64,000 nt of DNA, from contig NZ_AUJX01000007.1 in NCBI RefSeq assembly GCF_000424445.1, forward strand, positions 1 through 64,000, read 5' to 3'. The notes under the pieces were generated by a model. The model had not been told where the DNA came from and did not search any database. It saw only the letters and a program-made list of their open reading frames with translations. Positions 1 through 64,000 of the stretch are shown here, piece after piece. Every line of letters begins with the position of its first letter. The first letter of the stretch is position 1. The stretch comes from Oribacterium sp. NK2B42. Its GTDB lineage: Bacteria; Bacillota; Clostridia; Lachnospirales; Lachnospiraceae. The position numbers and the translations under genes were made by a program.

Positions 1-219
1 CGTCGTGGTAAGAAACGTGCCATCATCGCAATCGCCAGGATGATCCTTACAGCTGCCTATCATATGTTATCTACGGGCGAAGTATGGAACCCAACCGATC
101 TTTATAAAATTGATATGCCTGGAACCCTCAAGGAAAAGCAGAAAGAGAAGGCTATCAAACAAGCAATGAAGCTTTTGATTGCTGAGGGAATAATCAAGGA
201 ATCTAATATAGCTTCATAA
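1..219 (+). CDS. IS110-family transposase, C-terminal end (cut by window edge)
   Basis: The reading frame is open from the first base and ends in TAA after 72 codons. It carries the usual tail of IS110/IS116/IS902 transposases: a basic RRGKKRAIIAIARMIL stretch, then MLSTGEVWNPTDLYK and a lysine/glutamine-rich helix. In this family the C-terminal transposase_20 domain holds the catalytic serine region, with the RuvC-like DEDD domain upstream, outside the window. Whether the gene is intact cannot be judged here. IS110 elements have no long terminal inverted repeats, so the right end of the element cannot be placed; it probably lies within the next 200 bases. Family assignment is by recognition of the motif pattern. 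Confidence 0.8.
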   Translation, partial: RRGKKRAIIAIARMILTAAYHMLSTGEVWNPTDLYKIDMPGTLKEKQKEKAIKQAMKLLIAEGIIKESNIAS

Positions 220-723
220 CATTAATCTCAATAATCTATTTTTTTAATAAAAGCTATTCTTTGGATAGCTTGTTTAAGTATGCTTGTTTTTTGGCTATCC
301 TTTACTTTCTTTCACATTACTCTAGCCGGCAGACTCCTGATCTGCCGGTAACCCTCTGAAAACCGATGATAAGGAAAACATGTACTATATCATCTTTATA
401 TAAACATAAGCGGTTAAAATTCGGTACAATTCGGATTTTAACCGCTTTTTTATTAACATAATGGCCGGGTTGATGGTGCCTTAGGCTCATCCCTTACGTA
501 AGCCATTTACAGACGGAAGAAATATTAAGCTGGATGTAGTTGCTCACTATGCTAATATTTACTAAATTCTATCCGATATTAATACTATAGTTTGGTTTTT
601 GTTGAAAATGACAAATTTTTAAACCGGACTGTGAAAGCCTATATGTAAGTCTCGTAATAATGTTTAATTATCCACTTAAAACGATAGATAGTGTGTTTTT
701 TATAAAAAGGAAGGAGAACTATA
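220..723. other. Intergenic stretch downstream of the transposase
   Basis: About 500 bases without a convincing gene. It contains a weak hairpin near 253-300 (gctat...atagc), a strong terminator-like hairpin at 408-452, and a short open stretch near 510-565 (DGRNIKLDVVAHYANIY then stop) that looks like the tail of a lost gene. The last 25 bases hold the AAGGAGA ribosome binding site of the downstream esterase. The region probably includes the right end of the IS110 element and scar DNA. Confidence 0.5.
408..452 (+). terminator. Rho-independent terminator
   Basis: AAGCGGTTAAAAT pairs with ATTTTAACCGCTT around an 11-base loop and is followed by a T-rich tract. It would end transcripts running out of the transposase or its flank before the esterase gene. 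Confidence 0.75.
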
Positions 724-2247
724 ATGACAAACCAAAAGCTCAAAGATGGGAATTATGACATGTCGTTGGCCGTCAAATGCAGCAACGGAACATTCGTCGG
801 TCAGAAGACGGAGAATATCATCGCCTACAAAGGCATTCCTTTTGTAGCTGAGCAGCCTGTGGGCAACCTGCGTTGGAAAGCACCGGTGGAGTTTGCTCTG
901 GACGACGGCGTATATGAAGCCTTGCATTTTGCAAAACTCGCTGTTCAGGATAAATCCATCAGCGATAACCAGGGCGAAGACTGTCTGTATCTGAACGTAT
1001 GGAAGAGCGACGATGATCAAACAGAAAAAAAACCTGTAATGGTATGGGTTCACGGAGGTGCTTTTGCAGCCGGCGGAACAGGTATTGAGCTGTTTGATTG
1101 CTTCAATCTGGCAAAAGAGAATCCCGATGTCATCTTCGTTACCGTCGCCTACAGACTGGGTCCACTTGGTTTCCTGAATCTTTCACACCTTCCAGACGGC
1201 AAGGACTATCCTGACTCACAGAACCTGGGGCTGCTGGATCAGAAGATGGCGATAAAATGGGTTCATGAAAACATAGCCGCCTTTGGAGGCGATCCCGATA
1301 ACGTGACCATCTGGGGCGAGTCGGCAGGTGCCGGAAGCGTAACCATGCAGCCACTCATCCCCGGTTCCCAGCAGTATTTCCAAAAGGTCATCGCACAAAG
1401 CGGTGCTCCATCGCAGACGAATTCCGTGGAGGAGAGCATTGCTGCCACAAATGATCTGATGAAAGCCCTCGGCTGCAATACCGTTGCCGATTTGCTGAAG
1501 GTAGATGCCCGGACGCTGGTGGATACGACAGCCGAGACGATTCCACTGCGTCTGTTCCCTGTCAGAGACGGACGCATCCTGCCTTTGGACCCCTGGGAGG
1601 CATATGCCAATGGCATCGCCAAAGACATTACCTTCCTTCAGGGCTGCAACAAGGATGAGATGAACTGCTTCGTGGCAGACTGGACTGTGGAAGGCTTTAA
1701 GGCATGGGCCTCTGACCGTAAGACAAGGAAGTATGCCCATATGCTGACGGATGAAGAAAGAGCAAAGCTGGAAAGCTTTTGTAAGGAAGGAACCACTGAG
1801 GACTGGGAGCCCGACAGCCGTCTGTTCGGACACAGCTGGTTTATCGAGGGTGCCATCAAAATGTCAGAGAGCCAGACTATGGGCGGCGGCAAATCCTACA
1901 CATATTTCTATAGGGTAGAGTCTTCTGATCCGATACGAAAAAGTGCCCATTTCGAAGAGGTGCCAATCGTATTCGCACACCCTGAGCAGATCGAAGGAAG
2001 ACAGTATGACGAGACTTTCTCAAAGACCATGCGTAAGATGTGGGTGCAGTTCGCCAGAACCGGAAATCCATCACTCAGTGCCGACATCTCACCCGATGGC
2101 AAAGCTAAGGATTGGCCGCTCTACGACCTGAAGGACAAGAAAGTGATGGTTCTTGACGAGTTCGATATCCATCCGGCAAAGGAGTCTGAGGTCAAGATCG
2201 TCGATTGGGACAGAACCATCTGCCTGAACAAATACTATATGCTTTAA
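724..2247 (+). CDS. Type-B carboxylesterase (para-nitrobenzyl-esterase-like)
   Basis: An alpha/beta-hydrolase of the carboxylesterase type-B family, expected to cleave carboxylic esters in the cytoplasm (no signal peptide seen). The family signatures are clear: VWVHGGAF with the oxyanion-hole HGG at residues 110-112, the nucleophile elbow GESAGAGS with Ser200, and the likely catalytic His409 in the SAHFEEVPIVF segment. The conserved start of the fold (GTFVGQKTENIIAYKGIPF) is complete and 507 residues is normal for the family. The ATG is preceded by AAGGAGAACTATA. It closely resembles the second esterase at 12588, which has about 35 extra N-terminal residues, and the two probably arose by duplication. 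Substrate unknown; it stands alone between scar DNA and degenerate genes. Confidence 0.92.
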   Translation: MTNQKLKDGNYDMSLAVKCSNGTFVGQKTENIIAYKGIPFVAEQPVGNLRWKAPVEFALDDGVYEALHFAKLAVQDKSISDNQGEDCLYLNVWKSDDDQTEKKPVMVWVHGGAFAAGGTGIELFDCFNLAKENPDVIFVTVAYRLGPLGFLNLSHLPDGKDYPDSQNLGLLDQKMAIKWVHENIAAFGGDPDNVTIWGESAGAGSVTMQPLIPGSQQYFQKVIAQSGAPSQTNSVEESIAATNDLMKALGCNTVADLLKVDARTLVDTTAETIPLRLFPVRDGRILPLDPWEAYANGIAKDITFLQGCNKDEMNCFVADWTVEGFKAWASDRKTRKYAHMLTDEERAKLESFCKEGTTEDWEPDSRLFGHSWFIEGAIKMSESQTMGGGKSYTYFYRVESSDPIRKSAHFEEVPIVFAHPEQIEGRQYDETFSKTMRKMWVQFARTGNPSLSADISPDGKAKDWPLYDLKDKKVMVLDEFDIHPAKESEVKIVDWDRTICLNKYYML

Positions 2248-2284
2248 ACAAACTGAAAGGGCAATTATTTCTCACAGAAACCAA

Positions 2285-2328
2285 GGGCGCACCTTACACC
2301 TACCTATAGGCAGGTATGAGGTACGCCC
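2285..2328 (+). terminator. Hairpin after the first esterase, probable terminator
   Basis: GGGCG(C)ACCT...AGGT(A)CGCCC forms a long imperfect stem with an inner CTACC/GGCAG pairing. Only a short T-rich run (catttattt) follows, so termination is likely but not certain. Confidence 0.5.
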
Positions 2329-2429
2329 ATTTATTTGTAAAAGGGTATGTGGGATAGACCACAGTCAGACTTATCAACATATCAGATACTTTTATCCATT
2401 CGATTTCAGAAAGCTTTTTATATTATCCA

Positions 2430-2767
2430 TTGACCTCTGTGATGAACAAGGCACAGCACGAGGAGCTTCTTTCAGGAATCAGGGATTCAATAAACACATC
2501 TCTCCAAGAGATGGTAGGTTCGGAAGAGTATCCGAATATCACAAAGATCGAAGCTAATGAGGATTTTACAAACTTTACTGTTACCACAAAGAACAAGGAG
2601 CTTGATTTTGCGGAAACATTAGGAATAGTGACTTTTTACATGTGTGGAGGCATGTACGCAGTATTTTCCGGAAAAGAAGTAGAAAACGTTCATGTAGATT
2701 ATGTGAATGCGGATTCCGGGGAGATAATTGATTCGGGGACTCGAAGGATATGTACGAGAAAGTTTAG
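2430..2767 (+). pseudogene. Small conserved-type protein with a frameshifted C-terminus
   Basis: The frame opens at TTG (or ATG 2442) and reads a compact acidic protein of about 100 residues (MNKAQHEELLSGIRDSI..., then GIVTFYMCGGMYAVFSG, NVHVDYVNADSGEIID). After ADSGEIIDSG the reading changes character and runs on as a basic tail to 2801. One base earlier in register, the same DNA reads GDSKDMYEKV and stops at 2767, which fits the acidic style of the rest. The switch falls in the GGGG run near 2735-2738, so one G has probably been lost. I have seen this kind of protein in Lachnospiraceae but know no function. No good ribosome binding site precedes it, and the next gene is also a fragment, so it is probably a remnant. 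Confidence 0.5.
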
Positions 2768-2840
2768 AACCGAGACATTGATACCGTGCATCATTTTATA
2801 ATCATTACGTATTTAAGTCTTTCTTAATGATACACGGTAC

Positions 2841-3059
2841 TTCTTTGCAGTTCCGGCGACCATGAGATGCTTCTTTGAAAGCACAGATTATGAAAGCTTC
2901 ATGAGAAATGTCATTAGCCTTAATTGTGATACAGATACCTTCGGAGCTATTGCCGGAGGCGTTACCGAAGAGTTCTATCACGGGTTCGGAGATCTGGATG
3001 CAGAAAGGATACTGGAAGAGTGTTTGGATGATTATCTGAATATGATCTTAAACAAGTGA
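2841..3059 (+). pseudogene. ADP-ribosylglycohydrolase (DraG-like) C-terminal fragment
   Basis: Only the last 70 or so residues of an ADP-ribosylglycohydrolase-like protein remain. AVPATMRCFFESTDYES and SLNCDTDTFGAIAGGV match the C-terminal metal-binding part of the family, where the D-T-D triad coordinates Mg2+. Homology starts before the first ATG at 2862, in the same frame, so that ATG is an internal codon and not a true start. The N-terminal two thirds, with the other metal ligands, is missing. Not expected to be functional. Confidence 0.7.
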
Positions 3060-3061
3060 TT

Positions 3062-3111
3062 TTGACAAAAAACTCACTAATACTCACTTAAGCCGTGGGT
3101 ATTAGTGAGTT
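3062..3111 (-). terminator. Terminator of the AAA ATPase gene (minus strand)
   Basis: A 17-bp stem (3071-3087 with 3095-3111, one G-T pair) with a 7-base loop. Read on the minus strand it is followed by GTTTTTTGTC, a good rho-independent terminator seven bases beyond the ATPase stop codon. On the plus strand no T-run follows. Confidence 0.85.
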
Positions 3112-3117
3112 AAATTG

Positions 3118-4413
3118 TTAATCTACAGAATTAATCCACTCTTGTGAAAGATAAAGAGGCACGTTTACCATCCATTCTTGTTTTCTAAATCCTGACATCG
3201 AAAAACGGCATGGTTTGAGGCTTTGGTTTTCTTCAAACACTGTTCGAAGGCTCTTGGATTTAAGGTTTTCTTCTGCTTTTACTTCTATTGGATATATTTC
3301 ATCCTTCTGTACTATAAAATCAATTTCAAGCGGTGAGTTTTCCTTTGAATAGTAATAAATCTTTAAATCAAGCGCTGTAAGTTCCTGTGCAACAAATTGT
3401 TCTGTAAAAGCTCCCTTGTATTCAGAAAAATAATTAATTCCAGTGAGTATCTCCTTGGATGTTACATCAGCCATTGCACCAAGCAAGCCAAGATCAGAGA
3501 TAAAAAGCTTGAAAGCTCCAGTGTCTTCGTAAAATTTAAGTGGACGTTGTATCTTGTTCGTGCGGACTATCTTATGTAGAAGACCGGCATTTATTAACCA
3601 TTGAATGGCATTCTCAAATTCTTTTGCTCTTGCACCATGTTTTAATGCACCATATATAAACTTTTTATTTTCTTTAGCTAATTGTGAAGGTATTGAATTC
3701 CAAACCATCACAACCTTTGGAAGTATATCTTCAGGAACATGTTTTGAAAAATCCCTTTCATAATCTGAAAGGATTCTATTTTGCAGCTTACGTACTTCCT
3801 TAAGATCTTGTTTAGTAAAATAGTTATTTACAATTTCAGGCATTCCGCCAACATAATAATACTGACGGAGTAGATCAGTTAGTTTCTGTGACATGGGGGC
3901 CAGTTCTTCCCAATTATGACTTTTTATCTGTTCCAGTAACCCATTATTTCCGGAAGCTTCCAGAAATTCAAGAAAGGTCATAGGATATAGTTTTAATTCC
4001 TCGACCTTGCCCACAGGATATCCAGTGCCGGAATGTAGCTTAATACCAAGCAGACTCCCCGCAACGATTATGTGATACTCAGGTGCATCTTCTGCGAAAT
4101 ATTTGAGTGAAGTTAAAGCAAGAGGAGACTCCTGTACTTCATCAAGTATTATGAGCGTAGTTTCAGGAAGTATTGTCTCTTTGGTAATGGATGAAAAAGA
4201 ACGGATAAGACGTTGTATATCATAATCATAAAAGAGTGATTTCATTTCTATTGTTTTATCACAGTTTATATATGCAACATTTTTGTATTCGTTCGCACCA
4301 AATTCTTTAAGAATCCATGTCTTTCCAACTTGTCTTGCACCATCTAAAATCAAAGGCTTTCTATCATGAGAGTTTTTCCAATCTAATAGTTTTGAATATA
4401 TATTTCGCTTCAT
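3118..4413 (-). CDS. AAA_14 ATPase with DUF4143 C-terminal domain
   Basis: A 431-residue P-loop ATPase of the widespread archaeal/bacterial AAA_14-DUF4143 group. Walker A is LDGARQVGKTW (residues 23-33) and Walker B is LIILDEVQ (87-94). A sensor-like VAGSLLG follows, then a helical middle and the C-terminal DUF4143 part, whose LEIDFIVQ...YPIEVKAEEN pattern resembles a PD-(D/E)XK nuclease core. The role of the family is not settled; members are often solitary and found in accessory DNA, as here. The gene is isolated, has its own terminator, and its upstream region holds four phased direct repeats that could be its control sites. Confidence 0.88.
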   Translation of the reverse strand: MKRNIYSKLLDWKNSHDRKPLILDGARQVGKTWILKEFGANEYKNVAYINCDKTIEMKSLFYDYDIQRLIRSFSSITKETILPETTLIILDEVQESPLALTSLKYFAEDAPEYHIIVAGSLLGIKLHSGTGYPVGKVEELKLYPMTFLEFLEASGNNGLLEQIKSHNWEELAPMSQKLTDLLRQYYYVGGMPEIVNNYFTKQDLKEVRKLQNRILSDYERDFSKHVPEDILPKVVMVWNSIPSQLAKENKKFIYGALKHGARAKEFENAIQWLINAGLLHKIVRTNKIQRPLKFYEDTGAFKLFISDLGLLGAMADVTSKEILTGINYFSEYKGAFTEQFVAQELTALDLKIYYYSKENSPLEIDFIVQKDEIYPIEVKAEENLKSKSLRTVFEENQSLKPCRFSMSGFRKQEWMVNVPLYLSQEWINSVD

Positions 4414-5061
4414 CTATGACCTCATTAATACGTACATTAAAATTAACCATTATATAGATACTACATTTAAATGAACGAAAGGTCAATGTATTGTAACATT
4501 TTAATGAGCGAATAATGACAGATAATAACATAATAATGAACGAATAATAACGATAAATCAACAAAAACATGAACGAAAGATCGTTATAAATAAAGATCTT
4601 CCCGGCTTAAAGTACCGTGTAAGCCTAGGACACAACGAAAAGCCACTTCATATAGACCATAAATCCGACCATAATAAAGATATATATGAACATTATTGAC
4701 ACGTGGATTTTCCCATTAGGAATCGTGAATGTTTGTGGGAAAATCAGCATCTCTGTGCTATACTCAAGGCCAATAAGGAAGTGGTGATATAAGCCGTGGA
4801 TAGTAGAGAAAAGATGAAAACGGATAATAACATAAAAAAATTTCTGAATAAAAAGTCATTCCTGAAGCATCGTTTGAATAAGGAGATCCTTGAAGAGGGG
4901 ACTATCGTAACCAAAGGATCGGCGCAGGGAGAATTGCAAGCATAAAGGTGGAGTTTATAGAGGACGAAGAAAACAGCCTCTGTCTTTCGCAGCAGTAAAG
5001 AACTGTCATTTTTACGTAAATATAGTATAAATCCGGAAGGTATGTGTCAAAGGAAAAGAAG
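4414..5061. other. AT-rich control and scar region between divergent genes
   Basis: Between the leftward ATPase and the rightward sensor kinase. It holds the phased ATGARCGAAW repeats (4471-4578), an inverted pair GATTTTCCCA (4706-4715) / TGGGAAAATC (4736-4745), and two short coding-like pieces: a GTG-started 49-codon frame at 4796-4945, and, shifted one register, IGAGRIASIKVEFIEDEENS up to about 5000. The two pieces read like one gene split by a frameshift. I do not recognise it. No functional gene is supported. Confidence 0.5.
4471..4578. repeat. Four phased direct repeats (ATGARCGAAW, period 32-33 bp)
   Basis: The 10-mer ATGAACGAAA or ATGAGCGAAT starts at 4471, 4504, 4536 and 4569, giving steps of 33, 32 and 33 bases. 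The DNA between copies is AT-rich and not conserved. The array ends 58 bases upstream of the ATPase start codon. Such phasing, about three helical turns, suits a protein binding one face of the helix. Confidence 0.7.
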
Positions 5062-6447
5062 ATGAGGATGATAAAGATCGATAATAAGACATTCTGTTTG
5101 CTTGTGTCCGCGCTCATGTTCCTTTTAACGTTTTTTGCCATTGCAGTATCGGTGAGAAATGACATTTTCAGAGACTCAATGTACATGGTAAGGATCGTCG
5201 ATCTTATCAGTCTCGTTTTTTTGACATTTCTGTCAGGATATCTGTGCTTTAAGGATAGCCGCATCGGAGCAATGGGCTATTTTACCCTCTTTCTTTTTAA
5301 TCTTTTTATTGCGGTCTTCTTTTCGGCACTTACAGGCAGTGTTTACGGGATGCCGGAGCATAGCCGTTTTATCGCAGTTCTTACGGGCATAGATTATTTT
5401 TTTTCCATGACCTTTTTTCTGACCTTATGGCTCTATCAGAAGAGATTTCTTGAGGAAACAGCCGTAACGCGCATGGTTACCGTGCTGATCTCTGTCGGGG
5501 TTATCATTTATTTCGCTGCCATCCTCGTCAACATATTCAGGCCGGTCCTTTTTCTTGTAACTGACGGGGGTATTTATTCCGATGACATTGAGGATTATAT
5601 CAGCATCCTTCTGGATCTGTTTTGTCTGATATCATTGTCGGTTGCTACCCTGCTTTCCAAATTGAGCAGAACCCGGAAACTTTCTTTTATATGCTGTATC
5701 TTTTCTCCCGTACTATTTTCCATGCTGTCCCTGAATTTGGACATTTTAAACAAGTATGTATCGGTGTGGGGTCTGGCGACAGTTGTGTTTATGATGCCGG
5801 TCTGCCTTATGTTTTTTAACGTAAATGATGAACTTGAGAAGGATAATCTAAGATACGAAAAGGAACAGGTTCAACTTCAGGTCTCAGCCATGATTTCTCA
5901 GATTCAGCCCCATTTCCTTTATAATTCTTTGGCTGTCATCGAAGCCTTGTGTGAGGAAGATCCGGGGCTTGCCGCCAGAGCCATAAGTGAATTCTCGGAG
6001 TATCTGCGTGAGAATATTGATTTTGCCGATAAAAGCGAGCCTGTTTCTTTTTCGGAAGAATTGAATCACATTAAAACTTATGTATGGCTTGAAAAGCTTC
6101 GTTTTCCAAACAAACTGAACATTGAATTCGATATAAACTGCACTTCTTTCCTTGTTCCGGCGCTTTCGGTCCAGCCTATGGTTGAAAATGCAATAAAACA
6201 TGGTGTCTGTAAGAAAAAAGATGGAGGGACTGTGAGGATCGGTTCGTTTGAAACGGGTGAGCACTATATTGTATCGATAGCTGACGACGGAACCGGATTT
6301 GATGCTGCAGTGCATGAGGATAACGGGAGAAAGCATCTGGGAATAGAAAATTCCCGATACCGGATCCGGGAAATGGTAGGTGGAAGTCTTACTATCGAGA
6401 GCACTCCGGGCAAAGGGACAAAGGTAACCATAAGGATTCCCAAATAA
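5062..6447 (+). CDS. LytS/YehU-type membrane sensor histidine kinase
   Basis: A membrane histidine kinase of the His_kinase (PF06580) type. The N-terminal half has about seven hydrophobic segments forming a multi-pass sensor. After a short coiled coil (DELEKDNLRYEKEQ) comes the phosphoacceptor block QIQPHFLYNSL, with the His at codon 5911-5913. The GHKL ATPase domain follows: N-box MVENAIKHG, then ADDGTGFD and a G2-type GKGTKV near the C-terminus. ATG 5062 is preferred because AAAGGA lies seven bases upstream; an in-frame GTG at 5044 would add six residues but has a poorly spaced site. It is followed 16 bases later by its response regulator, so the two form an operon. The signal is unknown. 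Confidence 0.9.
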   Translation: MRMIKIDNKTFCLLVSALMFLLTFFAIAVSVRNDIFRDSMYMVRIVDLISLVFLTFLSGYLCFKDSRIGAMGYFTLFLFNLFIAVFFSALTGSVYGMPEHSRFIAVLTGIDYFFSMTFFLTLWLYQKRFLEETAVTRMVTVLISVGVIIYFAAILVNIFRPVLFLVTDGGIYSDDIEDYISILLDLFCLISLSVATLLSKLSRTRKLSFICCIFSPVLFSMLSLNLDILNKYVSVWGLATVVFMMPVCLMFFNVNDELEKDNLRYEKEQVQLQVSAMISQIQPHFLYNSLAVIEALCEEDPGLAARAISEFSEYLRENIDFADKSEPVSFSEELNHIKTYVWLEKLRFPNKLNIEFDINCTSFLVPALSVQPMVENAIKHGVCKKKDGGTVRIGSFETGEHYIVSIADDGTGFDAAVHEDNGRKHLGIENSRYRIREMVGGSLTIESTPGKGTKVTIRIPK

Positions 6448-6463
6448 ATGAAAGGCATGGAGA

Positions 6464-7240
6464 ATGAGAATACTTGTTGTAGAAGATGAACCCATCCTGT
6501 TAAGGCAATTGACCAAACGTGTTCATGAGGCTCTGCCGGAAGCTGAGATAGTGGCTTTTGATAATGCCGATGATACGCTTGCTGCCTTACCTTTAGGGGT
6601 GATTGATATTGCATTTCTGGATATAGCGATAGGAACCATGACAGGCGTTGACCTGGCAAGGTGCATTAAAACAGCATATCCCGGGTGCGACATAGTTTTT
6701 ACCACTGGATACAGCGAGTACGCTCACAAAGCCTTCGAATTGGGAGCCAGTGACTATCTTATAAAGCCTGTTACGGTAGAAAAGATAGAGCATGCATTAT
6801 CGCAGCTTCGGCATAATGCCCTTAAAGGGAACATAGGGAAGGGATTGTTTATCCAGTGCTTTGGTGATTTTGAAGTGTTTTATAACAGAGAGCCTGTCGT
6901 ATCCTTTACAAAACGTTCGAAAGAGCTTTTGGCCTATCTGATAAACAAGGCCGGTGTTCTCTGTCCGGTCACTGAAATCTGTAATGTCATATTCCGGGAC
7001 AGTTCCGACTCTTATATACGTGTCGCAAAGAAGGACCTCTTAAAGACATTATCAGACATAGGTGAGGCAGATATTCTGATCCAGGGATGGGGAGTGCTGG
7101 GAATCGACAGAAAAAAGGTACGGTGTGACTATTTTGACTATCTTGACGGAAAGCCGGGTGCCGTGAATCTTTATTATGGTGCTTATATGTCCCAGTATGA
7201 CTGGGCGCATGGAAACAATCTGTTAAAACCAGGCAAATAG
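6464..7240 (+). CDS. Response regulator, receiver plus winged-helix output
   Basis: A 258-residue response regulator paired with the kinase just upstream. The receiver domain spans about residues 1-120, with acidic pocket E7-D8, phosphoacceptor Asp53 (AFLDIAIG) and the conserved lysine in YLIKPVT. After a linker the C-terminal part (FGDFEVFYNREPVVSFTKR, then ELLAYLINKAGVL) resembles the OmpR/SARP-like winged helix seen in many Lachnospiraceae regulators rather than the LytTR domain usual for LytS partners. It should bind DNA. It sits directly before the amidohydrolase cluster, its most likely target. A strong terminator follows. Confidence 0.88.
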   Translation: MRILVVEDEPILLRQLTKRVHEALPEAEIVAFDNADDTLAALPLGVIDIAFLDIAIGTMTGVDLARCIKTAYPGCDIVFTTGYSEYAHKAFELGASDYLIKPVTVEKIEHALSQLRHNALKGNIGKGLFIQCFGDFEVFYNREPVVSFTKRSKELLAYLINKAGVLCPVTEICNVIFRDSSDSYIRVAKKDLLKTLSDIGEADILIQGWGVLGIDRKKVRCDYFDYLDGKPGAVNLYYGAYMSQYDWAHGNNLLKPGK

Positions 7241-7262
7241 ATAACCTCTTTTTGGTTTTGGT

Positions 7263-7310
7263 GAGGGTGCATTAACAGTCTTAATAACTTAAGACTGTTA
7301 ATGCACCCTC
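7263..7310 (+). terminator. Terminator of the two-component operon
   Basis: A perfect 21-bp stem (7263-7283 with 7290-7310) with a 6-base loop, followed by atcacttttatgtttt. It separates the two-component genes from the first amidohydrolase, so that gene must have its own promoter in 7311-7380. Confidence 0.85.
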
Positions 7311-7393
7311 ATCACTTTTATGTTTTAACGGATTTTTAACATTTATTTAAGTACAATGACTGTATATTTTTTGGCTTAATAAAAGGAGGCGCT

Positions 7394-9064
7394 ATGAAGG
7401 CAGACATAATCATAAGAAACGCAAAAATCTTTACATCGAACACGAAAACCCTGCGGGCTACAGCCCTTGCGGTAAAGGATGGCAAATTTGTTTATGTCGG
7501 CGATGATGCCGGTCTTTCGGATTATGAGGGCGAGGTGACGGATCTTGACGGGAAATTCATAATGCCGGGAATCATCGACAGCCATGTGCATGTTACCATG
7601 CCCGTCGGATTTGAGTATAAGGATATGGGTGAGTATATCGTGTGTGACAGCAAAAAGGAAGCACTTGACTTTATATCCGATCATATTAAGAACTATCCGG
7701 GCAGGGAGAGCTACAATTTCCTTCTGGAGCGTGTTTTTCTGCACGGTGAAGAGATTACAAAGGAAGATCTTGATGCTGTCTGTGCCGACAGTGAGATTAT
7801 GATCTTAGAGGGTGAGGCACACAGCATATGGGCAAATTCAAAGCTTCTTAAGCGTCATGGCATTACGGATGATATCATCGATCCCGTGCCGGGACTTAGT
7901 TACTATGTGCGTAAGGATGGACATATAACAGGAAATATATTTGAAGCGGCTGCGGAAACCCGCTTTCTGATCGATGGTGCGGAAAAACTGACAGATGAAC
8001 AGATAGATGCCGCCTTAAAGCGTTGGTTCGATTTTTCTGTCAATGCAGGGGTCGTGGGTGTCTTTGATGCCGGTATTCCGGAATGCAATGATTTTCATGA
8101 GAGGGTTTACAGACGATTAAAAAAATTTGATGAGGAAGGAGAGCTTCCCGTTTATATAGACGGCTGCTATGTGATCACACAGCCCCGCCAGGTGCCGGAG
8201 GCGATAAAAAAGCTTAAGAGCTTTAACAGTGAATTTAATACGAAACACCTTAAGGTGCACACCTTAAAGATTTTCAATGACGGTACCTTAAAGATTGAAA
8301 CGGCAGCACTTGTGACACCTTATGAAGATACCGGGGACAAGGGAACGGCTGCTTTCAATAAGGATCAGATCGCAGAGCTTCTTATTCAGCTTAATGAGGC
8401 AGGACTTGACCTTCATCTGCACACTGTAGGTGAGGGCGCATCCCGTAATGTACTTGACGGTGTGGAGATGGCTAAGAAGGAGCTCGGGGATAAGTACCAT
8501 GTGAAAGTCACCTGTGCACATCTTGAGATTCAGGATGACGCGGATATTGACCGTTTCGCAAAGTTAGGTGTTAACGCCAATTATACGCCCTGGTGGCATG
8601 CGGGAAACATGGGCGGAGATCCTTATAAGACATGGTGTAAGCTGCTTGGTGAGGAGCGTGCGGGTAAGATGTACCGCTGCAAATCGGTCTGGAAGACCGG
8701 TGCCAATGTTACATGGTCCAGCGATGATATCCACTATGGTGATTTTAACAACTGGAGTCCGTACCTTGGCATGGAGGTCGGCATGACAAGGTGGATAAAC
8801 GAGAAGACCAGAGCCGCCGAAACAGACTGGACCGTCAGAGCAAATCCTTCCGCCGATGAGCAAATGAGTATAGAAGAAATGATACTCGGATATACGATAA
8901 ACGGAGCAAAGCAGCTTGGTATAGAAGACAGCAAGGGCTCTATTGAAAAGGGTAAGGATGCTGATTTCCTTATTTTTGATACTGACCTGCTTACTGCCAA
9001 GCATGATGGCTTCAGCTATAACAAACCGACGGATGTGTATTTTGTGGGAAAGAAAGTAAATTAA
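7394..9064 (+). CDS. YtcJ-like amidohydrolase (Amidohydro_3), paralogue 1
   Basis: A 556-residue metal-dependent amidohydrolase of the YtcJ/Amidohydro_3 group, hydrolysing an unknown amide, ester or cyclic substrate in the cytoplasm. The small beta domain (IIIRNAKIFTSN...AVKDGKFVYVGD) leads to the metal motif DSHVHV. Later ligands are visible in LDLHLHTVGE and VTCAHLEI, and the closing DSKGSIEKGKDADFLIFD is typical of the family. AAAGGAGG precedes the ATG. It starts a four-gene run with short spacings (22 bases to the next gene). By eye about two thirds of residues match the protein at 10903, which points to local duplication. N-acyl amino acid or formamide-type substrates are possible but not shown. 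Confidence 0.9.
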   Translation: MKADIIIRNAKIFTSNTKTLRATALAVKDGKFVYVGDDAGLSDYEGEVTDLDGKFIMPGIIDSHVHVTMPVGFEYKDMGEYIVCDSKKEALDFISDHIKNYPGRESYNFLLERVFLHGEEITKEDLDAVCADSEIMILEGEAHSIWANSKLLKRHGITDDIIDPVPGLSYYVRKDGHITGNIFEAAAETRFLIDGAEKLTDEQIDAALKRWFDFSVNAGVVGVFDAGIPECNDFHERVYRRLKKFDEEGELPVYIDGCYVITQPRQVPEAIKKLKSFNSEFNTKHLKVHTLKIFNDGTLKIETAALVTPYEDTGDKGTAAFNKDQIAELLIQLNEAGLDLHLHTVGEGASRNVLDGVEMAKKELGDKYHVKVTCAHLEIQDDADIDRFAKLGVNANYTPWWHAGNMGGDPYKTWCKLLGEERAGKMYRCKSVWKTGANVTWSSDDIHYGDFNNWSPYLGMEVGMTRWINEKTRAAETDWTVRANPSADEQMSIEEMILGYTINGAKQLGIEDSKGSIEKGKDADFLIFDTDLLTAKHDGFSYNKPTDVYFVGKKVN

Positions 9065-9085
9065 CAATACGAGGAGATACAGATA

Positions 9086-10735
9086 ATGAAGGCAAATAAG
9101 GTCATCTACGGTAATATCTACACAGTTGATAAGAAAAAGCCCAAGGCTGCGGCACTTGCGATTTCTGACGGAAAGTTCGTCTATGTGGGAGACGAAGAAG
9201 GCGTGAAGGAATATATTGACAAGTATACGGAGGAGATCCGGTATGATAAAGGTATCATTCTTCCGGGATTCGGAGAGGGACACGGTCATATCGCACCCGG
9301 AGGAACGGAAGCGCTTTTCTTTGTACATCTGAATCCCATGGGTACCTTACAGGAACATCTTGCTGCTATAAAGAAGTTCATCCGGGAGCATCCGGAGCTG
9401 GATGTTATTCAGGGCTCAGGCTTCATACCTACACCGGATATGGGGCCAAACGGTCCCACTGCGGATCTGCTTAACGGTTTGACAGATAAACCGATCGTTC
9501 TTGCGGATATAGGTCATCATTCTTATTGGGTAAATCATGCCGCAATGGAACGACTGGGGATCGACAGGAACACGCCGGATATAAGTGATGGAATAATCAC
9601 CCGTGATGATAAGGGAAATCCCACCGGTTATTTCCGTGAAGGTGCCATGGATCTGCTAAAGGAGCTTACCGTGTTCTCGGTAGAGCAGTATAAGGAGGGA
9701 TTCCTGCACTATCAGGAGGAATATCTGGCTCATGGAGAGACCCTGATCCTTGAACCCATCATCAACTGGGATACTACAGACAATGCCGCACTTGCCTGCC
9801 ATGAGCTTGATATGGAAGGAAAGCTTAAAATGCATGTCTATGCCGCTTATCAGGTATTTCAGGCGGAAGGTCATGATACGATGGCAGAGATAGAACATGC
9901 GGCAGAGCTTAGAAAGAAGACCAGGGGGCGCATGTTCGAGGTTAGCAATATCAAGATACAGATAGACGGTACGATGCCGGGGACACCTTCAACAGCATAT
10001 ATGAAGCAGCCTTACACAGATCCGTGGTCTGTCGAGCATCAGCATCATGGGCAGCTTCGCTTTGACATGGAAACCCTTATTAAAATATACAAAAAATCTC
10101 ACGAGCTGGGATTTACGGTACACGCTCATGCCATAGGAGACGGGGCACTCTGCATGGCTCTGGATGCCATAGAGAAAGCATTGGAGCAGACAGGACCTCA
10201 CGATTACAGGGATGCCATAACCCATCTTCAGGTGGTAGACAGGGCGGATATACCCCGTATGGCTAAACTAAACGTTATAGCTTCTACAGATCCCCACTGG
10301 TTTGATTTCGAACCGGAATATTTTGAAATGATGGTAGCTGTTCTTGGTGAAGAACGTGCTGAAAACCAGCTTCCGATGAAGGCCTTCTTTGATGCCGGAG
10401 TTACGGTAACCTCTGCCAGTGATTATCCTGTCACCAATCCGGCCTATCCGCTTACAGGCATACAGAAGGGTGTGATACGTCAGCTTCCCGGCCGTCCGGA
10501 TACACTGCATAATGCGGGTGAGCGCGTTACTATAGAACAGATGATTGAAGCGACTACCATTAATGAGGCTTATCAGATGCTTTGTGATGACAGGCTGGGC
10601 AGTATTACTGTCGGGAAGGAAGCAGATTTGGTGGTACTTGGTGATGATATTACCAAGTGCGATTCGGAGCATATCCAGGATTCGCCCGTGCTTGGAACCA
10701 TGGTGGGCGGAGAGTGGGTCTACACTCACGCTTAA
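9086..10735 (+). CDS. YtcJ-like amidohydrolase (Amidohydro_3), distinct subtype
   Basis: A 549-residue amidohydrolase of the same superfamily as its neighbours but a different branch. The first metal motif reads FGEGHGHI rather than DSHVHV. Other ligand regions are FTVHAHAIGDG, AITHLQVVD and TSASDYPV, and the C-terminal DRLGSITVGKEADLVVL closes the small beta domain. The ATG is preceded by GAGGAGATACAGATA and lies 22 bases after the upstream stop, so the two are co-transcribed. Cytoplasmic. The side-by-side presence of different subtypes suggests sequential or alternative substrates, which is inference. Confidence 0.9.
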   Translation: MKANKVIYGNIYTVDKKKPKAAALAISDGKFVYVGDEEGVKEYIDKYTEEIRYDKGIILPGFGEGHGHIAPGGTEALFFVHLNPMGTLQEHLAAIKKFIREHPELDVIQGSGFIPTPDMGPNGPTADLLNGLTDKPIVLADIGHHSYWVNHAAMERLGIDRNTPDISDGIITRDDKGNPTGYFREGAMDLLKELTVFSVEQYKEGFLHYQEEYLAHGETLILEPIINWDTTDNAALACHELDMEGKLKMHVYAAYQVFQAEGHDTMAEIEHAAELRKKTRGRMFEVSNIKIQIDGTMPGTPSTAYMKQPYTDPWSVEHQHHGQLRFDMETLIKIYKKSHELGFTVHAHAIGDGALCMALDAIEKALEQTGPHDYRDAITHLQVVDRADIPRMAKLNVIASTDPHWFDFEPEYFEMMVAVLGEERAENQLPMKAFFDAGVTVTSASDYPVTNPAYPLTGIQKGVIRQLPGRPDTLHNAGERVTIEQMIEATTINEAYQMLCDDRLGSITVGKEADLVVLGDDITKCDSEHIQDSPVLGTMVGGEWVYTHA

Positions 10736-10745
10736 AAAGAATGAA

Positions 10746-10791
10746 CGACAATACCGCATTACAGACAATAGCTGATTATGCGGTATTGTCG
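10746..10791 (+). terminator. Hairpin between amidohydrolase genes
   Basis: CGACAATACCGCAT pairs perfectly with ATGCGGTATTGTCG around an 18-base loop, then gattta. The T-run is weak, so it may be a partial terminator or an mRNA-stabilising stem dividing the cluster into two transcripts. Confidence 0.55.
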
Positions 10792-10902
10792 ATTTACGGG
10801 TAATATCGGTAAATCTGCTGCTAATACTTAATACGCAGAATAGCAGATGTTAAAGGATTATTGGACTATATGGTGAAATGACGGAGGATTTAAGGAAAAA
10901 GT

Positions 10903-12564
10903 ATGAAAGCAGACAGGATCATCAAAAATGCAAAAATCTTCACATCAAATAAAGATATGCCGCAGGCAGCAGCTCTTGCAGTGAAGGACGGAAAATTCGT
11001 CTATGTGGGAGATGAGGCAGGTCTTGCCGATTATGAGGGTGAGGTTACGGATCTTAACGGAAAACTTATCATTCCGGGTATCATTGACAGTCACGTCCAT
11101 GTGAGTCTGGGTGTTGGATTTGAGTATACGGATTTTGGAGTATATGTCGAATGTACAAACAAGAAGGAAGCCATGGACTTCATGGCTGAATATGTGAAAA
11201 AGAATCCCGGACTTGACCGGTACAGATTCGAGTTGGAACGTGATCTCTTAAACGGTGAGACTATTGTAAAGGAAGAACTCGATGCAATATGCCCGGACAA
11301 TGAGCTGCTTATAATGGAATCGGAAGCGCACAGCGTCTGGGTGAACTCAAGGATCTTAGAGAAGCATCATATAACGGACGAAACGCCGGATATAGTTCCG
11401 GGGCTCAGCTATTATGTGCGTAAAGACGGTCATGTTACCGGAAATGTATATGAAGCCGCAGGCTGGCGGTTACTTTTTGATCATTTGAAGAATCTTACTG
11501 ATGAGCAGATAGAAGCGGCCCTCACCCGCTGGATAAAGGACTCCGTAAAATTTGGAGTAAGCTGTGTCTTTGATGCGGGATTTCCGGAGCATAACGAGCT
11601 TCACGAACGTGTTTATGCGTACTTAAGAGACCTTGATAAAAAAGGAAAGCTCCCGGTATATGTGGACGGATGCTATGTTCTCACAAGGCCTGAAAAGATG
11701 AAGGAGGCAGTGGAAGAGACAAAGCGTTTTCGCCGTGAGTTTAATACGGAGCACTTAAAGGTTCATACATTAAAAATCTTTATGGATGGTACTTTAAAGA
11801 TACAAACTGCCGCACTTGTAACACCATATGAGGATACCGGCGCAGTGGGAGCTACAACCTTTGATAAAGAGGGAATTGCAGAACTGTTAAAACTCCTTAA
11901 CGAGGCAGGGCTGGATCTTCACGTACATGCCGTAGGTGAGCGTGCGTCGCGTACGATACTGGACGGTGTGGAAATTGCCAGACGGAATCTGGGAGATGAC
12001 TATCATGTGAAGGTCACCTGTGCCCATCTGGAGATTCAGGATGATGCGGATATTAACCGCTTTGCAAAGCTTGGGGTCTTCGCCGATTACACACCGTGGT
12101 GGCATGCAGGAAATATGGGCGGAGAGCCTTTTAGGGCATGGTGTGAGCTGCTTGGGGAGAAGAGGGCACTTTCCATGTACCGCTGTAAGAGCCTTTGGGA
12201 CAGCGGAGCTACCGTTACTTTCTCAAGCGATGAGGTATTCTTCGGCGATAACTGGAGCCCTTATCTTGGTATGGAAGTAGGAATGACCCGCCACATCACC
12301 GATAAGACAAAAGCTCTGGAACACAGCAGGACTAAGGAGGCATATCCGCCTGCAGCCGAGCAGATGAGCATAGAAGAAATGATACTCGGATATACCATAA
12401 ACGGAGCAAAACAGCTTGGTATCGAGGATAGCAAGGGATCCATCGAGGCCGGCAAAGATGCGGAATTCCTTGTGTTTGATAATGATCTTTTTACAGCAGA
12501 GCATGAGGGCTTAAGCCATAACAAGCCATCAGAGGTGTTCATCTGCGGAGAGAAAGTGAACTGA
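10903..12564 (+). CDS. YtcJ-like amidohydrolase (Amidohydro_3), paralogue 2
   Basis: A 553-residue amidohydrolase very close to the protein at 7394. The start is nearly the same (MKADRIIKNAKIFTSN), the metal motif is again DSHVHV, and LDLHVHAVGE, VTCAHLEI and DSKGSIEAGKDAEFLVFD recur in order. It lacks two residues of the FNNWSPYLG segment (here DNWSPYLG) and differs most near residues 60-150 and 425-480, where substrate loops of the barrel may lie. A weak GGAGG site precedes the ATG at a longer than usual distance. The esterase follows 23 bases after its stop, so they are likely co-transcribed. Confidence 0.9.
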   Translation: MKADRIIKNAKIFTSNKDMPQAAALAVKDGKFVYVGDEAGLADYEGEVTDLNGKLIIPGIIDSHVHVSLGVGFEYTDFGVYVECTNKKEAMDFMAEYVKKNPGLDRYRFELERDLLNGETIVKEELDAICPDNELLIMESEAHSVWVNSRILEKHHITDETPDIVPGLSYYVRKDGHVTGNVYEAAGWRLLFDHLKNLTDEQIEAALTRWIKDSVKFGVSCVFDAGFPEHNELHERVYAYLRDLDKKGKLPVYVDGCYVLTRPEKMKEAVEETKRFRREFNTEHLKVHTLKIFMDGTLKIQTAALVTPYEDTGAVGATTFDKEGIAELLKLLNEAGLDLHVHAVGERASRTILDGVEIARRNLGDDYHVKVTCAHLEIQDDADINRFAKLGVFADYTPWWHAGNMGGEPFRAWCELLGEKRALSMYRCKSLWDSGATVTFSSDEVFFGDNWSPYLGMEVGMTRHITDKTKALEHSRTKEAYPPAAEQMSIEEMILGYTINGAKQLGIEDSKGSIEAGKDAEFLVFDNDLFTAEHEGLSHNKPSEVFICGEKVN

Positions 12565-12587
12565 AGTGAAAAGAGGGAAACAAAAAA

Positions 12588-14219
12588 ATGAATGAGGTTA
12601 AGGATCTGATGACACCGGCTCTGACAGAAGAGAAACAAAAAGCTCTTGATGATGCAAAAAAGAAGGTAAGAGCCGGGTATGGTGAGAACAGAAAGATAAC
12701 TGACGGTAATTATGACAAGTCACTTGCCGTGAAGTGCATAAACGGCACATTTGTAGGCAGAAAATCCGAAAATATCATTGCATATAAGGGTATCCCTTTT
12801 ACAGGCAGGCCGCCTGTCGGAGAGCTTCGCTGGAAAGCTCCCATGGAATATTTACCGGATGATGGCATATATGAGGCATACTACAATGCAAAAAGTCCAC
12901 GCCAGGGGGAAGATATAAGCGAGGGCGGTTCGCTTTATTACCAGAGTGAAGATTGCCTTTACCTGAATATATGGAAGGCAGAGGATGAAATTGCCTTGAA
13001 AAAACCGGTTATGGTATGGATACATGGCGGCGGTTATGCAATGGGCGGAACAGCCGATCCGCTGTATGACATGCACAATCTTGTTAAGGAAAACCCGGAT
13101 GTGATCTTTGTTTCCATTGCTTACAGGGTAGGTGTTTTCGGCTACATTCACCTGTCCCATCTGCCTGATGGCAGTGACTATCCGGATGCACAGAATTTAG
13201 GCCCCATGGATCAGATGATGGCGCTTAAGTGGATCCATGAGAACATCGAAGGCTTTGGCGGCGATCCCGATAATGTAACGATCTTCGGTGAATCTGCCGG
13301 TGCGGGAAGCGTTACTATGCTTCCTCTTGTCGAGGGTTCCCACAAATATATCAGGCGGGTCATCGCCCAGAGCGGTGGTCCTTCAATAACAGTATCTACG
13401 GAAGAAGCCATCGGCTGTACAAATGAAGTGATGGAGATACTCGGCTGTAAAACCGTAGCTGATCTGAATAAGGTTGATGCGGAAAAGCTCTTGACGGTGT
13501 CGGCGGTGACAGGACTGCGGATAGGTCCGGAAAGAGACGGGAATTATCTGCCGCTTGACCCGTATGAGGCGTATGCGAATGGCGCTGTAAAGGATATCGA
13601 AATACTTCATGGCTGCAACAAGGATGAAATGAATTATTTTGTCCATCTTATGGGTCCTGAGCTGTTCGAAATGTGGTTTGCTGACCGTAAGACGAGAAGG
13701 ATTGACGGGCTCCCTGCCGAAGATAAAGAACGGATCGAAAGCTTCTGTGATAGCGTGGAGGGAGAAAACTACGAAAAAGGCAGTCGTCTGTTCAGCCAGT
13801 TGTGGTTTAATGCAACGCATATCAGATTGTCTGAGGAGCAGACAAAGGCAGGCGGTAAGTCATATACCTATTATTTCACACCGGAATCCTCTTTACCGTA
13901 TATGAAGTGCGGACATGCAACCGAGCTTGCATCCGTACTTAAGCATCCGGAGGAAACTGTCTTTACAGGCAGGGCATATGACGAGACCTTTTCAAAGACG
14001 ATGAGGAAGATGTGGGTTCAGTTTGCAAAGACAGGAAATCCGTCACTTTCTGCGGACATATCTCCGGACGGGAAGGCGTATGAATGGCCGCTCTATGATA
14101 GGGAGAACAGGAAAGTAATGGTATTTGATGAATTCAACATCCATCCGGAAAAGGAATCCGTGATCAAAATCATAGATTGGGACAACATATATCCGCTCAC
14201 CAAATACTTTTATCTTTGA
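12588..14219 (+). CDS. Type-B carboxylesterase, second copy
   Basis: A 543-residue carboxylesterase type B. WIHGGGYAMGG gives the oxyanion hole (HGG from residue 146), GESAGAGS holds nucleophile Ser236, and His443 in CGHATELASVL is the likely catalytic histidine. The body is strongly similar to the esterase at 724, including YDETFSKTMRKMWVQFA, but this copy has an additional lysine-rich N-terminal segment of about 35 residues (LTEEKQKALDDAKKK). No signal peptide. It sits between two amidohydrolase genes, so ester cleavage and amidohydrolysis probably act on the same compound class. Confidence 0.92.
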   Translation: MNEVKDLMTPALTEEKQKALDDAKKKVRAGYGENRKITDGNYDKSLAVKCINGTFVGRKSENIIAYKGIPFTGRPPVGELRWKAPMEYLPDDGIYEAYYNAKSPRQGEDISEGGSLYYQSEDCLYLNIWKAEDEIALKKPVMVWIHGGGYAMGGTADPLYDMHNLVKENPDVIFVSIAYRVGVFGYIHLSHLPDGSDYPDAQNLGPMDQMMALKWIHENIEGFGGDPDNVTIFGESAGAGSVTMLPLVEGSHKYIRRVIAQSGGPSITVSTEEAIGCTNEVMEILGCKTVADLNKVDAEKLLTVSAVTGLRIGPERDGNYLPLDPYEAYANGAVKDIEILHGCNKDEMNYFVHLMGPELFEMWFADRKTRRIDGLPAEDKERIESFCDSVEGENYEKGSRLFSQLWFNATHIRLSEEQTKAGGKSYTYYFTPESSLPYMKCGHATELASVLKHPEETVFTGRAYDETFSKTMRKMWVQFAKTGNPSLSADISPDGKAYEWPLYDRENRKVMVFDEFNIHPEKESVIKIIDWDNIYPLTKYFYL

Positions 14220-14252
14220 CGGAGATCGTTCCTTTACTATAAACATGATGTC

Positions 14253-14277
14253 AGGGTCAAAAGGTACTTTTGAACCC
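14253..14277 (+). repeat. Short palindrome before the fourth amidohydrolase
   Basis: GGGTCAAAAG and CTTTTGAACCC flank a GTA loop. No T-run follows, so it is a hairpin or operator and not a clear terminator. It lies in the short leader before the GAGAGG ribosome binding site of the next gene. Confidence 0.5.
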
Positions 14278-14311
14278 AACATAATAAATTTAAAAAGAGA
14301 GGTAGCAAAAA

Positions 14312-16012
14312 ATGTCTCAGACTGCAGACAGGGTTTACAGAAACGCAAAAGTATATTCCATTGCATTGGATGGAACGGAAACACATGCACAGGCGGTTGC
14401 CATCAAGGACGGGAAATTTGTGTATGTTGGTGACGAGGCGGGAGTAAAGGAGTGGATCGGAGAAAGCACTGAAGTTATTGACTGTAACGGAAAGAGCGTC
14501 ATCCCCGGTCTTGGAGATGCACATATGCATCTTGCTCATGCCGCAAAAAAATTCGCAACATGCAGTTTCAGTTCTATTGTACCGGATCCCAAAAAGGACA
14601 CTCCCGAGGGTGTGATAAAGAGGCTTCAGGACATATTGAGAGCTTATGTCGAGGAACAAAAGGATGCCAAGGTGATCAGGGGACTTGGATGGGACAGAAC
14701 ATGGTTTTCAGGAGGGCTCCAGGGTATCGTGAGACCGTTCACCAGACATGATATTGACGTGGTCGTACCGGATAAACCGGCTGTTCTGATGTCGTACTGT
14801 GGACACAGGGTCCTCTTAAATACAAAGGCACTTGAAGCCGCCGGTGTCAATAAGGATACTGATGATCATAACGGGCTGATCGTAAAGGAAGCAGACGGAA
14901 GCCCCAGCGGATATATAAAGGAGCCTGTTACCTTTCTTCCCATAATTGACAGTATTCCAAATTATGATTTTTCACCGGAGGAACACAGGGCTTCTCTGAA
15001 GCAGTGCTTTGACATGTTTAACTCAACCGGGTTTACACTGATGTGTGACTGTCAGCAGGGTGCATCTTATCCGGTTCTGACGGAAATGGCAAAAAACGGA
15101 GAATTTACCACCAGAGTTTCTGGTGTTCATAATGTCAACGATGCGACAAGGCAGGAAGACATGGAAAGGGCTCTTGCAAACCGCACGAAGTTTGATGTTG
15201 GAGACCTGTTTACCGTAAATACGGTAAAATACTTTGTGGATGGTCAGTTTTCAATGATCGAGCTTTATGCGGACACTTCGGTAAACCATAAGCCGGGCAC
15301 AAGAGAACCGCTTTTATGGGATGAAGAGCATCTGAAGGAGTCCATGGCGTTAGCCAACAAAGAAGGCTTCAACATACATTCTCATGCCATGGGAAGCTAT
15401 GCTATCCACAAAGTGATCGACTGCTATGAGAACGCGCAGAAGCTGTATCCGGACCCCAATATCAGAAATATAATAGCGCATTGCACGTTTATTGATCCGC
15501 CGGACAGGGTTCGTATGGGCAGGAGCCATATCATCGCCAGCAATCAGCCGGCATGGTTCAATGATAATCCTACCGAAGAACCAATCATGGTCGCTGACTG
15601 GGGCGAAGATGTCGTCAGAAATACATATCCCAGTAAGTCACTGATCGACAATGGTGTAGTATGTGCTTACGGATCGGATTTCTTTGTCAGTCCCTCCTAT
15701 GGTATTACGGGTATCCAGGTGGCTATGACGAGAAGACATGTCAGGAGAGATCCGACTTATGAGCTGTTCAAGGATGTTCCGGCTGCCTTGCCGGAGGAAT
15801 GTGTCAGCCTTAAGGAAGCTCTTCAGGCTCATACGATCAATCCTGCATATCAGGCGCATCTTGAAAATATCACAGGCTCTATCGAGGTTGGAAAATCTGC
15901 GGAGCTGGTCGTTTTGGACAGTGACATCGAATCCGTTCCTGTGGAAAATATTCAGGATATCAAGGTGCTTGAAACTGTGTTTATGGGTAAAACGGTATAC
16001 AAAAAAGACTGA
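14312..16012 (+). CDS. YtcJ-like amidohydrolase (Amidohydro_3), fourth member
   Basis: A 566-residue amidohydrolase with the family order: small beta domain (RVYRNAKVYSIAL...AIKDGKFVYVGDEAG), first metal motif LGDAHMHLAH, then FNIHSHAMGSYA, IIAHCTFID and YGSDFFVSP, and the closing ITGSIEVGKSAELVVLD. GAGAGGTAGCAAAA precedes the ATG. It is more distant from the three upstream members than paralogues 1 and 2 are from each other. Substrate unknown, cytoplasmic. A small membrane protein follows closely. Confidence 0.9.
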   Translation: MSQTADRVYRNAKVYSIALDGTETHAQAVAIKDGKFVYVGDEAGVKEWIGESTEVIDCNGKSVIPGLGDAHMHLAHAAKKFATCSFSSIVPDPKKDTPEGVIKRLQDILRAYVEEQKDAKVIRGLGWDRTWFSGGLQGIVRPFTRHDIDVVVPDKPAVLMSYCGHRVLLNTKALEAAGVNKDTDDHNGLIVKEADGSPSGYIKEPVTFLPIIDSIPNYDFSPEEHRASLKQCFDMFNSTGFTLMCDCQQGASYPVLTEMAKNGEFTTRVSGVHNVNDATRQEDMERALANRTKFDVGDLFTVNTVKYFVDGQFSMIELYADTSVNHKPGTREPLLWDEEHLKESMALANKEGFNIHSHAMGSYAIHKVIDCYENAQKLYPDPNIRNIIAHCTFIDPPDRVRMGRSHIIASNQPAWFNDNPTEEPIMVADWGEDVVRNTYPSKSLIDNGVVCAYGSDFFVSPSYGITGIQVAMTRRHVRRDPTYELFKDVPAALPEECVSLKEALQAHTINPAYQAHLENITGSIEVGKSAELVVLDSDIESVPVENIQDIKVLETVFMGKTVYKKD

Positions 16013-16113
16013 ACAAAACATAACGATTGTTGGAGCATGATACCGTTAGCGCCTGTGTTTCAGCCGCTGACGGTATTCCGCAGCCTGCTTATGAGGCTTT
16101 TGATAATGTGATA

Positions 16114-16737
16114 ATGATGAGTCCTGGTGTGGAATTTATCGAAAAAAAGGCAGTAATAGTAAATATTATTTTAATTGTGCTTGAGTTTATAGCATTCATC
16201 TATGACCTATATAGCTTTAAATTCGGATTATTCAAGTGGTATACAGTGGACAGTAATGTTTTGCAGTTGATCGTATCAGCCCTGGTTGTCATATACTGTT
16301 ATAATGGCAGGATGATACCTGAGTTAGTTACGATCTTACATTTTGTCTCAGCTGTTGGGCTTACAGTGACTTTTCTTATTGCGGCATTTGTGCTCGCTCC
16401 GGAAGGTGGCGTAGACTACTATTTTTTCCAGAATGTGGCACCCATCAATCATCTGATTGCACCGATACTGTCTGTGGTTTCCCTTTTGTTCTTGGAAAAG
16501 ACAGAGAGGCTCTCGCTAAGGATAATACTGTACCCTGTTTGTGCCACTCTTTTTTATGGTATCGTATGCCTGATGTTAAATGTTTTGAGGATCATTGACG
16601 GACCATATTTTTTTCTTAAAGTATATGAGCAGACAGCCGTTACGATAGCATTGTGGTTTTTCATAATAGCTGTTTTATGTCTGGTGTTAGCGTTTATATA
16701 TTACAGGATAAAATGGAAAAACGGTAAACAGGGATAA
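16114..16737 (+). CDS. Multi-pass membrane protein, Pr6Pr/FAR-17a-like
   Basis: About six hydrophobic segments (IVNIILIVLEFIAFI, LQLIVSALVVIYCY, AVGLTVTFLIAAFVLA, LIAPILSVVSLLFL and two near the end) make this an integral membrane protein. The order of a YTVDSN motif, FFQNVAPINHLIAPI and a short basic C-terminus is reminiscent of the Pr6Pr/FAR-17a (AIG1-like) family, but I am not sure. Start is uncertain: the frame is open back to TTG 16027, but the upstream 29 residues have no clear ribosome binding site, so ATG 16114 or 16117 is chosen. It could serve the hydrolase cluster, or be unrelated. Confidence 0.6.
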   Translation: MMSPGVEFIEKKAVIVNIILIVLEFIAFIYDLYSFKFGLFKWYTVDSNVLQLIVSALVVIYCYNGRMIPELVTILHFVSAVGLTVTFLIAAFVLAPEGGVDYYFFQNVAPINHLIAPILSVVSLLFLEKTERLSLRIILYPVCATLFYGIVCLMLNVLRIIDGPYFFLKVYEQTAVTIALWFFIIAVLCLVLAFIYYRIKWKNGKQG

Positions 16738-16859
16738 AGATGCAAGATAACGCCGTTTTCTTCCACGGATAGGATGGTAAAACATGTGAGGGAACTGACG
16801 ATATATGTTATGATGTCCTTGCCGCTAAGGCGAAAAAATTATATTAAGGAGAGTGCTGT

Positions 16860-16930
16860 TTGAAAAAGTACAACACACTGGAGATTGTGGGCTAACCGGG
16901 AGGTTTGCTGACAATCGAACAAGCCTCCCG
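16860..16930 (+). other. Mini-ORF plus hairpin leader upstream of the GNAT gene
   Basis: AAGGAG at 16846 is followed by a TTG-started 11-codon frame (MKKYNTLEIVG) ending at 16895. Directly after it, CGGGAGGTTTG (16897-16907) pairs with CAAGCCTCCCG (16920-16930). This could be a leader peptide with a regulatory hairpin, or simply the truncated start of a lost gene. No T-run follows the hairpin. Confidence 0.35.
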
Positions 16931-16975
16931 CTGAAAAGCAACTTTTGGTCACAAGTTTTCAGGAGGTAAAAAACA

Positions 16976-17605
16976 TTGAATAAAAATGACTACACAATTC
17001 GTTTGGAAGAAAAGAACGATTACAGAGCAGTTGAAAACCTTGTCAGGGAGTCATTCTGGAACGTATACAAGCCGGGATGCAGCGAGCATTATGTGATCCA
17101 TGTGCTTAGAGATGATCCGGCATTTATTCAGGAACTTGATTTCGTCATGGAGCAGGATGGCAGTCTGATCGGACAGAATATGTTCATGAAGACGATTATC
17201 GAGGCCGATGATGGAAGGGTAATAGATGTTCTGACGATGGGACCGATTGGCATTACACCAGAGCTGAAGCGTCAAGGGTATGGAAAGACGTTGTTGGACT
17301 ATTCCTTGGAAAAAGCCACAGAAATGAGATTTGGTGCGGTTCTGTTTGAAGGAAACATCGGCTTCTATGGCAAAAGCGGTTTTGACTATGCCAGTAAGTT
17401 TGGCATTCGGTATCATGATTTGCCAGCGGATGCAGATGCGTCATTCTTTCTCTGTAAGGAACTGATTCCCGGATATCTTGATGGGATTACCGGGGTGTAT
17501 CAGACTCCGCAGGGATACTATGTGAATGATGAGGACGTGGAAAAGTTCGATAAGGATTTTCCACCTAAGGAAAAACTGAAACTGCCGGGTCAGATCTTCG
17601 GATAA
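16976..17605 (+). CDS. GNAT-family N-acetyltransferase (YhbS-like)
   Basis: A 209-residue acyl-CoA transferase of the GNAT fold. The acetyl-CoA binding motif A is visible as IGITPELKRQGYGKTLLDYSLEKA-type sequence around residues 82-105, and the strand-helix pattern before it (IRLEEKNDYRAVENLVRESF) is a typical GNAT opening. The C-terminal 60 residues resemble YhbS relatives. The start is TTG at the given coordinate, supported by CAGGAGG nine bases upstream; no ATG is suitable. Acceptor unknown. It is followed directly by broken genes. Confidence 0.85.
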   Translation: MNKNDYTIRLEEKNDYRAVENLVRESFWNVYKPGCSEHYVIHVLRDDPAFIQELDFVMEQDGSLIGQNMFMKTIIEADDGRVIDVLTMGPIGITPELKRQGYGKTLLDYSLEKATEMRFGAVLFEGNIGFYGKSGFDYASKFGIRYHDLPADADASFFLCKELIPGYLDGITGVYQTPQGYYVNDEDVEKFDKDFPPKEKLKLPGQIFG

Positions 17606-17611
17606 ACGTGA

Positions 17612-18067
17612 ATGTTCAGGGCGGAGGGAGTTGCCTCCGCTCTGATTATGTTGAAAAGTATGAGACTCCGAGGCAACAGCAAGTTGCTTTTATGTAATGA
17701 TCGATATAGTGACAGTATTGATCTATGCAAAAAATATGAACTGTTCCCGACACTTGATGATTGGAGAGGAAGGATCCTTCTTTTGGAAAGCAGTGAAGAG
17801 AAACCGTCACCTGAAATGTATGAAAAAATGCTTCTTGCTCTGAAGAAATATGGTGTTTTTGATGTTGTATCTGGTGTGCTTGTTGGAAAGCCTATGGATG
17901 AAACATACGCAGATGAATACAAGAATCTACTGGTCAAGACAATTGCTTCTCCAGAGTTACCTGTTCTGTTCATTATAAATATTGGACATGCCGCTCCGAG
18001 ATGTATCATTCCCTTTGGGACATATGCAACAGTGGATGCTGATAAACAGCTTATTATATTCGATTAG
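17612..18067 (+). pseudogene. Peptidase S66 (LD-carboxypeptidase/MccF-like) C-terminal remnant
   Basis: The 3' half of a peptidase S66 gene. RGRILLLESSEEKPSPEM carries the catalytic glutamate region and INIGHAAPRCIIPFGTYA the catalytic histidine; both are diagnostic. The N-terminal domain with the nucleophilic serine is absent, and the first 30 residues (MFRAEGVASALIMLKSMRLR) do not fit the family, so the ATG is fortuitous. In intact form this enzyme would trim peptidoglycan tetrapeptides or hydrolyse microcin-C-like compounds. Here it cannot be active. Confidence 0.75.
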
Positions 18068-18107
18068 GCACATTTCCCGCACCCTGAAATAAAGGAGCTT
18101 TTTGAAA

Positions 18108-18236
18108 ATGGAGTTATTTAACGGACGACCGTATAGTGTAGATAGCAGACTGCCGAGAGAGATAAGAACATACGATTTTCTCGACAGTCTTGGATATGTT
18201 GAAATATCTGGACATAGAACCAGGTGCTGTTAGTGT
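18108..18236 (+). pseudogene. YbaK/EbsC-type prolyl-tRNA deacylase remnant
   Basis: Begins with AAAGGAG and an ATG reading MELFNGRPYSVDSRLPREI, then RTYDFLDSLG, a characteristic start of YbaK-like prolyl-tRNA editing proteins in Firmicutes. Shortly afterwards the frame shifts, and LDIEPGAVSVMG, another YbaK motif from further along the protein, is found in a different register. About 50 residues between these motifs and all the remaining C-terminus are gone. The homology stops at the junction with the phage-like fragment that follows. Confidence 0.7.
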
Positions 18237-18458
18237 TATGGGGCTTATTATCTTTTATATGCAGATAACGAACCATCCGCTGAAGTCTATGGCGCTGCCG
18301 CTGACCGGCAGCAGGCCAGCATTGTTTTTGATGTGGCAAAGCAGATGCATCTTCTGACGATCGGAACCATCAATGATATGTACACGGAAATGCAGAGCGA
18401 TGAGAACCAGGGAGCGTACAGCACCTTGGCATCTCAGGATGATATGGATCGCTTCTGA
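18237..18458 (+). pseudogene. Fused phage fragments: terminase large subunit and tail protein tail-end
   Basis: An open 74-codon frame without a start. Its first half, YADNEPSAEVYGAAADRQQ then ASIVFDVA, resembles the ATPase region of phage terminase large subunits. Its second half, TIGTINDMYTEMQ...STLASQDDMDRF, ending in TGA, resembles the C-terminus of small phage tail-assembly proteins. The two are joined in frame near codon 30, which a simple deletion between prophage genes would produce. This is the last trace of a prophage; the terminase call is stronger than the tail call. Confidence 0.55.
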
Positions 18459-18480
18459 AAAATTCTGAAAAATAATTTGT

Positions 18481-18517
18481 TGTAACTATTGACATTACAT
18501 CAAAAGCGCGTTATATT
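18481..18517 (+). promoter_or_regulatory. Promoter with Rrf2 operator for the SnoaL-like gene
   Basis: TTGACA (18489-18494), 17-base spacer, TATATT (18512-18517). The sequence TGTAACTATTGACATTACA (18481-18499), with TGTAA/TTACA half-sites 9 bases apart, covers the -35 box. The same 19-mer with one change lies over the -35 box of the nearby Rrf2 regulator gene, so it is almost certainly that regulator's operator. Confidence 0.85.
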
Positions 18518-18585
18518 ACCATCATCAGATGAAATCGCAACGGTTACATCAAAACCAAATTAAAGATTTACAGGAGGATCTGATC

Positions 18586-19356
18586 ATGACAAACAAAGAA
18601 AAGGCACTGGCACTTATCAATACTTTTACAACCGGAGATACAGAGAAAGCGAAGGAGCTTCTGGCACCCGGTTATATCCAGCATAATCTGGCATTCGGTA
18701 CAGGCGCTGATGCATTCGTAGCTGCTGTTGCAGGCCTCGCTCAGGCACCGGTAAAAACAACAGTCAATAATATCCGAGCTTTCGAGGACGGAGACAAGGT
18801 GTTCCTTCAGACGGTTTACAATTTCGCAGGAGCAGGAGAGCAGGTTGGATTTGATGTGTTCCGCTTCGATACAGATGGCAAGATTGCAGAGCATTGGGAC
18901 AACCTGGCAGCAAAGGTAGAGCCGAATCCGTCCGGACATACCCAGATCGATGGAACACTAGAAAAGAAAGATGCTGATAAAGAAGAGACTCGTAAGGTAG
19001 TTGCAGGATTTGTAGGAGATGTGCTTCGCGGAGAGAATCCTGATAAGCTTACTTCTTACTATGATGGAGATAAGTATATCCAGCACAACACAGCGATAGC
19101 AGATGGTCTTTCAGGACTTGGGGCTGCACTTGCCGCTATGGCAGAGCAGGGCATTACAATGGTCTATAATAAGACACATATGGTTCTTGCTGATGGTGAT
19201 TATGGCCTTGCCTGCAGTGAAGGAACGTTTGGTGGAGTACCGACAACTTACTATGATCTTTTCCGTGTAGAAAACGGTTTTATTGCTGAGCACTGGGATG
19301 TTATGGAGACACTTGCGGACAAGGATACCTGGCAGAATCAGAACGGCAAGTTTTAA
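18586..19356 (+). CDS. Tandem SnoaL-like (NTF2-fold) protein
   Basis: A 256-residue cytoplasmic protein made of two copies of an NTF2-like SnoaL domain, roughly residues 1-120 and 130-256. Both halves share the pattern GYIQHN or KYIQHN, a GLxA segment, then FDVFRFDTDGKIAEHWDN in the first and YDLFRVENGFIAEHWDV in the second. This matches predicted SnoaL-like aldol-condensation enzymes (COG4922). The reaction is unknown; related proteins handle small polyketide-like or reactive carbonyl molecules. ATG 18586 is chosen because CAGGAGG sits 9 bases upstream; the longer frame start has none. The Rrf2-type operator over its promoter indicates induction by the signal sensed by the next gene's product. 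Confidence 0.88.
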   Translation: MTNKEKALALINTFTTGDTEKAKELLAPGYIQHNLAFGTGADAFVAAVAGLAQAPVKTTVNNIRAFEDGDKVFLQTVYNFAGAGEQVGFDVFRFDTDGKIAEHWDNLAAKVEPNPSGHTQIDGTLEKKDADKEETRKVVAGFVGDVLRGENPDKLTSYYDGDKYIQHNTAIADGLSGLGAALAAMAEQGITMVYNKTHMVLADGDYGLACSEGTFGGVPTTYYDLFRVENGFIAEHWDVMETLADKDTWQNQNGKF

Positions 19357-19393
19357 TGTAACTATTGAAATTACAACAAGTTCGCGGTAGAAT
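19357..19393 (+). promoter_or_regulatory. Promoter with Rrf2 operator for the Rrf2 gene
   Basis: TTGAAA (19365-19370), 17-base spacer, TAGAAT (19388-19393). TGTAACTATTGAAATTACA (19357-19375) covers the -35 box and differs by one base from the operator of the SnoaL-like gene. It starts directly after the SnoaL stop codon. Indicates autoregulation. Confidence 0.85.
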
Positions 19394-19420
19394 GATGGCA
19401 GGAATATTGGAGGTGGAAGA

Positions 19421-19861
19421 ATGCAGATTTCAAGCAGATTTACAGTAGCATTGCATATTTTCACCTGTGTGGATACATTCAAGGATGATTACAAGGTGAC
19501 CAGTGACTTTCTGGCATCGAGCATAAATACCAATCCTGTCATCATTCGCAAGATACTCACACAGCTGAAAAGTGCCGGACTGATCAATGTGGCAAGGGGA
19601 ACCGGCGGAATCGAACTTACAAGAGATTTATCAGAGATTACCTTCTTTGATGTATATGAAGCGATCGAACCTGTGGAAGACGGCGACCTGTTCCGATTTC
19701 ATGAAGCGCCAAATCCGGACTGTCCGGTTGGAAGGAACATTCATGCGCTTTTGGATGATAAGCTGAAGGCAATCCAGAATGCGATGGAAGCGGAAATGAA
19801 GAAGTACACGCTTCTGGATCTACGGACAGGGATGAAGGAACTTCTGGCTAAAGAAGCTTAA
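19421..19861 (+). CDS. Rrf2-family transcriptional regulator (YwnA-like)
   Basis: A 146-residue winged-helix regulator of the Rrf2 family. The N-terminus MQISSRFTVALHIFTCV, recognition region SDFLASSINTNPVIIRKIL and wing RGTGGIELTRDLSEIT are typical. It lacks the three-cysteine Fe-S cluster motif of IscR and NsrR; one cysteine stands in NPDCPVGRNI, as in the YwnA/single-Cys group that may sense oxidised or electrophilic small molecules. GGAGG lies just before the ATG. Its own promoter and that of the upstream SnoaL gene share the same 19-bp operator, so it very likely represses both. A terminator-like hairpin separates it from the redox gene downstream. Confidence 0.92.
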   Translation: MQISSRFTVALHIFTCVDTFKDDYKVTSDFLASSINTNPVIIRKILTQLKSAGLINVARGTGGIELTRDLSEITFFDVYEAIEPVEDGDLFRFHEAPNPDCPVGRNIHALLDDKLKAIQNAMEAEMKKYTLLDLRTGMKELLAKEA

Positions 19862-19866
19862 GAGAA

Positions 19867-19897
19867 GGGACTCCGGTAAACAGCCGGGGTCCCTTTT
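19867..19897 (+). terminator. Terminator or attenuator after the Rrf2 gene
   Basis: GGGACTCCGG pairs with CCGGGGTCCC around TAAACAG, followed by TTTT. The short T-run suggests partial read-through into the PPOX-ferredoxin gene 16 bases further on, which has no other evident promoter. Confidence 0.75.
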
Positions 19898-19912
19898 AAG
19901 AAGGAGAAGAGG

Positions 19913-20533
19913 ATGGAGACAAAGGACTATCTGAACTATGTTGTTCGTGAAATACACAGGACTATCGTGGCGACAGTAGATGATGAAGGACATCCGGTCA
20001 CTGCAGCCATCGATATGATGGACTGCGATGATAACAGCCTTTATTTTCTTACTGCGAAGGGAAAAAGTTTTTATGACAGGCTGGTTAAAAGGCGGTTTCT
20101 GGCTTTCACGGCGATGAAGGGTGAAGATACGATGTCCACAGTTGCCGTATCCATCAGAGGAAAGGTGCGCGAACTTGGCTATGACAGTATCCCACAGTTG
20201 TTTGAGAAGAATCCTTATATGCATCAGATCTATCCGACAGAGGAATCCATGAAGGCGCTCACAGTATTTCAGATCTATGAAGGAAGCGGGGAATGGTTCG
20301 ATCTTTCCAAGAAACCGATAGAAAGGGCTTCTTTCACATTTGGCGGAGCTGAGAAGAAGACGGAAGGATATTTCATCACGGACAACTGTATCGGATGCGG
20401 AAGCTGTGTGGCAGTATGTCCACAGGGCTGCATCAGACAGGACAGTATTTCGTTCCAAATTGAGCAGGAACACTGCCTGCACTGCGGAAATTGCATGACG
20501 GCCTGTCCTGTGGGAGCGGTGGTTAGGAGATGA
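19913..20533 (+). CDS. PPOX-class flavoprotein fused to a 2[4Fe-4S] ferredoxin domain
   Basis: A 206-residue redox protein. Residues 1-130 form a pyridoxamine-phosphate-oxidase-like split barrel (TIVATVDDEGHPVTAAIDMM, then SLYFLTAKGKSFYDRL), which usually binds FMN or F420-like cofactors. After a linker come two ferredoxin cluster motifs, CIGCGSCVAVCPQGC from residue 159 and CLHCGNCMTACPVGA from residue 188. The combination suggests electron transfer from iron-sulfur clusters to a flavin-bound small substrate. AAGGAGAAGAGG precedes the ATG. It overlaps the macrodomain gene by 4 bases (ATGA), so the two are translationally coupled. Confidence 0.88.
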   Translation: METKDYLNYVVREIHRTIVATVDDEGHPVTAAIDMMDCDDNSLYFLTAKGKSFYDRLVKRRFLAFTAMKGEDTMSTVAVSIRGKVRELGYDSIPQLFEKNPYMHQIYPTEESMKALTVFQIYEGSGEWFDLSKKPIERASFTFGGAEKKTEGYFITDNCIGCGSCVAVCPQGCIRQDSISFQIEQEHCLHCGNCMTACPVGAVVRR

Positions 20534-21342
20534 TCGACATGAAGCATGTAACGCAGGAAGAACGCCTGGATTATCTGGTTGAAGCATTTAAAGCGGATTC
20601 AGGCAAGTATAAGGATATTGAAACACCAAAGGATATAGAAAGTAAACAGAGGATACTCAGATCACTTATGAACATCCGGATGCCGCGAGATATTTCGTCC
20701 GATGTGCTTCGGGTTCAGGATGAATATCTGAAAGGACGAAGTGAAGAAAAAGGAATCATTACATTATCAGATATACCGGAAATCAGGAACGGACTTTCCA
20801 TCTGGCAGGGCGATATCACAAGGCTTGCCGTGGACGCAATCGTAAATGCGGCGAACTCGCAGATGCTTGGATGCTTTGTGCCGTTGCATACCTGTATTGA
20901 TAATTGCATTCATACCTACGCCGGCGTACAGCTCAGGGCGGAGTGCAACAGGCAGATGAATCAGCTGCAGATCAGATATGGCAGGGACTATGAGCAGCCG
21001 ACTGCGGTTCCTATGCTGACAGACGGGTACAACCTTCCGGCGAAGAAAGTCGTTCACATCGTCGGTCCGATCGTCCAATATAAACTGACACCGGCGCTTG
21101 AAAAGGATCTGGCAGACTGTTATCGAAACACACTGGACATATGCAAAGAGTATGGTCTGAAAAGCGTGGCCTTCTGCTGCATATCCACAGGAGTATTCCA
21201 CTTCCCCAACAGGAGGGCAGCAGAAATCGCCGTGGAGACGGTGACATCCTGGATGAGTGAACATCCCGGAGAGATGGAAAGGGTGATATTCAATGTTTTT
21301 AAAGAAGAAGACAGAGCCATTTATGAAGACCTCTTATCGTGA
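20530..21342 (+). CDS. Zinc-containing macrodomain ADP-ribosyl hydrolase
   Basis: A 270-residue macrodomain protein of the class genetically linked to SirTM sirtuins. An N-terminal helical region of about 75 residues precedes the fold. IWQGDITRLAVDAIVNAANS is the ADP-ribose binding opening; CFVPLHTCIDNCIHTYAG contains the Cys/His/Cys zinc-ligand loop of Zn-macro enzymes; FCCISTGVFHFPNRRAAEI is the phosphate-binding loop. Members remove ADP-ribose added by SirTM. It starts inside the end of the PPOX gene and overlaps the sirtuin gene, so all three are one operon. Confidence 0.93.
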   Translation: MIDMKHVTQEERLDYLVEAFKADSGKYKDIETPKDIESKQRILRSLMNIRMPRDISSDVLRVQDEYLKGRSEEKGIITLSDIPEIRNGLSIWQGDITRLAVDAIVNAANSQMLGCFVPLHTCIDNCIHTYAGVQLRAECNRQMNQLQIRYGRDYEQPTAVPMLTDGYNLPAKKVVHIVGPIVQYKLTPALEKDLADCYRNTLDICKEYGLKSVAFCCISTGVFHFPNRRAAEIAVETVTSWMSEHPGEMERVIFNVFKEEDRAIYEDLLS

Positions 21343-22321
21343 ACAGCCAAACGGCTATCTTGAAACCATACAGAAGGGGATGAGTGAGGTGCGATACTTT
21401 AACCGGAAAATGTCATATGGGAAAGGTACACGGGAAGAACAGATCCTCAGGCTTCAAAAGGAGATCAAAGACGCGGATGCTATTGTGATCGGTGCCGGAG
21501 CAGGACTTTCCACATCCGCCGGATTTACATACAGCGGAGAGCGTTTCCGGAAATATTTTTTTGATTTTGAAGATAAGTATGGATTTCATGACATGTATTC
21601 GGGCGGCTTCTATGTGATGCAGTTAGATCCTGAAACGTCATGGGCGTATTGGGCGAGGAATATTTATATCAACCGCTATATGAAAGCACCGAAGCCGGTG
21701 TATGAAATGCTTCTGGAACTTGTCAAAGAAAAAGATTATTTTGTAATCACAACGAATGTCGATCATCAGTTCCAGAAGGCTGGATTTGATAAGAAGAGGC
21801 TGTTTTATACACAGGGAGATTACGGCCTGTTCCAAAGCGTCAATCCCGCGATCAGAAAAACCTATGATAATGAAGAGTGGGTTATGAAGGCGATGGAAGC
21901 CCAAGGTTTTATTCGGGATGAAGATGGGGTGTTTCAGCTGCCGGAGGATGGAAAGATCAATATGAGGATACCATCTGAAATGGTTCCGAAGTGCCCGGAT
22001 GATGGCAGTGATGTCGCCATGAATCTGAGGGCGGATGATTCCTTTGTGGAAGATGATGGGTGGCACAGGGCATCAGCGGCATATTCGGATTTTTTGAGAA
22101 GGCATGAAGGGCTTCATGTGCTGTATCTGGAACTGGGAGTCGGAGCCAATACTCCGGTTATTATCAAATATCCGTTCTGGCAGATGACTATGGCAAATGA
22201 TAAGAGTGTTTATGCATGCTTGAACTATGGGGAGGCATTCTACCCAGGAGAAATCGAAGATAGGAGTATCTGCATAGACGGAGATATTGGAACACTGCTG
22301 ACAGAAATAAACAACAAGTAA
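21293..22321 (+). CDS. SirTM-type sirtuin (NAD-dependent ADP-ribosyltransferase)
   Basis: A 342-residue class M sirtuin. The Rossmann opening DADAIVIGAGAGLSTSAGFT, the TTNVDHQFQKAG region and the YTQGDYGLFQ segment, where classical deacetylases have their catalytic histidine, are all typical of SirTM. Members transfer ADP-ribose rather than deacetylate. Known SirTM operons encode a lipoylated GcvH-like acceptor and lipoate ligase; neither is visible here, so the acceptor is unknown. The first ATG overlaps the macrodomain gene by 50 bases and has a GGAAAGGG site; ATG 21323 is an alternative. The methyltransferase gene follows 15 bases later. Confidence 0.92.
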   Translation: MFLKKKTEPFMKTSYREQPNGYLETIQKGMSEVRYFNRKMSYGKGTREEQILRLQKEIKDADAIVIGAGAGLSTSAGFTYSGERFRKYFFDFEDKYGFHDMYSGGFYVMQLDPETSWAYWARNIYINRYMKAPKPVYEMLLELVKEKDYFVITTNVDHQFQKAGFDKKRLFYTQGDYGLFQSVNPAIRKTYDNEEWVMKAMEAQGFIRDEDGVFQLPEDGKINMRIPSEMVPKCPDDGSDVAMNLRADDSFVEDDGWHRASAAYSDFLRRHEGLHVLYLELGVGANTPVIIKYPFWQMTMANDKSVYACLNYGEAFYPGEIEDRSICIDGDIGTLLTEINNK

Positions 22322-22336
22322 ATTGAGGGACAAATA

Positions 22337-23590
22337 ATGAGTAAGGACAAGGAATTATTAGAACGCGTTAACCCCGTCTTTAACACAGCGAAGATGACTG
22401 TATTTCAGTTTGCAGAAACCGGTGATAAGGATGCGATGGCTATAGCGGAGAGACTGGGACTTACTTCCGAGGAGACACAGAATAGCAATTCTACCCAAAT
22501 ATCGGAAGTGCAGACCATGGTCAGTAATATCATGATGGAAATTCGTTTTCTCACGACAGAAGCAATGGCAATCGAAACCGGATGCCGGACCGTTGTTGAC
22601 CTTCCCTGCGGTTATATGCCTCGTGCCATCCGCTTTTCGCGCAAAGGCAGACGCTATGTGGGATTGGATCTTCCTGCAACCATCATGGAGATTGAACCGG
22701 TGGTTCGCTCTATAATAGATCCGAAACAGGGCGGGAGCATTAGGTATCAGGCCGTTGATGCCACGAATTATGATTCCATGGAAAAGGCTCTTGAGGATAC
22801 CGATGGAGATATCTGCATTACAACAGAAGGACTGCTTATGTATTTTGGAAACAGTGAGGCCGGTGAATTATGCGACAATATAAGACGGCTCCTTGTAAAA
22901 CATGGCGGCTGTTGGATCACCGCAGATCCTGAGTCAGGACTGCAGTATGTGATGATCACTAAGGCTATTTACGGGGATCGGCTTTTGCATGATATGATGA
23001 ATGCCAAAAAAAGAGTCCAGGAAAAGTCGGATGTGAAAATTGCTGCTTCGGATCTTATTGTAAAGGTGCAGGATGGATTTGAAGCAGGCTTAAAAAAAGC
23101 TCTGGCGTTTCTTAAAGACCATGGACTCAAAGCGGAGAGAGTACTTGTTGGGGATTACATGCCTGAATTAGCCTGTATTAAAGACAAACCTGAGCTTCAA
23201 AGGGCTGTCAGGGAAGCTATGAAACAATGTGCTTATTGGAGAATCACTCCCATCGGTGAGGATGTATCGGTTCCGGAAAAGAAGGCCGGAAAAGAATTCG
23301 GAATTAAAGCACAGCGGGATGGAGGGCAGATTTCCATGTGCATTTCAGGGCGAGCAGATACTCTGACGGCTCCGGAGATTCTGTCTTGTTTTGAGGAAAT
23401 CGAGAAGGAAGGGACTATCGAAGGAGTATCTGTTGACTGCAGGAATCTGGAATACATATCCTCTGCAGGCTTGCGTGTTTTGCTGATCATGCATAAAAAG
23501 AGTACAAAAGGTCTTTCATTGACCGGGGTTAACGAAAGCGTTAATGAGATCCTGAAGACTACAGGATTTGGAGATATCTTTGAGATGTAG
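22337..23590 (+). CDS. LCM/PPM-type methyltransferase fused to a STAS domain
   Basis: A 417-residue two-domain protein. Residues 1-300 form an S-adenosylmethionine-dependent methyltransferase related to the leucine carboxyl methyltransferase group: VVDLPCGYMPRAIRFSRKG gives motif I (Asp88-Gly92), and YVGLDLPATIMEIEP with CITTEGLLMYF continue the fold. From about residue 320 a STAS domain follows, with VSVDCRNLEYISSAGLRVLL containing Ser375/Ser376 at the position phosphorylated in SpoIIAA-type anti-anti-sigma factors. STAS domains bind partner kinases or nucleotides, so the methyltransferase may be switched by a serine kinase. The pairing is unusual. It closes the macrodomain-SirTM operon. Confidence 0.85.
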   Translation: MSKDKELLERVNPVFNTAKMTVFQFAETGDKDAMAIAERLGLTSEETQNSNSTQISEVQTMVSNIMMEIRFLTTEAMAIETGCRTVVDLPCGYMPRAIRFSRKGRRYVGLDLPATIMEIEPVVRSIIDPKQGGSIRYQAVDATNYDSMEKALEDTDGDICITTEGLLMYFGNSEAGELCDNIRRLLVKHGGCWITADPESGLQYVMITKAIYGDRLLHDMMNAKKRVQEKSDVKIAASDLIVKVQDGFEAGLKKALAFLKDHGLKAERVLVGDYMPELACIKDKPELQRAVREAMKQCAYWRITPIGEDVSVPEKKAGKEFGIKAQRDGGQISMCISGRADTLTAPEILSCFEEIEKEGTIEGVSVDCRNLEYISSAGLRVLLIMHKKSTKGLSLTGVNESVNEILKTTGFGDIFEM

Positions 23591-23615
23591 ATAAATGGAA
23601 ATAGGCAATTTGGAG

Positions 23616-23662
23616 TTGACAAATGCATCATGTGCGGATCAAATCGTTGATGCATTTGTCAA
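23616..23662. repeat. Perfect 15-bp inverted repeat
   Basis: TTGACAAATGCATCA and TGATGCATTTGTCAA flank a 17-base loop. It lies between the convergent methyltransferase and SIMPL genes, so it is probably a bidirectional 3' hairpin, although no T-run follows on either side. Confidence 0.65.
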
Positions 23663-23740
23663 TACCGCCTGCTGTGTCTGTTGGAACTAATTGCCACCGG
23701 GGTCAGTCATATAATGTTAAAGGGACTAGATTTCGGATCC

Positions 23741-24508
23741 TCATCCCATGATATAGGTTACGGTAACATTTGCTTCAATATCCGATTCTCCGGGCATTAT
23801 GACTGCATCTGCAGCTGCTTCCAGGGAATTCTTCATGATGGACCCGGATCTGTACTGCAGAGAAGTATTCTCATATCCTTCTGCGATATTCTTTATCTCA
23901 ACGATCTTCTTTCCGGAAGCCTCAGCCAAAGCCTGGGCTTTCACATCAGCACCGGCAACAGCTTCCTTTAATGCTTCATTATAAGCATCATCGTAATCGG
24001 AGCAGAAGTAGGAGATGTTATTCATACTGTTAATGCCGGCATCCACGCACCGGGATATGACATTACCCGCATCCGTTATCTTAATATCACTTACGGTCAG
24101 AGTGGTATCTACCGTATAGCCTGAAATCCGATTTCCTGCTTCGGCATCATAGTCATACTGAGGGTAGATGTTATAGTTGGAGGTTTTTATACTTTTTTCG
24201 TCCACTCCAAGCTCCTTCAGCTTATCTATGACCTTATCGGCATCCTGACTGTTTTTGTTTTGGGCAGATTTTACGTCCTTATCTTCAGTAGTTATGGAAA
24301 ATGTTATTTCAGCCATATCGGGAACCGCTGTGACTTTGCCGGATGCTGATACTGTTATGGTGTTATCTGCCTGAGCAGAAGAGGATGTCAACTGTGTCTC
24401 AATGGGTATCGAGGGGATTTCATTGCCCTGACAGCCAATAAGTAATGCAGATGACATGACAAGTGTTGTAAGTGCTACGCAAAGAGTTTTTGTTCTATAA
24501 TTCTTCAT
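23741..24508 (-). CDS. SIMPL-domain (DUF541) lipoprotein
   Basis: A 255-residue surface lipoprotein. The signal peptide (MKNYRTKTLCVALTTLVMSS) ends in the lipobox LLIGC, so it is anchored outside the membrane. The rest is a SIMPL/DUF541 domain: ITVSASGKVTAVPDMAEITF, KELGVDEKSIKTSNYNIYP and the C-terminal VTVTYIM strand. Family members are outer or periplasmic oligomeric proteins linked to stress protection; the molecular role is not established. A GGAGAAC site lies upstream of the ATG on the minus strand. It stands alone, divergent from a second lipoprotein gene. Confidence 0.9.
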   Translation of the reverse strand: MKNYRTKTLCVALTTLVMSSALLIGCQGNEIPSIPIETQLTSSSAQADNTITVSASGKVTAVPDMAEITFSITTEDKDVKSAQNKNSQDADKVIDKLKELGVDEKSIKTSNYNIYPQYDYDAEAGNRISGYTVDTTLTVSDIKITDAGNVISRCVDAGINSMNNISYFCSDYDDAYNEALKEAVAGADVKAQALAEASGKKIVEIKNIAEGYENTSLQYRSGSIMKNSLEAAADAVIMPGESDIEANVTVTYIMG

Positions 24509-24661
24509 TGATGTTCTCCTTTTTTTGATTTTTTTACTGTTCTATCCTTATACACAGATTCAATTGTGATCAGGTCACAAATTTTTTAAAACTTATTAAA
24601 AATGTGGCAGTCCAGCCGACCTCTTGTGCCCATTGGTGCCTGTCACTGTGAACAGTAAACT

Positions 24662-24698
24662 AACCGGCAAGAATTCAAATTCTTGCCGGTTCTCTTTT
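24662..24698 (+). terminator. Strong terminator in a divergent intergenic region
   Basis: AACCGGCAAGAATT pairs perfectly with its complement across a 2-base loop, then TCTCTTTTT. No gene ends upstream on the plus strand nearer than the methyltransferase about 1.07 kb away, so it may stop read-through against the SIMPL gene or act as a leader terminator for the next lipoprotein gene. Confidence 0.8.
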
Positions 24699-24793
24699 TA
24701 ACGGGACAAGAATATAGTAAAATTTAGTAATAAATAGAGTACGTTTTGGTGGGCAAAAAAAATTGGAAATAAACTGATGGAGGGAAAAAACAT

Positions 24794-26596
24794 ATGCATA
24801 ATTTTTCAGGTAATCTGGTTAGAACATTGATCCTGACAACTGCGATATCTGCGCTTTCCGGATGTTCGCCTAAGAAGTCAGGGAGTCCTCAGGCTGATTC
24901 AGAACCAAAGGCAACAGAGATCAAGCAGACCGAACCAGAAATAACAAAATCGAAGCAGGAGGAAGTGAAAGATAAGGACAGTCAGGAAAAGGAAACGGAA
25001 ACGGAGAAATCCTCTGATACAGAAGTAAAAAGTGAAGGCGATACTCACAAAGCATTTTTAGACTTCGCAAAAAGTGAACTGGCCCCGGCCCAAAGCCTGA
25101 CAGGAGAATATACAAGAGAGCCCGGAAAGGAGTGGCGATTTGACAGTAAATATCCTTCGGAGGTGTTCGGAATCTTTGAGTGCAGCATACAGGATTTTGA
25201 CGGTGATAAAGATGACGAAATGCTTGCAGTCGCACTTGCAGGCGGAGACGGAAATGAGAGCCTGAACCTTTCAATATATGAGGCAGGTAAGGATGTAGCC
25301 ATGACGGATCTGTTTGTAGGTACGGATGGAATCCTGTCATCTGACATGGGCGATACATATGTATTCACATATGAGAATGAGGGCAAAACCATGATCGGCA
25401 TGATGACTTATAATGCTGTGTATCCGGGTGCAGACGGAGCATATCTTAGCTTCTATGCTCTTACCTATGATGGCACAGCGTTTGATGTGGTGAATCATGC
25501 AGAGTATGCAGGCTCCAGTTTTGAAGACGATGATTTCGCGAAGCAGGTGCGAAAGAGCGGCATTAACGTCGAGTGGGATGACATCCTTTCCGAGCACTCC
25601 CAAAAGAGCATCCTCGATGCCTGCCACGGTACGCTCATTGCAGAAGTTATAACATCGTCTGATGATACGGGCTTTGATGAAAACTATGATCCTGCACCGA
25701 TTAAGGGTGAGATAGAGCTTAAGGCATTTTCAGGAAATGAATTGGTGAAGGATGGAAACACATCCGGTAAGAAGAACAAAGAAAGTGTCACATGCTTTGA
25801 TATAGAAGAAGGCAGTGTCGCCAAAACGGAGATCGATCTTGATGGTGACGGCACCAAAGAAACCCTCGAGTTCGAGATGGTCGCAAATGAGAGCGAAGGA
25901 ATCGAAAAGGTTAATGTTACTGCCGGAAAAGACAGCATTACCATAAAGGACGGTCTTGACGGATATGCCGGTGACGGACTTAAGTGCGCATGGTTTTCAG
26001 CCGACCGCGGACAGTACCTGTATATGCAGTGGGATCTTGATAACGGCTATTCCGGAACAAGCGTCTACAGCTACAAAGACGGAGATTTTACATTTGTTGA
26101 TGAGTGCGGATGCATATTCTTTACCATGTCTGATCTTAACTATGCGGGCGGGGAAGATATGGATGTAAAGCCTTCTGATCCCAATGAATTCTTTGTTGGA
26201 GGCTATGAGCAGAAGCTCGGCACACAGTGGACAAGTGCGAGATGCCGTATAGGTTCTGACGGAATGCCGGAGCATTTGGACAAATTCAGATACTATAATT
26301 ACAATCCCAATTCACCGATAAAGGCAAAATATGACATACCGGCTATGGCGGTAAACGATGACGGTGATGAAGTACAGCAGACAGAGATAGAAAAAGGAGA
26401 CAGGATAATCCTGTTCAGAACCGACAGCGAAAACTTTATAGATGTTTTCGTTGACGGTAAGGAAGATGTAGCCTTCGGCATATTCCGCATCACCATCGGA
26501 GAAGATGAGAACGGCAGATACTGTATTCCGGGAAATTACGGTTTTGAGAGCAATCTGCTCGTTGATCTCTTTGACGGTCTCAGCTTTCCGGGTTAA
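24794..26596 (+). CDS. Large lipoprotein with DxDxDG calcium-type repeats
   Basis: A 600-residue exported protein. A short signal ends in the lipobox ALSGC, followed by about 60 residues of Glu/Lys/Ser-rich linker typical of Gram-positive lipoproteins. The folded part contains repeated acidic loops of FG-GAP/VCBS or dockerin style, QDFDGDKDDEMLAVAL and DLDGDGTKETLEFEM, which usually bind Ca2+. The remainder is beta-rich without a recognised enzyme motif. The ATG follows a GGAGGG site. A second unrelated lipoprotein follows, so both may be exported together. Function unknown. Confidence 0.75.
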   Translation: MHNFSGNLVRTLILTTAISALSGCSPKKSGSPQADSEPKATEIKQTEPEITKSKQEEVKDKDSQEKETETEKSSDTEVKSEGDTHKAFLDFAKSELAPAQSLTGEYTREPGKEWRFDSKYPSEVFGIFECSIQDFDGDKDDEMLAVALAGGDGNESLNLSIYEAGKDVAMTDLFVGTDGILSSDMGDTYVFTYENEGKTMIGMMTYNAVYPGADGAYLSFYALTYDGTAFDVVNHAEYAGSSFEDDDFAKQVRKSGINVEWDDILSEHSQKSILDACHGTLIAEVITSSDDTGFDENYDPAPIKGEIELKAFSGNELVKDGNTSGKKNKESVTCFDIEEGSVAKTEIDLDGDGTKETLEFEMVANESEGIEKVNVTAGKDSITIKDGLDGYAGDGLKCAWFSADRGQYLYMQWDLDNGYSGTSVYSYKDGDFTFVDECGCIFFTMSDLNYAGGEDMDVKPSDPNEFFVGGYEQKLGTQWTSARCRIGSDGMPEHLDKFRYYNYNPNSPIKAKYDIPAMAVNDDGDEVQQTEIEKGDRIILFRTDSENFIDVFVDGKEDVAFGIFRITIGEDENGRYCIPGNYGFESNLLVDLFDGLSFPG

Positions 26597-26706
26597 CCGG
26601 ATTGGTTTGACACATTAGTTTGATGGATACTGAGATGAGACGGCATCTGAAGCCGGTCATCATCCCGGACAACCTGATTCCGAATATTGAAAAGGAAACC
26701 ATTCAT

Positions 26707-27753
26707 ATGAAGAAACCCTTAACTAAAAATCATATACCGGAACTGACAGCGATAGCGATCTTATCCCTTGTGCTTGCATCCTCCGTTCTCTGTGCGTGCA
26801 CCTCATCTGAGACGCCGGAGACCTCCGGGGCAGCCCATGAACCCGTTGAGGGCGGTACCATAACCGACAAAGCGGATCCGAATGCTCCAAAGGAGATCAG
26901 GTCGGATAGTATCGTAAGGTTTTATACGAACATATCTCTTCCCAACAGATGGAAGGGTGACCGTGATGAAAGAGGAGCGCATGACTTTAAATTTGAGGTA
27001 AAGCAGGATGATGGAAACGTACTGACAGCATATGAGCATGTTTCGGGAGTAAGTCATCCCGCCGATGATGAGCTTATGAAGTCTCTTCAAAAAGTTATAA
27101 AAGATCATGACCTGGTATCAAGAAACGGACGGTACCGGATAACTGCAGGCATAGATCCGGAGTACGGAAGCCCATGCGAGTTTACCGCCATATACGATAC
27201 CGGTGAGAAGCTTACCTTTACGATTGACAACGAGCCGTATTCGGAATGGGAGTGCGATATATATGATGTATTTGCAAAGTGGTTTTCCGATAACGGAATC
27301 GATTCGCTGTATCCCGATAAATATACTGCAACGGCAACACGCTTCCGGATCACTGTGATTGAAGACGGAGAAGAAGTGTGTGATTTTTCCACTGCACTAA
27401 AGGATCAGGACGGTGAATACGTTTATACGCTTCCGGATGATTATTATGCTGGTCTGACAGCCATTCTTTCGAAATACGATCTTACACTAAAGTACGATTA
27501 CAGTAGATTCAACTACAGCTCCGGAGTATATGACAATCACGAAAACGGATATTTCGGATTCGGAGAGGCAAAACCTGATTACTCAGAATCCGACTCAGAA
27601 AATGATTATGTGGATATATATGTTGAATATGATGATGGTGACCGCTTCAGCATTGAAACAAAAAAGAAGAGTGAGATAGCAGCGATGCAGCCGATGCTGG
27701 ATGAGCTGATCGGCTACCACAGCGGGATACATCGGACAGACGGAAAAAGCTAA
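26707..27753 (+). CDS. Hypothetical lipoprotein
   Basis: A 348-residue lipoprotein. ATG 26707 is preferred over the open frame further upstream because the signal MKKPLTKNHIPELTAIAI plus LSLVLASSVLCAC gives a clean lipobox and AAGGAAA lies just upstream. The mature part is acidic and aromatic-rich (DDYYAGLTAILSKYDLTLKYD) with mixed beta character; no catalytic motif is recognised. It follows the 600-residue lipoprotein after about 110 bases and may share its transcript. Confidence 0.7.
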   Translation: MKKPLTKNHIPELTAIAILSLVLASSVLCACTSSETPETSGAAHEPVEGGTITDKADPNAPKEIRSDSIVRFYTNISLPNRWKGDRDERGAHDFKFEVKQDDGNVLTAYEHVSGVSHPADDELMKSLQKVIKDHDLVSRNGRYRITAGIDPEYGSPCEFTAIYDTGEKLTFTIDNEPYSEWECDIYDVFAKWFSDNGIDSLYPDKYTATATRFRITVIEDGEEVCDFSTALKDQDGEYVYTLPDDYYAGLTAILSKYDLTLKYDYSRFNYSSGVYDNHENGYFGFGEAKPDYSESDSENDYVDIYVEYDDGDRFSIETKKKSEIAAMQPMLDELIGYHSGIHRTDGKS

Positions 27754-27793
27754 ATGTGATTGACATTAGAGCCCATGTTCATAATCGAAGAAA

Positions 27794-28378
27794 ATGAAAA
27801 ACAATATTAAACTGAAAGCAGGACAAACCATGTCTGAAATCAAATTAAGGCTTGCCGAAGCCATGAAAGCCTGTATGAAAACTGAAGATCCCGAAAACAT
27901 TACCGTGACCCAGATAGTTGAGAAATGCGGTGTTTCCAGACAGAGCTTTTACAGGAATTTTATAGATAAATACGACCTTATAAACTGGTACTTTGATCGC
28001 ATATTAAAGCAATCCTTCCAGGAAATGGGGAAAGGAGAGACCGTTCGTGACGGTCTCATAAAGAAGTTTCAGTACATCAGGGAAGAACGATTATTTTTTA
28101 CTGCCGGTTTCAAAGGAGATGAGCAGAATAATCTGAAGGAACATGATTTTATCATGATCTATGAATTTTACTGCTCTCTCATCAGAGAAAAAACCGGAAC
28201 ACCTCCCGACAAGCGCACCCGGAAACTTTTGGAAATGTACTGTCAGGCCTCTATATATATGACTGTTCAGTGGCTTTTGAAGGGTATGCATGAAACAGAA
28301 GAGGAACTTGCGGATCTTATGATAGATGCCATGCCGTCAGCATTGGCCGAGCAATTCTCAAAAATAAATATTCTCTAA
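27794..28378 (+). CDS. TetR/AcrR-family transcriptional regulator
   Basis: A 194-residue TetR-type regulator. The helix-turn-helix is NITVTQIVEKCGVSRQSFYRNFIDKYDLI, here given by its outline only: VTQIVEKCGVSRQSFYRNF about residues 36-54. The C-terminal ligand domain resembles the TetR_C group seen in DhaS-like regulators (FIMIYEFYCSLIREKTG). No strong ribosome binding site is seen; an internal ATG 27830 (MSEIKLRLAEAM) is possible. It lies just before the FucO-type dehydrogenase, whose leader carries a palindrome fitting a TetR operator, so it probably controls that gene. Confidence 0.88.
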   Translation: MKNNIKLKAGQTMSEIKLRLAEAMKACMKTEDPENITVTQIVEKCGVSRQSFYRNFIDKYDLINWYFDRILKQSFQEMGKGETVRDGLIKKFQYIREERLFFTAGFKGDEQNNLKEHDFIMIYEFYCSLIREKTGTPPDKRTRKLLEMYCQASIYMTVQWLLKGMHETEEELADLMIDAMPSALAEQFSKINIL

Positions 28379-28449
28379 GATGTTACAAAAGTGAAAATCT
28401 GTAACTTATATTACGCATTCTAAAGATGTAGAATACTTCCATAAGAACA

Positions 28450-28465
28450 TGTTAAATTTTTAACA
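28450..28465. promoter_or_regulatory. Palindrome, candidate TetR operator
   Basis: TGTTAAATTTTTAACA is palindromic apart from its central bases. It lies 35 bases before the dehydrogenase start codon and about 70 bases after the TetR gene, a fitting place for a repressor site. Confidence 0.5.
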
Positions 28466-28499
28466 CATAGATATTCACAATTAAAGGAGATTGCGTATT

Positions 28500-29651
28500 A
28501 TGGCAAACAGAATTTCACTTAATCAGACATCTTATCATGGAGCAGGAGCCATCAAGGAGATAGTTAATGAGATAAACAACAACGGTTTCAAGAAGGCTTT
28601 TGTTGCATCAGATCCTGACCTCATCAAGTTCGGAGTTACAGGAAAGGTTACAGCCCTTCTTGATGAAGCAAAGATTCCATATGAGATCTATTCAGATATC
28701 AAGCCAAATCCTACCATCGAGAATGTAAAGAATGGTGTTGAGGCATTCAAAAAGTCAGGTGCAGACTGCATCGTTGCAATAGGCGGCGGATCTTCCATGG
28801 ATACTTCAAAGGCAATCGGAATCATCATTACAAACCCTGAGTTTGCAGATGTTCGTTCTCTTGAGGGTGTTGCACCTACAAAGAATCCCTGCGTTCCTAT
28901 CATCGCTGTTCCGACAACTGCAGGTACAGCTGCAGAGGTTACCATCAACTACGTTATCACTGATGTTGAAAAAGAGCGTAAGTTTGTATGTGTAGATACT
29001 CACGACATGCCAATCGTTGCTGTTGTAGATCCTGAGATGATGTCTTCAATGCCAAAGGGCCTTACAGCATCAACCGGTATGGATGCTCTTACTCATGCCA
29101 TCGAAGGTTACACCACAAGAGCAGCTTGGGAAATGACAGATATGTTCCATCTTGAAGCTATCCGTCTTATTTCTTCAAATCTTCGTGATGCAGTTGATAA
29201 CAAGAAAGAAGGCAGAGAGGGAATGGCTCTCGGACAGTACATCGCAGGTATGGGCTTCTCCAATGTTGGTCTCGGTATCGATCATGCTATGGCTCATACA
29301 CTTTCAGCTCACTATGACACTCCTCATGGAGTAGCATGTGCAATGTTCCTTCCTATCTCCATGGAATTCAACCGTGAGTACACAGGTGAGAGACTCAGAG
29401 AGGTTGCAAGAGCTATGGGTGTTAAGGGTGTAGATGACATGACTCAGGATCAGTATCGTGATGCAGCTATTGAAGCTGTAAAGAAACTTTCAGAGGATGT
29501 AGGCATTCCTAAGACTCTTGACAAGATCAAGGAAGAGGACCTCGAAACACTTGCTACAGATGCACTTAACGATGCATGCTATCCGGGCAATCCACGTGAA
29601 GCAACAAAGGAACAGGTAATCGAGATGTTCCGTATGCTCATGGTGAAGTAA
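28500..29651 (+). CDS. fucO: Iron-containing alcohol dehydrogenase, lactaldehyde reductase type
   Basis: A 383-residue group III Fe-dependent alcohol dehydrogenase, closest in style to FucO (lactaldehyde to 1,2-propanediol, NADH). The NAD motif GGGSSMDTSKAIG, the IIAVPTTAGTAAEVT segment and metal ligands in STGMDALTHAIEGY and GLGIDHAMAHTLSAHYDTPHG are all present. ATG 28500 is chosen because AAGGAGA sits 10 bases upstream. Codon use is notably more biased (GTT, CTT, GCA, AAG) than its neighbours, suggesting strong expression. It would reoxidise NADH during deoxy-sugar fermentation; 1,3-propanediol or ethanol activity cannot be excluded. Confidence 0.88.
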   Translation: MANRISLNQTSYHGAGAIKEIVNEINNNGFKKAFVASDPDLIKFGVTGKVTALLDEAKIPYEIYSDIKPNPTIENVKNGVEAFKKSGADCIVAIGGGSSMDTSKAIGIIITNPEFADVRSLEGVAPTKNPCVPIIAVPTTAGTAAEVTINYVITDVEKERKFVCVDTHDMPIVAVVDPEMMSSMPKGLTASTGMDALTHAIEGYTTRAAWEMTDMFHLEAIRLISSNLRDAVDNKKEGREGMALGQYIAGMGFSNVGLGIDHAMAHTLSAHYDTPHGVACAMFLPISMEFNREYTGERLREVARAMGVKGVDDMTQDQYRDAAIEAVKKLSEDVGIPKTLDKIKEEDLETLATDALNDACYPGNPREATKEQVIEMFRMLMVK

Positions 29652-29681
29652 TAAGTAAATATAGTTAAACGTCAAACCCGG

Positions 29682-29722
29682 CGGGGACAGCTCTCCTAAA
29701 TGAGAACTGTCCCCGTTTTATT
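29682..29722 (+). terminator. Terminator formed by a GGGGAC-family palindrome
   Basis: CGGGGACAGCTCTC pairs with GAGAACTGTCCCCG, followed by TTTTATTT. The core is related to the palindromes at 34279 and 63886, so the terminator belongs to a dispersed repeat family. Confidence 0.85.
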
Positions 29723-29876
29723 TCAGTTTAGTACCCGATACAGCATTCCCGAATATCCTGAGGTGTATCGGATATTTTTTGTTAATTTTTTATAAAATAT
29801 CGACTAATTGCCGATATTCGTAGTGTAGTTTTATGTAGAATTATATGAGATAAATAATAATGAAAGGAACTATCCT

Positions 29877-30632
29877 ATGTCGAAAAAAACCATTCTTCTT
29901 ATGTTAACAGGTTTGATTTCTGTTTTAGCGGTATCTGTCGCTTTGGGCGCAACAGCCGAAACAAAGGGGTCAAAAAAATCAAAAGAAAGACCGGGATTTT
30001 CAATTCACAAAATCTCCGATGATCTTTTTGACCGGATGAAGAGCGGTAATACCTATAAAAAGTACTGCATCGTTCCCCGGGAAGACCTTCGATATCTTTT
30101 GGTTCTTCACAAAGATCTGGATGGAAATATCCACCAGGGTGAAATGGTTGTTCATAAGCTTATTGCGGATGATGTTCTGGAGATTTTCGAGAAGCTTTAT
30201 GATGCTGACTACCCCATAGAACGTATGGTGCTGCCGGATAATTATATGGCAGATGATGAGATCATGATGAGGGATAACAACTCCTCAGGATTTAATTTCA
30301 GGTTTATATCACACACCGACAAAATCTCAAAGCATGGGCTTGGAATGGCTGTTGATATCAACACCCTGTACAACCCTTACCATAAGATCGTGAAAAACGA
30401 GGACGGCACCGAACAGGAAGTGATAGAGCCGGCTACAGGAAAACCTTACCTGGACAGATCAAAGGACTTTGATTACAAGATAGAAAAAGGTGATCTCTGT
30501 TACAGACTCTTTACGGAAAAGGGCTTTGAGTGGGGCGGAGACTGGACAGACCGGAAGGATTACCAGCATTTCGAACTGCCCACGGAGATCACGGACAAGT
30601 ATTCCGAAAAATATTCTAAAAAAACAAAATAA
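29877..30632 (+). CDS. Exported M15 D-alanyl-D-alanine carboxypeptidase-like protein
   Basis: A 251-residue secreted peptidase of the VanY/M15_4 type. Residues 1-25 are a signal peptide (MSKKTILLMLTGLISVLAVS). The zinc site is visible: SKHGLGMAVDINTLYNP gives the HxxxxxxD pair and GFEWGGDWTDRKDYQHFEL gives the catalytic aspartate/glutamate region and final histidine. Such enzymes trim peptidoglycan stem peptides or recycle wall fragments. AAAGGAAC precedes the ATG. No van genes are nearby, so a resistance role is unlikely; wall metabolism is more probable. Confidence 0.9.
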   Translation: MSKKTILLMLTGLISVLAVSVALGATAETKGSKKSKERPGFSIHKISDDLFDRMKSGNTYKKYCIVPREDLRYLLVLHKDLDGNIHQGEMVVHKLIADDVLEIFEKLYDADYPIERMVLPDNYMADDEIMMRDNNSSGFNFRFISHTDKISKHGLGMAVDINTLYNPYHKIVKNEDGTEQEVIEPATGKPYLDRSKDFDYKIEKGDLCYRLFTEKGFEWGGDWTDRKDYQHFELPTEITDKYSEKYSKKTK

Positions 30633-30677
30633 TAAAGCAGAACATATCTAAAAACAGAATTTAAAAGGAGGGTATCA

Positions 30678-31184
30678 ATGGTTAAATTAAACACCGGAAG
30701 AATTGATCAGATGCTTCACGAGGAAACAGGGAAGAAGGAGGAGCTGTCAACAATTCTCCGTAGCATCTACACAAGATACATGCATCTCTATGAGGACTAC
30801 TTTTCAGATATAGATGCGCTGAACGACGAAAAAATCGCCGAGTTCAGAAAATACAATGAAGAAACCCAGAGTCTTATCAAATATTATTACCTGGACATCC
30901 CACTTGATGTCTGCGATGGCATCGTAGAATTCGAGAAGGAGTACGGCGAAAATCTTCTTGGTCCAGGCTGGCATAAATATGTTTTTGATGCCTATAAGGA
31001 GTTTTCGGAATATCACGATTGCAAGAATAAAGATGAAATCATGAAGGCATTTAAGGAGCATGCTATCGAGAACTTCTATGATTCAATGGACAGTATTTTC
31101 AGAGAGAGCTTCGGAACCGAAAGCAAGAACACGGAAAGTGCATTAAATCTCATCAAAGGATTGTTTTTTGATGATGAAAAATAA
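30678..31184 (+). CDS. Hypothetical helical protein
   Basis: A 168-residue, acidic, probably all-helical cytoplasmic protein with a good AAGGAGG site 8 bases before the ATG. It has many Tyr, Glu and Lys (MHLYEDYFSDIDALND, IKYYYLDIPLDVCDGIVEFE) and no signal peptide, membrane segment or recognisable motif. It lies 45 bases after the M15 peptidase and may be on the same transcript. I do not recognise a family. Confidence 0.65.
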   Translation: MVKLNTGRIDQMLHEETGKKEELSTILRSIYTRYMHLYEDYFSDIDALNDEKIAEFRKYNEETQSLIKYYYLDIPLDVCDGIVEFEKEYGENLLGPGWHKYVFDAYKEFSEYHDCKNKDEIMKAFKEHAIENFYDSMDSIFRESFGTESKNTESALNLIKGLFFDDEK

Positions 31185-31331
31185 AGCAGGCTGAAATCTC
31201 TGCTATAAGGATAACGCAGATCATTAACATAATTCTGCGCTTATAAAATCAGGAGCAAATTAGTTCTGCATCTGTATGTCAGAGATTAAAGCTCCCAAAA
31301 GCAACATTAATAGATGAGGAGACAGAAGAAG

Positions 31332-32045
31332 ATGGATAACAAAATGTATCAGGTTTCAACGCTGCAGGCACTTGCTCTGGGATACAGCCGGGCCGTAATA
31401 ACTGTTGAGGATCTTCTGAAGGAAGGGGACACAGGACTCGGAACCTTTGAAGATGTTAATGGGGAAATGATCCTCATGGACGGATGCTGTTACCGGGCCG
31501 ATAAGGCCGGAAATGTATCGGTAGTTCCTCCCGAAACAGGCGTTCCCTTTGCGGCTGCCGCAAAGCTTTACGGTGCGCAGCAGTTTCCACTGAAAAACAT
31601 GCCGGATTTCAACTCCATAAAAACAGCATTGAATCTGAAAATTGAAGAGAAATTCGGTCTTAACAGCATGCATATCGTAAAGATAGATGGAGAGTTTGAT
31701 AAGGTGGATGCAAGATCGGAAGCCCCCTACAGATCACATCATGTCACCCTGAAAGAAGTTCTCAGCATGAATCAGGAAGCGTTCATTTTTGAGAATATCC
31801 GCGGATCCCTTGTAGGTGTATATTTTCCGGATTATATGGACGGGATCAATATGCCGGGATGGCATCTTCATTTCCTTTCCGAGGACAGATCAAAAGGCGG
31901 ACACGTCTTTGATATCAGCATAAAAGAGGGACTTGCTAAAATAGACAAGATCACCAATATCTATATAAATCTTCCTAAAGACCCGGCTTTTGACACCTAT
32001 ACTCTCAAGCAGGATCTTCAGAAAGAGATCAAATCCATAGAGTGA
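31332..32045 (+). CDS. budA: Alpha-acetolactate decarboxylase
   Basis: Converts acetolactate to acetoin in the 2,3-butanediol/acetoin pathway. The protein has 237 residues, normal for BudA/AlsD. Signatures: YQVSTLQALALGYS at the start, LGTFEDVNGEMILMDG, SEAPYRSHHVTLKEV and the zinc-binding PGWHLHFLSEDRSKGGH. ATG 31332 is preferred to ATG 31314 because AGGAGA then has the right spacing. No acetolactate synthase or butanediol dehydrogenase is adjacent, so the gene may instead divert excess acetolactate away from valine/leucine synthesis. A transporter fragment follows. Confidence 0.95.
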   Translation: MDNKMYQVSTLQALALGYSRAVITVEDLLKEGDTGLGTFEDVNGEMILMDGCCYRADKAGNVSVVPPETGVPFAAAAKLYGAQQFPLKNMPDFNSIKTALNLKIEEKFGLNSMHIVKIDGEFDKVDARSEAPYRSHHVTLKEVLSMNQEAFIFENIRGSLVGVYFPDYMDGINMPGWHLHFLSEDRSKGGHVFDISIKEGLAKIDKITNIYINLPKDPAFDTYTLKQDLQKEIKSIE

Positions 32046-32219
32046 TATACAGCATCTCTTGGTCTTATCATCAGCGTACTTGGCTTCGATGAGAACGGAA
32101 CCGCACTGATGCTTACGATCTTCGCACTTCAGGATTCCTTCGGAACCGCCTGCAATGTAACCGGCGACGGTGCCCTTTCACTTATCCTTACAGGTTATAT
32201 GCTGAGAAGCACGGTATAG
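32046..32219 (+). pseudogene. Dicarboxylate/amino-acid:cation symporter C-terminal remnant
   Basis: A 57-codon open frame with no start, directly after the acetolactate decarboxylase stop. ASLGLIISVLGFDENGTALM and FALQDSFGTACNVTGDGAL are diagnostic of the substrate- and Na+-binding end of SDF (DAACS) symporters. All preceding membrane segments are lost. Nonfunctional. Confidence 0.75.
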
Positions 32220-32312
32220 CGGAAGAGTCTGATGAGATGAAGAAGGCTTCAGGTTCGAAAATAGCTTAATATTAAAAAAGAGCTTGAATCCATACGGATT
32301 CTTATGGGCTTT

Positions 32313-32345
32313 AGCCCCGGGACTTTGACTCCCGGGGCTTTTTTG
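32313..32345 (+). terminator. Rho-independent terminator
   Basis: AGCCCCGGGA and TCCCGGGGCT pair perfectly around CTTTGAC, followed by TTTTT. It ends the acetolactate decarboxylase/remnant transcript. The remaining 220 bases up to the SufC gene hold an imperfect hairpin (32459-32489, CTGATGCCGG/CCGGCAGTCAG) and no gene. Confidence 0.92.
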
Positions 32346-32567
32346 AGCCACCGACTGAACTGTCACCATCCCCGATGGTATTTCTTAGATAAATACATTA
32401 TTTCACTGGAAAACCACATCCCGTTGTGATACTATAGTGAAACACTAGGAAATAAAAACTGATGCCGGTATTATAAACCCGGCAGTCAGAGTCTATTATG
32501 GTTAACTCAGTCCCTCTCATAAGCATTATCCCAATGGACTGAAGTCACCAAACTTGGAGGTTATAGT

Positions 32568-33323
32568 ATGCTTGAATTACAAAATGTCTCCTTCCAGGTA
32601 GATACGGAAGGGCAGGACAAGGAAATCATCAGAGACATCTCTTTAACGATCCCTGATGATAAGCTGGTTGTCATAACAGGACCAAACGGAGGAGGAAAGT
32701 CCACACTTGCGAGACTTATAGCAGGTATAGAAAAACCCACCTCCGGAAAGATCCTTTTCAACGGTGAGGACATAACTGACATGTCCATCACAGACAGAGC
32801 AAAAAAGGGAATTGGCTTCGCCTTCCAGCAGCCCGTAAAATTCAAAGGCATACAGGTTTTTGATCTGATCAGGCTTGCTACCGGAAAGAATATCTCCATT
32901 GCAAACGCCTGCAATTACCTTTCAGAGGTTGGTCTTTGTGCAAGAGATTACATCAACCGCGAGGTTAACAGCAGCCTCTCCGGCGGAGAATTAAAGCGTA
33001 TCGAAATCGCAACGGTTCTTGCCAAAGCATCAAAGCTCTCTGTTTTCGATGAGCCTGAGGCCGGCATCGACCTCTGGAGCTTCCAGAATCTCATAGAGGT
33101 ATTCCAGCGCATGAGAAAGAACATCCGGGAAAGCTCCATCCTCATCATTTCTCACCAGGAGAGAATCCTCAATATCGCAGATGAGATCATAGTTATAAGA
33201 GACGGTAATGTTGTTAAGCGCGGCACTAAGGATGAGGTGCTTCCTGAGCTTATGGGTACAACCTCAGCCGTTCCTGCCTGCAAGACTATCGAAAAGGTAA
33301 TGGGAGGTGAGAAGGATGCTTAA
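32568..33323 (+). CDS. sufC: SufC-type Fe-S assembly ATPase (minimal SMS system)
   Basis: A 251-residue ABC ATPase of the SufC family that drives the SufB scaffold in iron-sulfur cluster assembly. Walker A GPNGGGKST, Q-loop AFQQPVKFKGI, signature SLSGGELKRIEIATV and Walker B SVFDEPEAGIDLWS are in order; the LSGGELKR and EAGID forms are typical of SufC. CTTGGAGG precedes the ATG. The SufB gene overlaps its end by 8 bases. No sufS, sufU or sufD is adjacent, matching the two-component SmsCB arrangement described for anaerobes. Confidence 0.88.
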   Translation: MLELQNVSFQVDTEGQDKEIIRDISLTIPDDKLVVITGPNGGGKSTLARLIAGIEKPTSGKILFNGEDITDMSITDRAKKGIGFAFQQPVKFKGIQVFDLIRLATGKNISIANACNYLSEVGLCARDYINREVNSSLSGGELKRIEIATVLAKASKLSVFDEPEAGIDLWSFQNLIEVFQRMRKNIRESSILIISHQERILNIADEIIVIRDGNVVKRGTKDEVLPELMGTTSAVPACKTIEKVMGGEKDA

Positions 33324-34242
33324 GCTTGACGAAATTCAGAAGAGACTCCTTAAGGAGGTTGCCGATCTCCACAAGGTGCCGGAAGGTGCCTACAACATCC
33401 GTTCAAACGGAACTTCCGCAGGACGTGTTTCCACCGAAAATATCGAGATCACACCAAGGGAAGACGGACAGGGTCTGACCATACACATTAAGCCAGACAC
33501 AAAGAACGAGAGCGTTCATATCCCTGTTGTCATGACCCAGACAGGACTCAAAGAAATAGTTTATAACGACTTCTACATCGGAGAGAATGCCGATGTAACC
33601 ATCGTTGCAGGCTGCGGAATCGATAACTGCGGTTCCCAGGATTCAGAGCATGATGGTATCCATCGTTTTTATGTTGGCAAGAATGCTCACATCCGCTATG
33701 TGGAGAAGCATTATGGTTCAGGTACCGGAAGCGGTAAGAGGATCCTTAACCCGGGCACAGAGGTTTACCAGGAAGAGGGCAGTTCCGTCGAGATGGAGAT
33801 GGTTCAGATCAAGGGTGTGGATGATACAAACCGTACCACAACCGCTGAGCTTGCCGCAGGCGCAAAGCTTGTGGTTAGAGAGCGTCTCATGACCCATGGC
33901 GACCAGAAGGCACTCAGCTCCTATGTGGTCAACCTAAACGGCGAAGGTGCCAGCGCCGATGTTGTATCCAGATCCGTAGCAAGAGATGATTCCTACCAGA
34001 AATTTGATGCGAAGCTTGTGGGTAATGCTGCCTGTTCCGGTCACACAGAATGTGATTCCATCATCATGGACAGAGGTAAGATCCTTGCTGTTCCTGCTCT
34101 TGAGGCCAATGATCTCGACGCAGCACTTGTGCATGAAGCCGCCATCGGAAAGATCGCGGGAGATCAGATCATCAAGCTGATGACTCTCGGTCTCACAGAA
34201 GCCGAAGCGGAAGAGCAGATCATCAACGGATTCCTGAAGTAA
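33316..34242 (+). CDS. sufB: SufB/SufD-like Fe-S scaffold protein (minimal SMS system)
   Basis: A 308-residue beta-helix scaffold of the SufB/SufD family. It is shorter than E. coli SufB (about 495 residues), as in SmsB proteins of anaerobic Firmicutes and archaea. Features include VHIPVVMTQTGLKEIVYNDF, repeated strand units, a SDxxx-like HTECDSIIMDRGKILAVPAL and the C-terminal LVHEAAIGKIAGDQI with the Glu/His/Ala pattern of cluster-binding regions. ATG 33316 is chosen because GGGAGG is well placed; GTG 33307 is in frame. Translationally coupled to SufC, together forming a probable C2B2 complex. Confidence 0.88.
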   Translation: MLKLDEIQKRLLKEVADLHKVPEGAYNIRSNGTSAGRVSTENIEITPREDGQGLTIHIKPDTKNESVHIPVVMTQTGLKEIVYNDFYIGENADVTIVAGCGIDNCGSQDSEHDGIHRFYVGKNAHIRYVEKHYGSGTGSGKRILNPGTEVYQEEGSSVEMEMVQIKGVDDTNRTTTAELAAGAKLVVRERLMTHGDQKALSSYVVNLNGEGASADVVSRSVARDDSYQKFDAKLVGNAACSGHTECDSIIMDRGKILAVPALEANDLDAALVHEAAIGKIAGDQIIKLMTLGLTEAEAEEQIINGFLK

Positions 34243-34278
34243 AACTGATCAATAAAGTTGAATCAAACTGAGCCATCT

Positions 34279-34308
34279 GGGACGGTTCTCGCCGGCGAGA
34301 ACCGTCCC
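34279..34308. repeat. 30-bp perfect palindrome (GGGGAC family)
   Basis: GGGACGGTTCTCGCC followed directly by its reverse complement, no loop. The same core lies at 63886-63933 with 9 more bases on each arm, and a variant at 29682. It interrupts a GGDEF reading frame on the minus strand exactly at the GGD codons and may also terminate the SufCB transcript. Confidence 0.85.
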
Positions 34309-34438
34309 CGCCCCATCTTGCTACACGTCCCTCGGTTCCGATACCGTTTTTCAATTCATCATCCACCATATGCAGCACTGTATTTCCGTACAGATGACCG
34401 TAGGTGTCATTAAAAGACTTGAAATTGTCTATATCCAT
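34303..34438 (-). pseudogene. GGDEF-domain remnant interrupted by a palindrome
   Basis: About 45 residues of a diguanylate cyclase domain on the minus strand: MDIDNFKSFNDTYGHLYGN, then GRVARWGGD, where the palindrome starts inside the GGDEF motif. The frame then reads palindrome sequence and stops without further homology. The upstream part of the gene is also missing (a TGA lies seven codons before the MDIDNF start region). The scar sits next to a complete FIST-GGDEF gene on the other strand. The rest of 34243-34626 is AT-rich leader with no other gene. Confidence 0.75.
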
Positions 34439-34626
34439 AAGAAAACCTCAAAATAATAAGTCCGAAAACAGGTGTTTTCGAAATCACCTCTTGTTTTAAA
34501 CTGATAAAAACCAGAAACCTGTCGATAAATACCCTATAAATCTTTTATTCACAAAACCTTCTGCAGCTTTTTAAGTGATATAAAAGCTGTTTTATTGATA
34601 CAGGAATAACCAAAAGGAGACTATGA

Positions 34627-36402
34627 GTGAAACAGTTTCAAGTTACATTTCAAAAACCGGAAGACTCCGTGGAAGCCTTACATAAATTAAGAGAACAAAC
34701 CGGTCCGGGGCAGGAAGATCATTTACTTTTTCAGCTTTTCAGCAGATCTCTGGAAAGATATGCCATCGAGTATGTTTGTAAGAAGCTGGAAAATGAATTC
34801 CCCGGTGCCGCCTATGTCGGTTGTTCAACGGCAGGGAGCATCATTGAGGGGGATCTGAGTACAGATACTTATGCTCTGGTTTGCACCTTGTTTGAATCAC
34901 CTACAGCAAAAGTGGATGTAAAACAGTATCGTCTGGATATGGAAAGTGTTGACGGTGTTATGCCAAAGGTTGTCAGCTTTGCCAATGAGAACAGCTGGGT
35001 TAAAGCCATACTTTTTTATACTACGGTATGGAAAACTTCCATGACAAAGCTATGCACCGGTCTTGATGAAGTAAGATCTGACGTCCACATCATTGGCGGC
35101 GGAGCTTTCAATGCTGCCCTGGATTCCTTCTCCTCCTATGTACTTTCGAATGGAGGAAATGCTGCTGATCACAGTATAGTATTTGTTTTTATAGGCGGAG
35201 ATGATCTGGTTGTGAACAGCAGATATATCAGCGGCTGGAAACCCCTTGGCAAATATATGGATATTACGAAAGCAATGGGTAATGTCCTTCAGGAGATCGA
35301 TGGTGTCAGTGCATTCAACATTTACCACCGCTACCTGAAAATCGAAAATGACGATACCTTTTTGTACAATACCCTTGAATTCCCGTACATCATCAAGAGA
35401 AACGGAATCGACATCCTCCGTCACCCTCAGCAATGTCTGAAGGACGGTTCTCTTGTCATGGCTTCTGATGTGGAGAATACTTCAAAGATAAGACTTGCTT
35501 ATGGAGATCCTGTAACCATCATGGAATCCATATATCAGAATATCCGGGAAATACGAAAAGAAGACCCTGATGTCATCATGATCTTTTCCTGTGCAGGAAG
35601 AAAAGCCTTTTGGGGAGATAATGAGATCGGAAATGAAACCAAAGCCTTTGAGACTATAGCTCCTTCATCGGGTTTCTATACCATAAGTGAATTCCTGAGA
35701 ACGGATGACAACGTAAACCAGCACAATCTTACTCTGGTCCTGGCTACCCTGAAGGAAATGATCCCTGGAAGAAAGCCCCGGAAAAAGACCTCCTGTGAGG
35801 AGCTTCATGGCAATAAGAGACTTTCAACCGTTGAACGTCTTGCAAACTTTATAGAACAGGCTACAAGTGAACTTGAAACCGCCAACGAACAGCTCTCAGA
35901 CATGAATCAAAAGCTCAGTAATATGGCTATCACCGACGGACTGACACAGCTGCTTAATCGTGGCGAGATACAGAGGAGGATAACAGAAGCTGCTGAGTCG
36001 GATTCCCGTGAGACTGTTTCCCTTGTCATGATGGATATCGATGATTTCAAAAAAATTAATGATACCTTCGGACATAATGAAGGCGATAATGTAATCCGTA
36101 CCCTGGCAGAGGTAATGAAGAAACAAACCTCTGAAATAGCAGATGCTTCGGCAGGACGATGGGGTGGTGAAGAATTCATGATTCTGCTTCCCGGAATGAG
36201 CAAGGAGAAAGCTTTTGAAATTGCAGAAGCAATCCGAAAGGCCTTTTCTGACATCACCTTTCCTCTGGCCGGAAACTGCACCATAAGTCTGGGTGTGGCA
36301 GAAAAACAGAACCCGGAATCCGGAGACAGCCTTACTTCCCATGCAGATCAGGTGCTTTATGAAGCAAAAAATACAGGCAAAAACAAAACTGTGATTTATT
36401 AA
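34627..36402 (+). CDS. FIST sensor fused to an active-type GGDEF diguanylate cyclase
   Basis: A 591-residue cytoplasmic signalling protein. Residues 1-380 form FIST_N and FIST_C domains (AAYVGCSTAGSIIEGDLST; later DPDVIMIFSCAGRKAFWG), a small-ligand sensor thought to bind amino acids or similar molecules. A coiled-coil linker (EQATSELETANEQLSDMNQ) joins it to the GGDEF domain with TDGLTQLLNRGEIQRR, MMDIDDFKKINDTFGHNEGD and intact RWGGEEF at residues 513-517. No RxxD inhibitory site stands before it. It should make c-di-GMP in response to its ligand. The start is GTG with AAGGAGA six bases upstream. The next gene is a candidate phosphodiesterase. Confidence 0.9.
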   Translation: MKQFQVTFQKPEDSVEALHKLREQTGPGQEDHLLFQLFSRSLERYAIEYVCKKLENEFPGAAYVGCSTAGSIIEGDLSTDTYALVCTLFESPTAKVDVKQYRLDMESVDGVMPKVVSFANENSWVKAILFYTTVWKTSMTKLCTGLDEVRSDVHIIGGGAFNAALDSFSSYVLSNGGNAADHSIVFVFIGGDDLVVNSRYISGWKPLGKYMDITKAMGNVLQEIDGVSAFNIYHRYLKIENDDTFLYNTLEFPYIIKRNGIDILRHPQQCLKDGSLVMASDVENTSKIRLAYGDPVTIMESIYQNIREIRKEDPDVIMIFSCAGRKAFWGDNEIGNETKAFETIAPSSGFYTISEFLRTDDNVNQHNLTLVLATLKEMIPGRKPRKKTSCEELHGNKRLSTVERLANFIEQATSELETANEQLSDMNQKLSNMAITDGLTQLLNRGEIQRRITEAAESDSRETVSLVMMDIDDFKKINDTFGHNEGDNVIRTLAEVMKKQTSEIADASAGRWGGEEFMILLPGMSKEKAFEIAEAIRKAFSDITFPLAGNCTISLGVAEKQNPESGDSLTSHADQVLYEAKNTGKNKTVIY

Positions 36403-36426
36403 TGATTGTAAAACTATTTTTCCCTG

Positions 36427-36460
36427 TATCGGACAGGTCGGTTCACCGCCTGTCCGATAT
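36427..36460 (+). terminator. Hairpin after the FIST-GGDEF gene, likely terminator
   Basis: TATCGGACAGG pairs with CCTGTCCGATA around TCGGTTCACCG, followed by ttatttcgtctt. A further inverted pair CACATTT/AAATGTG at about 36484-36504 lies in the leader of the next gene. Confidence 0.7.
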
Positions 36461-36629
36461 TATTTCGTCTTAAAAATAGTGACACATTTGTGAGAAAAAT
36501 GTGCTATTATAGTATCAGAAATAATTTTTGTAAGTAACCTGTGCGGAAAAAGTTTTTTTGTTACCTGCGCAATGAAGATAACTAAGCTCAACGATAAATT
36601 TTACACAGAATATCACGGAGCTGAAAAAT

Positions 36630-39600
36630 ATGGATGGTTCTGCAAATTTAACTGATATAAGTAATATAAGTAAACAATTTCATTCTCTTAATATCCCTGC
36701 GGAGCTTCAATTTGATCCGTTGACAGGGCTTCTTAGCCGTGGCTCATTTCTCAAAAAAGCCCAAAGCGATATCCCAAAGATCATAGAAAGATACGGTCAG
36801 GCCGTAGTTCTCACCCTTGACTTAAAAGACATGAAGGGTTTCAATACAAGCTTCGGTCAGGAGGCGGGAGACCGTCTGCTCTGCAGCATATCGGATATCC
36901 TGAAGCAGCATTTCGGAAGCACATACTGTTCAAGATTCGGAGAAGACCGTTTCTACGTCTTTACAAGAGCAGCGGGAATCGATATCGAGCTTAACGGAAT
37001 CATTAAACAGATACAGAATATAAATCATGGGCAATCCCTGCCTGTACGTATGGGCATCTACGGTATAGATGATGAAAAAATATCCGTAGATGTTGCCTGC
37101 AACAGGGCTCGTATGGCCTGCGATACCCTGAGAAATAATTATAATTCCGGCTTCGTGTGGTTTGACGAAAAGCTGGCAGACGAAAGCGCCAGGAAGGACT
37201 ATATCGTCAGAAATCTTGGTAATGCTATCGAGCGTGGCTGGATCCGGATATGCCTGCAGCCTGTGATGCGTACACTTACGGGTGAACTCTGCGGATTTGA
37301 GGCTCTTTCCCGCTGGGATGACCCAACCTATGGCTTACTGTATCCTGATGACTTTATACAGCTTTTGGAATTGAACAGGATTTCCTATAATCTTGACTTT
37401 TATGTGGTAAAGCAGGTAGCAAAACTCCTTCGGGAAAGGCAGGAAAAGGGGCTCCCGGTGGTACCTGTTTCTGTTAACCTTTCAAGAACTGACTTTGTAT
37501 TTAACGACCCCGTAACTGATATTTCCACACTTACAGAGTCCTTAGGCATACGCAGAAGTCTCATAAACATTGAGATAACCGAAACCTCCCTGGTGTCAGG
37601 CAACGGAATCATCTCAGGAGCTATAGAACGATTCCATAAGGCAGGCTTCCAGGTTTGGATGGATGATTTCGGAAGCGGCTATTCCTCCCTTAACGTCCTT
37701 AAGGATTTTCTTTTTGACGAAATAAAGATAGATATGGGTTTTTTCAATAATTTCAATGACAAGGCGAAGACCATAGTGTCCATGATCGTTGAGATGTCCA
37801 AAAAGCTTGGTATGCATACATTGGCAGAAGGAGTTGAGACAGAAGATCAGCTCAGCTTCCTTAAAAGCATCGGCTGTGAAAAGATCCAGGGTAATATCTT
37901 TTCAAAAGCACTTCCCTATGAAAGTCTCATGAAGCAGTTAGAAGCTGACGGAGTCCGGTGGGAAACCAGAAATGTTTCTGCCATGTATGATAAAGCAGGA
38001 CTCACCAATGTTATCGTGGACAATCCTGTTTCGCTGTTCCTTACAGACGGTAAAACCTTCAAGGGAATTTACAGTAACGAGGACTTCAATGAGATCCTCC
38101 TTACAGCAGGCTATAAGGATCTCAAAGCTCTGGAGGCGGACATGAACCATCCCGAAAGCCCTAAGGGAAGAAAATGCCGGGATCTGGCTTTCAAAGCGGA
38201 GGCAAATAATGCGGAAGAGTACATGACCTTCCTCGCAAACGGTAATTTTTATAAGCTTTCCTTCCGGATACTTTCCTCCTGCGATGATCTTTCTGTTATA
38301 TTTGCCACCATGGACAGTCTGGTTTATGAGCAGGAGAAACAGTTCACTTCAGAGCTTGATGCCCTGGCCAGAAAGCTGATGTTCAATTTCGACAGTATTC
38401 ATTACGTCGATACAGATGAACATAAAGGAACCATTATCTCCACCAGTATTCCTTCCGAAACCGTGGGGAGTACCATCGAGAATACTGAAAGCTACTATTC
38501 GGAAAATGTATCAAACTATATCCATCCCGATGAGCAGGAAAGATGGAGAAGCTTTGTCTCCCCGGAGAACATAAAGACCAAATTGAAGGAGAACAAAAAC
38601 GGAACCTTTTCTGCACTGTTCCGTATGCGCAAGATTGACGGCAGCTACGAATGGACTGAGGTTACTGTTACTTCCTTCAGAGGTGCCAATGCCCACAGGC
38701 TGCTCGTAAGCTCAAAGCCAGCCATCATTAACGACCCGGAGACTATGTGGATCATCGAAGGGCTTTTGAAAAAAGGCACCATTTCTTCAGACCGTCACAT
38801 CGAAGCAGAAAATGCCTGGGAATTCCTTATGAACAAAAGCAGTATCCCGATATTCTGGAAGGACACACGGCTCAGGTACCTGGGAGCAAGCAAGGCTTTT
38901 TATGAATATTATGACCTGTCACCGGAAAAACTGATAGGTAAAACAGACGCGGAGCTGGGACTTCGTATCGACGGCATCTCCACTGCAAACATGGATAAGG
39001 AGATCATCAACAAGGGCGAAGTAGTCATTAAAGCATTGGGCAAAAATGTGGTGGACGGTGTAGTTCATCATATAGCTGTCAGCAAGTATCCGATGTATAA
39101 CATGGGTAAGATTTGCGGACTTATCGGGTTCTTTGTAGATACGGAAGAGATACATACAACTGACGAAGCCCGAAGGCTTGATCTGGAGGATCCTGTTACC
39201 GGACTTATGAACATGAAGGGGCTTATGGTCGCAATGCTGGATCTCGATGATAACTATAAGAAAAACAGGGAGAACTATGCTCATATTTCCTGTGAAATAA
39301 AAGAATATTCCGGCATCATAGAGGATTATGGCGATGCTGCCGGACAGGAGCTTTTGAAAAAAACCGCGGATATACTAAGAGCTGTTTTCGGTACCGGTTT
39401 CATTCTCTCAAGAACCAATGGCGGTGTGTTTTCCATAGCCAGAAAAACCACAAGCTTTAACGGCATGATGGGTCTCGTACAAAAGGCGGAAGCTGAAGTA
39501 CGTAAAATTGATATGCTGAACGGATTTAAGTGTACCATACATGCTGATTTCGGCATGGCCAGGGCTTCTGAAGTCAGCTCTGTGCAGCAGCTGGTAAATC

Positions 39601-39650
39601 TTTCCTACACCAGAATGAGAAGGAAAAGAGAACCGGATTATGAAACCTGA
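36630..39650 (+). CDS. GGDEF-EAL-PAS-GGDEF c-di-GMP phosphodiesterase
   Basis: A 1006-residue cytoplasmic protein with four recognisable parts. First, a GGDEF-like domain whose signature is GEDRF (residues 104-108), so catalysis is unlikely. Second, a full EAL domain: EAL at 224-226, VSVNLSR, IEITETSLV, MDDFGSGYSSL, EIKIDMGFF, LAEGVET and KIQGNIFSKAL keep all the usual metal and catalytic positions, so c-di-GMP hydrolysis is expected. Third, PAS-like regions, the clearest around ARLRYLG-type FWKDTRLRYLGASKAFYEYY. Fourth, a second degenerate GGDEF domain with RTNGGVFSI. The degenerate domains may bind GTP to regulate EAL. It likely opposes the FIST-GGDEF cyclase upstream. Confidence 0.9.
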   Translation: MDGSANLTDISNISKQFHSLNIPAELQFDPLTGLLSRGSFLKKAQSDIPKIIERYGQAVVLTLDLKDMKGFNTSFGQEAGDRLLCSISDILKQHFGSTYCSRFGEDRFYVFTRAAGIDIELNGIIKQIQNINHGQSLPVRMGIYGIDDEKISVDVACNRARMACDTLRNNYNSGFVWFDEKLADESARKDYIVRNLGNAIERGWIRICLQPVMRTLTGELCGFEALSRWDDPTYGLLYPDDFIQLLELNRISYNLDFYVVKQVAKLLRERQEKGLPVVPVSVNLSRTDFVFNDPVTDISTLTESLGIRRSLINIEITETSLVSGNGIISGAIERFHKAGFQVWMDDFGSGYSSLNVLKDFLFDEIKIDMGFFNNFNDKAKTIVSMIVEMSKKLGMHTLAEGVETEDQLSFLKSIGCEKIQGNIFSKALPYESLMKQLEADGVRWETRNVSAMYDKAGLTNVIVDNPVSLFLTDGKTFKGIYSNEDFNEILLTAGYKDLKALEADMNHPESPKGRKCRDLAFKAEANNAEEYMTFLANGNFYKLSFRILSSCDDLSVIFATMDSLVYEQEKQFTSELDALARKLMFNFDSIHYVDTDEHKGTIISTSIPSETVGSTIENTESYYSENVSNYIHPDEQERWRSFVSPENIKTKLKENKNGTFSALFRMRKIDGSYEWTEVTVTSFRGANAHRLLVSSKPAIINDPETMWIIEGLLKKGTISSDRHIEAENAWEFLMNKSSIPIFWKDTRLRYLGASKAFYEYYDLSPEKLIGKTDAELGLRIDGISTANMDKEIINKGEVVIKALGKNVVDGVVHHIAVSKYPMYNMGKICGLIGFFVDTEEIHTTDEARRLDLEDPVTGLMNMKGLMVAMLDLDDNYKKNRENYAHISCEIKEYSGIIEDYGDAAGQELLKKTADILRAVFGTGFILSRTNGGVFSIARKTTSFNGMMGLVQKAEAEVRKIDMLNGFKCTIHADFGMARASEVSSVQQLVNLSYTRMRRKREPDYET

Positions 39651-39686
39651 GCCTTGCCGTGCACGTAACTATATTAAGGAGGTTTT

Positions 39687-42287
39687 ATGAAGAAACATTT
39701 ACTGACTGCTGTGCTGATGGCAGCCTCAATTTCCCTTGCCGGATGTAACGGAAATAATCCGAAGCCTCAGCCCTCGGGAGAAGCGGAATCCTCAGCTCAG
39801 GAGACCGAAGCTGAATCCGCCGATGGATCGGAAAACTCAGGAGAAGCATCGGAATCAACAGAAGGAAAAGAAGAAAAGGCAGCTAATACGGAAAAGAAAT
39901 CCGAGCCGATAAAGCTTCCAGATTTCGATTTCACTAAAGAAAATTTTCCAAGGCTTGATGGTTCCACCTCAACTGTACCTCTCGGTAAAACTCTGACCTC
40001 AGCGCTTCTTGGCATAAGTGAAAAAGAAGCCGAAGATTTCTGCGTATTCAACCGAACCACCCAGTCCTTCCGGAATCTTCTTGCGGGAGAGGCCGACATG
40101 CTCATCGTAGGAGAGCCCAATGCCAAGGTCTTTCAGGAAATGGCAGATGCAGGCTTCAAGTACCGTATAGAGGATTTTGCAACCGATGCACTTATCTTTG
40201 TGGTCAATAAGGATAACCCGGTTGATAACCTGACCACCGATCAGATCAGAGACATCTATTCCGGAAAGATCACCAACTGGAAGGAAGTAGGAGGTAATGA
40301 TGCCGAGATCAAGGCCTTCCAGCGTAATGAAGGCGCCGGCTCACAGGCACTTATCCTGAAGCACATCATGAAGGATACTCCTATGGTTACTCCGCCTTCA
40401 AGTCTTGTAGCTTCGGAAATGGGCGAGTTGATGACAGCGGTTAAATCCTACGACAATTCCGCCAATGCCATCGGCTATTCCGTATACTACTACGCCAATG
40501 ATATGGAAAAGGCAAAGGGTTTAAAGATCATTTCCGTTGACGGAGTAAAGCCTGAGCCTGCAACCATCCGTGATAAGAAGTATCCTCATCGTAATGCATA
40601 CTATGCCGTTATTCCCGAGGAGACAGACCCCGCGGACAACAGAGCTAAAGCCGCAAGAGTTATCTACGACTGGATCATGTCTGCAGACGGTCAGCGCCTT
40701 GTCGCTTCAAAGGGTTACGTTTCCGTCATGGATGTATCCATGTACGATGACAAGGGTGTCGAAGCAAAGCCTGCACCTGAGGCAAACTACACCCGCCTTA
40801 ATGACGCACCCGAAGGCACACTTACCTCAGTGGAGCCCGGCGGTGATTACGGCTTACTGCTTCCTTATTGCGGCAGTCCTCTCGTTGTGGATGTCCAGTA
40901 CGGCGAGGATGAGAGTTACTCTTATATCGGCGGATACATGTGCGGCTTCTTTGATACAAAGGGACGCCTCATTACAGATCCTGTTTACAACAGCATTGAG
41001 GTTCTTTCCTACTATGATCCTGCAGATTACAATGAGTTTTATCTGCCGTATTATGAAGTATGTAAGTACGACCCTGTTGAAGGTGCAAAGAACAACAGCT
41101 CAGATGAGTTAGATGTTCCGGATGAAAACATTCACCGCCAGCTCATCTCTCCGGACGGAAGCTTTGTTTCACCTGAATACGGCTACATCAGCGGCATGAA
41201 GGATCATGTATTATGTAAAGCCAACTCTGAAACCAATGATTTCGTAATCTACGATAACAAAGGAAATATCGTTCTCGATTACAAAACCTTGGATGAAGCC
41301 AATGACGGAAAACTTACGGAGCTTCTCAATGATACCGATTCTCTGTATGACGTTTCCTATGGAGACGGCTACTATGTATTCTACCTGTATGACAGTTACT
41401 ACTACATTGATGAAAACGACCACAAGATAGCTATGGGTCCTTTCCAGTATGCACAGCCTTTCACCGACGGAACTGCATTTGCACGAAAGGATGACTGTGC
41501 AGTCATCATCAATAAGCTGGGCGACAACATCCTTGGCAACAACTATGTTTACGCAGACAAGCTTAAGAACGGCAATATGCTTGGTGTTGCAGAAGACCAT
41601 GTGGACGTCATTGATCCAAAGGGTTATCTCATCAAGACCATCGACGGTTTCGACAGCTCCGGAGTATATCAGTGGGGCTTCTATGCAAGTAAATATACCG
41701 AGGATTCACGCTGGAGAAGAGCAGTATTTGACAACGACGGCAACGAACTCTTCAGAGATGATGATGACTCATGGCAGTACTGTGACAAGATCCCCGTAGC
41801 CTATGCAACCGGAACAGAGGACGGTCCAAACAACTCCTATGAGATCAAGAATACAGGCGTATGGCTCATGAATGTTCAGACTGGCAAACGTATCTTTATT
41901 AAGGGTGCCGATTATGCCAATGCCTTCTACACCTTAAACGGTGTGGCAGATGTACCGTATATCGCCGTAAGCTCTTATGATGACACAACCGGTAAAAACC
42001 ATCAGTGGATGTATGACGAGAATCTGAATGAGCTTATGGATTATGACGGTTATGTCAATGTTGTCAGCGACAATCTGACCAATGAATGGCTGTTCTTGGG
42101 CTCAGAGGATTACAATGACAGCTGCAGGATCTATAACAAAGACCTGAAGGTTATATTGGAAACCAAGGCTTATCCATATCTGTACGATGGTTATGCTTCA
42201 TTCTTCGACGGAGATTCCTATGCTTGTGTTGACAAGAAGGGAAATGAAATTTTCCGCTATGTGATGACATCACTTGGAGAAGATTGA
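39687..42287 (+). CDS. PstS-like binding lipoprotein with a WG-like propeller tail
   Basis: An 866-residue surface lipoprotein. The signal MKKHLLTAVLMAASISLAGC gives a lipobox; a Ser/Glu-rich linker follows to about residue 75. Residues 85-350 are a phosphate-type substrate-binding domain (RLDGSTSTVPLGKTLTSAL, DQIRDIYSGKITNWKEVGG, RNEGAGSQALILKHIM), as in PstS. The final 500 residues are repeated Tyr/Asp/Gly-rich beta units (GYMCGFFDTKGRLITDPVY, SPDGSFVSPEYGYISG, KKGNEIFRY) of the WG or KWG type, expected to form a propeller. No permease genes are adjacent, so it may sense rather than import its ligand. AAGGAGG precedes the ATG. Confidence 0.85.
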   Translation: MKKHLLTAVLMAASISLAGCNGNNPKPQPSGEAESSAQETEAESADGSENSGEASESTEGKEEKAANTEKKSEPIKLPDFDFTKENFPRLDGSTSTVPLGKTLTSALLGISEKEAEDFCVFNRTTQSFRNLLAGEADMLIVGEPNAKVFQEMADAGFKYRIEDFATDALIFVVNKDNPVDNLTTDQIRDIYSGKITNWKEVGGNDAEIKAFQRNEGAGSQALILKHIMKDTPMVTPPSSLVASEMGELMTAVKSYDNSANAIGYSVYYYANDMEKAKGLKIISVDGVKPEPATIRDKKYPHRNAYYAVIPEETDPADNRAKAARVIYDWIMSADGQRLVASKGYVSVMDVSMYDDKGVEAKPAPEANYTRLNDAPEGTLTSVEPGGDYGLLLPYCGSPLVVDVQYGEDESYSYIGGYMCGFFDTKGRLITDPVYNSIEVLSYYDPADYNEFYLPYYEVCKYDPVEGAKNNSSDELDVPDENIHRQLISPDGSFVSPEYGYISGMKDHVLCKANSETNDFVIYDNKGNIVLDYKTLDEANDGKLTELLNDTDSLYDVSYGDGYYVFYLYDSYYYIDENDHKIAMGPFQYAQPFTDGTAFARKDDCAVIINKLGDNILGNNYVYADKLKNGNMLGVAEDHVDVIDPKGYLIKTIDGFDSSGVYQWGFYASKYTEDSRWRRAVFDNDGNELFRDDDDSWQYCDKIPVAYATGTEDGPNNSYEIKNTGVWLMNVQTGKRIFIKGADYANAFYTLNGVADVPYIAVSSYDDTTGKNHQWMYDENLNELMDYDGYVNVVSDNLTNEWLFLGSEDYNDSCRIYNKDLKVILETKAYPYLYDGYASFFDGDSYACVDKKGNEIFRYVMTSLGED

Positions 42288-42372
42288 AAATGATCCGAAA
42301 TATGGATGGCGCAACCGGGCATTTATGAATAAAATCACATTAAACATTATTCAATAACAGGGGGACAGAATC

Positions 42373-42948
42373 ATGAAGGAAGGAATAAAAGTCAATCGAA
42401 AGATTGGCATCGTGGGCGTTCTGCTCGTTGTATGTCTGGCAGCAGTACTGGTAATAGCTAAAGGAAAGCTTGGAGGCAGTGTAGGAGACGATGCCGCTAT
42501 CCGAAGCAAACCAAAAGCGGCACCCGCAGGTTCGGTAGATCCAAATGTAATCACAAGGGGAACAAGCCTGTGGCAGGGTCAGAGTTTTATGACCAACGCC
42601 AAAAACGCTCTTAATATGGTCAACCAGCAAAGAGCCGGAAGCGGACTTGCCGCTCTCGAGTGGGATGACAGCCTTGCCGCCTGCGCGATGATAAGAGCAA
42701 CGGAGCTTCCATCACTCTTTTCACATTCAAGACCGGATGGCACCGACTGGTACACCGTAGCACCAAACATTATGTATGGTGAAAATCTCGCACAGGGCTA
42801 TAATTCTCCGGACGCTGCGGTGAACGCGTGGATGAACTCCCCTGCGCACCGCGATAACATAATGAACGCAAGCTTCAAGTCCTGCGGAATAGGCATCTAT
42901 GAAAGCGGCGGAAAGTGGTACTGGGGACAGGAATTCGGATACTACTAA
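42373..42948 (+). CDS. CAP-domain (SCP/PR1) extracellular protein
   Basis: A 191-residue membrane-anchored protein. One hydrophobic helix (IVGVLLVVCLAAVLVIA) near the N-terminus tethers it outside the cell. Residues 75-191 are a CAP domain: ALNMVNQQRAGSGLAALEWD, LPSLFSHSRPDGTDW, MYGENLAQGYNSPDAAVNAW and SPAHRDNIMNASFKSCGIGI carry the conserved His/Glu/Glu/His cavity residues. The role of bacterial CAP proteins is mostly unknown; some act on the wall or bind lipids. It closes the c-di-GMP/surface gene block. Confidence 0.9.
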   Translation: MKEGIKVNRKIGIVGVLLVVCLAAVLVIAKGKLGGSVGDDAAIRSKPKAAPAGSVDPNVITRGTSLWQGQSFMTNAKNALNMVNQQRAGSGLAALEWDDSLAACAMIRATELPSLFSHSRPDGTDWYTVAPNIMYGENLAQGYNSPDAAVNAWMNSPAHRDNIMNASFKSCGIGIYESGGKWYWGQEFGYY

Positions 42949-42962
42949 ATATCATTTACCAC

Positions 42963-43127
42963 TAGGCTGGCCGGCAGGAGCCGGAGAGCATCATTTAAAG
43001 CCGAAACACTTCATCAGAAAAAACTAAAATCGGATCCCTTAGAATCAAGTGGTTCTAAGGGGTCCGTTTTTGATTTTTCAAGACTCAGCTTAACGGCTCT
43101 AAATGGATGCCCTCCGGCTCCGGTCTA
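42963..43127. repeat. Long palindromic element, copy A (degraded)
   Basis: A 165-bp imperfect inverted repeat beginning TAGGCTGGCCGG and ending CCGGCTCCGGTCTA. The centre is CGGATCCCTTAGAA / TTCTAAGGGGTCCG, a 14-bp stem with one G-T pair. Its right arm (AGTGGTTCTAAGGGGTC..., TTTTTGATTTTTCA, ATGGATGCCC) matches the right arm of copy B at 59001 closely. It fills most of the gap between the CAP gene and the homoserine dehydrogenase gene; the remaining bases to 43290 hold only an extended -10 promoter (TGGTATAAT, 43252-43260). Confidence 0.8.
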
Positions 43128-43290
43128 CATATACACTGGCTGGACTGTTACTCCCATTAGTAGAATTATCGTTGATATTACTTAAATGAAATTGAACATA
43201 TGACCTATAGTGTGTTAAGATTTCATGAGTTACATTTATGCCATTTCTGTTTGGTATAATCATTAAGAATTAAGATTAATCGGAGCGATC

Positions 43291-44583
43291 ATGAAAAAAA
43301 TAAACATTGGAATGCTTGGTATCGGAAATATCGGAAAGGGTACATATCAGACTCTCGAAATGAGTCGTACGAAGATTGAACAGTCAACCGGAATGTCCCT
43401 TGAGATCGTGAAGATCCTGAATCGTCACCCTGAGATTGACAGAGGCATAGCTATACCTAAGGAAAAGTATGTAACAGATGCATACGATATCATAAATGAT
43501 CCGGAAATCGACATAGTCATCGAGCTTATCGGCGGCATCGAACCTGCCACAACCTTCATGGCAGATGCATTGAAAGCGGGAAAACACGTGGTCACCGCCA
43601 ACAAAGCTGCCATCGCTGCCAACGGTCAGATGCTTCAGGAGCTTGCTTACAAGAACCAGCTCATGCTCCGTTTTGAAGCCAGTGTTGCGGGAGGTATCCC
43701 TATCCTGAATGCCATCTCCAGTGCCCTCATCTCCAACGAATTCAGCCAGGTTCAGGGAATCCTTAACGGAACCACCAACTATATACTGACAAAGATGACA
43801 GAAAACGGAACTCCCTACGAGGAGGTGCTTAAGGATGCCCAGGCTAAGGGCTTTGCAGAGGCAGATCCCACTGCGGACGTTGAGGGAATCGATGCAGCCA
43901 ATAAGCTGTCTATACTTATTTCCCTTCTTTTCGGTATCGGCATCAAGCCCGGTGACATTCCCACAAAGGGGATCACAAAGGTGGCCAGCGAGGATATCGC
44001 CTTTGCCAAGGAATTCGGCTATAAGATAAAGCTTCTGGCAACCGCCCACAATGAGGACGGAAAGGTCACCTGCAATGTTGAGCCATCTCTGGTTTCTGAG
44101 AATCACCCTCTTGCCAATGTCAACAATGAGTTTAATGCAGTTTACATTACCGGCAACGCGGTAGACAATCTTATGTTCTATGGCCGCGGAGCCGGTCCTC
44201 TTCCTACAGGAAGCGCTGTTATAGGGGACGTTGTCAGTGTGGCGCGGAAGATAGAAAAGGGCGCTGCCTATGATCTTCTCCCTCATCTAAGGTACGATGC
44301 GGATCTCCAATTTGCAGGAGAGGGCGTACATCAGTACTATATCCGGGTTCAGGCCGTAGATCATCCCGGTGTACTCGGTCAGATCGCCTCTACACTCGGC
44401 GTTTACGGCATCGGCATCAAGACCATGATGCAGCGTGCCGGCGACAACACAGGCGGAACGGTACCCATGATCTTCATAGTGTATGAGGTGGATAATAGCA
44501 TTCTCACAACCGCCCTTAAGGTACTTTTGAACAATGGCTCGGTTTCCTCCGTAGACAATGTACTGAGGGTACTGAGATCGTGA
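43291..44583 (+). CDS. hom: Homoserine dehydrogenase
   Basis: Reduces aspartate semialdehyde to homoserine, the branch point to threonine and methionine. The 430-residue protein has the NAD(P) motif IGMLGIGNIGKGTYQ, the catalytic region GKHVVTANKAAIA, ASVAGGIPIL and ILNGTTNYILTKM, AEADPTADVEGIDAANKLSIL, and a C-terminal ACT domain (YYIRVQAVDHPGVLGQIAS) for feedback control by an amino acid. AATCGGAGCG precedes the ATG, with an extended -10 box at 43252-43260. It is monocistronic with its own terminator; thrC and thrB are not adjacent. Confidence 0.96.
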   Translation: MKKINIGMLGIGNIGKGTYQTLEMSRTKIEQSTGMSLEIVKILNRHPEIDRGIAIPKEKYVTDAYDIINDPEIDIVIELIGGIEPATTFMADALKAGKHVVTANKAAIAANGQMLQELAYKNQLMLRFEASVAGGIPILNAISSALISNEFSQVQGILNGTTNYILTKMTENGTPYEEVLKDAQAKGFAEADPTADVEGIDAANKLSILISLLFGIGIKPGDIPTKGITKVASEDIAFAKEFGYKIKLLATAHNEDGKVTCNVEPSLVSENHPLANVNNEFNAVYITGNAVDNLMFYGRGAGPLPTGSAVIGDVVSVARKIEKGAAYDLLPHLRYDADLQFAGEGVHQYYIRVQAVDHPGVLGQIASTLGVYGIGIKTMMQRAGDNTGGTVPMIFIVYEVDNSILTTALKVLLNNGSVSSVDNVLRVLRS

Positions 44584-44606
44584 ATGAGCCGAGGTACTCA
44601 AGCAGT

Positions 44607-44652
44607 GTCGAGCGGTCAGGCATCCGATTGAATGCCTGACCGCTCGACTTTT
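44607..44652 (+). terminator. Terminator of the homoserine dehydrogenase gene
   Basis: GTCGAGCGGTCAGGCAT pairs perfectly with its complement (44632-44648) around an 8-base loop, then TTTTA. Confidence 0.9.
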
Positions 44653-44719
44653 ATGTGCTCCGGCAGAACTACTGTCCCTCCGCTCTTACCTGCTTATGAC
44701 CAGGCTTAATGATTGACTT

Positions 44720-46414
44720 TTATTCAATGGTGCTAATGGATGCGAGTATTTCTTCCTTCAATTGCCTGTTCACTGAAAGGGCTTTTTCCCTTGAGTCCTG
44801 AACAGAATAGATGTAGAACTTGATCTTGGGTTCTGTGCCGCTGGGTCTCATGGCAAACCAGGAGCCGTTGTCCAGGAAAAATTTCATGGCATTCTGAGGG
44901 GGGATATCTTCATAACCATCTTTATAATCTATAACCTTCACCACCTTGGAGCCGGCAAGCTCTGCGGGGTGGTTCTCCCGGATATAGGTCATCATGCGTT
45001 CTATGCGCCTTGCGCCGGCAATACCTTCCAGTACAAGGTTTGGTTCATCCTCGGCAAAGTATCCGTATTTCTCATATATCTCGCAAAGCACATCATAGAG
45101 TGTCTTGCCCTGCTTTTTGTAATAAGCAGCGGCCTCAGCCACCAGCATTCCGGCAGAGATTCCATCCTTGTCGCGGATTTCTTCGCAGGCTGCATATCCA
45201 ACGGACTCTTCATATCCGAAGAGATAGGTGTAGCCGTTCTCATGAAGGTATGGGATCTTACCGCAGATGTTCTTAAAGCCTGTCAGAGTTTCGAACATTT
45301 CCACACCATAGGCTTTCGCAATGATATCCGAGAGGGTGGAAGTGACTATGGACTTTATCATTGCCCCCTTCTCAGGAAGAGTGCCTGCAGTTTTACGGCC
45401 TTCCAGAATATAGTTTACAAGGAGATAACCGGTCTGGTTTCCGTTAAGCGGGATGTAGTTCCCCTCGTCATCTTTTATCTCAATAGCGAATCTGTCCGCG
45501 TCAGGATCTGTTGCCATAAGAAGCTCCGCACCGAATTCCCTTCCATAAGCTTCGCTGAGCTTAAATGCCTTCGGATCCTCCGGATTCGGATAACCTACGG
45601 TTGTGAAATCCGGATCAGGCATTTCCTGTTCGGGAACGATCTTCCAGTTCTTAAAGCCGCGCTCCTTGAGCATTTCACGGAAGGGGATGGATCCGCAGCC
45701 GTTAAGGGGTGTGTAAACGAAGGGGATATCAAGGTCAAGCTCATCACCGTCATGGATCTTCAGGCTTAAAACCTTATCCAGGTACTCCCTGTCGTATCCC
45801 TCGCCGAGGACTGTGATTGCACCGGAGCGGATACCCTCACCGTAATCTGATTTTTTTACTCCGGTCCAGATATCAACTGCATTGATCCTCTCAAGCATTC
45901 CGTCCGCAACCTCGCTTGATACCTGACAGCCATCCTCCCAGTAAGCCTTGTAGCCGTTATACTCCTTCGGATTATGTGAAGCGGTGATATTTATGCCGAC
46001 CTTTGTTCCCAGGCGGTTCACCATGTAGGCAAGCTCCGGGGTAGGGCGAAGAGAGGGGAATGTATAAACCTTTATGCCGTTTGCCGCAAATATCTCTGCC
46101 GCAAGCTCTGCAAATTCCTTTGAAAAATGTCTCGGATCGTGAGCTATGACAACACCCTTCTTCATGGCTTCTTCGCCGTGGGCTATGATGTAATCCGCAA
46201 TTCCCTGAGTAGCCTTACCTACTGTGTAGAAGTTCATGCGGTTTGTGCCGGCTCCGACTTTTCCCCTGAGTCCGGCTGTTCCGAAGGAAAGATCCTTATA
46301 GAAGCGTTCCTCCTTTTCGGTTTCATTGTCTTTTATGGAGATGAGCTCCTGCTTTAACGGGTCTGTGTCCGGAAGTCTGTCCAGCCACTCTTCGTATTTC
46401 GTCTGAAAGTTCAT
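44720..46414 (-). CDS. Phospho-sugar mutase (phosphoglucomutase/phosphomannomutase)
   Basis: Interconverts glucose 1- and 6-phosphate (or the mannose forms) in glycogen and surface-sugar metabolism. A 564-residue alpha-D-phosphohexomutase: the active serine loop GINITASHNPKEYNGYK, the metal loop LLMATDPDADRFAIEI, the sugar loop FGYEESVGYA and the phosphate loop MRPSGTEPKIKFY are all present. Length matches the PgcA/PGM type of Firmicutes. A GGAGGC site precedes the ATG on the minus strand. Monocistronic, convergent with the homoserine dehydrogenase gene. Confidence 0.94.
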   Translation of the reverse strand: MNFQTKYEEWLDRLPDTDPLKQELISIKDNETEKEERFYKDLSFGTAGLRGKVGAGTNRMNFYTVGKATQGIADYIIAHGEEAMKKGVVIAHDPRHFSKEFAELAAEIFAANGIKVYTFPSLRPTPELAYMVNRLGTKVGINITASHNPKEYNGYKAYWEDGCQVSSEVADGMLERINAVDIWTGVKKSDYGEGIRSGAITVLGEGYDREYLDKVLSLKIHDGDELDLDIPFVYTPLNGCGSIPFREMLKERGFKNWKIVPEQEMPDPDFTTVGYPNPEDPKAFKLSEAYGREFGAELLMATDPDADRFAIEIKDDEGNYIPLNGNQTGYLLVNYILEGRKTAGTLPEKGAMIKSIVTSTLSDIIAKAYGVEMFETLTGFKNICGKIPYLHENGYTYLFGYEESVGYAACEEIRDKDGISAGMLVAEAAAYYKKQGKTLYDVLCEIYEKYGYFAEDEPNLVLEGIAGARRIERMMTYIRENHPAELAGSKVVKVIDYKDGYEDIPPQNAMKFFLDNGSWFAMRPSGTEPKIKFYIYSVQDSREKALSVNRQLKEEILASISTIE

Positions 46415-46500
46415 GTTTGCCTCCTGTATCAGTTTTCCTTAAGCTTTATCATTACCGTTAATTATAACTGATATAAGAAAGGATTTCGAGTCAGAGCGTA

Positions 46501-46546
46501 TAATAAAAGCCACCTCATCCGGGTTTTATCCCGAAATCGGAGGCTT
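46501..46546 (-). terminator. Terminator of bioY (minus strand)
   Basis: Read on the minus strand, AAGCCTCC...TCGGGATAAAACCCGGA...GGTGGCTT forms a long stem followed by TTATTA. It ends 14 bases beyond the bioY stop codon. Confidence 0.8.
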
Positions 46547-46559
46547 AAATACACTATTT

Positions 46560-47159
46560 TTATGCCGCGTTTGCTGTTCCTATGAGTCTTGCCTGATACA
46601 GAGTATGTCTCAATGCGGGCGCAAGGATCAGGACTAAAACGATCTTTATGATAGTTGTGGGGATGAAGGGAATCACGCAGGCGGAGAGAGCAGCGCCTAA
46701 AGTATTGTGGGTCATGATCATGAACCAGAGTACTCCCACCGCGTAATTAAACAGGGTGCCTGCCAGGATTCCGGCAATGTTCAGTCCGTAATATATGACT
46801 GCTTTTCTGTTTCCGTCTCTTTCTCCTGAAATCATCACTGCAAGTTCATAAAACATTCCTGCAAGGAGTGCCATAACCGGGAAGGAAATGATGAATCCGC
46901 CGGTTGGTCCCATGATGCTGCCCAGACCCCCGGTAAGTCCATGGAACACCGGTACGCCTATGGCTCCCAGGATTACATATGAAAGAGTTGCCATGAAACC
47001 GCGCCTGCTGCCTATAACTATGCCTGCCACCGGAACGATGAAGGTCTGCAGTGTCATGGGAACACCGCCGGGCAGTGGGATGTTAAACTGACTCACGATA
47101 GAGATGATCGCTGTGAATAATGCTATCAGGCAAAGGTCCAGTGTTTTTGTATTTCGCAT
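46560..47159 (-). CDS. bioY: BioY biotin transporter substrate-binding (S) component
   Basis: A 199-residue membrane protein of six hydrophobic segments. BioY signatures are visible: MTLQTFIVPVAGIVIGSRRG, VFHGLTGGLGSIMGPTGGF and the C-terminal PFIPTTIIKIVLVLILAPALR. It captures biotin and works with a shared energy-coupling factor (EcfA/EcfT), which is not encoded here. AAAGGAGACACAACATG provides the start. The promoter carries two BirA-type operators, so transcription should be shut off when biotin is plentiful. Confidence 0.95.
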   Translation of the reverse strand: MRNTKTLDLCLIALFTAIISIVSQFNIPLPGGVPMTLQTFIVPVAGIVIGSRRGFMATLSYVILGAIGVPVFHGLTGGLGSIMGPTGGFIISFPVMALLAGMFYELAVMISGERDGNRKAVIYYGLNIAGILAGTLFNYAVGVLWFMIMTHNTLGAALSACVIPFIPTTIIKIVLVLILAPALRHTLYQARLIGTANAA

Positions 47160-47230
47160 GTTGTGTCTCCTTTAAGTTTGGTATATTCCGTCCGGAAAAT
47201 GCAAGGGATGTGCGCCGGCCCAACTGTTGC

Positions 47231-47314
47231 TATGGTTAACTATTTTTTGCCAACAGGTTAACTATAGATATCGAAACGGTATTTGTCAACCCATTTCGTT
47301 TTGACGGTTAACAC
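47231..47314 (-). promoter_or_regulatory. bioY promoter with two BirA-type operators
   Basis: On the minus strand TTGACA (47284-47289) and TATAGT (47261-47266) are 17 bases apart. On the plus strand TTGTCAACC-N14-GGTTAACAC (47283-47314) covers the -35 box and TGGTTAACT-N14-GGTTAACTA (47233-47264) covers the -10 box and start site. Both fit the Firmicute BirA pattern (TTGTTAACC, 14-15 bases, GGTTAACAA) with the same half-site spacing. Confidence 0.85.
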
Positions 47315-47417
47315 GGACAATCTGTGTTGAATGTCTTATATTGTTATAGGATATGACGATATTTAGGGTAATGAAATAGTTGTAGTGTGCGTTTTTCCAT
47401 CGAAGGAACGATGGGGA

Positions 47418-48401
47418 ATGGAGAATGCTATGAGTATAGATATGTCTTTTTTTACGCGTTACGGGACTGTTGGGAACTATTCCAGGACGCAGAAAATGAA
47501 GCAGAAGGTAGAGCGACGTAAAAACGAAAGCGATTTTACTTCGAAAGAAACAAAAACTGTAAAATATGACACCCGGACTACTTCCGAGAAGGTGCGGACT
47601 ATGATCCAGTCCGAAGCACAGAAGATAGAAGATGCCTATAGGATGTCAGCTCAGAAGGAGGATTCCGACGATAAGCTCAACAAGATAAGAACAAAATATA
47701 TGTACGGCGGAAACCTGTCTCCGGACGAGCTTGATTACATCCGGCGGAAGGATGCAAAGCTCTATTCCGAGATCAAGGCTGAAAAAGACGAGATCAAAAA
47801 TTACGAGAAAAAGTTAAGAACTGCCAAGACCAAGGAAGAGACTCAGCGGGTAATGGCTGATGAAGCGAATGCTGCATTATCCAAGGTTAATGCCGTCTCC
47901 AACAATCCTCACATCAGTGAGGCTGACAAAATGGCGGTGTGCGCCGCTGAATACAGGAAGCTCAAAAAGAAGCAGGAGATCTTCGATAAGTTTATGGAAA
48001 AGGGCGAATATGCTAAGCTTCCAACAGATGCCGAAAAGCGTGAAGCTGAGCGTGAGATCATGGAGGCAAGAGAAGAGGAGCTCCGGAATGCCGGAAGAAC
48101 AGAGGAGGAAACTGAGAAGAACGGAAACAACTTGAACTCCGACGAAAGACCGGATACTGCCATCAGTGATGACCGAAGTCCCGGTAAAAGGTCTGATACT
48201 GCTTTAAGGGATAGCAGAAGCCCCGGTAAAAAAAAGGTCTCATCAGACAGCACCAAAAAGGTTTATAAGAGCACCGCTGATGCCGAGTCCACCCCGGAAG
48301 CCCTCAAAGTTAAGCGTGCCAAAAACAACTCTGGTCGAGGCAAACTATACAACTCAGATAACGAGACCGGAGATGTAAGCAGCCATATGTGGGAGGCCTA
48401 G
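47418..48401 (+). CDS. Hypothetical coiled-coil protein
   Basis: A 327-residue very charged protein without signal peptide or membrane segment. The N-terminal 50 residues (SIDMSFFTRYGTVGNYSRTQK) are unique; residues 60-250 are almost entirely Glu/Lys-rich and predicted coiled coil (EIKAEKDEIKNYEKKLRTA, KREAEREIMEAREEELRNA). The tail has a short direct repeat, DTAISDDRSPGKRS and DTALRDSRSPGKKK, then a basic end. ATG 47418 is preferred over GTG 47385 because of the GAAGGA site; ATG 47430 is another option. Family not recognised; similar proteins in Lachnospiraceae suggest a structural role, which is only inference. Confidence 0.7.
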   Translation: MENAMSIDMSFFTRYGTVGNYSRTQKMKQKVERRKNESDFTSKETKTVKYDTRTTSEKVRTMIQSEAQKIEDAYRMSAQKEDSDDKLNKIRTKYMYGGNLSPDELDYIRRKDAKLYSEIKAEKDEIKNYEKKLRTAKTKEETQRVMADEANAALSKVNAVSNNPHISEADKMAVCAAEYRKLKKKQEIFDKFMEKGEYAKLPTDAEKREAEREIMEAREEELRNAGRTEEETEKNGNNLNSDERPDTAISDDRSPGKRSDTALRDSRSPGKKKVSSDSTKKVYKSTADAESTPEALKVKRAKNNSGRGKLYNSDNETGDVSSHMWEA

Positions 48402-48479
48402 CCTATACCTGGACAAAAAGCATAAATATAACTTTTAGCTTATATGAATTTTTGCTCTGATAGCAAAAATCCATTTTCA

Positions 48480-48508
48480 TTGACATAGTCCTGAAGCAAA
48501 CATAAAAT
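48480..48508 (+). promoter_or_regulatory. Promoter of the T-box leader
   Basis: TTGACA (48480-48485), 17-base spacer, TAAAAT (48503-48508). It lies directly before the T-box leader, so transcription probably begins near 48515. Confidence 0.8.
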
Positions 48509-48514
48509 TTACTT

Positions 48515-48684
48515 AATTTAATAAACCACAAACCGTTGAGGCGGAGATAAAACGGAATATGCTCTCACAGAGAGCCGGAGATATGTTGGTATCTCGCAAA
48601 GCGCACATAGTATGTGAAGCAGGGTGGCACCGCGAAGATTTTTCGTCCCTGGCAGGATTTTTACCGATCCTGCCGGGGATTTTT
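48515..48684 (+). promoter_or_regulatory. T-box leader (short or decayed) with terminator
   Basis: The T-box core AGGGTGGCACCGCG (48621-48634) is followed by TTCGTCCCT, which can form the antiterminator. The competing terminator is GGCAGGAT (48651-48658) with ATCCTGCC (48667-48674), then GGGGATTTTT. Upstream are ACAGAGAGCCGG and a GTTGG loop resembling the tip of Stem I, and a CACATA/TATGTG stem III. The interval between these parts is only about 35 bases, leaving no room for a normal specifier strand and stem II, so the leader is short or deleted. Its amino acid cannot be assigned. Confidence 0.8.
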
Positions 48685-48732
48685 CGATTTACATACCGGC
48701 GCAGCGGGATCTTTGAAAGGAGATTTCACAAA

Positions 48733-48834
48733 ATGTCTATGCGCTATCGGTTTGCAAAAGCACCCTGCATAAGGAACAAAAACTTATCAAAAAATCATTC
48801 ATATATTACGTACGATTATTTACGTTTTTTATAA
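48733..48834 (+). CDS. Short ORF after the T-box, probably a truncated gene
   Basis: AAAGGAG lies 10 bases before an ATG that opens 33 codons beginning MSMRYRFAKAPCIRNKN and ending in AT-rich sequence. Its place, right after the T-box terminator with a good ribosome binding site, is where the regulated gene should start. The peptide is not recognised and its second half has the composition of non-coding DNA, so it is probably the start of a gene whose remainder was lost. Confidence 0.4.
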   Translation: MSMRYRFAKAPCIRNKNLSKNHSYITYDYLRFL

Positions 48835-48883
48835 AAATAACATTTTTATTATCTTTTTTTGAGTAACTGCCGATGTTTAGCAT

Positions 48884-49600
48884 ATGGAAGAAAACACAAA
48901 CATACTTATCAAACTGAATAGTGTAGGAAAGATATACAGAACCGGACAGATAGTATACGAGGCTCTCCATGACGTTAATGTGGAGATCATGGAGGGAGAG
49001 CTTGTGGTCATATTGGGTCCCAGCGGCTCCGGAAAGAGTACTCTGCTCAATATGGTAGGCGGGCTTGACGCAGCCACATCCGGTCATATCTATTTTGGGG
49101 GAGAGGAAATAACTGCCTTCGATGACCGGAGGCTTGGCCAGTTCAGGGCAAAGGATGTAGGCATCATATTCCAGTTCTACAATCTGGTTCCATCCCTTAC
49201 TGCCTATGAAAATGTGGATCTCATGAGGGATCTGGGAATGGATATCATGGATCCTTTGGATGCTCTTGATCTCGTGGGTCTTAAATCAAAAAAGGATAAT
49301 TTCCCTTCTCAAATGTCCGGAGGACAGCAACAGAGAATAGCCATAGCCCGTGCCATAGCCAAAAGGCCCAGGCTTCTTTTATGTGATGAGCCCACAGGTG
49401 CCCTCGATACCAATACCGGAAGGGAAGTCCTGAAGCTTTTGCAGGACCAGAGCAGGGTAGAAGGAAGAACGGTGGTCATGGTAACACATAATTCTTTGTT
49501 TGCGGAAATTGCGGACAAAGTCATCCTGGTAAAAAACGGTACTGTAGAAGAAGTAGTTGTTAACGACACTCCAAAGGACGCTTTGGAATTGAATTGGTAA
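48884..49600 (+). CDS. ABC exporter ATPase (MacB/LolD type)
   Basis: A 238-residue ATPase of the MacB/LolD/FtsE class. [18 protein letters not shown] is Walker A with the typical GGLD, IIFQFYNLVPSLTAYENV the Q-loop, SQMSGGQQQRIAIARAIA the signature and LLLCDEPTGALDTNTG Walker B. It energises the FtsX-like permease encoded 6 bases downstream. No close ribosome binding site is seen, only weak purine-rich sequence. The operon continues with a membrane-fusion adaptor, so the whole resembles a MacAB-like or peptide/antimicrobial exporter of Gram-positive type. Confidence 0.92.
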   Translation: MEENTNILIKLNSVGKIYRTGQIVYEALHDVNVEIMEGELVVILGPSGSGKSTLLNMVGGLDAATSGHIYFGGEEITAFDDRRLGQFRAKDVGIIFQFYNLVPSLTAYENVDLMRDLGMDIMDPLDALDLVGLKSKKDNFPSQMSGGQQQRIAIARAIAKRPRLLLCDEPTGALDTNTGREVLKLLQDQSRVEGRTVVMVTHNSLFAEIADKVILVKNGTVEEVVVNDTPKDALELNW

Positions 49601-49606
49601 TAGAGC

Positions 49607-51940
49607 ATGAGTAAAAATCTGGGAATAAAGCTTATCAGGGATTTAAAAGAAAATGCCGTTCAATTCCTTGCCATCTTTTTGATGTGTTTTTTTGCCATGT
49701 TTATCATGGAAGCCCTTGACTGTGTCGTAACAGGTCTCGGTAATTCTGTAGATGAATACTATACCCTGACAAATTTTATGGACATGAGTGTTTCGGCAGC
49801 AAGGTTTTCCAGAGAAGATCTGTCCCTGATCCAGAATCTGCCTTCCGTTAAGAAAGCAGAGCTTCGATATACCACAAACGGTAAGATCAAAATAAACGGC
49901 GAAGAATTAAAGCTGGAATTCAATTTTATCGAAGCTAATGAGATATCAAAAATGCATATTCATAAAGGCGTTCCGTATGAAAAGGATCGGCACGGTATAT
50001 GGATAGACAGATATTTTGCAGAAAAACACGGCATAGATGTGGGAGCCAATGTCTCCCTTATCTGTGACACTATAGCCTTTGATGAAACCGTCATGGGGAT
50101 AATGGAAAATCCCGACCATGTCTACTTCACTATAGACGAAACATATATAGAACCGGAGATAGGAGAGTACGGATATGCATTTCTGGATTCGGGAGATTAT
50201 CCGGGACAGGATCTTCATTTTGACAGCATTTACATAGATTTAAAAAATGTAAGCAATCAATTTGAACTTACGGATACAGACAAAAAGGAAATCGAACAGG
50301 CAAAAGCGGATATACAGGATTTATTTACAGATGCAAACATAACCTGCGTGTCAAAAAAGGATGAGGGCGGACATAATGCAGTACACAGTGATATTGATTC
50401 CAATGAAACTCTGGAAATAGTTTTTCCCTTCCTTTTTATATCCATAGCCCTCCTCGGCATAGTATCTACCATGACCCGAATGGTTCTTAAACAACGAACC
50501 ATCATAGGCACCTTCAAGGCGCTGGGTTTTTCCAAGGAAACGGTATTTATACACTATATCACCTACTCGGTTTTTGTATGTCTGATGGGATGTGTATTGG
50601 GTGCCATTGCGGGATGGTACAGCTTGGGACAATATGTATTTGATGTTTATAAAGGGTATTACTGCCATCCCTTTGGCAGAATGGAGCTTTCTCCGAGAAT
50701 AGGGATCATTACAACTGCTGTTACAGTGATGTCGGGGCTTACAAATTACATGTCCTGTAGAAATATCCTTTCCCTTAGAGCCTCTGAGATATTGCGGCCT
50801 GCGCCTCCTGTCGTTTCAGGTGCAGGATTTATAGAGCATACACCCATATGGAAGCTTCTGAGCTTTGCCAGCAGATGGAACATAAGAGACATTAACAGAA
50901 ACAAAGTAAGGACTCTGGCAGGAATAATCGGAGTTACGTTATGTACGGCTCTGATGCTTACAGCCTTTGGAATGGACGAACTCAATAAGGGATCTGAGCA
51001 TTGGAAATATTATCGGCTTACACCTGCAGATTTTGAGGTTGGATTTGCTCCCGGGACAGCTTACGACACTGTCTATGATTACTCAAGGCGTTTCCGGGGA
51101 CAGATGGTCCAAAAGGTTCAGACAGATGTGACAAAGGACGATGAAATAGGATTGTATTATGTCACTGTAATGGATGAAGGGAATCTGTATCACTTTCAGG
51201 ATGAATCGGGAAAGTATATGGAGCTGCCGGATGCGGGAGTGGCTGTAAGCGCAAAGGTTATGGAGACCATGGAGCTGAAGCTTGGAGACGTGATCAGCTT
51301 CAGGATTCCCGGTCTCAGGGATAAATTCAAGGCTAAGATTTACTCTGTATTTAAAGCCCCTGATGAACAGGGGATAGCCATGAAGCGAAGTTTTTTCGAA
51401 CGTATAAACGGAGAGTTTAAGCCCAATACTTTATTTACTAATATGACAGTCCCTAAAAGGTATGTTACGGAAAGAGAAGAAATCCTCAGCGTTTTCTCAA
51501 AAAAAGAGTATATCAAAGCATTAAATCTCAAAAGAGCCAGCACGGATCAGGAGGTTTACTATATCATGACCATCGCAGTCCTGCTGGGAATAGTCGTTAT
51601 GTACAATCTCGGCATCCTGTCATTTGTGGAAAAGGTCAGGGAGGTTGCAACCCTCAAGGTTCTTGGATTTTCAACGGGAAGCATCCGATGGATCCTGAAT
51701 CAGCAGAATATAATCATAGACGGACTCGGTACCATCATAGGGCTCGTTCTGGGAAAGAAGATACTTATATTCACCATGTCTAACATGGACTATAGTGTGG
51801 ATTATATCTACAATATAAGCTTCAAGCCCTATTTATTTTCTGTACTTGTTTCTTTTGTCCTTTCTATCACAGTTAATGCACTTATCTCTTCGCGGGTTAA
51901 GACTATTAATATGGTAGATGCATTAAAGGGAGTAGAGTAA
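49607..51940 (+). CDS. FtsX-like ABC exporter permease
   Basis: A 777-residue permease with two FtsX units. After one N-terminal membrane helix comes an extracellular MacB_PCD-like domain (residues 45-250), then three helices with VLKQRTIIGTFKALGFSKE, the coupling-helix region near 305. A second helix, extracellular domain and final helices with EVATLKVLGFSTGSIRWIL form the other unit. Such permeases usually release lipoproteins or peptides or sense antimicrobials. The stop codon overlaps the adaptor start by one base (TAATG). Confidence 0.9.
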   Translation: MSKNLGIKLIRDLKENAVQFLAIFLMCFFAMFIMEALDCVVTGLGNSVDEYYTLTNFMDMSVSAARFSREDLSLIQNLPSVKKAELRYTTNGKIKINGEELKLEFNFIEANEISKMHIHKGVPYEKDRHGIWIDRYFAEKHGIDVGANVSLICDTIAFDETVMGIMENPDHVYFTIDETYIEPEIGEYGYAFLDSGDYPGQDLHFDSIYIDLKNVSNQFELTDTDKKEIEQAKADIQDLFTDANITCVSKKDEGGHNAVHSDIDSNETLEIVFPFLFISIALLGIVSTMTRMVLKQRTIIGTFKALGFSKETVFIHYITYSVFVCLMGCVLGAIAGWYSLGQYVFDVYKGYYCHPFGRMELSPRIGIITTAVTVMSGLTNYMSCRNILSLRASEILRPAPPVVSGAGFIEHTPIWKLLSFASRWNIRDINRNKVRTLAGIIGVTLCTALMLTAFGMDELNKGSEHWKYYRLTPADFEVGFAPGTAYDTVYDYSRRFRGQMVQKVQTDVTKDDEIGLYYVTVMDEGNLYHFQDESGKYMELPDAGVAVSAKVMETMELKLGDVISFRIPGLRDKFKAKIYSVFKAPDEQGIAMKRSFFERINGEFKPNTLFTNMTVPKRYVTEREEILSVFSKKEYIKALNLKRASTDQEVYYIMTIAVLLGIVVMYNLGILSFVEKVREVATLKVLGFSTGSIRWILNQQNIIIDGLGTIIGLVLGKKILIFTMSNMDYSVDYIYNISFKPYLFSVLVSFVLSITVNALISSRVKTINMVDALKGVE

Positions 51941-53445
51941 TGACCAAAAATATCAAATGTATAATCATAGCACTTATTATCATCGCCTGTGTGGGCGCAG
52001 GTGTATGGTACTTTCTTCAGCCGGATGAGATGATAGTTGTAGTAGCGGAGAAAAATACCATAAGTCCTGAGGTTAACGGAACGGGAAGGATTTCCGGCGG
52101 AAGAAAGATAACAGTTTATTCGGATGTGACAGGTTTGGTGGATTCCAGGGCAGTCCAGATAGGTGACAGAGTAAAATCCGGCGACAAGCTGGTGAACTAT
52201 GTTGTGGACAATTCCCAGCTCCAGGTGGATCTTGCAAGAACCGATGCGGAATACAGCCAAAAAATACTGGATGCGGATAAGGATAAAAAAGCCAAATATG
52301 AAAAGATGATGAATGATTCCACCGCCCAGATAAACAACTGTGCCCAGACATACACGAGACTTGAAGAAGAGCTGAGAACCATAGCCAACAAAACCTATGG
52401 CGAGGATCGTTTTATAGCTGATGTAAAGAAGCAATATGATACGGATATCCTGAAGCTTCAGGCACAGGTAGCCCAGAAGCAGCAGGATGTAGCCCGAACA
52501 GAGGTGGAAATCAAGAAAATAGAATTGCTTACAGATGACGAAGAGGAAGCCAGCAAGGAAAAGGTTGACAAAAAAACAGATAAAGCCAAAGATTACATTG
52601 ATAGTATCGCAGATCTAAACAGAAAGATAGCAGATATCGAGATCGACAGAATGACCCTTCCGGAGGAAGGCATGGATGCTGCTACACATGAGAAGTATCT
52701 GGAGATACAGGCCAATATGGAGACCGTTTTGAAGCTTTGGAGCGAAGCAAGATACCAAAAGGAATTTGCCCAGAATATGCTTGTAAGCAATGGGGACATA
52801 TACTCCAGGGAGCAGCAGGTTGCTTTAAACAACCGGAATCTTCTGGATGCGGAAAAGAATCTTTCCAGAGCACAAGCCGGAACCAAAGCAACAGCTGACG
52901 GCATAGTGACAGCATGCTTTATAGATAAGGGTGCTTCTGTTGAAAAGGGTGCCGCAATCATGGAGATAGAATCTGATGATGAATATCTGATAAAGATGAA
53001 GGTCTCCAAGTTTGATATCACCTCCATAAGAACCGGTCAGAAGGCTGAGGTAAGGATCGGCGACAAGGTATACGATGGCGAAGTAGAAAGGATCAATCAG
53101 TCAGCCGAAAATGATTCAAGTGGTAAGGCAAAGGCTGTTGTGGAGATAAAGATTCAAACAAAGGATGATCTGATAGTCGGTCTGGACGCGGATGTGACGC
53201 TGAAGCTGGATGAAAAAGCTGATACTCTGGGAGTTCCCAATGAATGCATATTTGACGATGACGAAGGCTCATATCTTTACATGATAAAGGACGGTGTGGT
53301 CACAAAGGTATATGTAACCACCGGCGTGAAGGATAATGCAGTAACAGAGGTGGAAGGCATACAGGAAGGCGATCATGTGGTCATGGATCCCTCTGTAATA
53401 GAATACGTCGGAGAAGAGGTGAAGGAGGTCCTTTATACCGAGTAA
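51940..53445 (+). CDS. HlyD/MacA-like membrane-fusion adaptor
   Basis: A 501-residue extracytoplasmic adaptor. The N-terminal anchor is CIIIALIIIACVGAGVWYF. The lipoyl half-motifs (SDVTGLVDSRAVQIGDRVKSGDKL and, later, GIVTACFIDKGASVEKGAAI) flank a long coiled coil of over 200 residues with Lys/Glu/Gln heptads. A beta-barrel (YLIKMKVSKFDITSIRTGQ) and a C-terminal MP domain complete the family order. In Gram-positives such adaptors work with MacB-like transporters to hand cargo across the wall. Translationally coupled to the permease. Confidence 0.9.
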   Translation: MTKNIKCIIIALIIIACVGAGVWYFLQPDEMIVVVAEKNTISPEVNGTGRISGGRKITVYSDVTGLVDSRAVQIGDRVKSGDKLVNYVVDNSQLQVDLARTDAEYSQKILDADKDKKAKYEKMMNDSTAQINNCAQTYTRLEEELRTIANKTYGEDRFIADVKKQYDTDILKLQAQVAQKQQDVARTEVEIKKIELLTDDEEEASKEKVDKKTDKAKDYIDSIADLNRKIADIEIDRMTLPEEGMDAATHEKYLEIQANMETVLKLWSEARYQKEFAQNMLVSNGDIYSREQQVALNNRNLLDAEKNLSRAQAGTKATADGIVTACFIDKGASVEKGAAIMEIESDDEYLIKMKVSKFDITSIRTGQKAEVRIGDKVYDGEVERINQSAENDSSGKAKAVVEIKIQTKDDLIVGLDADVTLKLDEKADTLGVPNECIFDDDEGSYLYMIKDGVVTKVYVTTGVKDNAVTEVEGIQEGDHVVMDPSVIEYVGEEVKEVLYTE

Positions 53446-53491
53446 AAAAAACGATTTAACAAGTGCTTATCAGGAAAGGACTTAACTATAA

Positions 53492-54070
53492 ATGAAGATC
53501 TGGATAGCAAGGCACGGGCAGACCCGTTTAAATAAAATGAGGCTTATGCAGGGACGGACGGATGAACCATTGAACGAAACCGGCATAGCCCAGGCAAAGG
53601 CCGCAAGAAAGAAGATAGGGTATATACGGTTTGATGCGGTATACGCAAGCCCACTGGACAGAGCCATAGTAACGGGATCTATCATTGGCAATGTAGACAC
53701 CTCAGACATCATCATTGACAACAGGCTGATAGAAGCCGATTTCGGGAAATATGAGCAAAAAAAATATTATCTTATGAATCCTGCCATGATGCTTTACTGG
53801 ACCATGCCGGAGCTTTTTCCGGCACCGGCAACCGTAGAAAAGCTTTCAGATCTTATTGAGCGCAGTCACTCCTTCTTAAAGGAACTGGAGCAAAAAGACT
53901 ATGAAAATGTATTGGTTTCCTGCCACGGCGGCATCATGCGCCCACTTTCAGGATATCTCATGGACAGGCCAAACGGAATTTACTGGCGGCCGAAGCCGAA
54001 GAACTGCGAGATACGGGTGTTTGAATCAAAGGGCGGGAAGCATAGTATGATAGATGACATTTTGATATAA
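53492..54070 (+). CDS. Histidine phosphatase superfamily protein
   Basis: A 192-residue phosphoglycerate-mutase-like phosphatase. The RHG motif IARHGQTRLNKMRLMQGRTD holds the phosphorylated His8, SPLDRAIVTGSIIG the arginine, and LIEADFGKYEQ the acid region. The second catalytic histidine is in VSCHGGIMRPLSGYLM. The substrate may be a phosphosugar, a nucleotide or a small metabolite; the length and motifs suit the CobC/GpmB-like branch. AGGAAAGG lies upstream of the ATG. It follows the exporter genes by 46 bases but shares no evident function with them. Confidence 0.9.
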   Translation: MKIWIARHGQTRLNKMRLMQGRTDEPLNETGIAQAKAARKKIGYIRFDAVYASPLDRAIVTGSIIGNVDTSDIIIDNRLIEADFGKYEQKKYYLMNPAMMLYWTMPELFPAPATVEKLSDLIERSHSFLKELEQKDYENVLVSCHGGIMRPLSGYLMDRPNGIYWRPKPKNCEIRVFESKGGKHSMIDDILI

Positions 54071-54169
54071 GTGTCACAAGTACCTCTCCTTAATGTGCCC
54101 GCACAAAAGCCGGAGAGATGCTTCATGACACTTATAACACATGATCCGGAAAAATGTCCGAGCCGGAGC

Positions 54170-54215
54170 ATATGCATAATTTCTGCTTTATGCAGTGATT
54201 TATGCATATTTTTTT
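54170..54215 (+). terminator. Terminator before the amino-acid importer operon
   Basis: ATATGCATAA pairs with TTATGCATAT, with an inner CTGC/GCAG stem, followed by TTTTTTT. An upstream larger stem (ATAAGTGTCA...TGACACTTAT, 54066-54133) follows the phosphatase stop codon directly. Confidence 0.75.
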
Positions 54216-54257
54216 GTATAATGAGTTTTAAAAATACATTTTCATGAATAAAAATAC

Positions 54258-54285
54258 TTGATTTCCTATATAAAAAGTCTATAAT
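54258..54285 (+). promoter_or_regulatory. Promoter of the amino-acid importer operon
   Basis: TTGATT (54258-54263), 16-base spacer, TATAAT (54280-54285). It lies about 150 bases upstream of the binding-protein gene. The leader includes a possible short reading frame starting ATG 54313 ([16 protein letters not shown]) after GTGAGG. Confidence 0.7.
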
Positions 54286-54433
54286 TTTTTCAATGGTATA
54301 AGTGGTGAGGTTATGAAAATACTTTCACTCATACCTTCAACAAGGTTTTTTTGGATCATCCATGGTCACTGGCTGCGGGTGATGCCGGTACATATTATTC
54401 TGTCCGGCTTTCCAAAAAACAGAGGAGGAAAAT

Positions 54434-55426
54434 ATGAAGAAAAATCTTTCAGTAATTATGGCAGCGATACTTGCCGCTGCATCACTTGCAGGATGCGGAT
54501 CAAGTAAGCCTGCCGAGACAACAGCTGCTGCCACAACTGCCGCAGCAACAGAGGCTGCATCCACAGAAGCCGCTACAGAGGCTGCCGCTGAGACTACAGC
54601 AGCCGCAGAAGAATCAAAGACAGACGTCGCAGCACAGGGTTCAGGTGAAATTGCAGAAATCCCTACAGATTTCACAACCATCACACCGGGAAAGCTCACC
54701 ATCGGTACATCACCTGATTTTGCACCATACGAATTCTATCACGTCAACGACGGAACCCCTGAGCTTGCAGGCTTTGACATTGCCCTGGCTCAGAGGATCG
54801 CCGATGACTTGGGTCTTGAGCTCCAGGTTGTCCCTATGGATTTTGACGGTATCCTCATGGAGCTTCAGAACGGCAACATAGATCTCGGCATCTCAGGTTT
54901 TACACCTACCCCTGAGCGTGCGCAGACCTTTGACTTCTCTGATCTCTACTACACAGGGGGACAGGCCTTTGTGATCCGCGGCGCTGATTCAGACAAGTAT
55001 AAGGATTATGCAGACTTTGACGGACTTCCTGTTGGTGCACAAAACGGCTCTATCCAGATGGATCTCGCTCAAAAGAACACTCCAAATGCAAACATTATCG
55101 GCCTTGCCAAGGTTACCGATATCATTCCAGAGCTTGTTTCCGGCAAGCTTGAGGGCGCTTTCATCGAAACACCCGTTGCAGAGCAGTATATCAAGAACTA
55201 TCCTGAGTTAAAGATTGCTTGGGATGTTGAATACGATACAGAGGGTTATGCCATTGCTCTCAAGAAGGGCAGCGATCTGCTTCCTGCAGTTAATGCTGTT
55301 GTGAACAACGTACTTTCAGACGGTTCAATGGATGAGTACATCACTACTGCACAGGAGCTTGCATCTGATGATGGCAATGTTTTTGAAGGCCAGCTTGATG
55401 AGAACGGTAAGGCAGCCGCTAACTGA
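54434..55426 (+). CDS. Polar amino-acid ABC importer, substrate-binding lipoprotein
   Basis: A 330-residue binding protein of the family-3 (HisJ/GlnH) type. The signal [21 protein letters not shown] ends in a lipobox, followed by an Ala/Thr/Glu low-complexity linker to about residue 65. The ligand domain carries the family signature [20 protein letters not shown] near residues 112-131 and [21 protein letters not shown]. The ligand is probably a polar or basic amino acid. GAGGAGG lies 6 bases upstream. A terminator between this gene and the permease should make the binding protein more abundant than the transporter. Confidence 0.93.
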
Positions 55427-55464
55427 TAAAGAAAGCTAAAGTAAGCATTTATCCCTGATTTTTT

Positions 55465-55490
55465 CTCCGGGTTCAGAGCCCGGAGATTTT
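55465..55490 (+). terminator. Intra-operon attenuating terminator
   Basis: CTCCGGG and CCCGGAG pair around TTCAGAG, followed by ATTTTTGAG. A common arrangement after binding-protein genes to reduce permease expression. Confidence 0.7.
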
Positions 55491-55522
55491 TGAGTTTTAT
55501 TTGAAAGGCAGGAATATTTTTT

Positions 55523-56302
55523 ATGACCATTAGTTGGGCCAATATGAGTAAGATCTTTAATTATGGCAACATGTTCCAGCAGGGTCTCATCGTAACTGTG
55601 CTGCTGGCATTATGTACTGTATTTTTCGGTTTCATTTTAGCCTTCGGACTTGCACTTATGCTTTTGTCTGATGTAAGACCCTTCAGAAGTCTCGAAAAGA
55701 TCAAAACAGATGATATCAATAAGAAAAAATGTTATGATTTCATCGCAAGGTTCAATCCCGTACAGCTCATCGCCAACATCTACGTACAGTTTGTAAGATG
55801 TACACCTATGCTGGTTCAGATATTCCTTGTCTATTACATCGTATTTGGATTTGTTTCCTTACCAAAGTTCACATTCTTCGGTTTTATCCAGTTTGAAAGA
55901 TTTTTCCCTGCAGCCGTTGCTCTTGCCCTTAACTCCGGCGGATACATGAGTGCCGTTATCAGGGGAGGTATCGAGGGTGTTGACGCGGGACAGACTGAAG
56001 CAGCAAGATCTCTCGGTATGACCAAGACCCAGACCATGTATCACATCATCCTTCCGCAGGCTGTCAAAAATATCCTGCCGGCAGTTGCCAACGAGTTCGT
56101 AACTATCATCAAGGAGTCATCAGTCTGCTATACCATCGGTGTTCAGGACATCATGTTCAATGTAAAGAGCGTTCAGTCAGCCACTTTCATCATCGCTGAG
56201 CCACTTGTTATGGCAACATTCCTTTACTTCTGCCTGTGCTTCCCGACATCAAAGATCATAGAATATGTTGAGAGGAGGATGCGTCAAAGTGACAACAGAT
56301 AA
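55523..56302 (+). CDS. Polar amino-acid ABC importer, permease
   Basis: A 259-residue permease of the HisM/GlnP family with about five membrane segments. [16 protein letters not shown] and the EAA loop [28 protein letters not shown] are diagnostic. An insert of about 35 residues after the first helix ([21 protein letters not shown]) is larger than in most relatives. A weak GAAAGG site precedes the ATG. The ATPase gene overlaps its end. Confidence 0.92.
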
Positions 56303-57044
56303 TAAAGCCCTCATTCAGGTCAGAGATCTGAAAAAGCATTATAATTACGGAAAATTAAAAGCCCTTGACGGTGTCAGTATCGATATCAACAAAGGCGATG
56401 TTATGGTTGTCATCGGGCCGTCCGGTTCCGGTAAGTCCACCTTTCTCAGAAGCCTGAATCTTCTTGAGGAGCCTACAGACGGAAGCATTGTTTTCGATGG
56501 TCAGGATATAGTCAATTCAAAGATCAATCTGGATACCTTCCGTCAGCGTATGGGAATGGTGTTCCAGCATTTCAATCTGTTCCCCCACAAAACGATTCTC
56601 GAGAATCTCACCCTTGCACCTCAGATCGTAAAGAATGTAAGCAAAGAAGAAGCCGAGAAAAAAGCTCTTGAGCTTCTTGAAAGAGTAGGACTCAAGGACA
56701 GGGCCAATGCTTATCCCGTACAGCTTTCGGGTGGTCAGAAGCAGCGTGTTGCCATAGTTCGTGCCCTTTGTATGAACCCTGAGGTTATGCTTTTTGATGA
56801 GCCTACATCAGCACTTGATCCCGAAATGGTCGGTGAAGTTCTGGAGGTTATGAAGGAGCTTGCCAAGGCAGGCATGACCATGGTTTGTGTGACTCATGAG
56901 ATGGGTTTCGCAAAAGAAGTGGGTAACCGCGTTGTGTTCATGGCTGATGGAAATATCGTTGAGGAGGGTACTCCTGAGGACATTTTTGATCATCCCAAGA
57001 GTCCGCGTCTCAAGGATTTCCTGGGAAAGGTTCTGGAAGCCTGA
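56289..57044 (+). CDS. Polar amino-acid ABC importer, ATPase (GlnQ/HisP type)
   Basis: A 251-residue ATPase. Walker [22 protein letters not shown], given here as [10 protein letters not shown]-loop [16 protein letters not shown], signature [16 protein letters not shown] and Walker [20 protein letters not shown] are standard for the PAAT importers, as is [18 protein letters not shown] 56289 is chosen because AGGAGG lies 10 bases before it; an upstream ATG 56265 is in frame but without a good site. The start overlaps the permease end by 14 bases, so translation is coupled. A terminator follows. Confidence 0.93.
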
Positions 57045-57060
57045 AAAATCCAATAGCTAA

Positions 57061-57092
57061 AAGGATGCATCTTTGACGGTGCATCTTTTTTT
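57061..57092 (+). terminator. Terminator of the amino-acid importer operon
   Basis: GATGCA and TGCATC pair around TCTTTGACGG, followed by TTTTTTT. Confidence 0.8.
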
Positions 57093-57146
57093 GATGACAG
57101 AAACAGAAGCTTTACGATACAATCTAAAAAAAGATGAGGATAATAT

Positions 57147-58997
57147 ATGTTTGAAGGATTTTTACCGATTAACAAAAAGGATATGCTGGACAGAGGCTGG
57201 GATCAGCCCGATTTTGTCTATGTGTGCGGGGATGCTTACGTAGACCACTCAAGCTTCGGCGCTGCCATCATTTCAAGAATACTTGAGGCCCACGGCTACA
57301 AGGTTGCCATGCTTCCGCAGCCGGACTGGAATGATCCTTCCTCTGTTACTGAGTTTGGTGAGCCCAGACTGGGTTTCCTGGTTTCTGCCGGGAACATGGA
57401 TTCCATGGTGAATCATTATACCGTTGCGAAACGTCATCGAAAAACCGATGCTTACACCCCCGGCGGAGTAATGGGAAAGCGCCCGGACAGAGCTGCCACG
57501 GTTTACTGTAACCTCATCAGAAAAACCTATAAACATACCCCCATCATTATCGGAGGTATCGAGGCCAGTCTCAGAAGGCTTGCCCACTACGATTACTGGT
57601 CCGACAGCATTCGCCGCTCCATCCTTCTGGACAGTGGAGCCGATCTCATTTCCTACGGAATGGGAGAGCACAGCATCGTTGAGATAGCGGATGCTCTTAA
57701 CTCAGGACTTCAGGTCAAGGACATTACCTGGATTCCGGGCACGGTTTATAAGACGCGTCATGAGGATGAAATCTATAATGCCGTTAGGCTTCCGGATTTT
57801 GAAGAGATAAAGCGCAGCAAGCGGAAATATGCCGAGAGCTTTGCCACCCAGTACAGAAATACAGATCCTATAAGCGCAAAACGAATATATGAATGCTATG
57901 ACGGCGCCATGTTTATAGTTCAGAATCCTCCTGCCGCACCTCTTACGGAAATGGAAATGGATGATGTTTATGCCCTGCCTTTCATGAGAGCATGGCATCC
58001 GGTTTACGATAAGGATGGCGGAATCCCTGCTTTTGGAGAGATCAAGGAAAGCATCACCCAGGCCAGAGGCTGCTTCGGTGAATGCAATTTCTGCGCTCTC
58101 ACCATGCACCAGGGGCGAATCGTCCAGGTTCGTTCCCATGAAAGCGTGCTGGAGGAAGCTAAGCAGATAACTAAGGATCCTGAGTTTAAGGGGTATATCT
58201 TTGATGTGGGAGGTCCCACTGCGGAGTTCCGCGGTCCTGCCTGTGACAAGCAGCTTAAGCACGGTGCCTGTGTCAATAAAAAATGCTTATGGCCGGAACC
58301 CTGCAAAAATCTCAAGGTCGACCACTCTGACTATGTGAAGATGCTTAGAGAGGTAAGGTCGCTTCCGGGAGTCAAAAAGGTATTTGTCCGCTCAGGTTTC
58401 AGATTTGACTATCTCATGGCGGATTCCAACAAGGAGTTCCTGAAGGAGATCTGTAAATACCATGTTTCAGGGCAGATGAGGGTGGCTCCCGAGCATGTTT
58501 CCGATAATGTTCTGAAGGAGATGGGGAAGCCTGGTGTTAATGTCTACAATTCCTTTGTAAGGGAGTTTGAGAAGATAAACCGGGAGCTGGGGCTTAATCA
58601 GTATATCGTTCCATATCTTATGTCGAGTCATCCGGGGTCGAGGCTTAAGGATGCCATTACTCTTGCGGAGTACATCCGTGATATGGGTTATATTCCGGAG
58701 CAGGTGCAGGATTTTTATCCTACGCCGGGGACTGTTTCGACAACCATGTACTATACGGGGCTCAATCCTCTCACCATGGAGGAGGTTTATGTTCCGAAGA
58801 ATCCGCATGAGAAGGCCATGCAGCGTGCACTTATACAGTATAAGAAGCCGGAGAACTATGAGCTTGTGAAGGAGGCTTTGCTCCGGGAGCACCGGGAGGA
58901 CCTCATCGGGTTCGGGCCCGAATGTCTCATACGGCCGAGGAAGCAGAAGTCTCAGAAGCCCGACGGCCGGCCATATAAAAAGGGCAATGGCCGTTAG
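57147..58997 (+). CDS. YgiQ-family radical SAM protein
   Basis: A 616-residue radical S-adenosylmethionine enzyme of the YgiQ family. The N-terminal domain GGDAYVDHSSFGAAII-type start (CGDAYVDHSSFGAAIISRIL) and IIIGGIEASLRRLAHYDYW are characteristic. The cluster motif is CFGECNFC with Cys309, Cys313 and Cys316, followed by GGPTAEF and the MRVAPEHVSDNVLKEMGKP and DFYPTPGTVSTTMYY blocks. Widely conserved, reaction unknown. A basic C-terminus ends the protein. A weak purine-rich sequence precedes the ATG. It ends four bases before a long palindromic element. Confidence 0.94.
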   Translation: MFEGFLPINKKDMLDRGWDQPDFVYVCGDAYVDHSSFGAAIISRILEAHGYKVAMLPQPDWNDPSSVTEFGEPRLGFLVSAGNMDSMVNHYTVAKRHRKTDAYTPGGVMGKRPDRAATVYCNLIRKTYKHTPIIIGGIEASLRRLAHYDYWSDSIRRSILLDSGADLISYGMGEHSIVEIADALNSGLQVKDITWIPGTVYKTRHEDEIYNAVRLPDFEEIKRSKRKYAESFATQYRNTDPISAKRIYECYDGAMFIVQNPPAAPLTEMEMDDVYALPFMRAWHPVYDKDGGIPAFGEIKESITQARGCFGECNFCALTMHQGRIVQVRSHESVLEEAKQITKDPEFKGYIFDVGGPTAEFRGPACDKQLKHGACVNKKCLWPEPCKNLKVDHSDYVKMLREVRSLPGVKKVFVRSGFRFDYLMADSNKEFLKEICKYHVSGQMRVAPEHVSDNVLKEMGKPGVNVYNSFVREFEKINRELGLNQYIVPYLMSSHPGSRLKDAITLAEYIRDMGYIPEQVQDFYPTPGTVSTTMYYTGLNPLTMEEVYVPKNPHEKAMQRALIQYKKPENYELVKEALLREHREDLIGFGPECLIRPRKQKSQKPDGRPYKKGNGR

Positions 58998-59000
58998 TCC

Positions 59001-59316
59001 GTAGGCCGGGGCCGGTGGGCATCCATTTGAATGCGAGTCGCCTCGTCAGAAAAATCTAAAATCAGACCCCTAAGAACCACTAGGCCCTTAACAAAGAAAG
59101 AATCCTTACGGATTCTTTTTTTGCGCTCAAAGCCGCGCGGCTCCCAAGATTAAAAAAACAAATCTTGGGCAGCAATGTCAGAGTTCTTTTTATAACAACT
59201 CTGACTTGGCGAGGGGGCTAAGGAAAAAGGAACCAAGTGGTTCTAAGGGGTCTGATTTTGATTTTTCATGACTCGGCTCAACGCATTCAAATGGATGCCC
59301 ACCGGCCCCGGCCTAC
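59001..59316. repeat. Long palindromic element, copy B, with structured insert
   Basis: A 316-bp intergenic element. The outer 35 bases (59001-59035) are the exact reverse complement of 59282-59316, and pairing continues imperfectly to 59081/59236, giving arms of about 81 bases. The loop (59082-59235) holds three hairpins: a terminator (59097-59122), CCCAAGATT/AATCTTGGG (59143-59169) and GTCAGAGTT/AACTCTGAC (59177-59205). Copy A at 42963 shares the arms but lacks this insert. It begins 4 bases after the YgiQ stop codon. No open frame is inside. Confidence 0.88.
59097..59122 (+). terminator. Terminator inside palindromic element B
   Basis: AAAGAATCC and GGATTCTTT pair around TTAC, followed by TTTT. 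It would terminate the YgiQ transcript within the element. Confidence 0.85.
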
Positions 59317-59493
59317 TCATCTACCATCTGAACTGTTCCAAAATCAAAGGAAATCTGAAAAGTTTTGGTAAGGTTTTAGAGCCTCTCCTCATGGTACTAT
59401 ATACGTACTAAAAGGGGAGGTTTGCTTTATCCGACCGGCAATAGGGTAACATTTTCACAGTACACCTTTTATTACGAGGAGTCGGATGTCAGC

Positions 59494-60903
59494 ATGATGA
59501 ATAATATGAAGAATTACAAGAAATATTTACATAAAATCACTGCCGGTATGATGGTGGCGGTTATGTCAACATTATCCATATCATCTACAGTTCTTGCGGA
59601 CAATAAGGTTTCCGTGGTCATTTCAGAATACGGGCCTTTGAGTGCACAGATGGGTGAAACTGAGGCTGCCGTGGCAAATGAGGGGCTGGAGGTTTCGGTT
59701 TCAGGAACCGGTTCTTCAGCAGCTTCACAGACCTCAGAAGGTGCTCAGGCGACAGCTGCCACTGCTCCAGACGCAAACCAGGCTGCTCAGATTTCGGAAA
59801 CATCGGCTGCAGCAGGCCAGGCTGTTCAGACTTCAGAAACAAGCGGCACTCAGGTTGCGGAAACAGCTTCAGGAACTGAAAACTCTCTGTATTCGGCACC
59901 TACCGCAGAATCAGTTCAGGTTTCAGGGTCTACAGCAGCACCTGACCGGGCTGCCGTTACTGTTCAGTCCGCAGATTCTGCAGCAGCTGAATCCGGTCAG
60001 ACTTCCGGAGCAGTTCAGTCAGCAGATTCTTCAGCATCAGCAGTCGCTGAAGCCGCAGCTTCAGAAGCTCAGACCGGCAACTACTTCCAGTCTGCAGCTA
60101 CAGGTTCAAAATTTGTAAAGACTGCCCTTACAGCAACACCTGATGTAAATGCAAACTTCATGATTCTTGTGGATGCGGATTCAAACCTTATTGTGGCAGA
60201 GAAGAATGGGGAATCAAAGATGTACCCTGCATCCATGACCAAGGTCATGACCCTTCTTGTTGCATGTGAGAACATTACCGATCTTGATCAGGAAGTGGAG
60301 ATAACAAGCGATATCATTGATTATGTCAATGATAATGACGCTTCAAACTGTGGCTTCAAAGCAGGGGAGATCGTAACCGTTAAGGATCTTTTATATGGTC
60401 TTATTCTTCCTTCCGGAGCTGATGCGGCTCTTGCTCTTGTGAGACTTATCGCCGGCTCCGAAAAGCAATTCGTAAATCTCATGAATCAGAAGGCTCAGGA
60501 GCTTGGTATATCAGCAACAACTCACTATACCAACAGTACCGGTCTTTACAATGATAACCATTACACTACAGCAAAGGATATGGCATTGGTCATGAAATAT
60601 GCTATGACAAATCCTTACGCAAGTGCAATTCTCTCAACAAGAAACTACACAACCAAAGCCAGCAACAAGCATAGTTCCGGAATCAGTTTCTCAAACAAAT
60701 TCCTGACCCGCATAGATACCCAGTCCACCGGCGGAAAGGCGCTTATGGCGAAAACCGGTTATGTTTCAAAAGCCGGCAACTGTGCGGTATCCTCCTTCAC
60801 CGGTCCAAGCGGATCACATTATATCTGCGTTACAGGAAAAACCTCCGGAGCATGGAATGTGGTCTATGCCCACGCTGAGCTTTACAAGCAATACGGAAAA
60901 TAA
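59494..60903 (+). CDS. Serine-type D-alanyl-D-alanine carboxypeptidase (S11, DacA-like)
   Basis: A 469-residue exported penicillin-binding protein that removes the terminal D-Ala of peptidoglycan. A signal peptide (ITAGMMVAVMSTLSIS) is followed by a very long Ser/Ala/Thr/Gln-rich linker of about 150 residues, then the S11 domain: SxxK in PASMTKVM (Ser247, Lys250), SGAD (Ser307) and KTGYVSKAG (Lys420). The C-terminal domain of DacA is absent or short. ATG 59494 is preferred over the frame's TTG 59422 because GAGGAG lies just upstream. The disordered linker may span the wall. Transcription probably starts in 59317-59460. Confidence 0.92.
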   Translation: MMNNMKNYKKYLHKITAGMMVAVMSTLSISSTVLADNKVSVVISEYGPLSAQMGETEAAVANEGLEVSVSGTGSSAASQTSEGAQATAATAPDANQAAQISETSAAAGQAVQTSETSGTQVAETASGTENSLYSAPTAESVQVSGSTAAPDRAAVTVQSADSAAAESGQTSGAVQSADSSASAVAEAAASEAQTGNYFQSAATGSKFVKTALTATPDVNANFMILVDADSNLIVAEKNGESKMYPASMTKVMTLLVACENITDLDQEVEITSDIIDYVNDNDASNCGFKAGEIVTVKDLLYGLILPSGADAALALVRLIAGSEKQFVNLMNQKAQELGISATTHYTNSTGLYNDNHYTTAKDMALVMKYAMTNPYASAILSTRNYTTKASNKHSSGISFSNKFLTRIDTQSTGGKALMAKTGYVSKAGNCAVSSFTGPSGSHYICVTGKTSGAWNVVYAHAELYKQYGK

Positions 60904-60991
60904 TGCCGTATCCCTCAGCAGACTGTCATGTATACCCGGCAGTCATACGTTTGCACGAGCATGCACAGTTCAGACATAACTCATATTCATT

Positions 60992-61026
60992 ATCCGCCGC
61001 CTCTTTGTCGGCGGATTTCTTTTTAT
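60992..61026 (+). terminator. Terminator of the DacA-like gene
   Basis: ATCCGCCG and CGGCGGAT pair around CCTCTTTGT, followed by TTCTTTTTAT. Confidence 0.88.
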
Positions 61027-61192
61027 ATAAACTCTTATTAAGACGATATTAAATAGGTATAGCATTAAATCCTGTGCTATAATTTTAGCTAGATTGTGTT
61101 GTGTCAGGTTTTCCATGAAAGCCTGATATGTAACACCGGTTCAAATCGAAGTGAAGTTTCATCGGACCGGCGTTCATAAAATGGAGGTATAT

Positions 61193-62878
61193 ATGTCCGG
61201 ACTTTTGGAAGATCTCGTCGACCCCGCGAAAATCGTCGTGATAAAAATTGGAAGTGTTCCCAAGCAGTTCAGAGTAGAAAAAGAGCTTGCCATCGGAAAG
61301 CAGAGTTTGTTCCATTTTAAAAATGATGACAAAATCTCTTTGGAATATCCCCTTCTTGATAAAAAGCAGGGGAAGCTGAGCCATACCTTCGGAAACTGGC
61401 ATTATGCCAATCTCACAGACAGCAATGTCACAACCATCAATGACGTAGAAGTGGAATTTGGTTCATATACCATCCTGAAAAACGGTGATGTTATCCGAAT
61501 CAAGAATGACGAGGATATGCTCATCTTTGTTTTCCTGAAGAAATTTGCGGGAAATCTGGAGTGGAAGCGAGTGCCTCTTAATCCTGAGCAAAAGGTATAT
61601 CATATCTACAGTCATGTCAGTGATTATCTGAAAAACCGAAAGGGAGAACCGGCTGCTTCTACAGATGAAACAAGGACAGAATCTGAGCATCATGCGGTGG
61701 TACGCTATACCGACGGAAGCTGGTACGTTGAAGACATTGACACCACAAGAGGTGTCCTTGTGAACCAGAACAAGATTGAAGGTTCAAGGAAGCTGGAGCT
61801 TTATGATGTTATAAACATTGGCGATACCCATTTTGTTTTTGTGGGGGACTATCTTGCTTATAATCATGAAACCTTCAAAAACCATGACCTTGAGATCCAT
61901 ATCCAGGAGCGTTCAGTGCGGAACATGTTTAAAAAGCAGATTCTCCTGAAAGACATTAACCTGAAGATAGAACCGGGAAATATGGTTCTGATCCTGGGAG
62001 GTTCCGGCGCAGGTAAGACCACCTTTATCAATGCTGTCACAGGCTATGAGAAAGCGAAGGCAGACATCACCCAGGGTGACCTTAATGTTTATAATGACTA
62101 TTCAAAAATGAAATACAAGATCGGCATGGTTCCACAGCAGGATCTTCTTCGTGGAGACGATACCGTTATCATGACTCTTACCAATGCTGCGGAAATGCGC
62201 ATGCCAAGTGATACAAGCTTTGAAGCCAGGAGATCCCGTGTCCAGGATACTCTTGATCTCTTTGGTCTTGATGCGGTTAAAAATGAACTGGTTGATAAGC
62301 TTTCAGGCGGTCAGAGAAAGCGTCTTTCCATAGCTGTTGAATTCGTAGCAGATCCAAGCCTTTTCATTCTTGATGAACCGGATTCCGGTCTTGACGGAGT
62401 TATGGCCAGGGATCTTATGAAACAGCTCAGAAATATCGCAGATCAGTATAAGATAGTCATGGTCATAACACACACACCGGATCGAGTTATCGACCTTTTT
62501 GACAAGGTTATCGTTCTGGCAAAGAACAGCAGTCATACCGGCCAGCTGGCATTCTATGGAAGCATTAGCGAAGCCAGGGAATTCTTTAATAAAGAAACCA
62601 TGGAAGACATAGTCCTTGCCATTAACAGCGAGGGAGAGGGCGGTGAAGGTCAGGCTGATGTTTTCATAGAAAAATTCGCAAAGCTTCAGGCTGAAAAAGC
62701 GGCAGCTGCTGCTGAAAATGCAGAACCGGAGCCGGATGATGCGGAGGTAAAAACCGAAACCGGAGAGAAGGTTGCGTCTGAGAATATTACCGCCGACGAC
62801 AAGCCAAAAGCCGGTCCGATCCCTTCCGGAGACAACTCCACTCCCCCGAACCCGGAGGTGGAAGTATCACTCACATGA
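61193..62878 (+). CDS. FHA-domain-regulated ABC-2 ATPase
   Basis: A 561-residue ATPase with two N-terminal forkhead-associated-like domains (residues about 25-115 and 150-225, the second with HAVVRYTDGSWYVEDIDTTRG then GVLVNQNKI), which bind phosphothreonine. The ABC part has Walker A GGSGAGKT (269-276), Q-loop VPQQDLLRGDDTV, signature KLSGGQRKRLSIAVEF and Walker B LFILDEPDSGLDG of the ABCG/ABC-2 type. An acidic Ala/Glu tail ends it. ATG 61193 is chosen for the GGAGG five bases upstream. The layout is like mycobacterial Rv1747, but there the permease is fused; here it is the next gene. Confidence 0.9.
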   Translation: MSGLLEDLVDPAKIVVIKIGSVPKQFRVEKELAIGKQSLFHFKNDDKISLEYPLLDKKQGKLSHTFGNWHYANLTDSNVTTINDVEVEFGSYTILKNGDVIRIKNDEDMLIFVFLKKFAGNLEWKRVPLNPEQKVYHIYSHVSDYLKNRKGEPAASTDETRTESEHHAVVRYTDGSWYVEDIDTTRGVLVNQNKIEGSRKLELYDVINIGDTHFVFVGDYLAYNHETFKNHDLEIHIQERSVRNMFKKQILLKDINLKIEPGNMVLILGGSGAGKTTFINAVTGYEKAKADITQGDLNVYNDYSKMKYKIGMVPQQDLLRGDDTVIMTLTNAAEMRMPSDTSFEARRSRVQDTLDLFGLDAVKNELVDKLSGGQRKRLSIAVEFVADPSLFILDEPDSGLDGVMARDLMKQLRNIADQYKIVMVITHTPDRVIDLFDKVIVLAKNSSHTGQLAFYGSISEAREFFNKETMEDIVLAINSEGEGGEGQADVFIEKFAKLQAEKAAAAAENAEPEPDDAEVKTETGEKVASENITADDKPKAGPIPSGDNSTPPNPEVEVSLT

Positions 62879-62938
62879 AGGGCACCTCGGATATATCATC
62901 CGAGAAAATATTTTGTAAAAGAAATGAGGAAGCAGCAA

Positions 62939-63865
62939 ATGGATGATGCTATTCACACCGGAAGGTTAGGACAGATTAATATTTATCTCGGAAAGCTCTT
63001 CCGCATCTTTGTTAATGAACGTGACTGGAAAGGACTTCCTCTGTCTGCAGCCATCGCTCTGATGGTAGCTTTTGTAATGGGAAAGAGCCTCTTCACTAAT
63101 ATGGAAAGACTTAAGGCAGGATCCTTTGCCATTGTCTGCGTCTGCATATGGAACGGTTTCTTTAATTCCATTCAGATGGTATGCCGGGAGAGAGCGATCG
63201 TAAAAAGAGAGCACAGGGCGGGGCTTCATATAACTGCCTATATAGGCGCCCACATGATATATCAGGCCATAATGTGCCTTTTGCAGGTCATCATCTCCAT
63301 CGTGGTATATAAACTATACGGTATCAAATTCCCGGAGGAAAGTATCGTCACCGGATCCTTTACTTTGGATTTTGCCATCACTCTGTGGATCATCACCTTC
63401 TCCGCAGATATGATCGCACTGATGATATCCTGTATTGTAAGGACAACCACCGCCGCCATGACGGTGATGCCTTTCCTTCTCATAATACAGCTGGTATTTG
63501 CGGGAGTTATCTTTTCCTTCAGCTCAGGACCTGCAGTCATAGTTGAAAAAATGACCATAAGCCACTGGGGCACAGTTGCCATATGTGCTGTTGCGGATTA
63601 CAATTCACTTACTTCACATGCATTGTTCTCAGCCATATACCAGTTCAGGTCAGTGCCTGAGGTTCAGTCACTGGTGGACTACATCCAGAGGACCGAAATC
63701 CGTTACAAGATGGACCTTCTTTCAGCCCAGTCCATGCAGAACCCCCTTTATGCAGGAACCATCGACAATATCCTCCATTGCTGGGGTGTCATTGCGCTGA
63801 TCGGCATTGTATGTATAACAATCGGAATCATTTCACTGGAAATGATAGACAGAGATAAACGATAA
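62939..63865 (+). CDS. ABC-2 type transporter permease
   Basis: A 308-residue membrane protein with about six helices in the ABC-2 pattern (LSAAIALMVAFVMG, ITAYIGAHMIYQAIM, LDFAITLWIITFSADMIAL, AMTVMPFLLIIQLVFAGVI, and a last helix near IALIGIVCITIGIISLEM). VCRERAIVKREHRAG marks the cytoplasmic coupling region typical of ABCG half-transporters. It pairs with the FHA-ATPase encoded 60 bases upstream. ATG 62939 follows GAGGA by 8 bases; ATG 62924 is an in-frame alternative. Cargo unknown. A 48-bp palindrome ends the operon. Confidence 0.9.
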   Translation: MDDAIHTGRLGQINIYLGKLFRIFVNERDWKGLPLSAAIALMVAFVMGKSLFTNMERLKAGSFAIVCVCIWNGFFNSIQMVCRERAIVKREHRAGLHITAYIGAHMIYQAIMCLLQVIISIVVYKLYGIKFPEESIVTGSFTLDFAITLWIITFSADMIALMISCIVRTTTAAMTVMPFLLIIQLVFAGVIFSFSSGPAVIVEKMTISHWGTVAICAVADYNSLTSHALFSAIYQFRSVPEVQSLVDYIQRTEIRYKMDLLSAQSMQNPLYAGTIDNILHCWGVIALIGIVCITIGIISLEMIDRDKR

Positions 63866-63885
63866 AACCAAACCCGATAAAAGGG

Positions 63886-63933
63886 AGCCCACCGGGGACG
63901 GTTCTCGCCGGCGAGAACCGTCCCCGGTGGGCT
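63886..63933. repeat. 48-bp perfect palindrome (GGGGAC family)
   Basis: Bases 63886-63909 are followed without a loop by their exact reverse complement (63910-63933). The inner 30 bases are identical to the palindrome at 34279. It lies 20 bases after the permease stop codon. Terminator function is possible, but only a weak tract follows. The last 67 bases of the window hold no gene. Confidence 0.88.
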
Positions 63934-64000
63934 TACACTTCAAAATCAGCTTAAATGATGGCATGAAAAGAGGGCTATCGCTTAGATGATAATCATCTAA

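What the first reader, a model, noticed from the sequence alone, without database searches (positions are those of the whole stretch)
59001..59316. A long palindromic element with three hairpins in its loop
The outer 35 bases are a perfect inverted repeat and pairing extends to 81-base arms, enclosing a 154-base loop with a terminator and two 9-bp stems. It has no reading frame. As DNA it would form a large cruciform; as RNA, a rod with a three-hairpin head. This fits a non-autonomous mobile element or a structured-RNA gene not known to me. It is the strongest candidate here for something undescribed.
Basis: partly seen in the sequence, partly recalled or inferred. Interest (0 to 1): 0.85.

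Follow-up and report, generated by a model that had tools for sequence, protein, structure and literature searches.

The report
Dispersed hairpin repeat at gene ends
It is one of many copies of an apparently undescribed long DNA hairpin scattered through Oribacterium genomes, sitting just behind genes where transcription stop signals belong; its two arms change together as DNA, without the looser pairing typical of working RNAs.

Summary
The palindrome is real and is one copy of a dispersed repeat family, here called A, seen in our searches only in the window's genus, Oribacterium. A's core is ~231 nt; the six copies that keep both outer ends measure 279-283 nt. In the window A carries a second, independent ~80-nt repeat, B, which splits its inner stem, so the "three-hairpin head" is two elements nested. 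In 80 aligned copies 94% of pair cells are Watson-Crick over 71 pairs, 65 of them with two or more pair types. G.T (80) is no commoner than A.C (114), against 31:7 in tRNAs of the same genome. Orientation towards the upstream gene is unbiased (23:19). So the hairpin is kept as DNA, or on both strands, and does not look like a one-strand RNA gene. In 58 of 60 copies a gene ends beside it, median 22.5 nt away. Sister species have ordinary terminators, or no A, at several of these sites. Best reading: a non-autonomous mobile foldback repeat that lands at gene ends and serves as a two-way terminator. Movement and termination are inferred; no target duplication and no mobilising enzyme was found. 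New family, known kind.

The parts
59001..59092 (.). Left arm of A (outer 35 bases perfectly paired; continues up to the ...GGCCCTTAAC where B is lodged)
59093..59172 (+). Element B, an ~80-nt repeat with its own copies elsewhere (AAAGAATCC..GGATTCTTT and CCCAAGATT..AATCTTGGG hairpins), lodged in A and splitting A's inner CCCTCGCCAA/TTGGCGAGGG stem
59173..59316 (.). Tip hairpin, conserved one-sided bulge and right arm of A
59173..59209 (.). Tip hairpin of A (CAATGTCAGAG..CTCTGACTTGG); occurs in several discrete variants among copies
59216..59237 (+). Conserved unpaired one-sided bulge GGCTAAGGAAAAAGGAACCAAG; low variation in its first half although the stems vary
59049..59063 (.). A-rich tract left of the G+C-rich inner stem (T-tract on the minus strand)
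59254..59267 (.). T-rich tract GATTTTGATTTTTC right of the G+C-rich inner stem; with 59049-59063 this is the layout of a two-way intrinsic terminator
   Evidence: layout as described in PMC1852404 passages
59072..59072 (.). Conserved A x A mismatch, left member (partner 59245); the A/A column pair holds in 79 of 80 aligned copies
59326..59339 (-). Probable decayed outer end of the full-length element (GGAACAGTTCAGAT read inwards, 3 mismatches to GTAACAGTTCAGCC, at the usual 27 nt from the core); no left counterpart with 4 or fewer mismatches
57147..58997 (+). Upstream gene: radical SAM protein with Radical_SAM_N and DUF3362; its stop codon ends 3 nt before the arm
59497..60903 (+). Downstream gene: D-alanyl-D-alanine carboxypeptidase (Peptidase_S11); start codon chosen by eye, the open frame begins at 59422

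Best explanation
59001-59316 is a copy of a non-autonomous, dispersed foldback DNA repeat (A) of Oribacterium, carrying a second repeat (B) in its inner stem. A lands immediately behind stop codons, where it replaces or flanks the native terminator. There its A-tract / G+C-rich stem / T-tract layout should end transcription arriving from either side. The pairing of its arms is conserved because A is copied, converted or moved as a folded DNA hairpin, not because of a one-strand RNA product. Shown here: copies, structure, covariation, lack of wobble preference, gene-end location, sites without A in sister species. Inferred: that it terminates transcription, that it moves in trans by an unidentified enzyme, and that folding is needed for the move.
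For: Copies: 56 blastn matches in the own genome, partial and opposite-strand ones included; 9 of 17 congeneric genomes match, 10 of 17 by covariance model, 0 in G001-G003, G008, G009, G015, G016. Structure: 5322 of 5641 cells WC, 71 pairs, 65 with >=2 and 54 with >=3 WC types; 373 both-side cells against 87.5 in shuffles. DNA level: G.T 80 v A.C 114; on the strand transcribed from the upstream gene 54 v 58; G011 set 59 v 39; tRNA control 31 v 7. Context: 60 copies (orthologous ones included): 42 tandem, 16 convergent, 2 divergent (one orthologous locus); median distance 22.5 nt on stop-codon sides, 118 nt on start sides; orientation 23:19. In G011, 34 of 38 scored copies have a gene end beside them, medians 13 and 84 nt. 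Sites without A: the window's own site in five congeners, two of which show a hairpin-plus-T terminator there; at L002 and L024 a sister species holds a small terminator; at L004 and L017 the native one stands beside A. Entropy 0.25 bits in the A-tract against 1.03 in the adjoining G+C-rich stem. Six copies with both outer ends are all 279-283 nt long.
Against: No target-site duplication at the six A copies that keep both ends (1-3 of 8 bases equal), and sister sites differ from A sites by more than A alone, so clean insertion is not shown. No mobilising gene found: Y1 transposases do not track A (G013 has A but no Y1 match; G001 and G002 have Y1 but no A), and the one full-length IS66 gene in the own genome has no end with fewer than 4 mismatches in its fetched flanks. 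The T-tract can pair with the A-tract, and the simple terminator scan found only two sites, both on the minus strand. In G011, 4 of 38 scored copies lie between divergent genes. G011's 59:39 leans mildly towards wobble. No transcript data. Gene-end location could reflect tolerance rather than function.
Confidence: 0.6

Rival explanations
1. A is a structured RNA (an sRNA or a rod-like 3'-UTR RNA) conserved for RNA folding.
For: Strong covariation and conserved unpaired bases: the bulge, and the A x A mismatch in 79 of 80 copies. In G011 G.T exceeds A.C, 59:39.
Against: Over the 80-copy set G.U is not favoured over A.C (80:114; sense strand 54:58), while tRNAs of the same genome give 31:7. No orientation bias, 23:19 and 11:9. 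No Rfam match above gathering score. Copy numbers differ widely between congeners.
Confidence: 0.1
2. A spreads without any transposase, by template switching or gene conversion between hairpins: existing terminator hairpins are overwritten or extended by copying from other A hairpins.
For: Tip and stem segments look like blocks exchanged between copies (judged by eye); at 12 orthologous site pairs 84 base pairs changed on both sides and stayed WC, 31 changed on one side. A lies inside A (L013, L015, L204) and between GTAACAGTTCAGCC ends. No target duplications; native terminators replaced at some sites.
Against: The outer ends at fixed distances and the uniform 279-283 nt of six copies look like a defined unit. 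Arrival at sites with no hairpin is not explained.
Confidence: 0.3
3. A is a classical MITE of the DDE transposase that also moves the short GTAACAGTTCAGCC-ended palindromes of the same genome.
For: 24 of 160 sides of A have that end with <=3 mismatches, 19 of them at 23-27 nt left or 26-29 nt right; 0 in distant windows and 0 with the reversed pattern. Of the seven non-A elements scored, L091 and L105 have 8 of 8, L092 7, L099, L109 and L114 6.
Against: The six A copies with both ends have 1-3 of 8, and one non-A element, L097, only 3 of 8. Most A sides lack the end. No autonomous copy was identified.
Confidence: 0.25
4. A is inert and persists only where it does little harm, behind genes; its terminator layout is accidental.
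For: Divergent (promoter) regions hold few copies, 2 of 60 and 4 of 38, as tolerance alone would predict.
Against: In many tandem contexts it abuts the upstream stop codon instead of lying anywhere in the gap; native terminators are missing where A is present at some sites; A/T tracts are more conserved than the stem between them.
Confidence: 0.25

Closest known systems
REPIN / REP sequences mobilised by RAYT (Y1) transposases
   Same: Dispersed extragenic hairpins with conserved parts and compensatory changes in the variable stem, interpreted as mobile DNA (PMC3116915, passages seen).
   Different: A is about 231-283 nt, much larger; its conserved part is the mid and tip region while the base varies; A presence does not follow Y1 genes. 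Oribacterium has a separate palindrome flanking a Y1 gene.
MITEs (TIR-bounded non-autonomous elements)
   Same: Short, non-coding, multi-copy, inverted-repeat, some copies with a common end GTAACAGTTCAGCC and uniform length.
   Different: No target duplication at the A copies with both ends; complementarity over essentially the whole length; most copies lack recognisable ends.
Repeat-built intrinsic terminators (uptake-signal hairpins in Neisseria and Pasteurellaceae)
   Same: Dispersed repeats doubling as terminators at gene ends; A-tract and T-tract on the two sides of two-way terminators (PMC1852404, passages seen).
   Different: Those are paired 9-11-nt signals; A is one long element with conserved bulges.
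Bacterial stem-loop repeat families (BOX, RUP, ERIC, bcr1 and others)
   Same: Families of stem-loop-containing intergenic repeats (PMC2267715, passages seen).
   Different: None of those named in the passages seen is from this genus; no sequence relation was tested.
Integron attC sites (recalled)
   Same: Variable-sequence stems with conserved unpaired bases, which in attC are read as folded single-stranded DNA.
   Different: A is dispersed behind genes, not in cassette arrays; no integrase or attC consensus was tested.

Membership tests
MITE | Multiple dispersed copies, no coding capacity | tested here: met
MITE | Common terminal inverted repeats | tested here: inconclusive
   24 of 160 sides with <=3 mismatches to GTAACAGTTCAGCC, 19 of them at the usual distance; most sides lack it
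MITE | Target-site duplication | tested here: not met
   1-3 of 8 bases equal at the six A copies with both ends; none clear at six sites compared with sister species
MITE | Autonomous partner with the same ends | tested here: inconclusive
   Contig-end elements share the end but run off the contigs; the full-length IS66 locus shows no close match to it
REPIN/RAYT system | Hairpin repeats with compensatory arm changes | tested here: met
REPIN/RAYT system | Co-occurrence with, or flanking of, a RAYT gene | tested here: not met
   G013 has A but no Y1_Tnp match, G001 and G002 the reverse; no A match in the nine regions around longer Y1 matches that were examined
Structured RNA gene | G.U tolerated over A.C on the functional strand | tested here: not met
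   80:114, sense strand 54:58; G011 alone 59:39; tRNA control 31:7
Structured RNA gene | Known Rfam family | tested here: not met
Structured RNA gene | Transcript | not testable with these tools
   no expression data
Two-way intrinsic terminator | Position right behind stop codons | tested here: met
   58 of 60 copies; 34 of 38 scored of 40 in G011
Two-way intrinsic terminator | G+C-rich stem flanked by A-tract and T-tract | tested here: met
   a simple pattern scan limited to loops of 3-8 found only minus-strand sites
Two-way intrinsic terminator | Stops transcription | not testable with these tools
   needs reporter or RNA-seq
Integron attC | Cassette array, integrase, attC core sites | not tested
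   only the dispersed location was seen

The most novel reading that the evidence does not exclude
A is a mobile element recognised as a folded DNA hairpin (conserved bulge and A x A mismatch, freely varying stem) that spreads by taking over transcription terminators. Its arms co-vary because only well-refolding copies can move, so it would be a terminator-swapping mobile hairpin with an unknown recombinase.
Probability: 0.25. Interest if true: 0.78.

Novelty: new variant of a known kind. Interest (0 to 1): 0.52.

Why it matters
Covariation is normally read as proof of a structured RNA. This family is a case where strong covariation comes without a clear wobble preference or strand bias, so it belongs to DNA or to two-strand hairpins; the G.T against A.C test used here is simple and could help sort ncRNA predictions. 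If the terminator reading holds, dozens of gene ends in some genomes have had their stop signals replaced or doubled by a repeat family, which would link mobile DNA to the wiring of operons.

Tried and rejected
Known RNA family: Rfam at gathering score found nothing in the whole window; with permissive E-values only four sub-threshold hits of unrelated kinds. Phage, plasmid or virus origin: no match in plasmids or phages, none for one exact pattern in viral contigs. Y1/RAYT as mobiliser: distribution does not fit. IS66 as mobiliser: one full-length gene and a fragment, no close ends. Target duplications at A: none convincing. An ACGGAC motif left of A (8 of 82 against 0-1 in controls) was not explained. 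Wider spread: the model found A in 1 of 299 genomes from 298 genera of the family, the own genome (only 10 candidates per genome were scored, and it gave 10 matches in the own genome where the fuller search gave 31, so weak copies elsewhere could be missed). The named-genome pattern scan asks for exact matches; it returned only the three named genomes, so congeners with more diverged copies may have been missed. Papers: five searches, four with listings, one empty (60); I saw listings and, in three papers, passages, and none of that described this family.

Rows dropped and limits: of 82 extracted copies, L022 and L068 (shortened or interrupted) were left out of the alignment of 80. The 12 copies with B and one copy with an identical segment were left out of the 67-row model. 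Of eight sites queried for empty places, six were compared; L012 gave scattered pieces and L022's two sides lie about 190 nt apart in G012, so the place is filled. The 60 copies include orthologous ones and are not independent. In one search, 2 of 40 copies lay at contig edges and were not scored for context; three of the 40 are also in the first set (L128, L207, L208). An earlier count said 78 pairs; the right number is 71.

Full report
What is in the window. The inverted repeat is real: arms 59001-59084 and 59233-59316, 85% complementary, the outer 35 bases perfect, folding better than all 100 shuffles on either strand. It has no reading frame of 80 aa or more and no Rfam match at gathering score. 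It lies between a radical SAM gene (57147-58997, stop codon 3 nt before the arm) and a D-Ala-D-Ala carboxypeptidase gene.

It is a family. The 316 bp, used on its own genome (G000, 3.79 Mb, 95 contigs), finds a series of copies that share query positions 1-88 and 173-316 but lack 89-172. The missing middle has its own separate copies. So the window copy is element A (core about 231 nt) with element B (59093-59172, 80 nt) lodged in its inner stem. B sits at the same point in L181, L182, L185-L189, L202 and L204, and at a second point in L203 and L209. At the window's own site the sister genome G012 has A without B. Five congeners (G004, G005, G006, G007, G013) show no A behind this gene, though G004's contig ends about 25 nt after the stop codon; in G005 and G006 a hairpin followed by a T-run stands there, and G004's short stretch resembles G006's. 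G008 and G016 also lack A there but have other sequence downstream. G011 has an A with very different arms in the opposite orientation. In G010 the contig begins inside the element and its middle is missing.

Where it occurs. Of 17 genomes of the genus, 9 match by blastn and 10 by covariance model, with zero in seven relatives and many copies in G000, G010, G011, G012 and G013. Model counts include opposite-strand matches of the same palindrome; in the printed, capped list I count 15 places in G000 and 50 in G011. An exact pattern of the conserved bulge in the named-genome collection hit 18 stretches from three genomes only: Oribacterium sp. KHPX15, the Oribacterium MAG RUI013 and the Lachnospiraceae MAG S9M_St_59. 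One genome per genus across the family: 1 of 299, the own genome (limited sensitivity).

Structure and covariation. In 80 aligned copies, 71 consensus pairs, 5322 of 5641 cells are Watson-Crick; 65 pairs show at least two and 54 at least three Watson-Crick types. On 67 copies without B, 41 of 48 pairs have changes on both sides (shuffle mean 20.4) and the covariation score is 0.360 against 0.111 (such shuffles do not correct for relatedness). Unpaired positions are far from free: columns 136-146 of the bulge have a mean entropy of 0.31 bits against 0.90 in outer stem columns 20-32, and the A x A mismatch holds in 79 of 80 copies.

RNA or DNA? A pair that drifts one step becomes G.T or A.C. RNA selection keeps G.U and rejects A.C; the same mismatch read on the other strand is reversed. 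Tallies: 80 G.T to 114 A.C; on the strand transcribed from the upstream gene, 42 tandem copies, 54 to 58; in a G011 set of 40, 59 to 39, a mild lean the other way. In 29 distinct tRNAs of the same genome: 31 to 7. Copies are also oriented either way to the upstream gene, 23:19 and 11:9. So the pairing is kept as DNA or on both strands. Two-way terminators would also predict this, so termination and DNA-level copying cannot be separated by this test.

How arms change. Among 12 orthologous site pairs in G000, G010 and G012 (L005 used twice), 84 base pairs changed on both sides and stayed Watson-Crick, while 31 changed on one side. The picture is two-sided: three site pairs are nearly identical (L005/L151, L006/L174, L015/L166), the others differ more, with tip and stem segments occurring as a few recurring variants. 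That points to replacement or conversion by other copies more than to slow stepwise compensation; I judged the blocks by eye. L006/L174 differ only by one A-T to T-A swap in both arms.

Place and likely work. Of 60 copies with long flanks, 42 lie between tandem genes, 16 between convergent and 2 between divergent genes (one orthologous locus). The median distance is 22.5 nt on sides where a gene ends and 118 nt on sides where one starts (genes called by a simple longest-frame rule). In G011, of 38 scored copies, 20 tandem, 14 convergent, 4 divergent, medians 13 and 84 nt. At six sites I compared a G000 copy with a sister species lacking it: at L002 (G012) and L024 (G010; G012 has A there) the sister has a small terminator in place of A; at L004 and L017 the native terminator stands beside A and is kept, and at L017 G012 retains a stretch like A's left edge; L007 has a short hairpin in G012 and a shorter element in G010; L009 shows no clear hairpin. 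A itself has an A-tract, a G+C-rich stem and a T-tract, the layout that PMC1852404 describes for two-way terminators (passages). I infer termination; no expression data were available, and the simple scan does not support the plus strand.

Ends and mobility. At 23-27 nt left and 26-29 nt right of the core some copies carry GTAACAGTTCAGCC: 24 of 160 sides with at most 3 mismatches, 19 of them at these distances; 0 in distant windows, 0 for the reversed pattern. The six copies with both ends are 279-283 nt long. The same end bounds short palindromes, of which L091 and L105 have perfect 8-bp target duplications, four others 6-7 of 8 and one 3 of 8. GTAA ends with 8-bp duplications recall the IS66 family (from memory). 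Yet the six full-length A copies have only 1-3 of 8 bases equal, the one full-length IS66 locus lacks close ends, and Y1 transposases do not track A. So movement is inferred from distribution, the mover is unknown, and hairpin-to-hairpin copying without a transposase is a serious rival.

Novelty. Nothing in the listings of five paper searches or in the passages of three papers describes it. The closest published behaviour is that of REPINs, for which compensatory changes in the hairpin are reported (PMC3116915, passages). I call A a new variant of a known kind.

Noticed in passing
L278:1787-1829 and 2738-2781, also 1016-1059 and about 34-75 (G000:C1 about 191,000-193,800): A Y1 transposase gene of RAYT type (L278:1977-2726, Pfam Y1_Tnp) has a palindrome TCCACCGGGGACGGTTCTCGCCGGCGAGAACCGTCCCCGGTGGA on both sides, with two further copies nearby: a REP/RAYT-like set in Oribacterium.
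   Followed up: partly
L091:1501-1561, L105:1501-1561, also L092, L097, L099, L109, L114: Short GTAACAGTTCAGCC-ended elements (54-378 bp) with 8-bp target duplications of 8, 8, 7, 3, 6, 6 and 6 matching bases (L091, L105, L092, L097, L099, L109, L114); 51 matches without mismatch to GTAACAGTTNRGCC in the own genome.
   Followed up: partly
window 59093-59172; L028, L033-L048 and others: Element B, an ~80-nt repeat with an AAAGAATCC..GGATTCTTT hairpin and a CCCACGATT..AATCGTGGG hairpin, alone near genes or inside A.
   Followed up: partly
L012 right flank (query 1845-1892): Another dispersed repeat (around AGAAAATGCAAGGGA), with many matches in G012 and G010.
   Followed up: no
L279, L281, L284, L271: A Y1 transposase gene of RAYT type sits next to a YifB/ComM-like gene (name from memory) in G000, G012, G011 and G014.
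   Followed up: no
left flanks of A, e.g. L007, L154, L155, L157, L172, L187: ACGGAC occurs just left of A in 8 of 82 copies against 0-1 in control windows; unexplained, possibly part of the moving unit.
   Followed up: partly
L013, L015, L204: A inside A: an outer A whose tip is replaced at CTACGA by a complete inner A, at several loci.
   Followed up: partly
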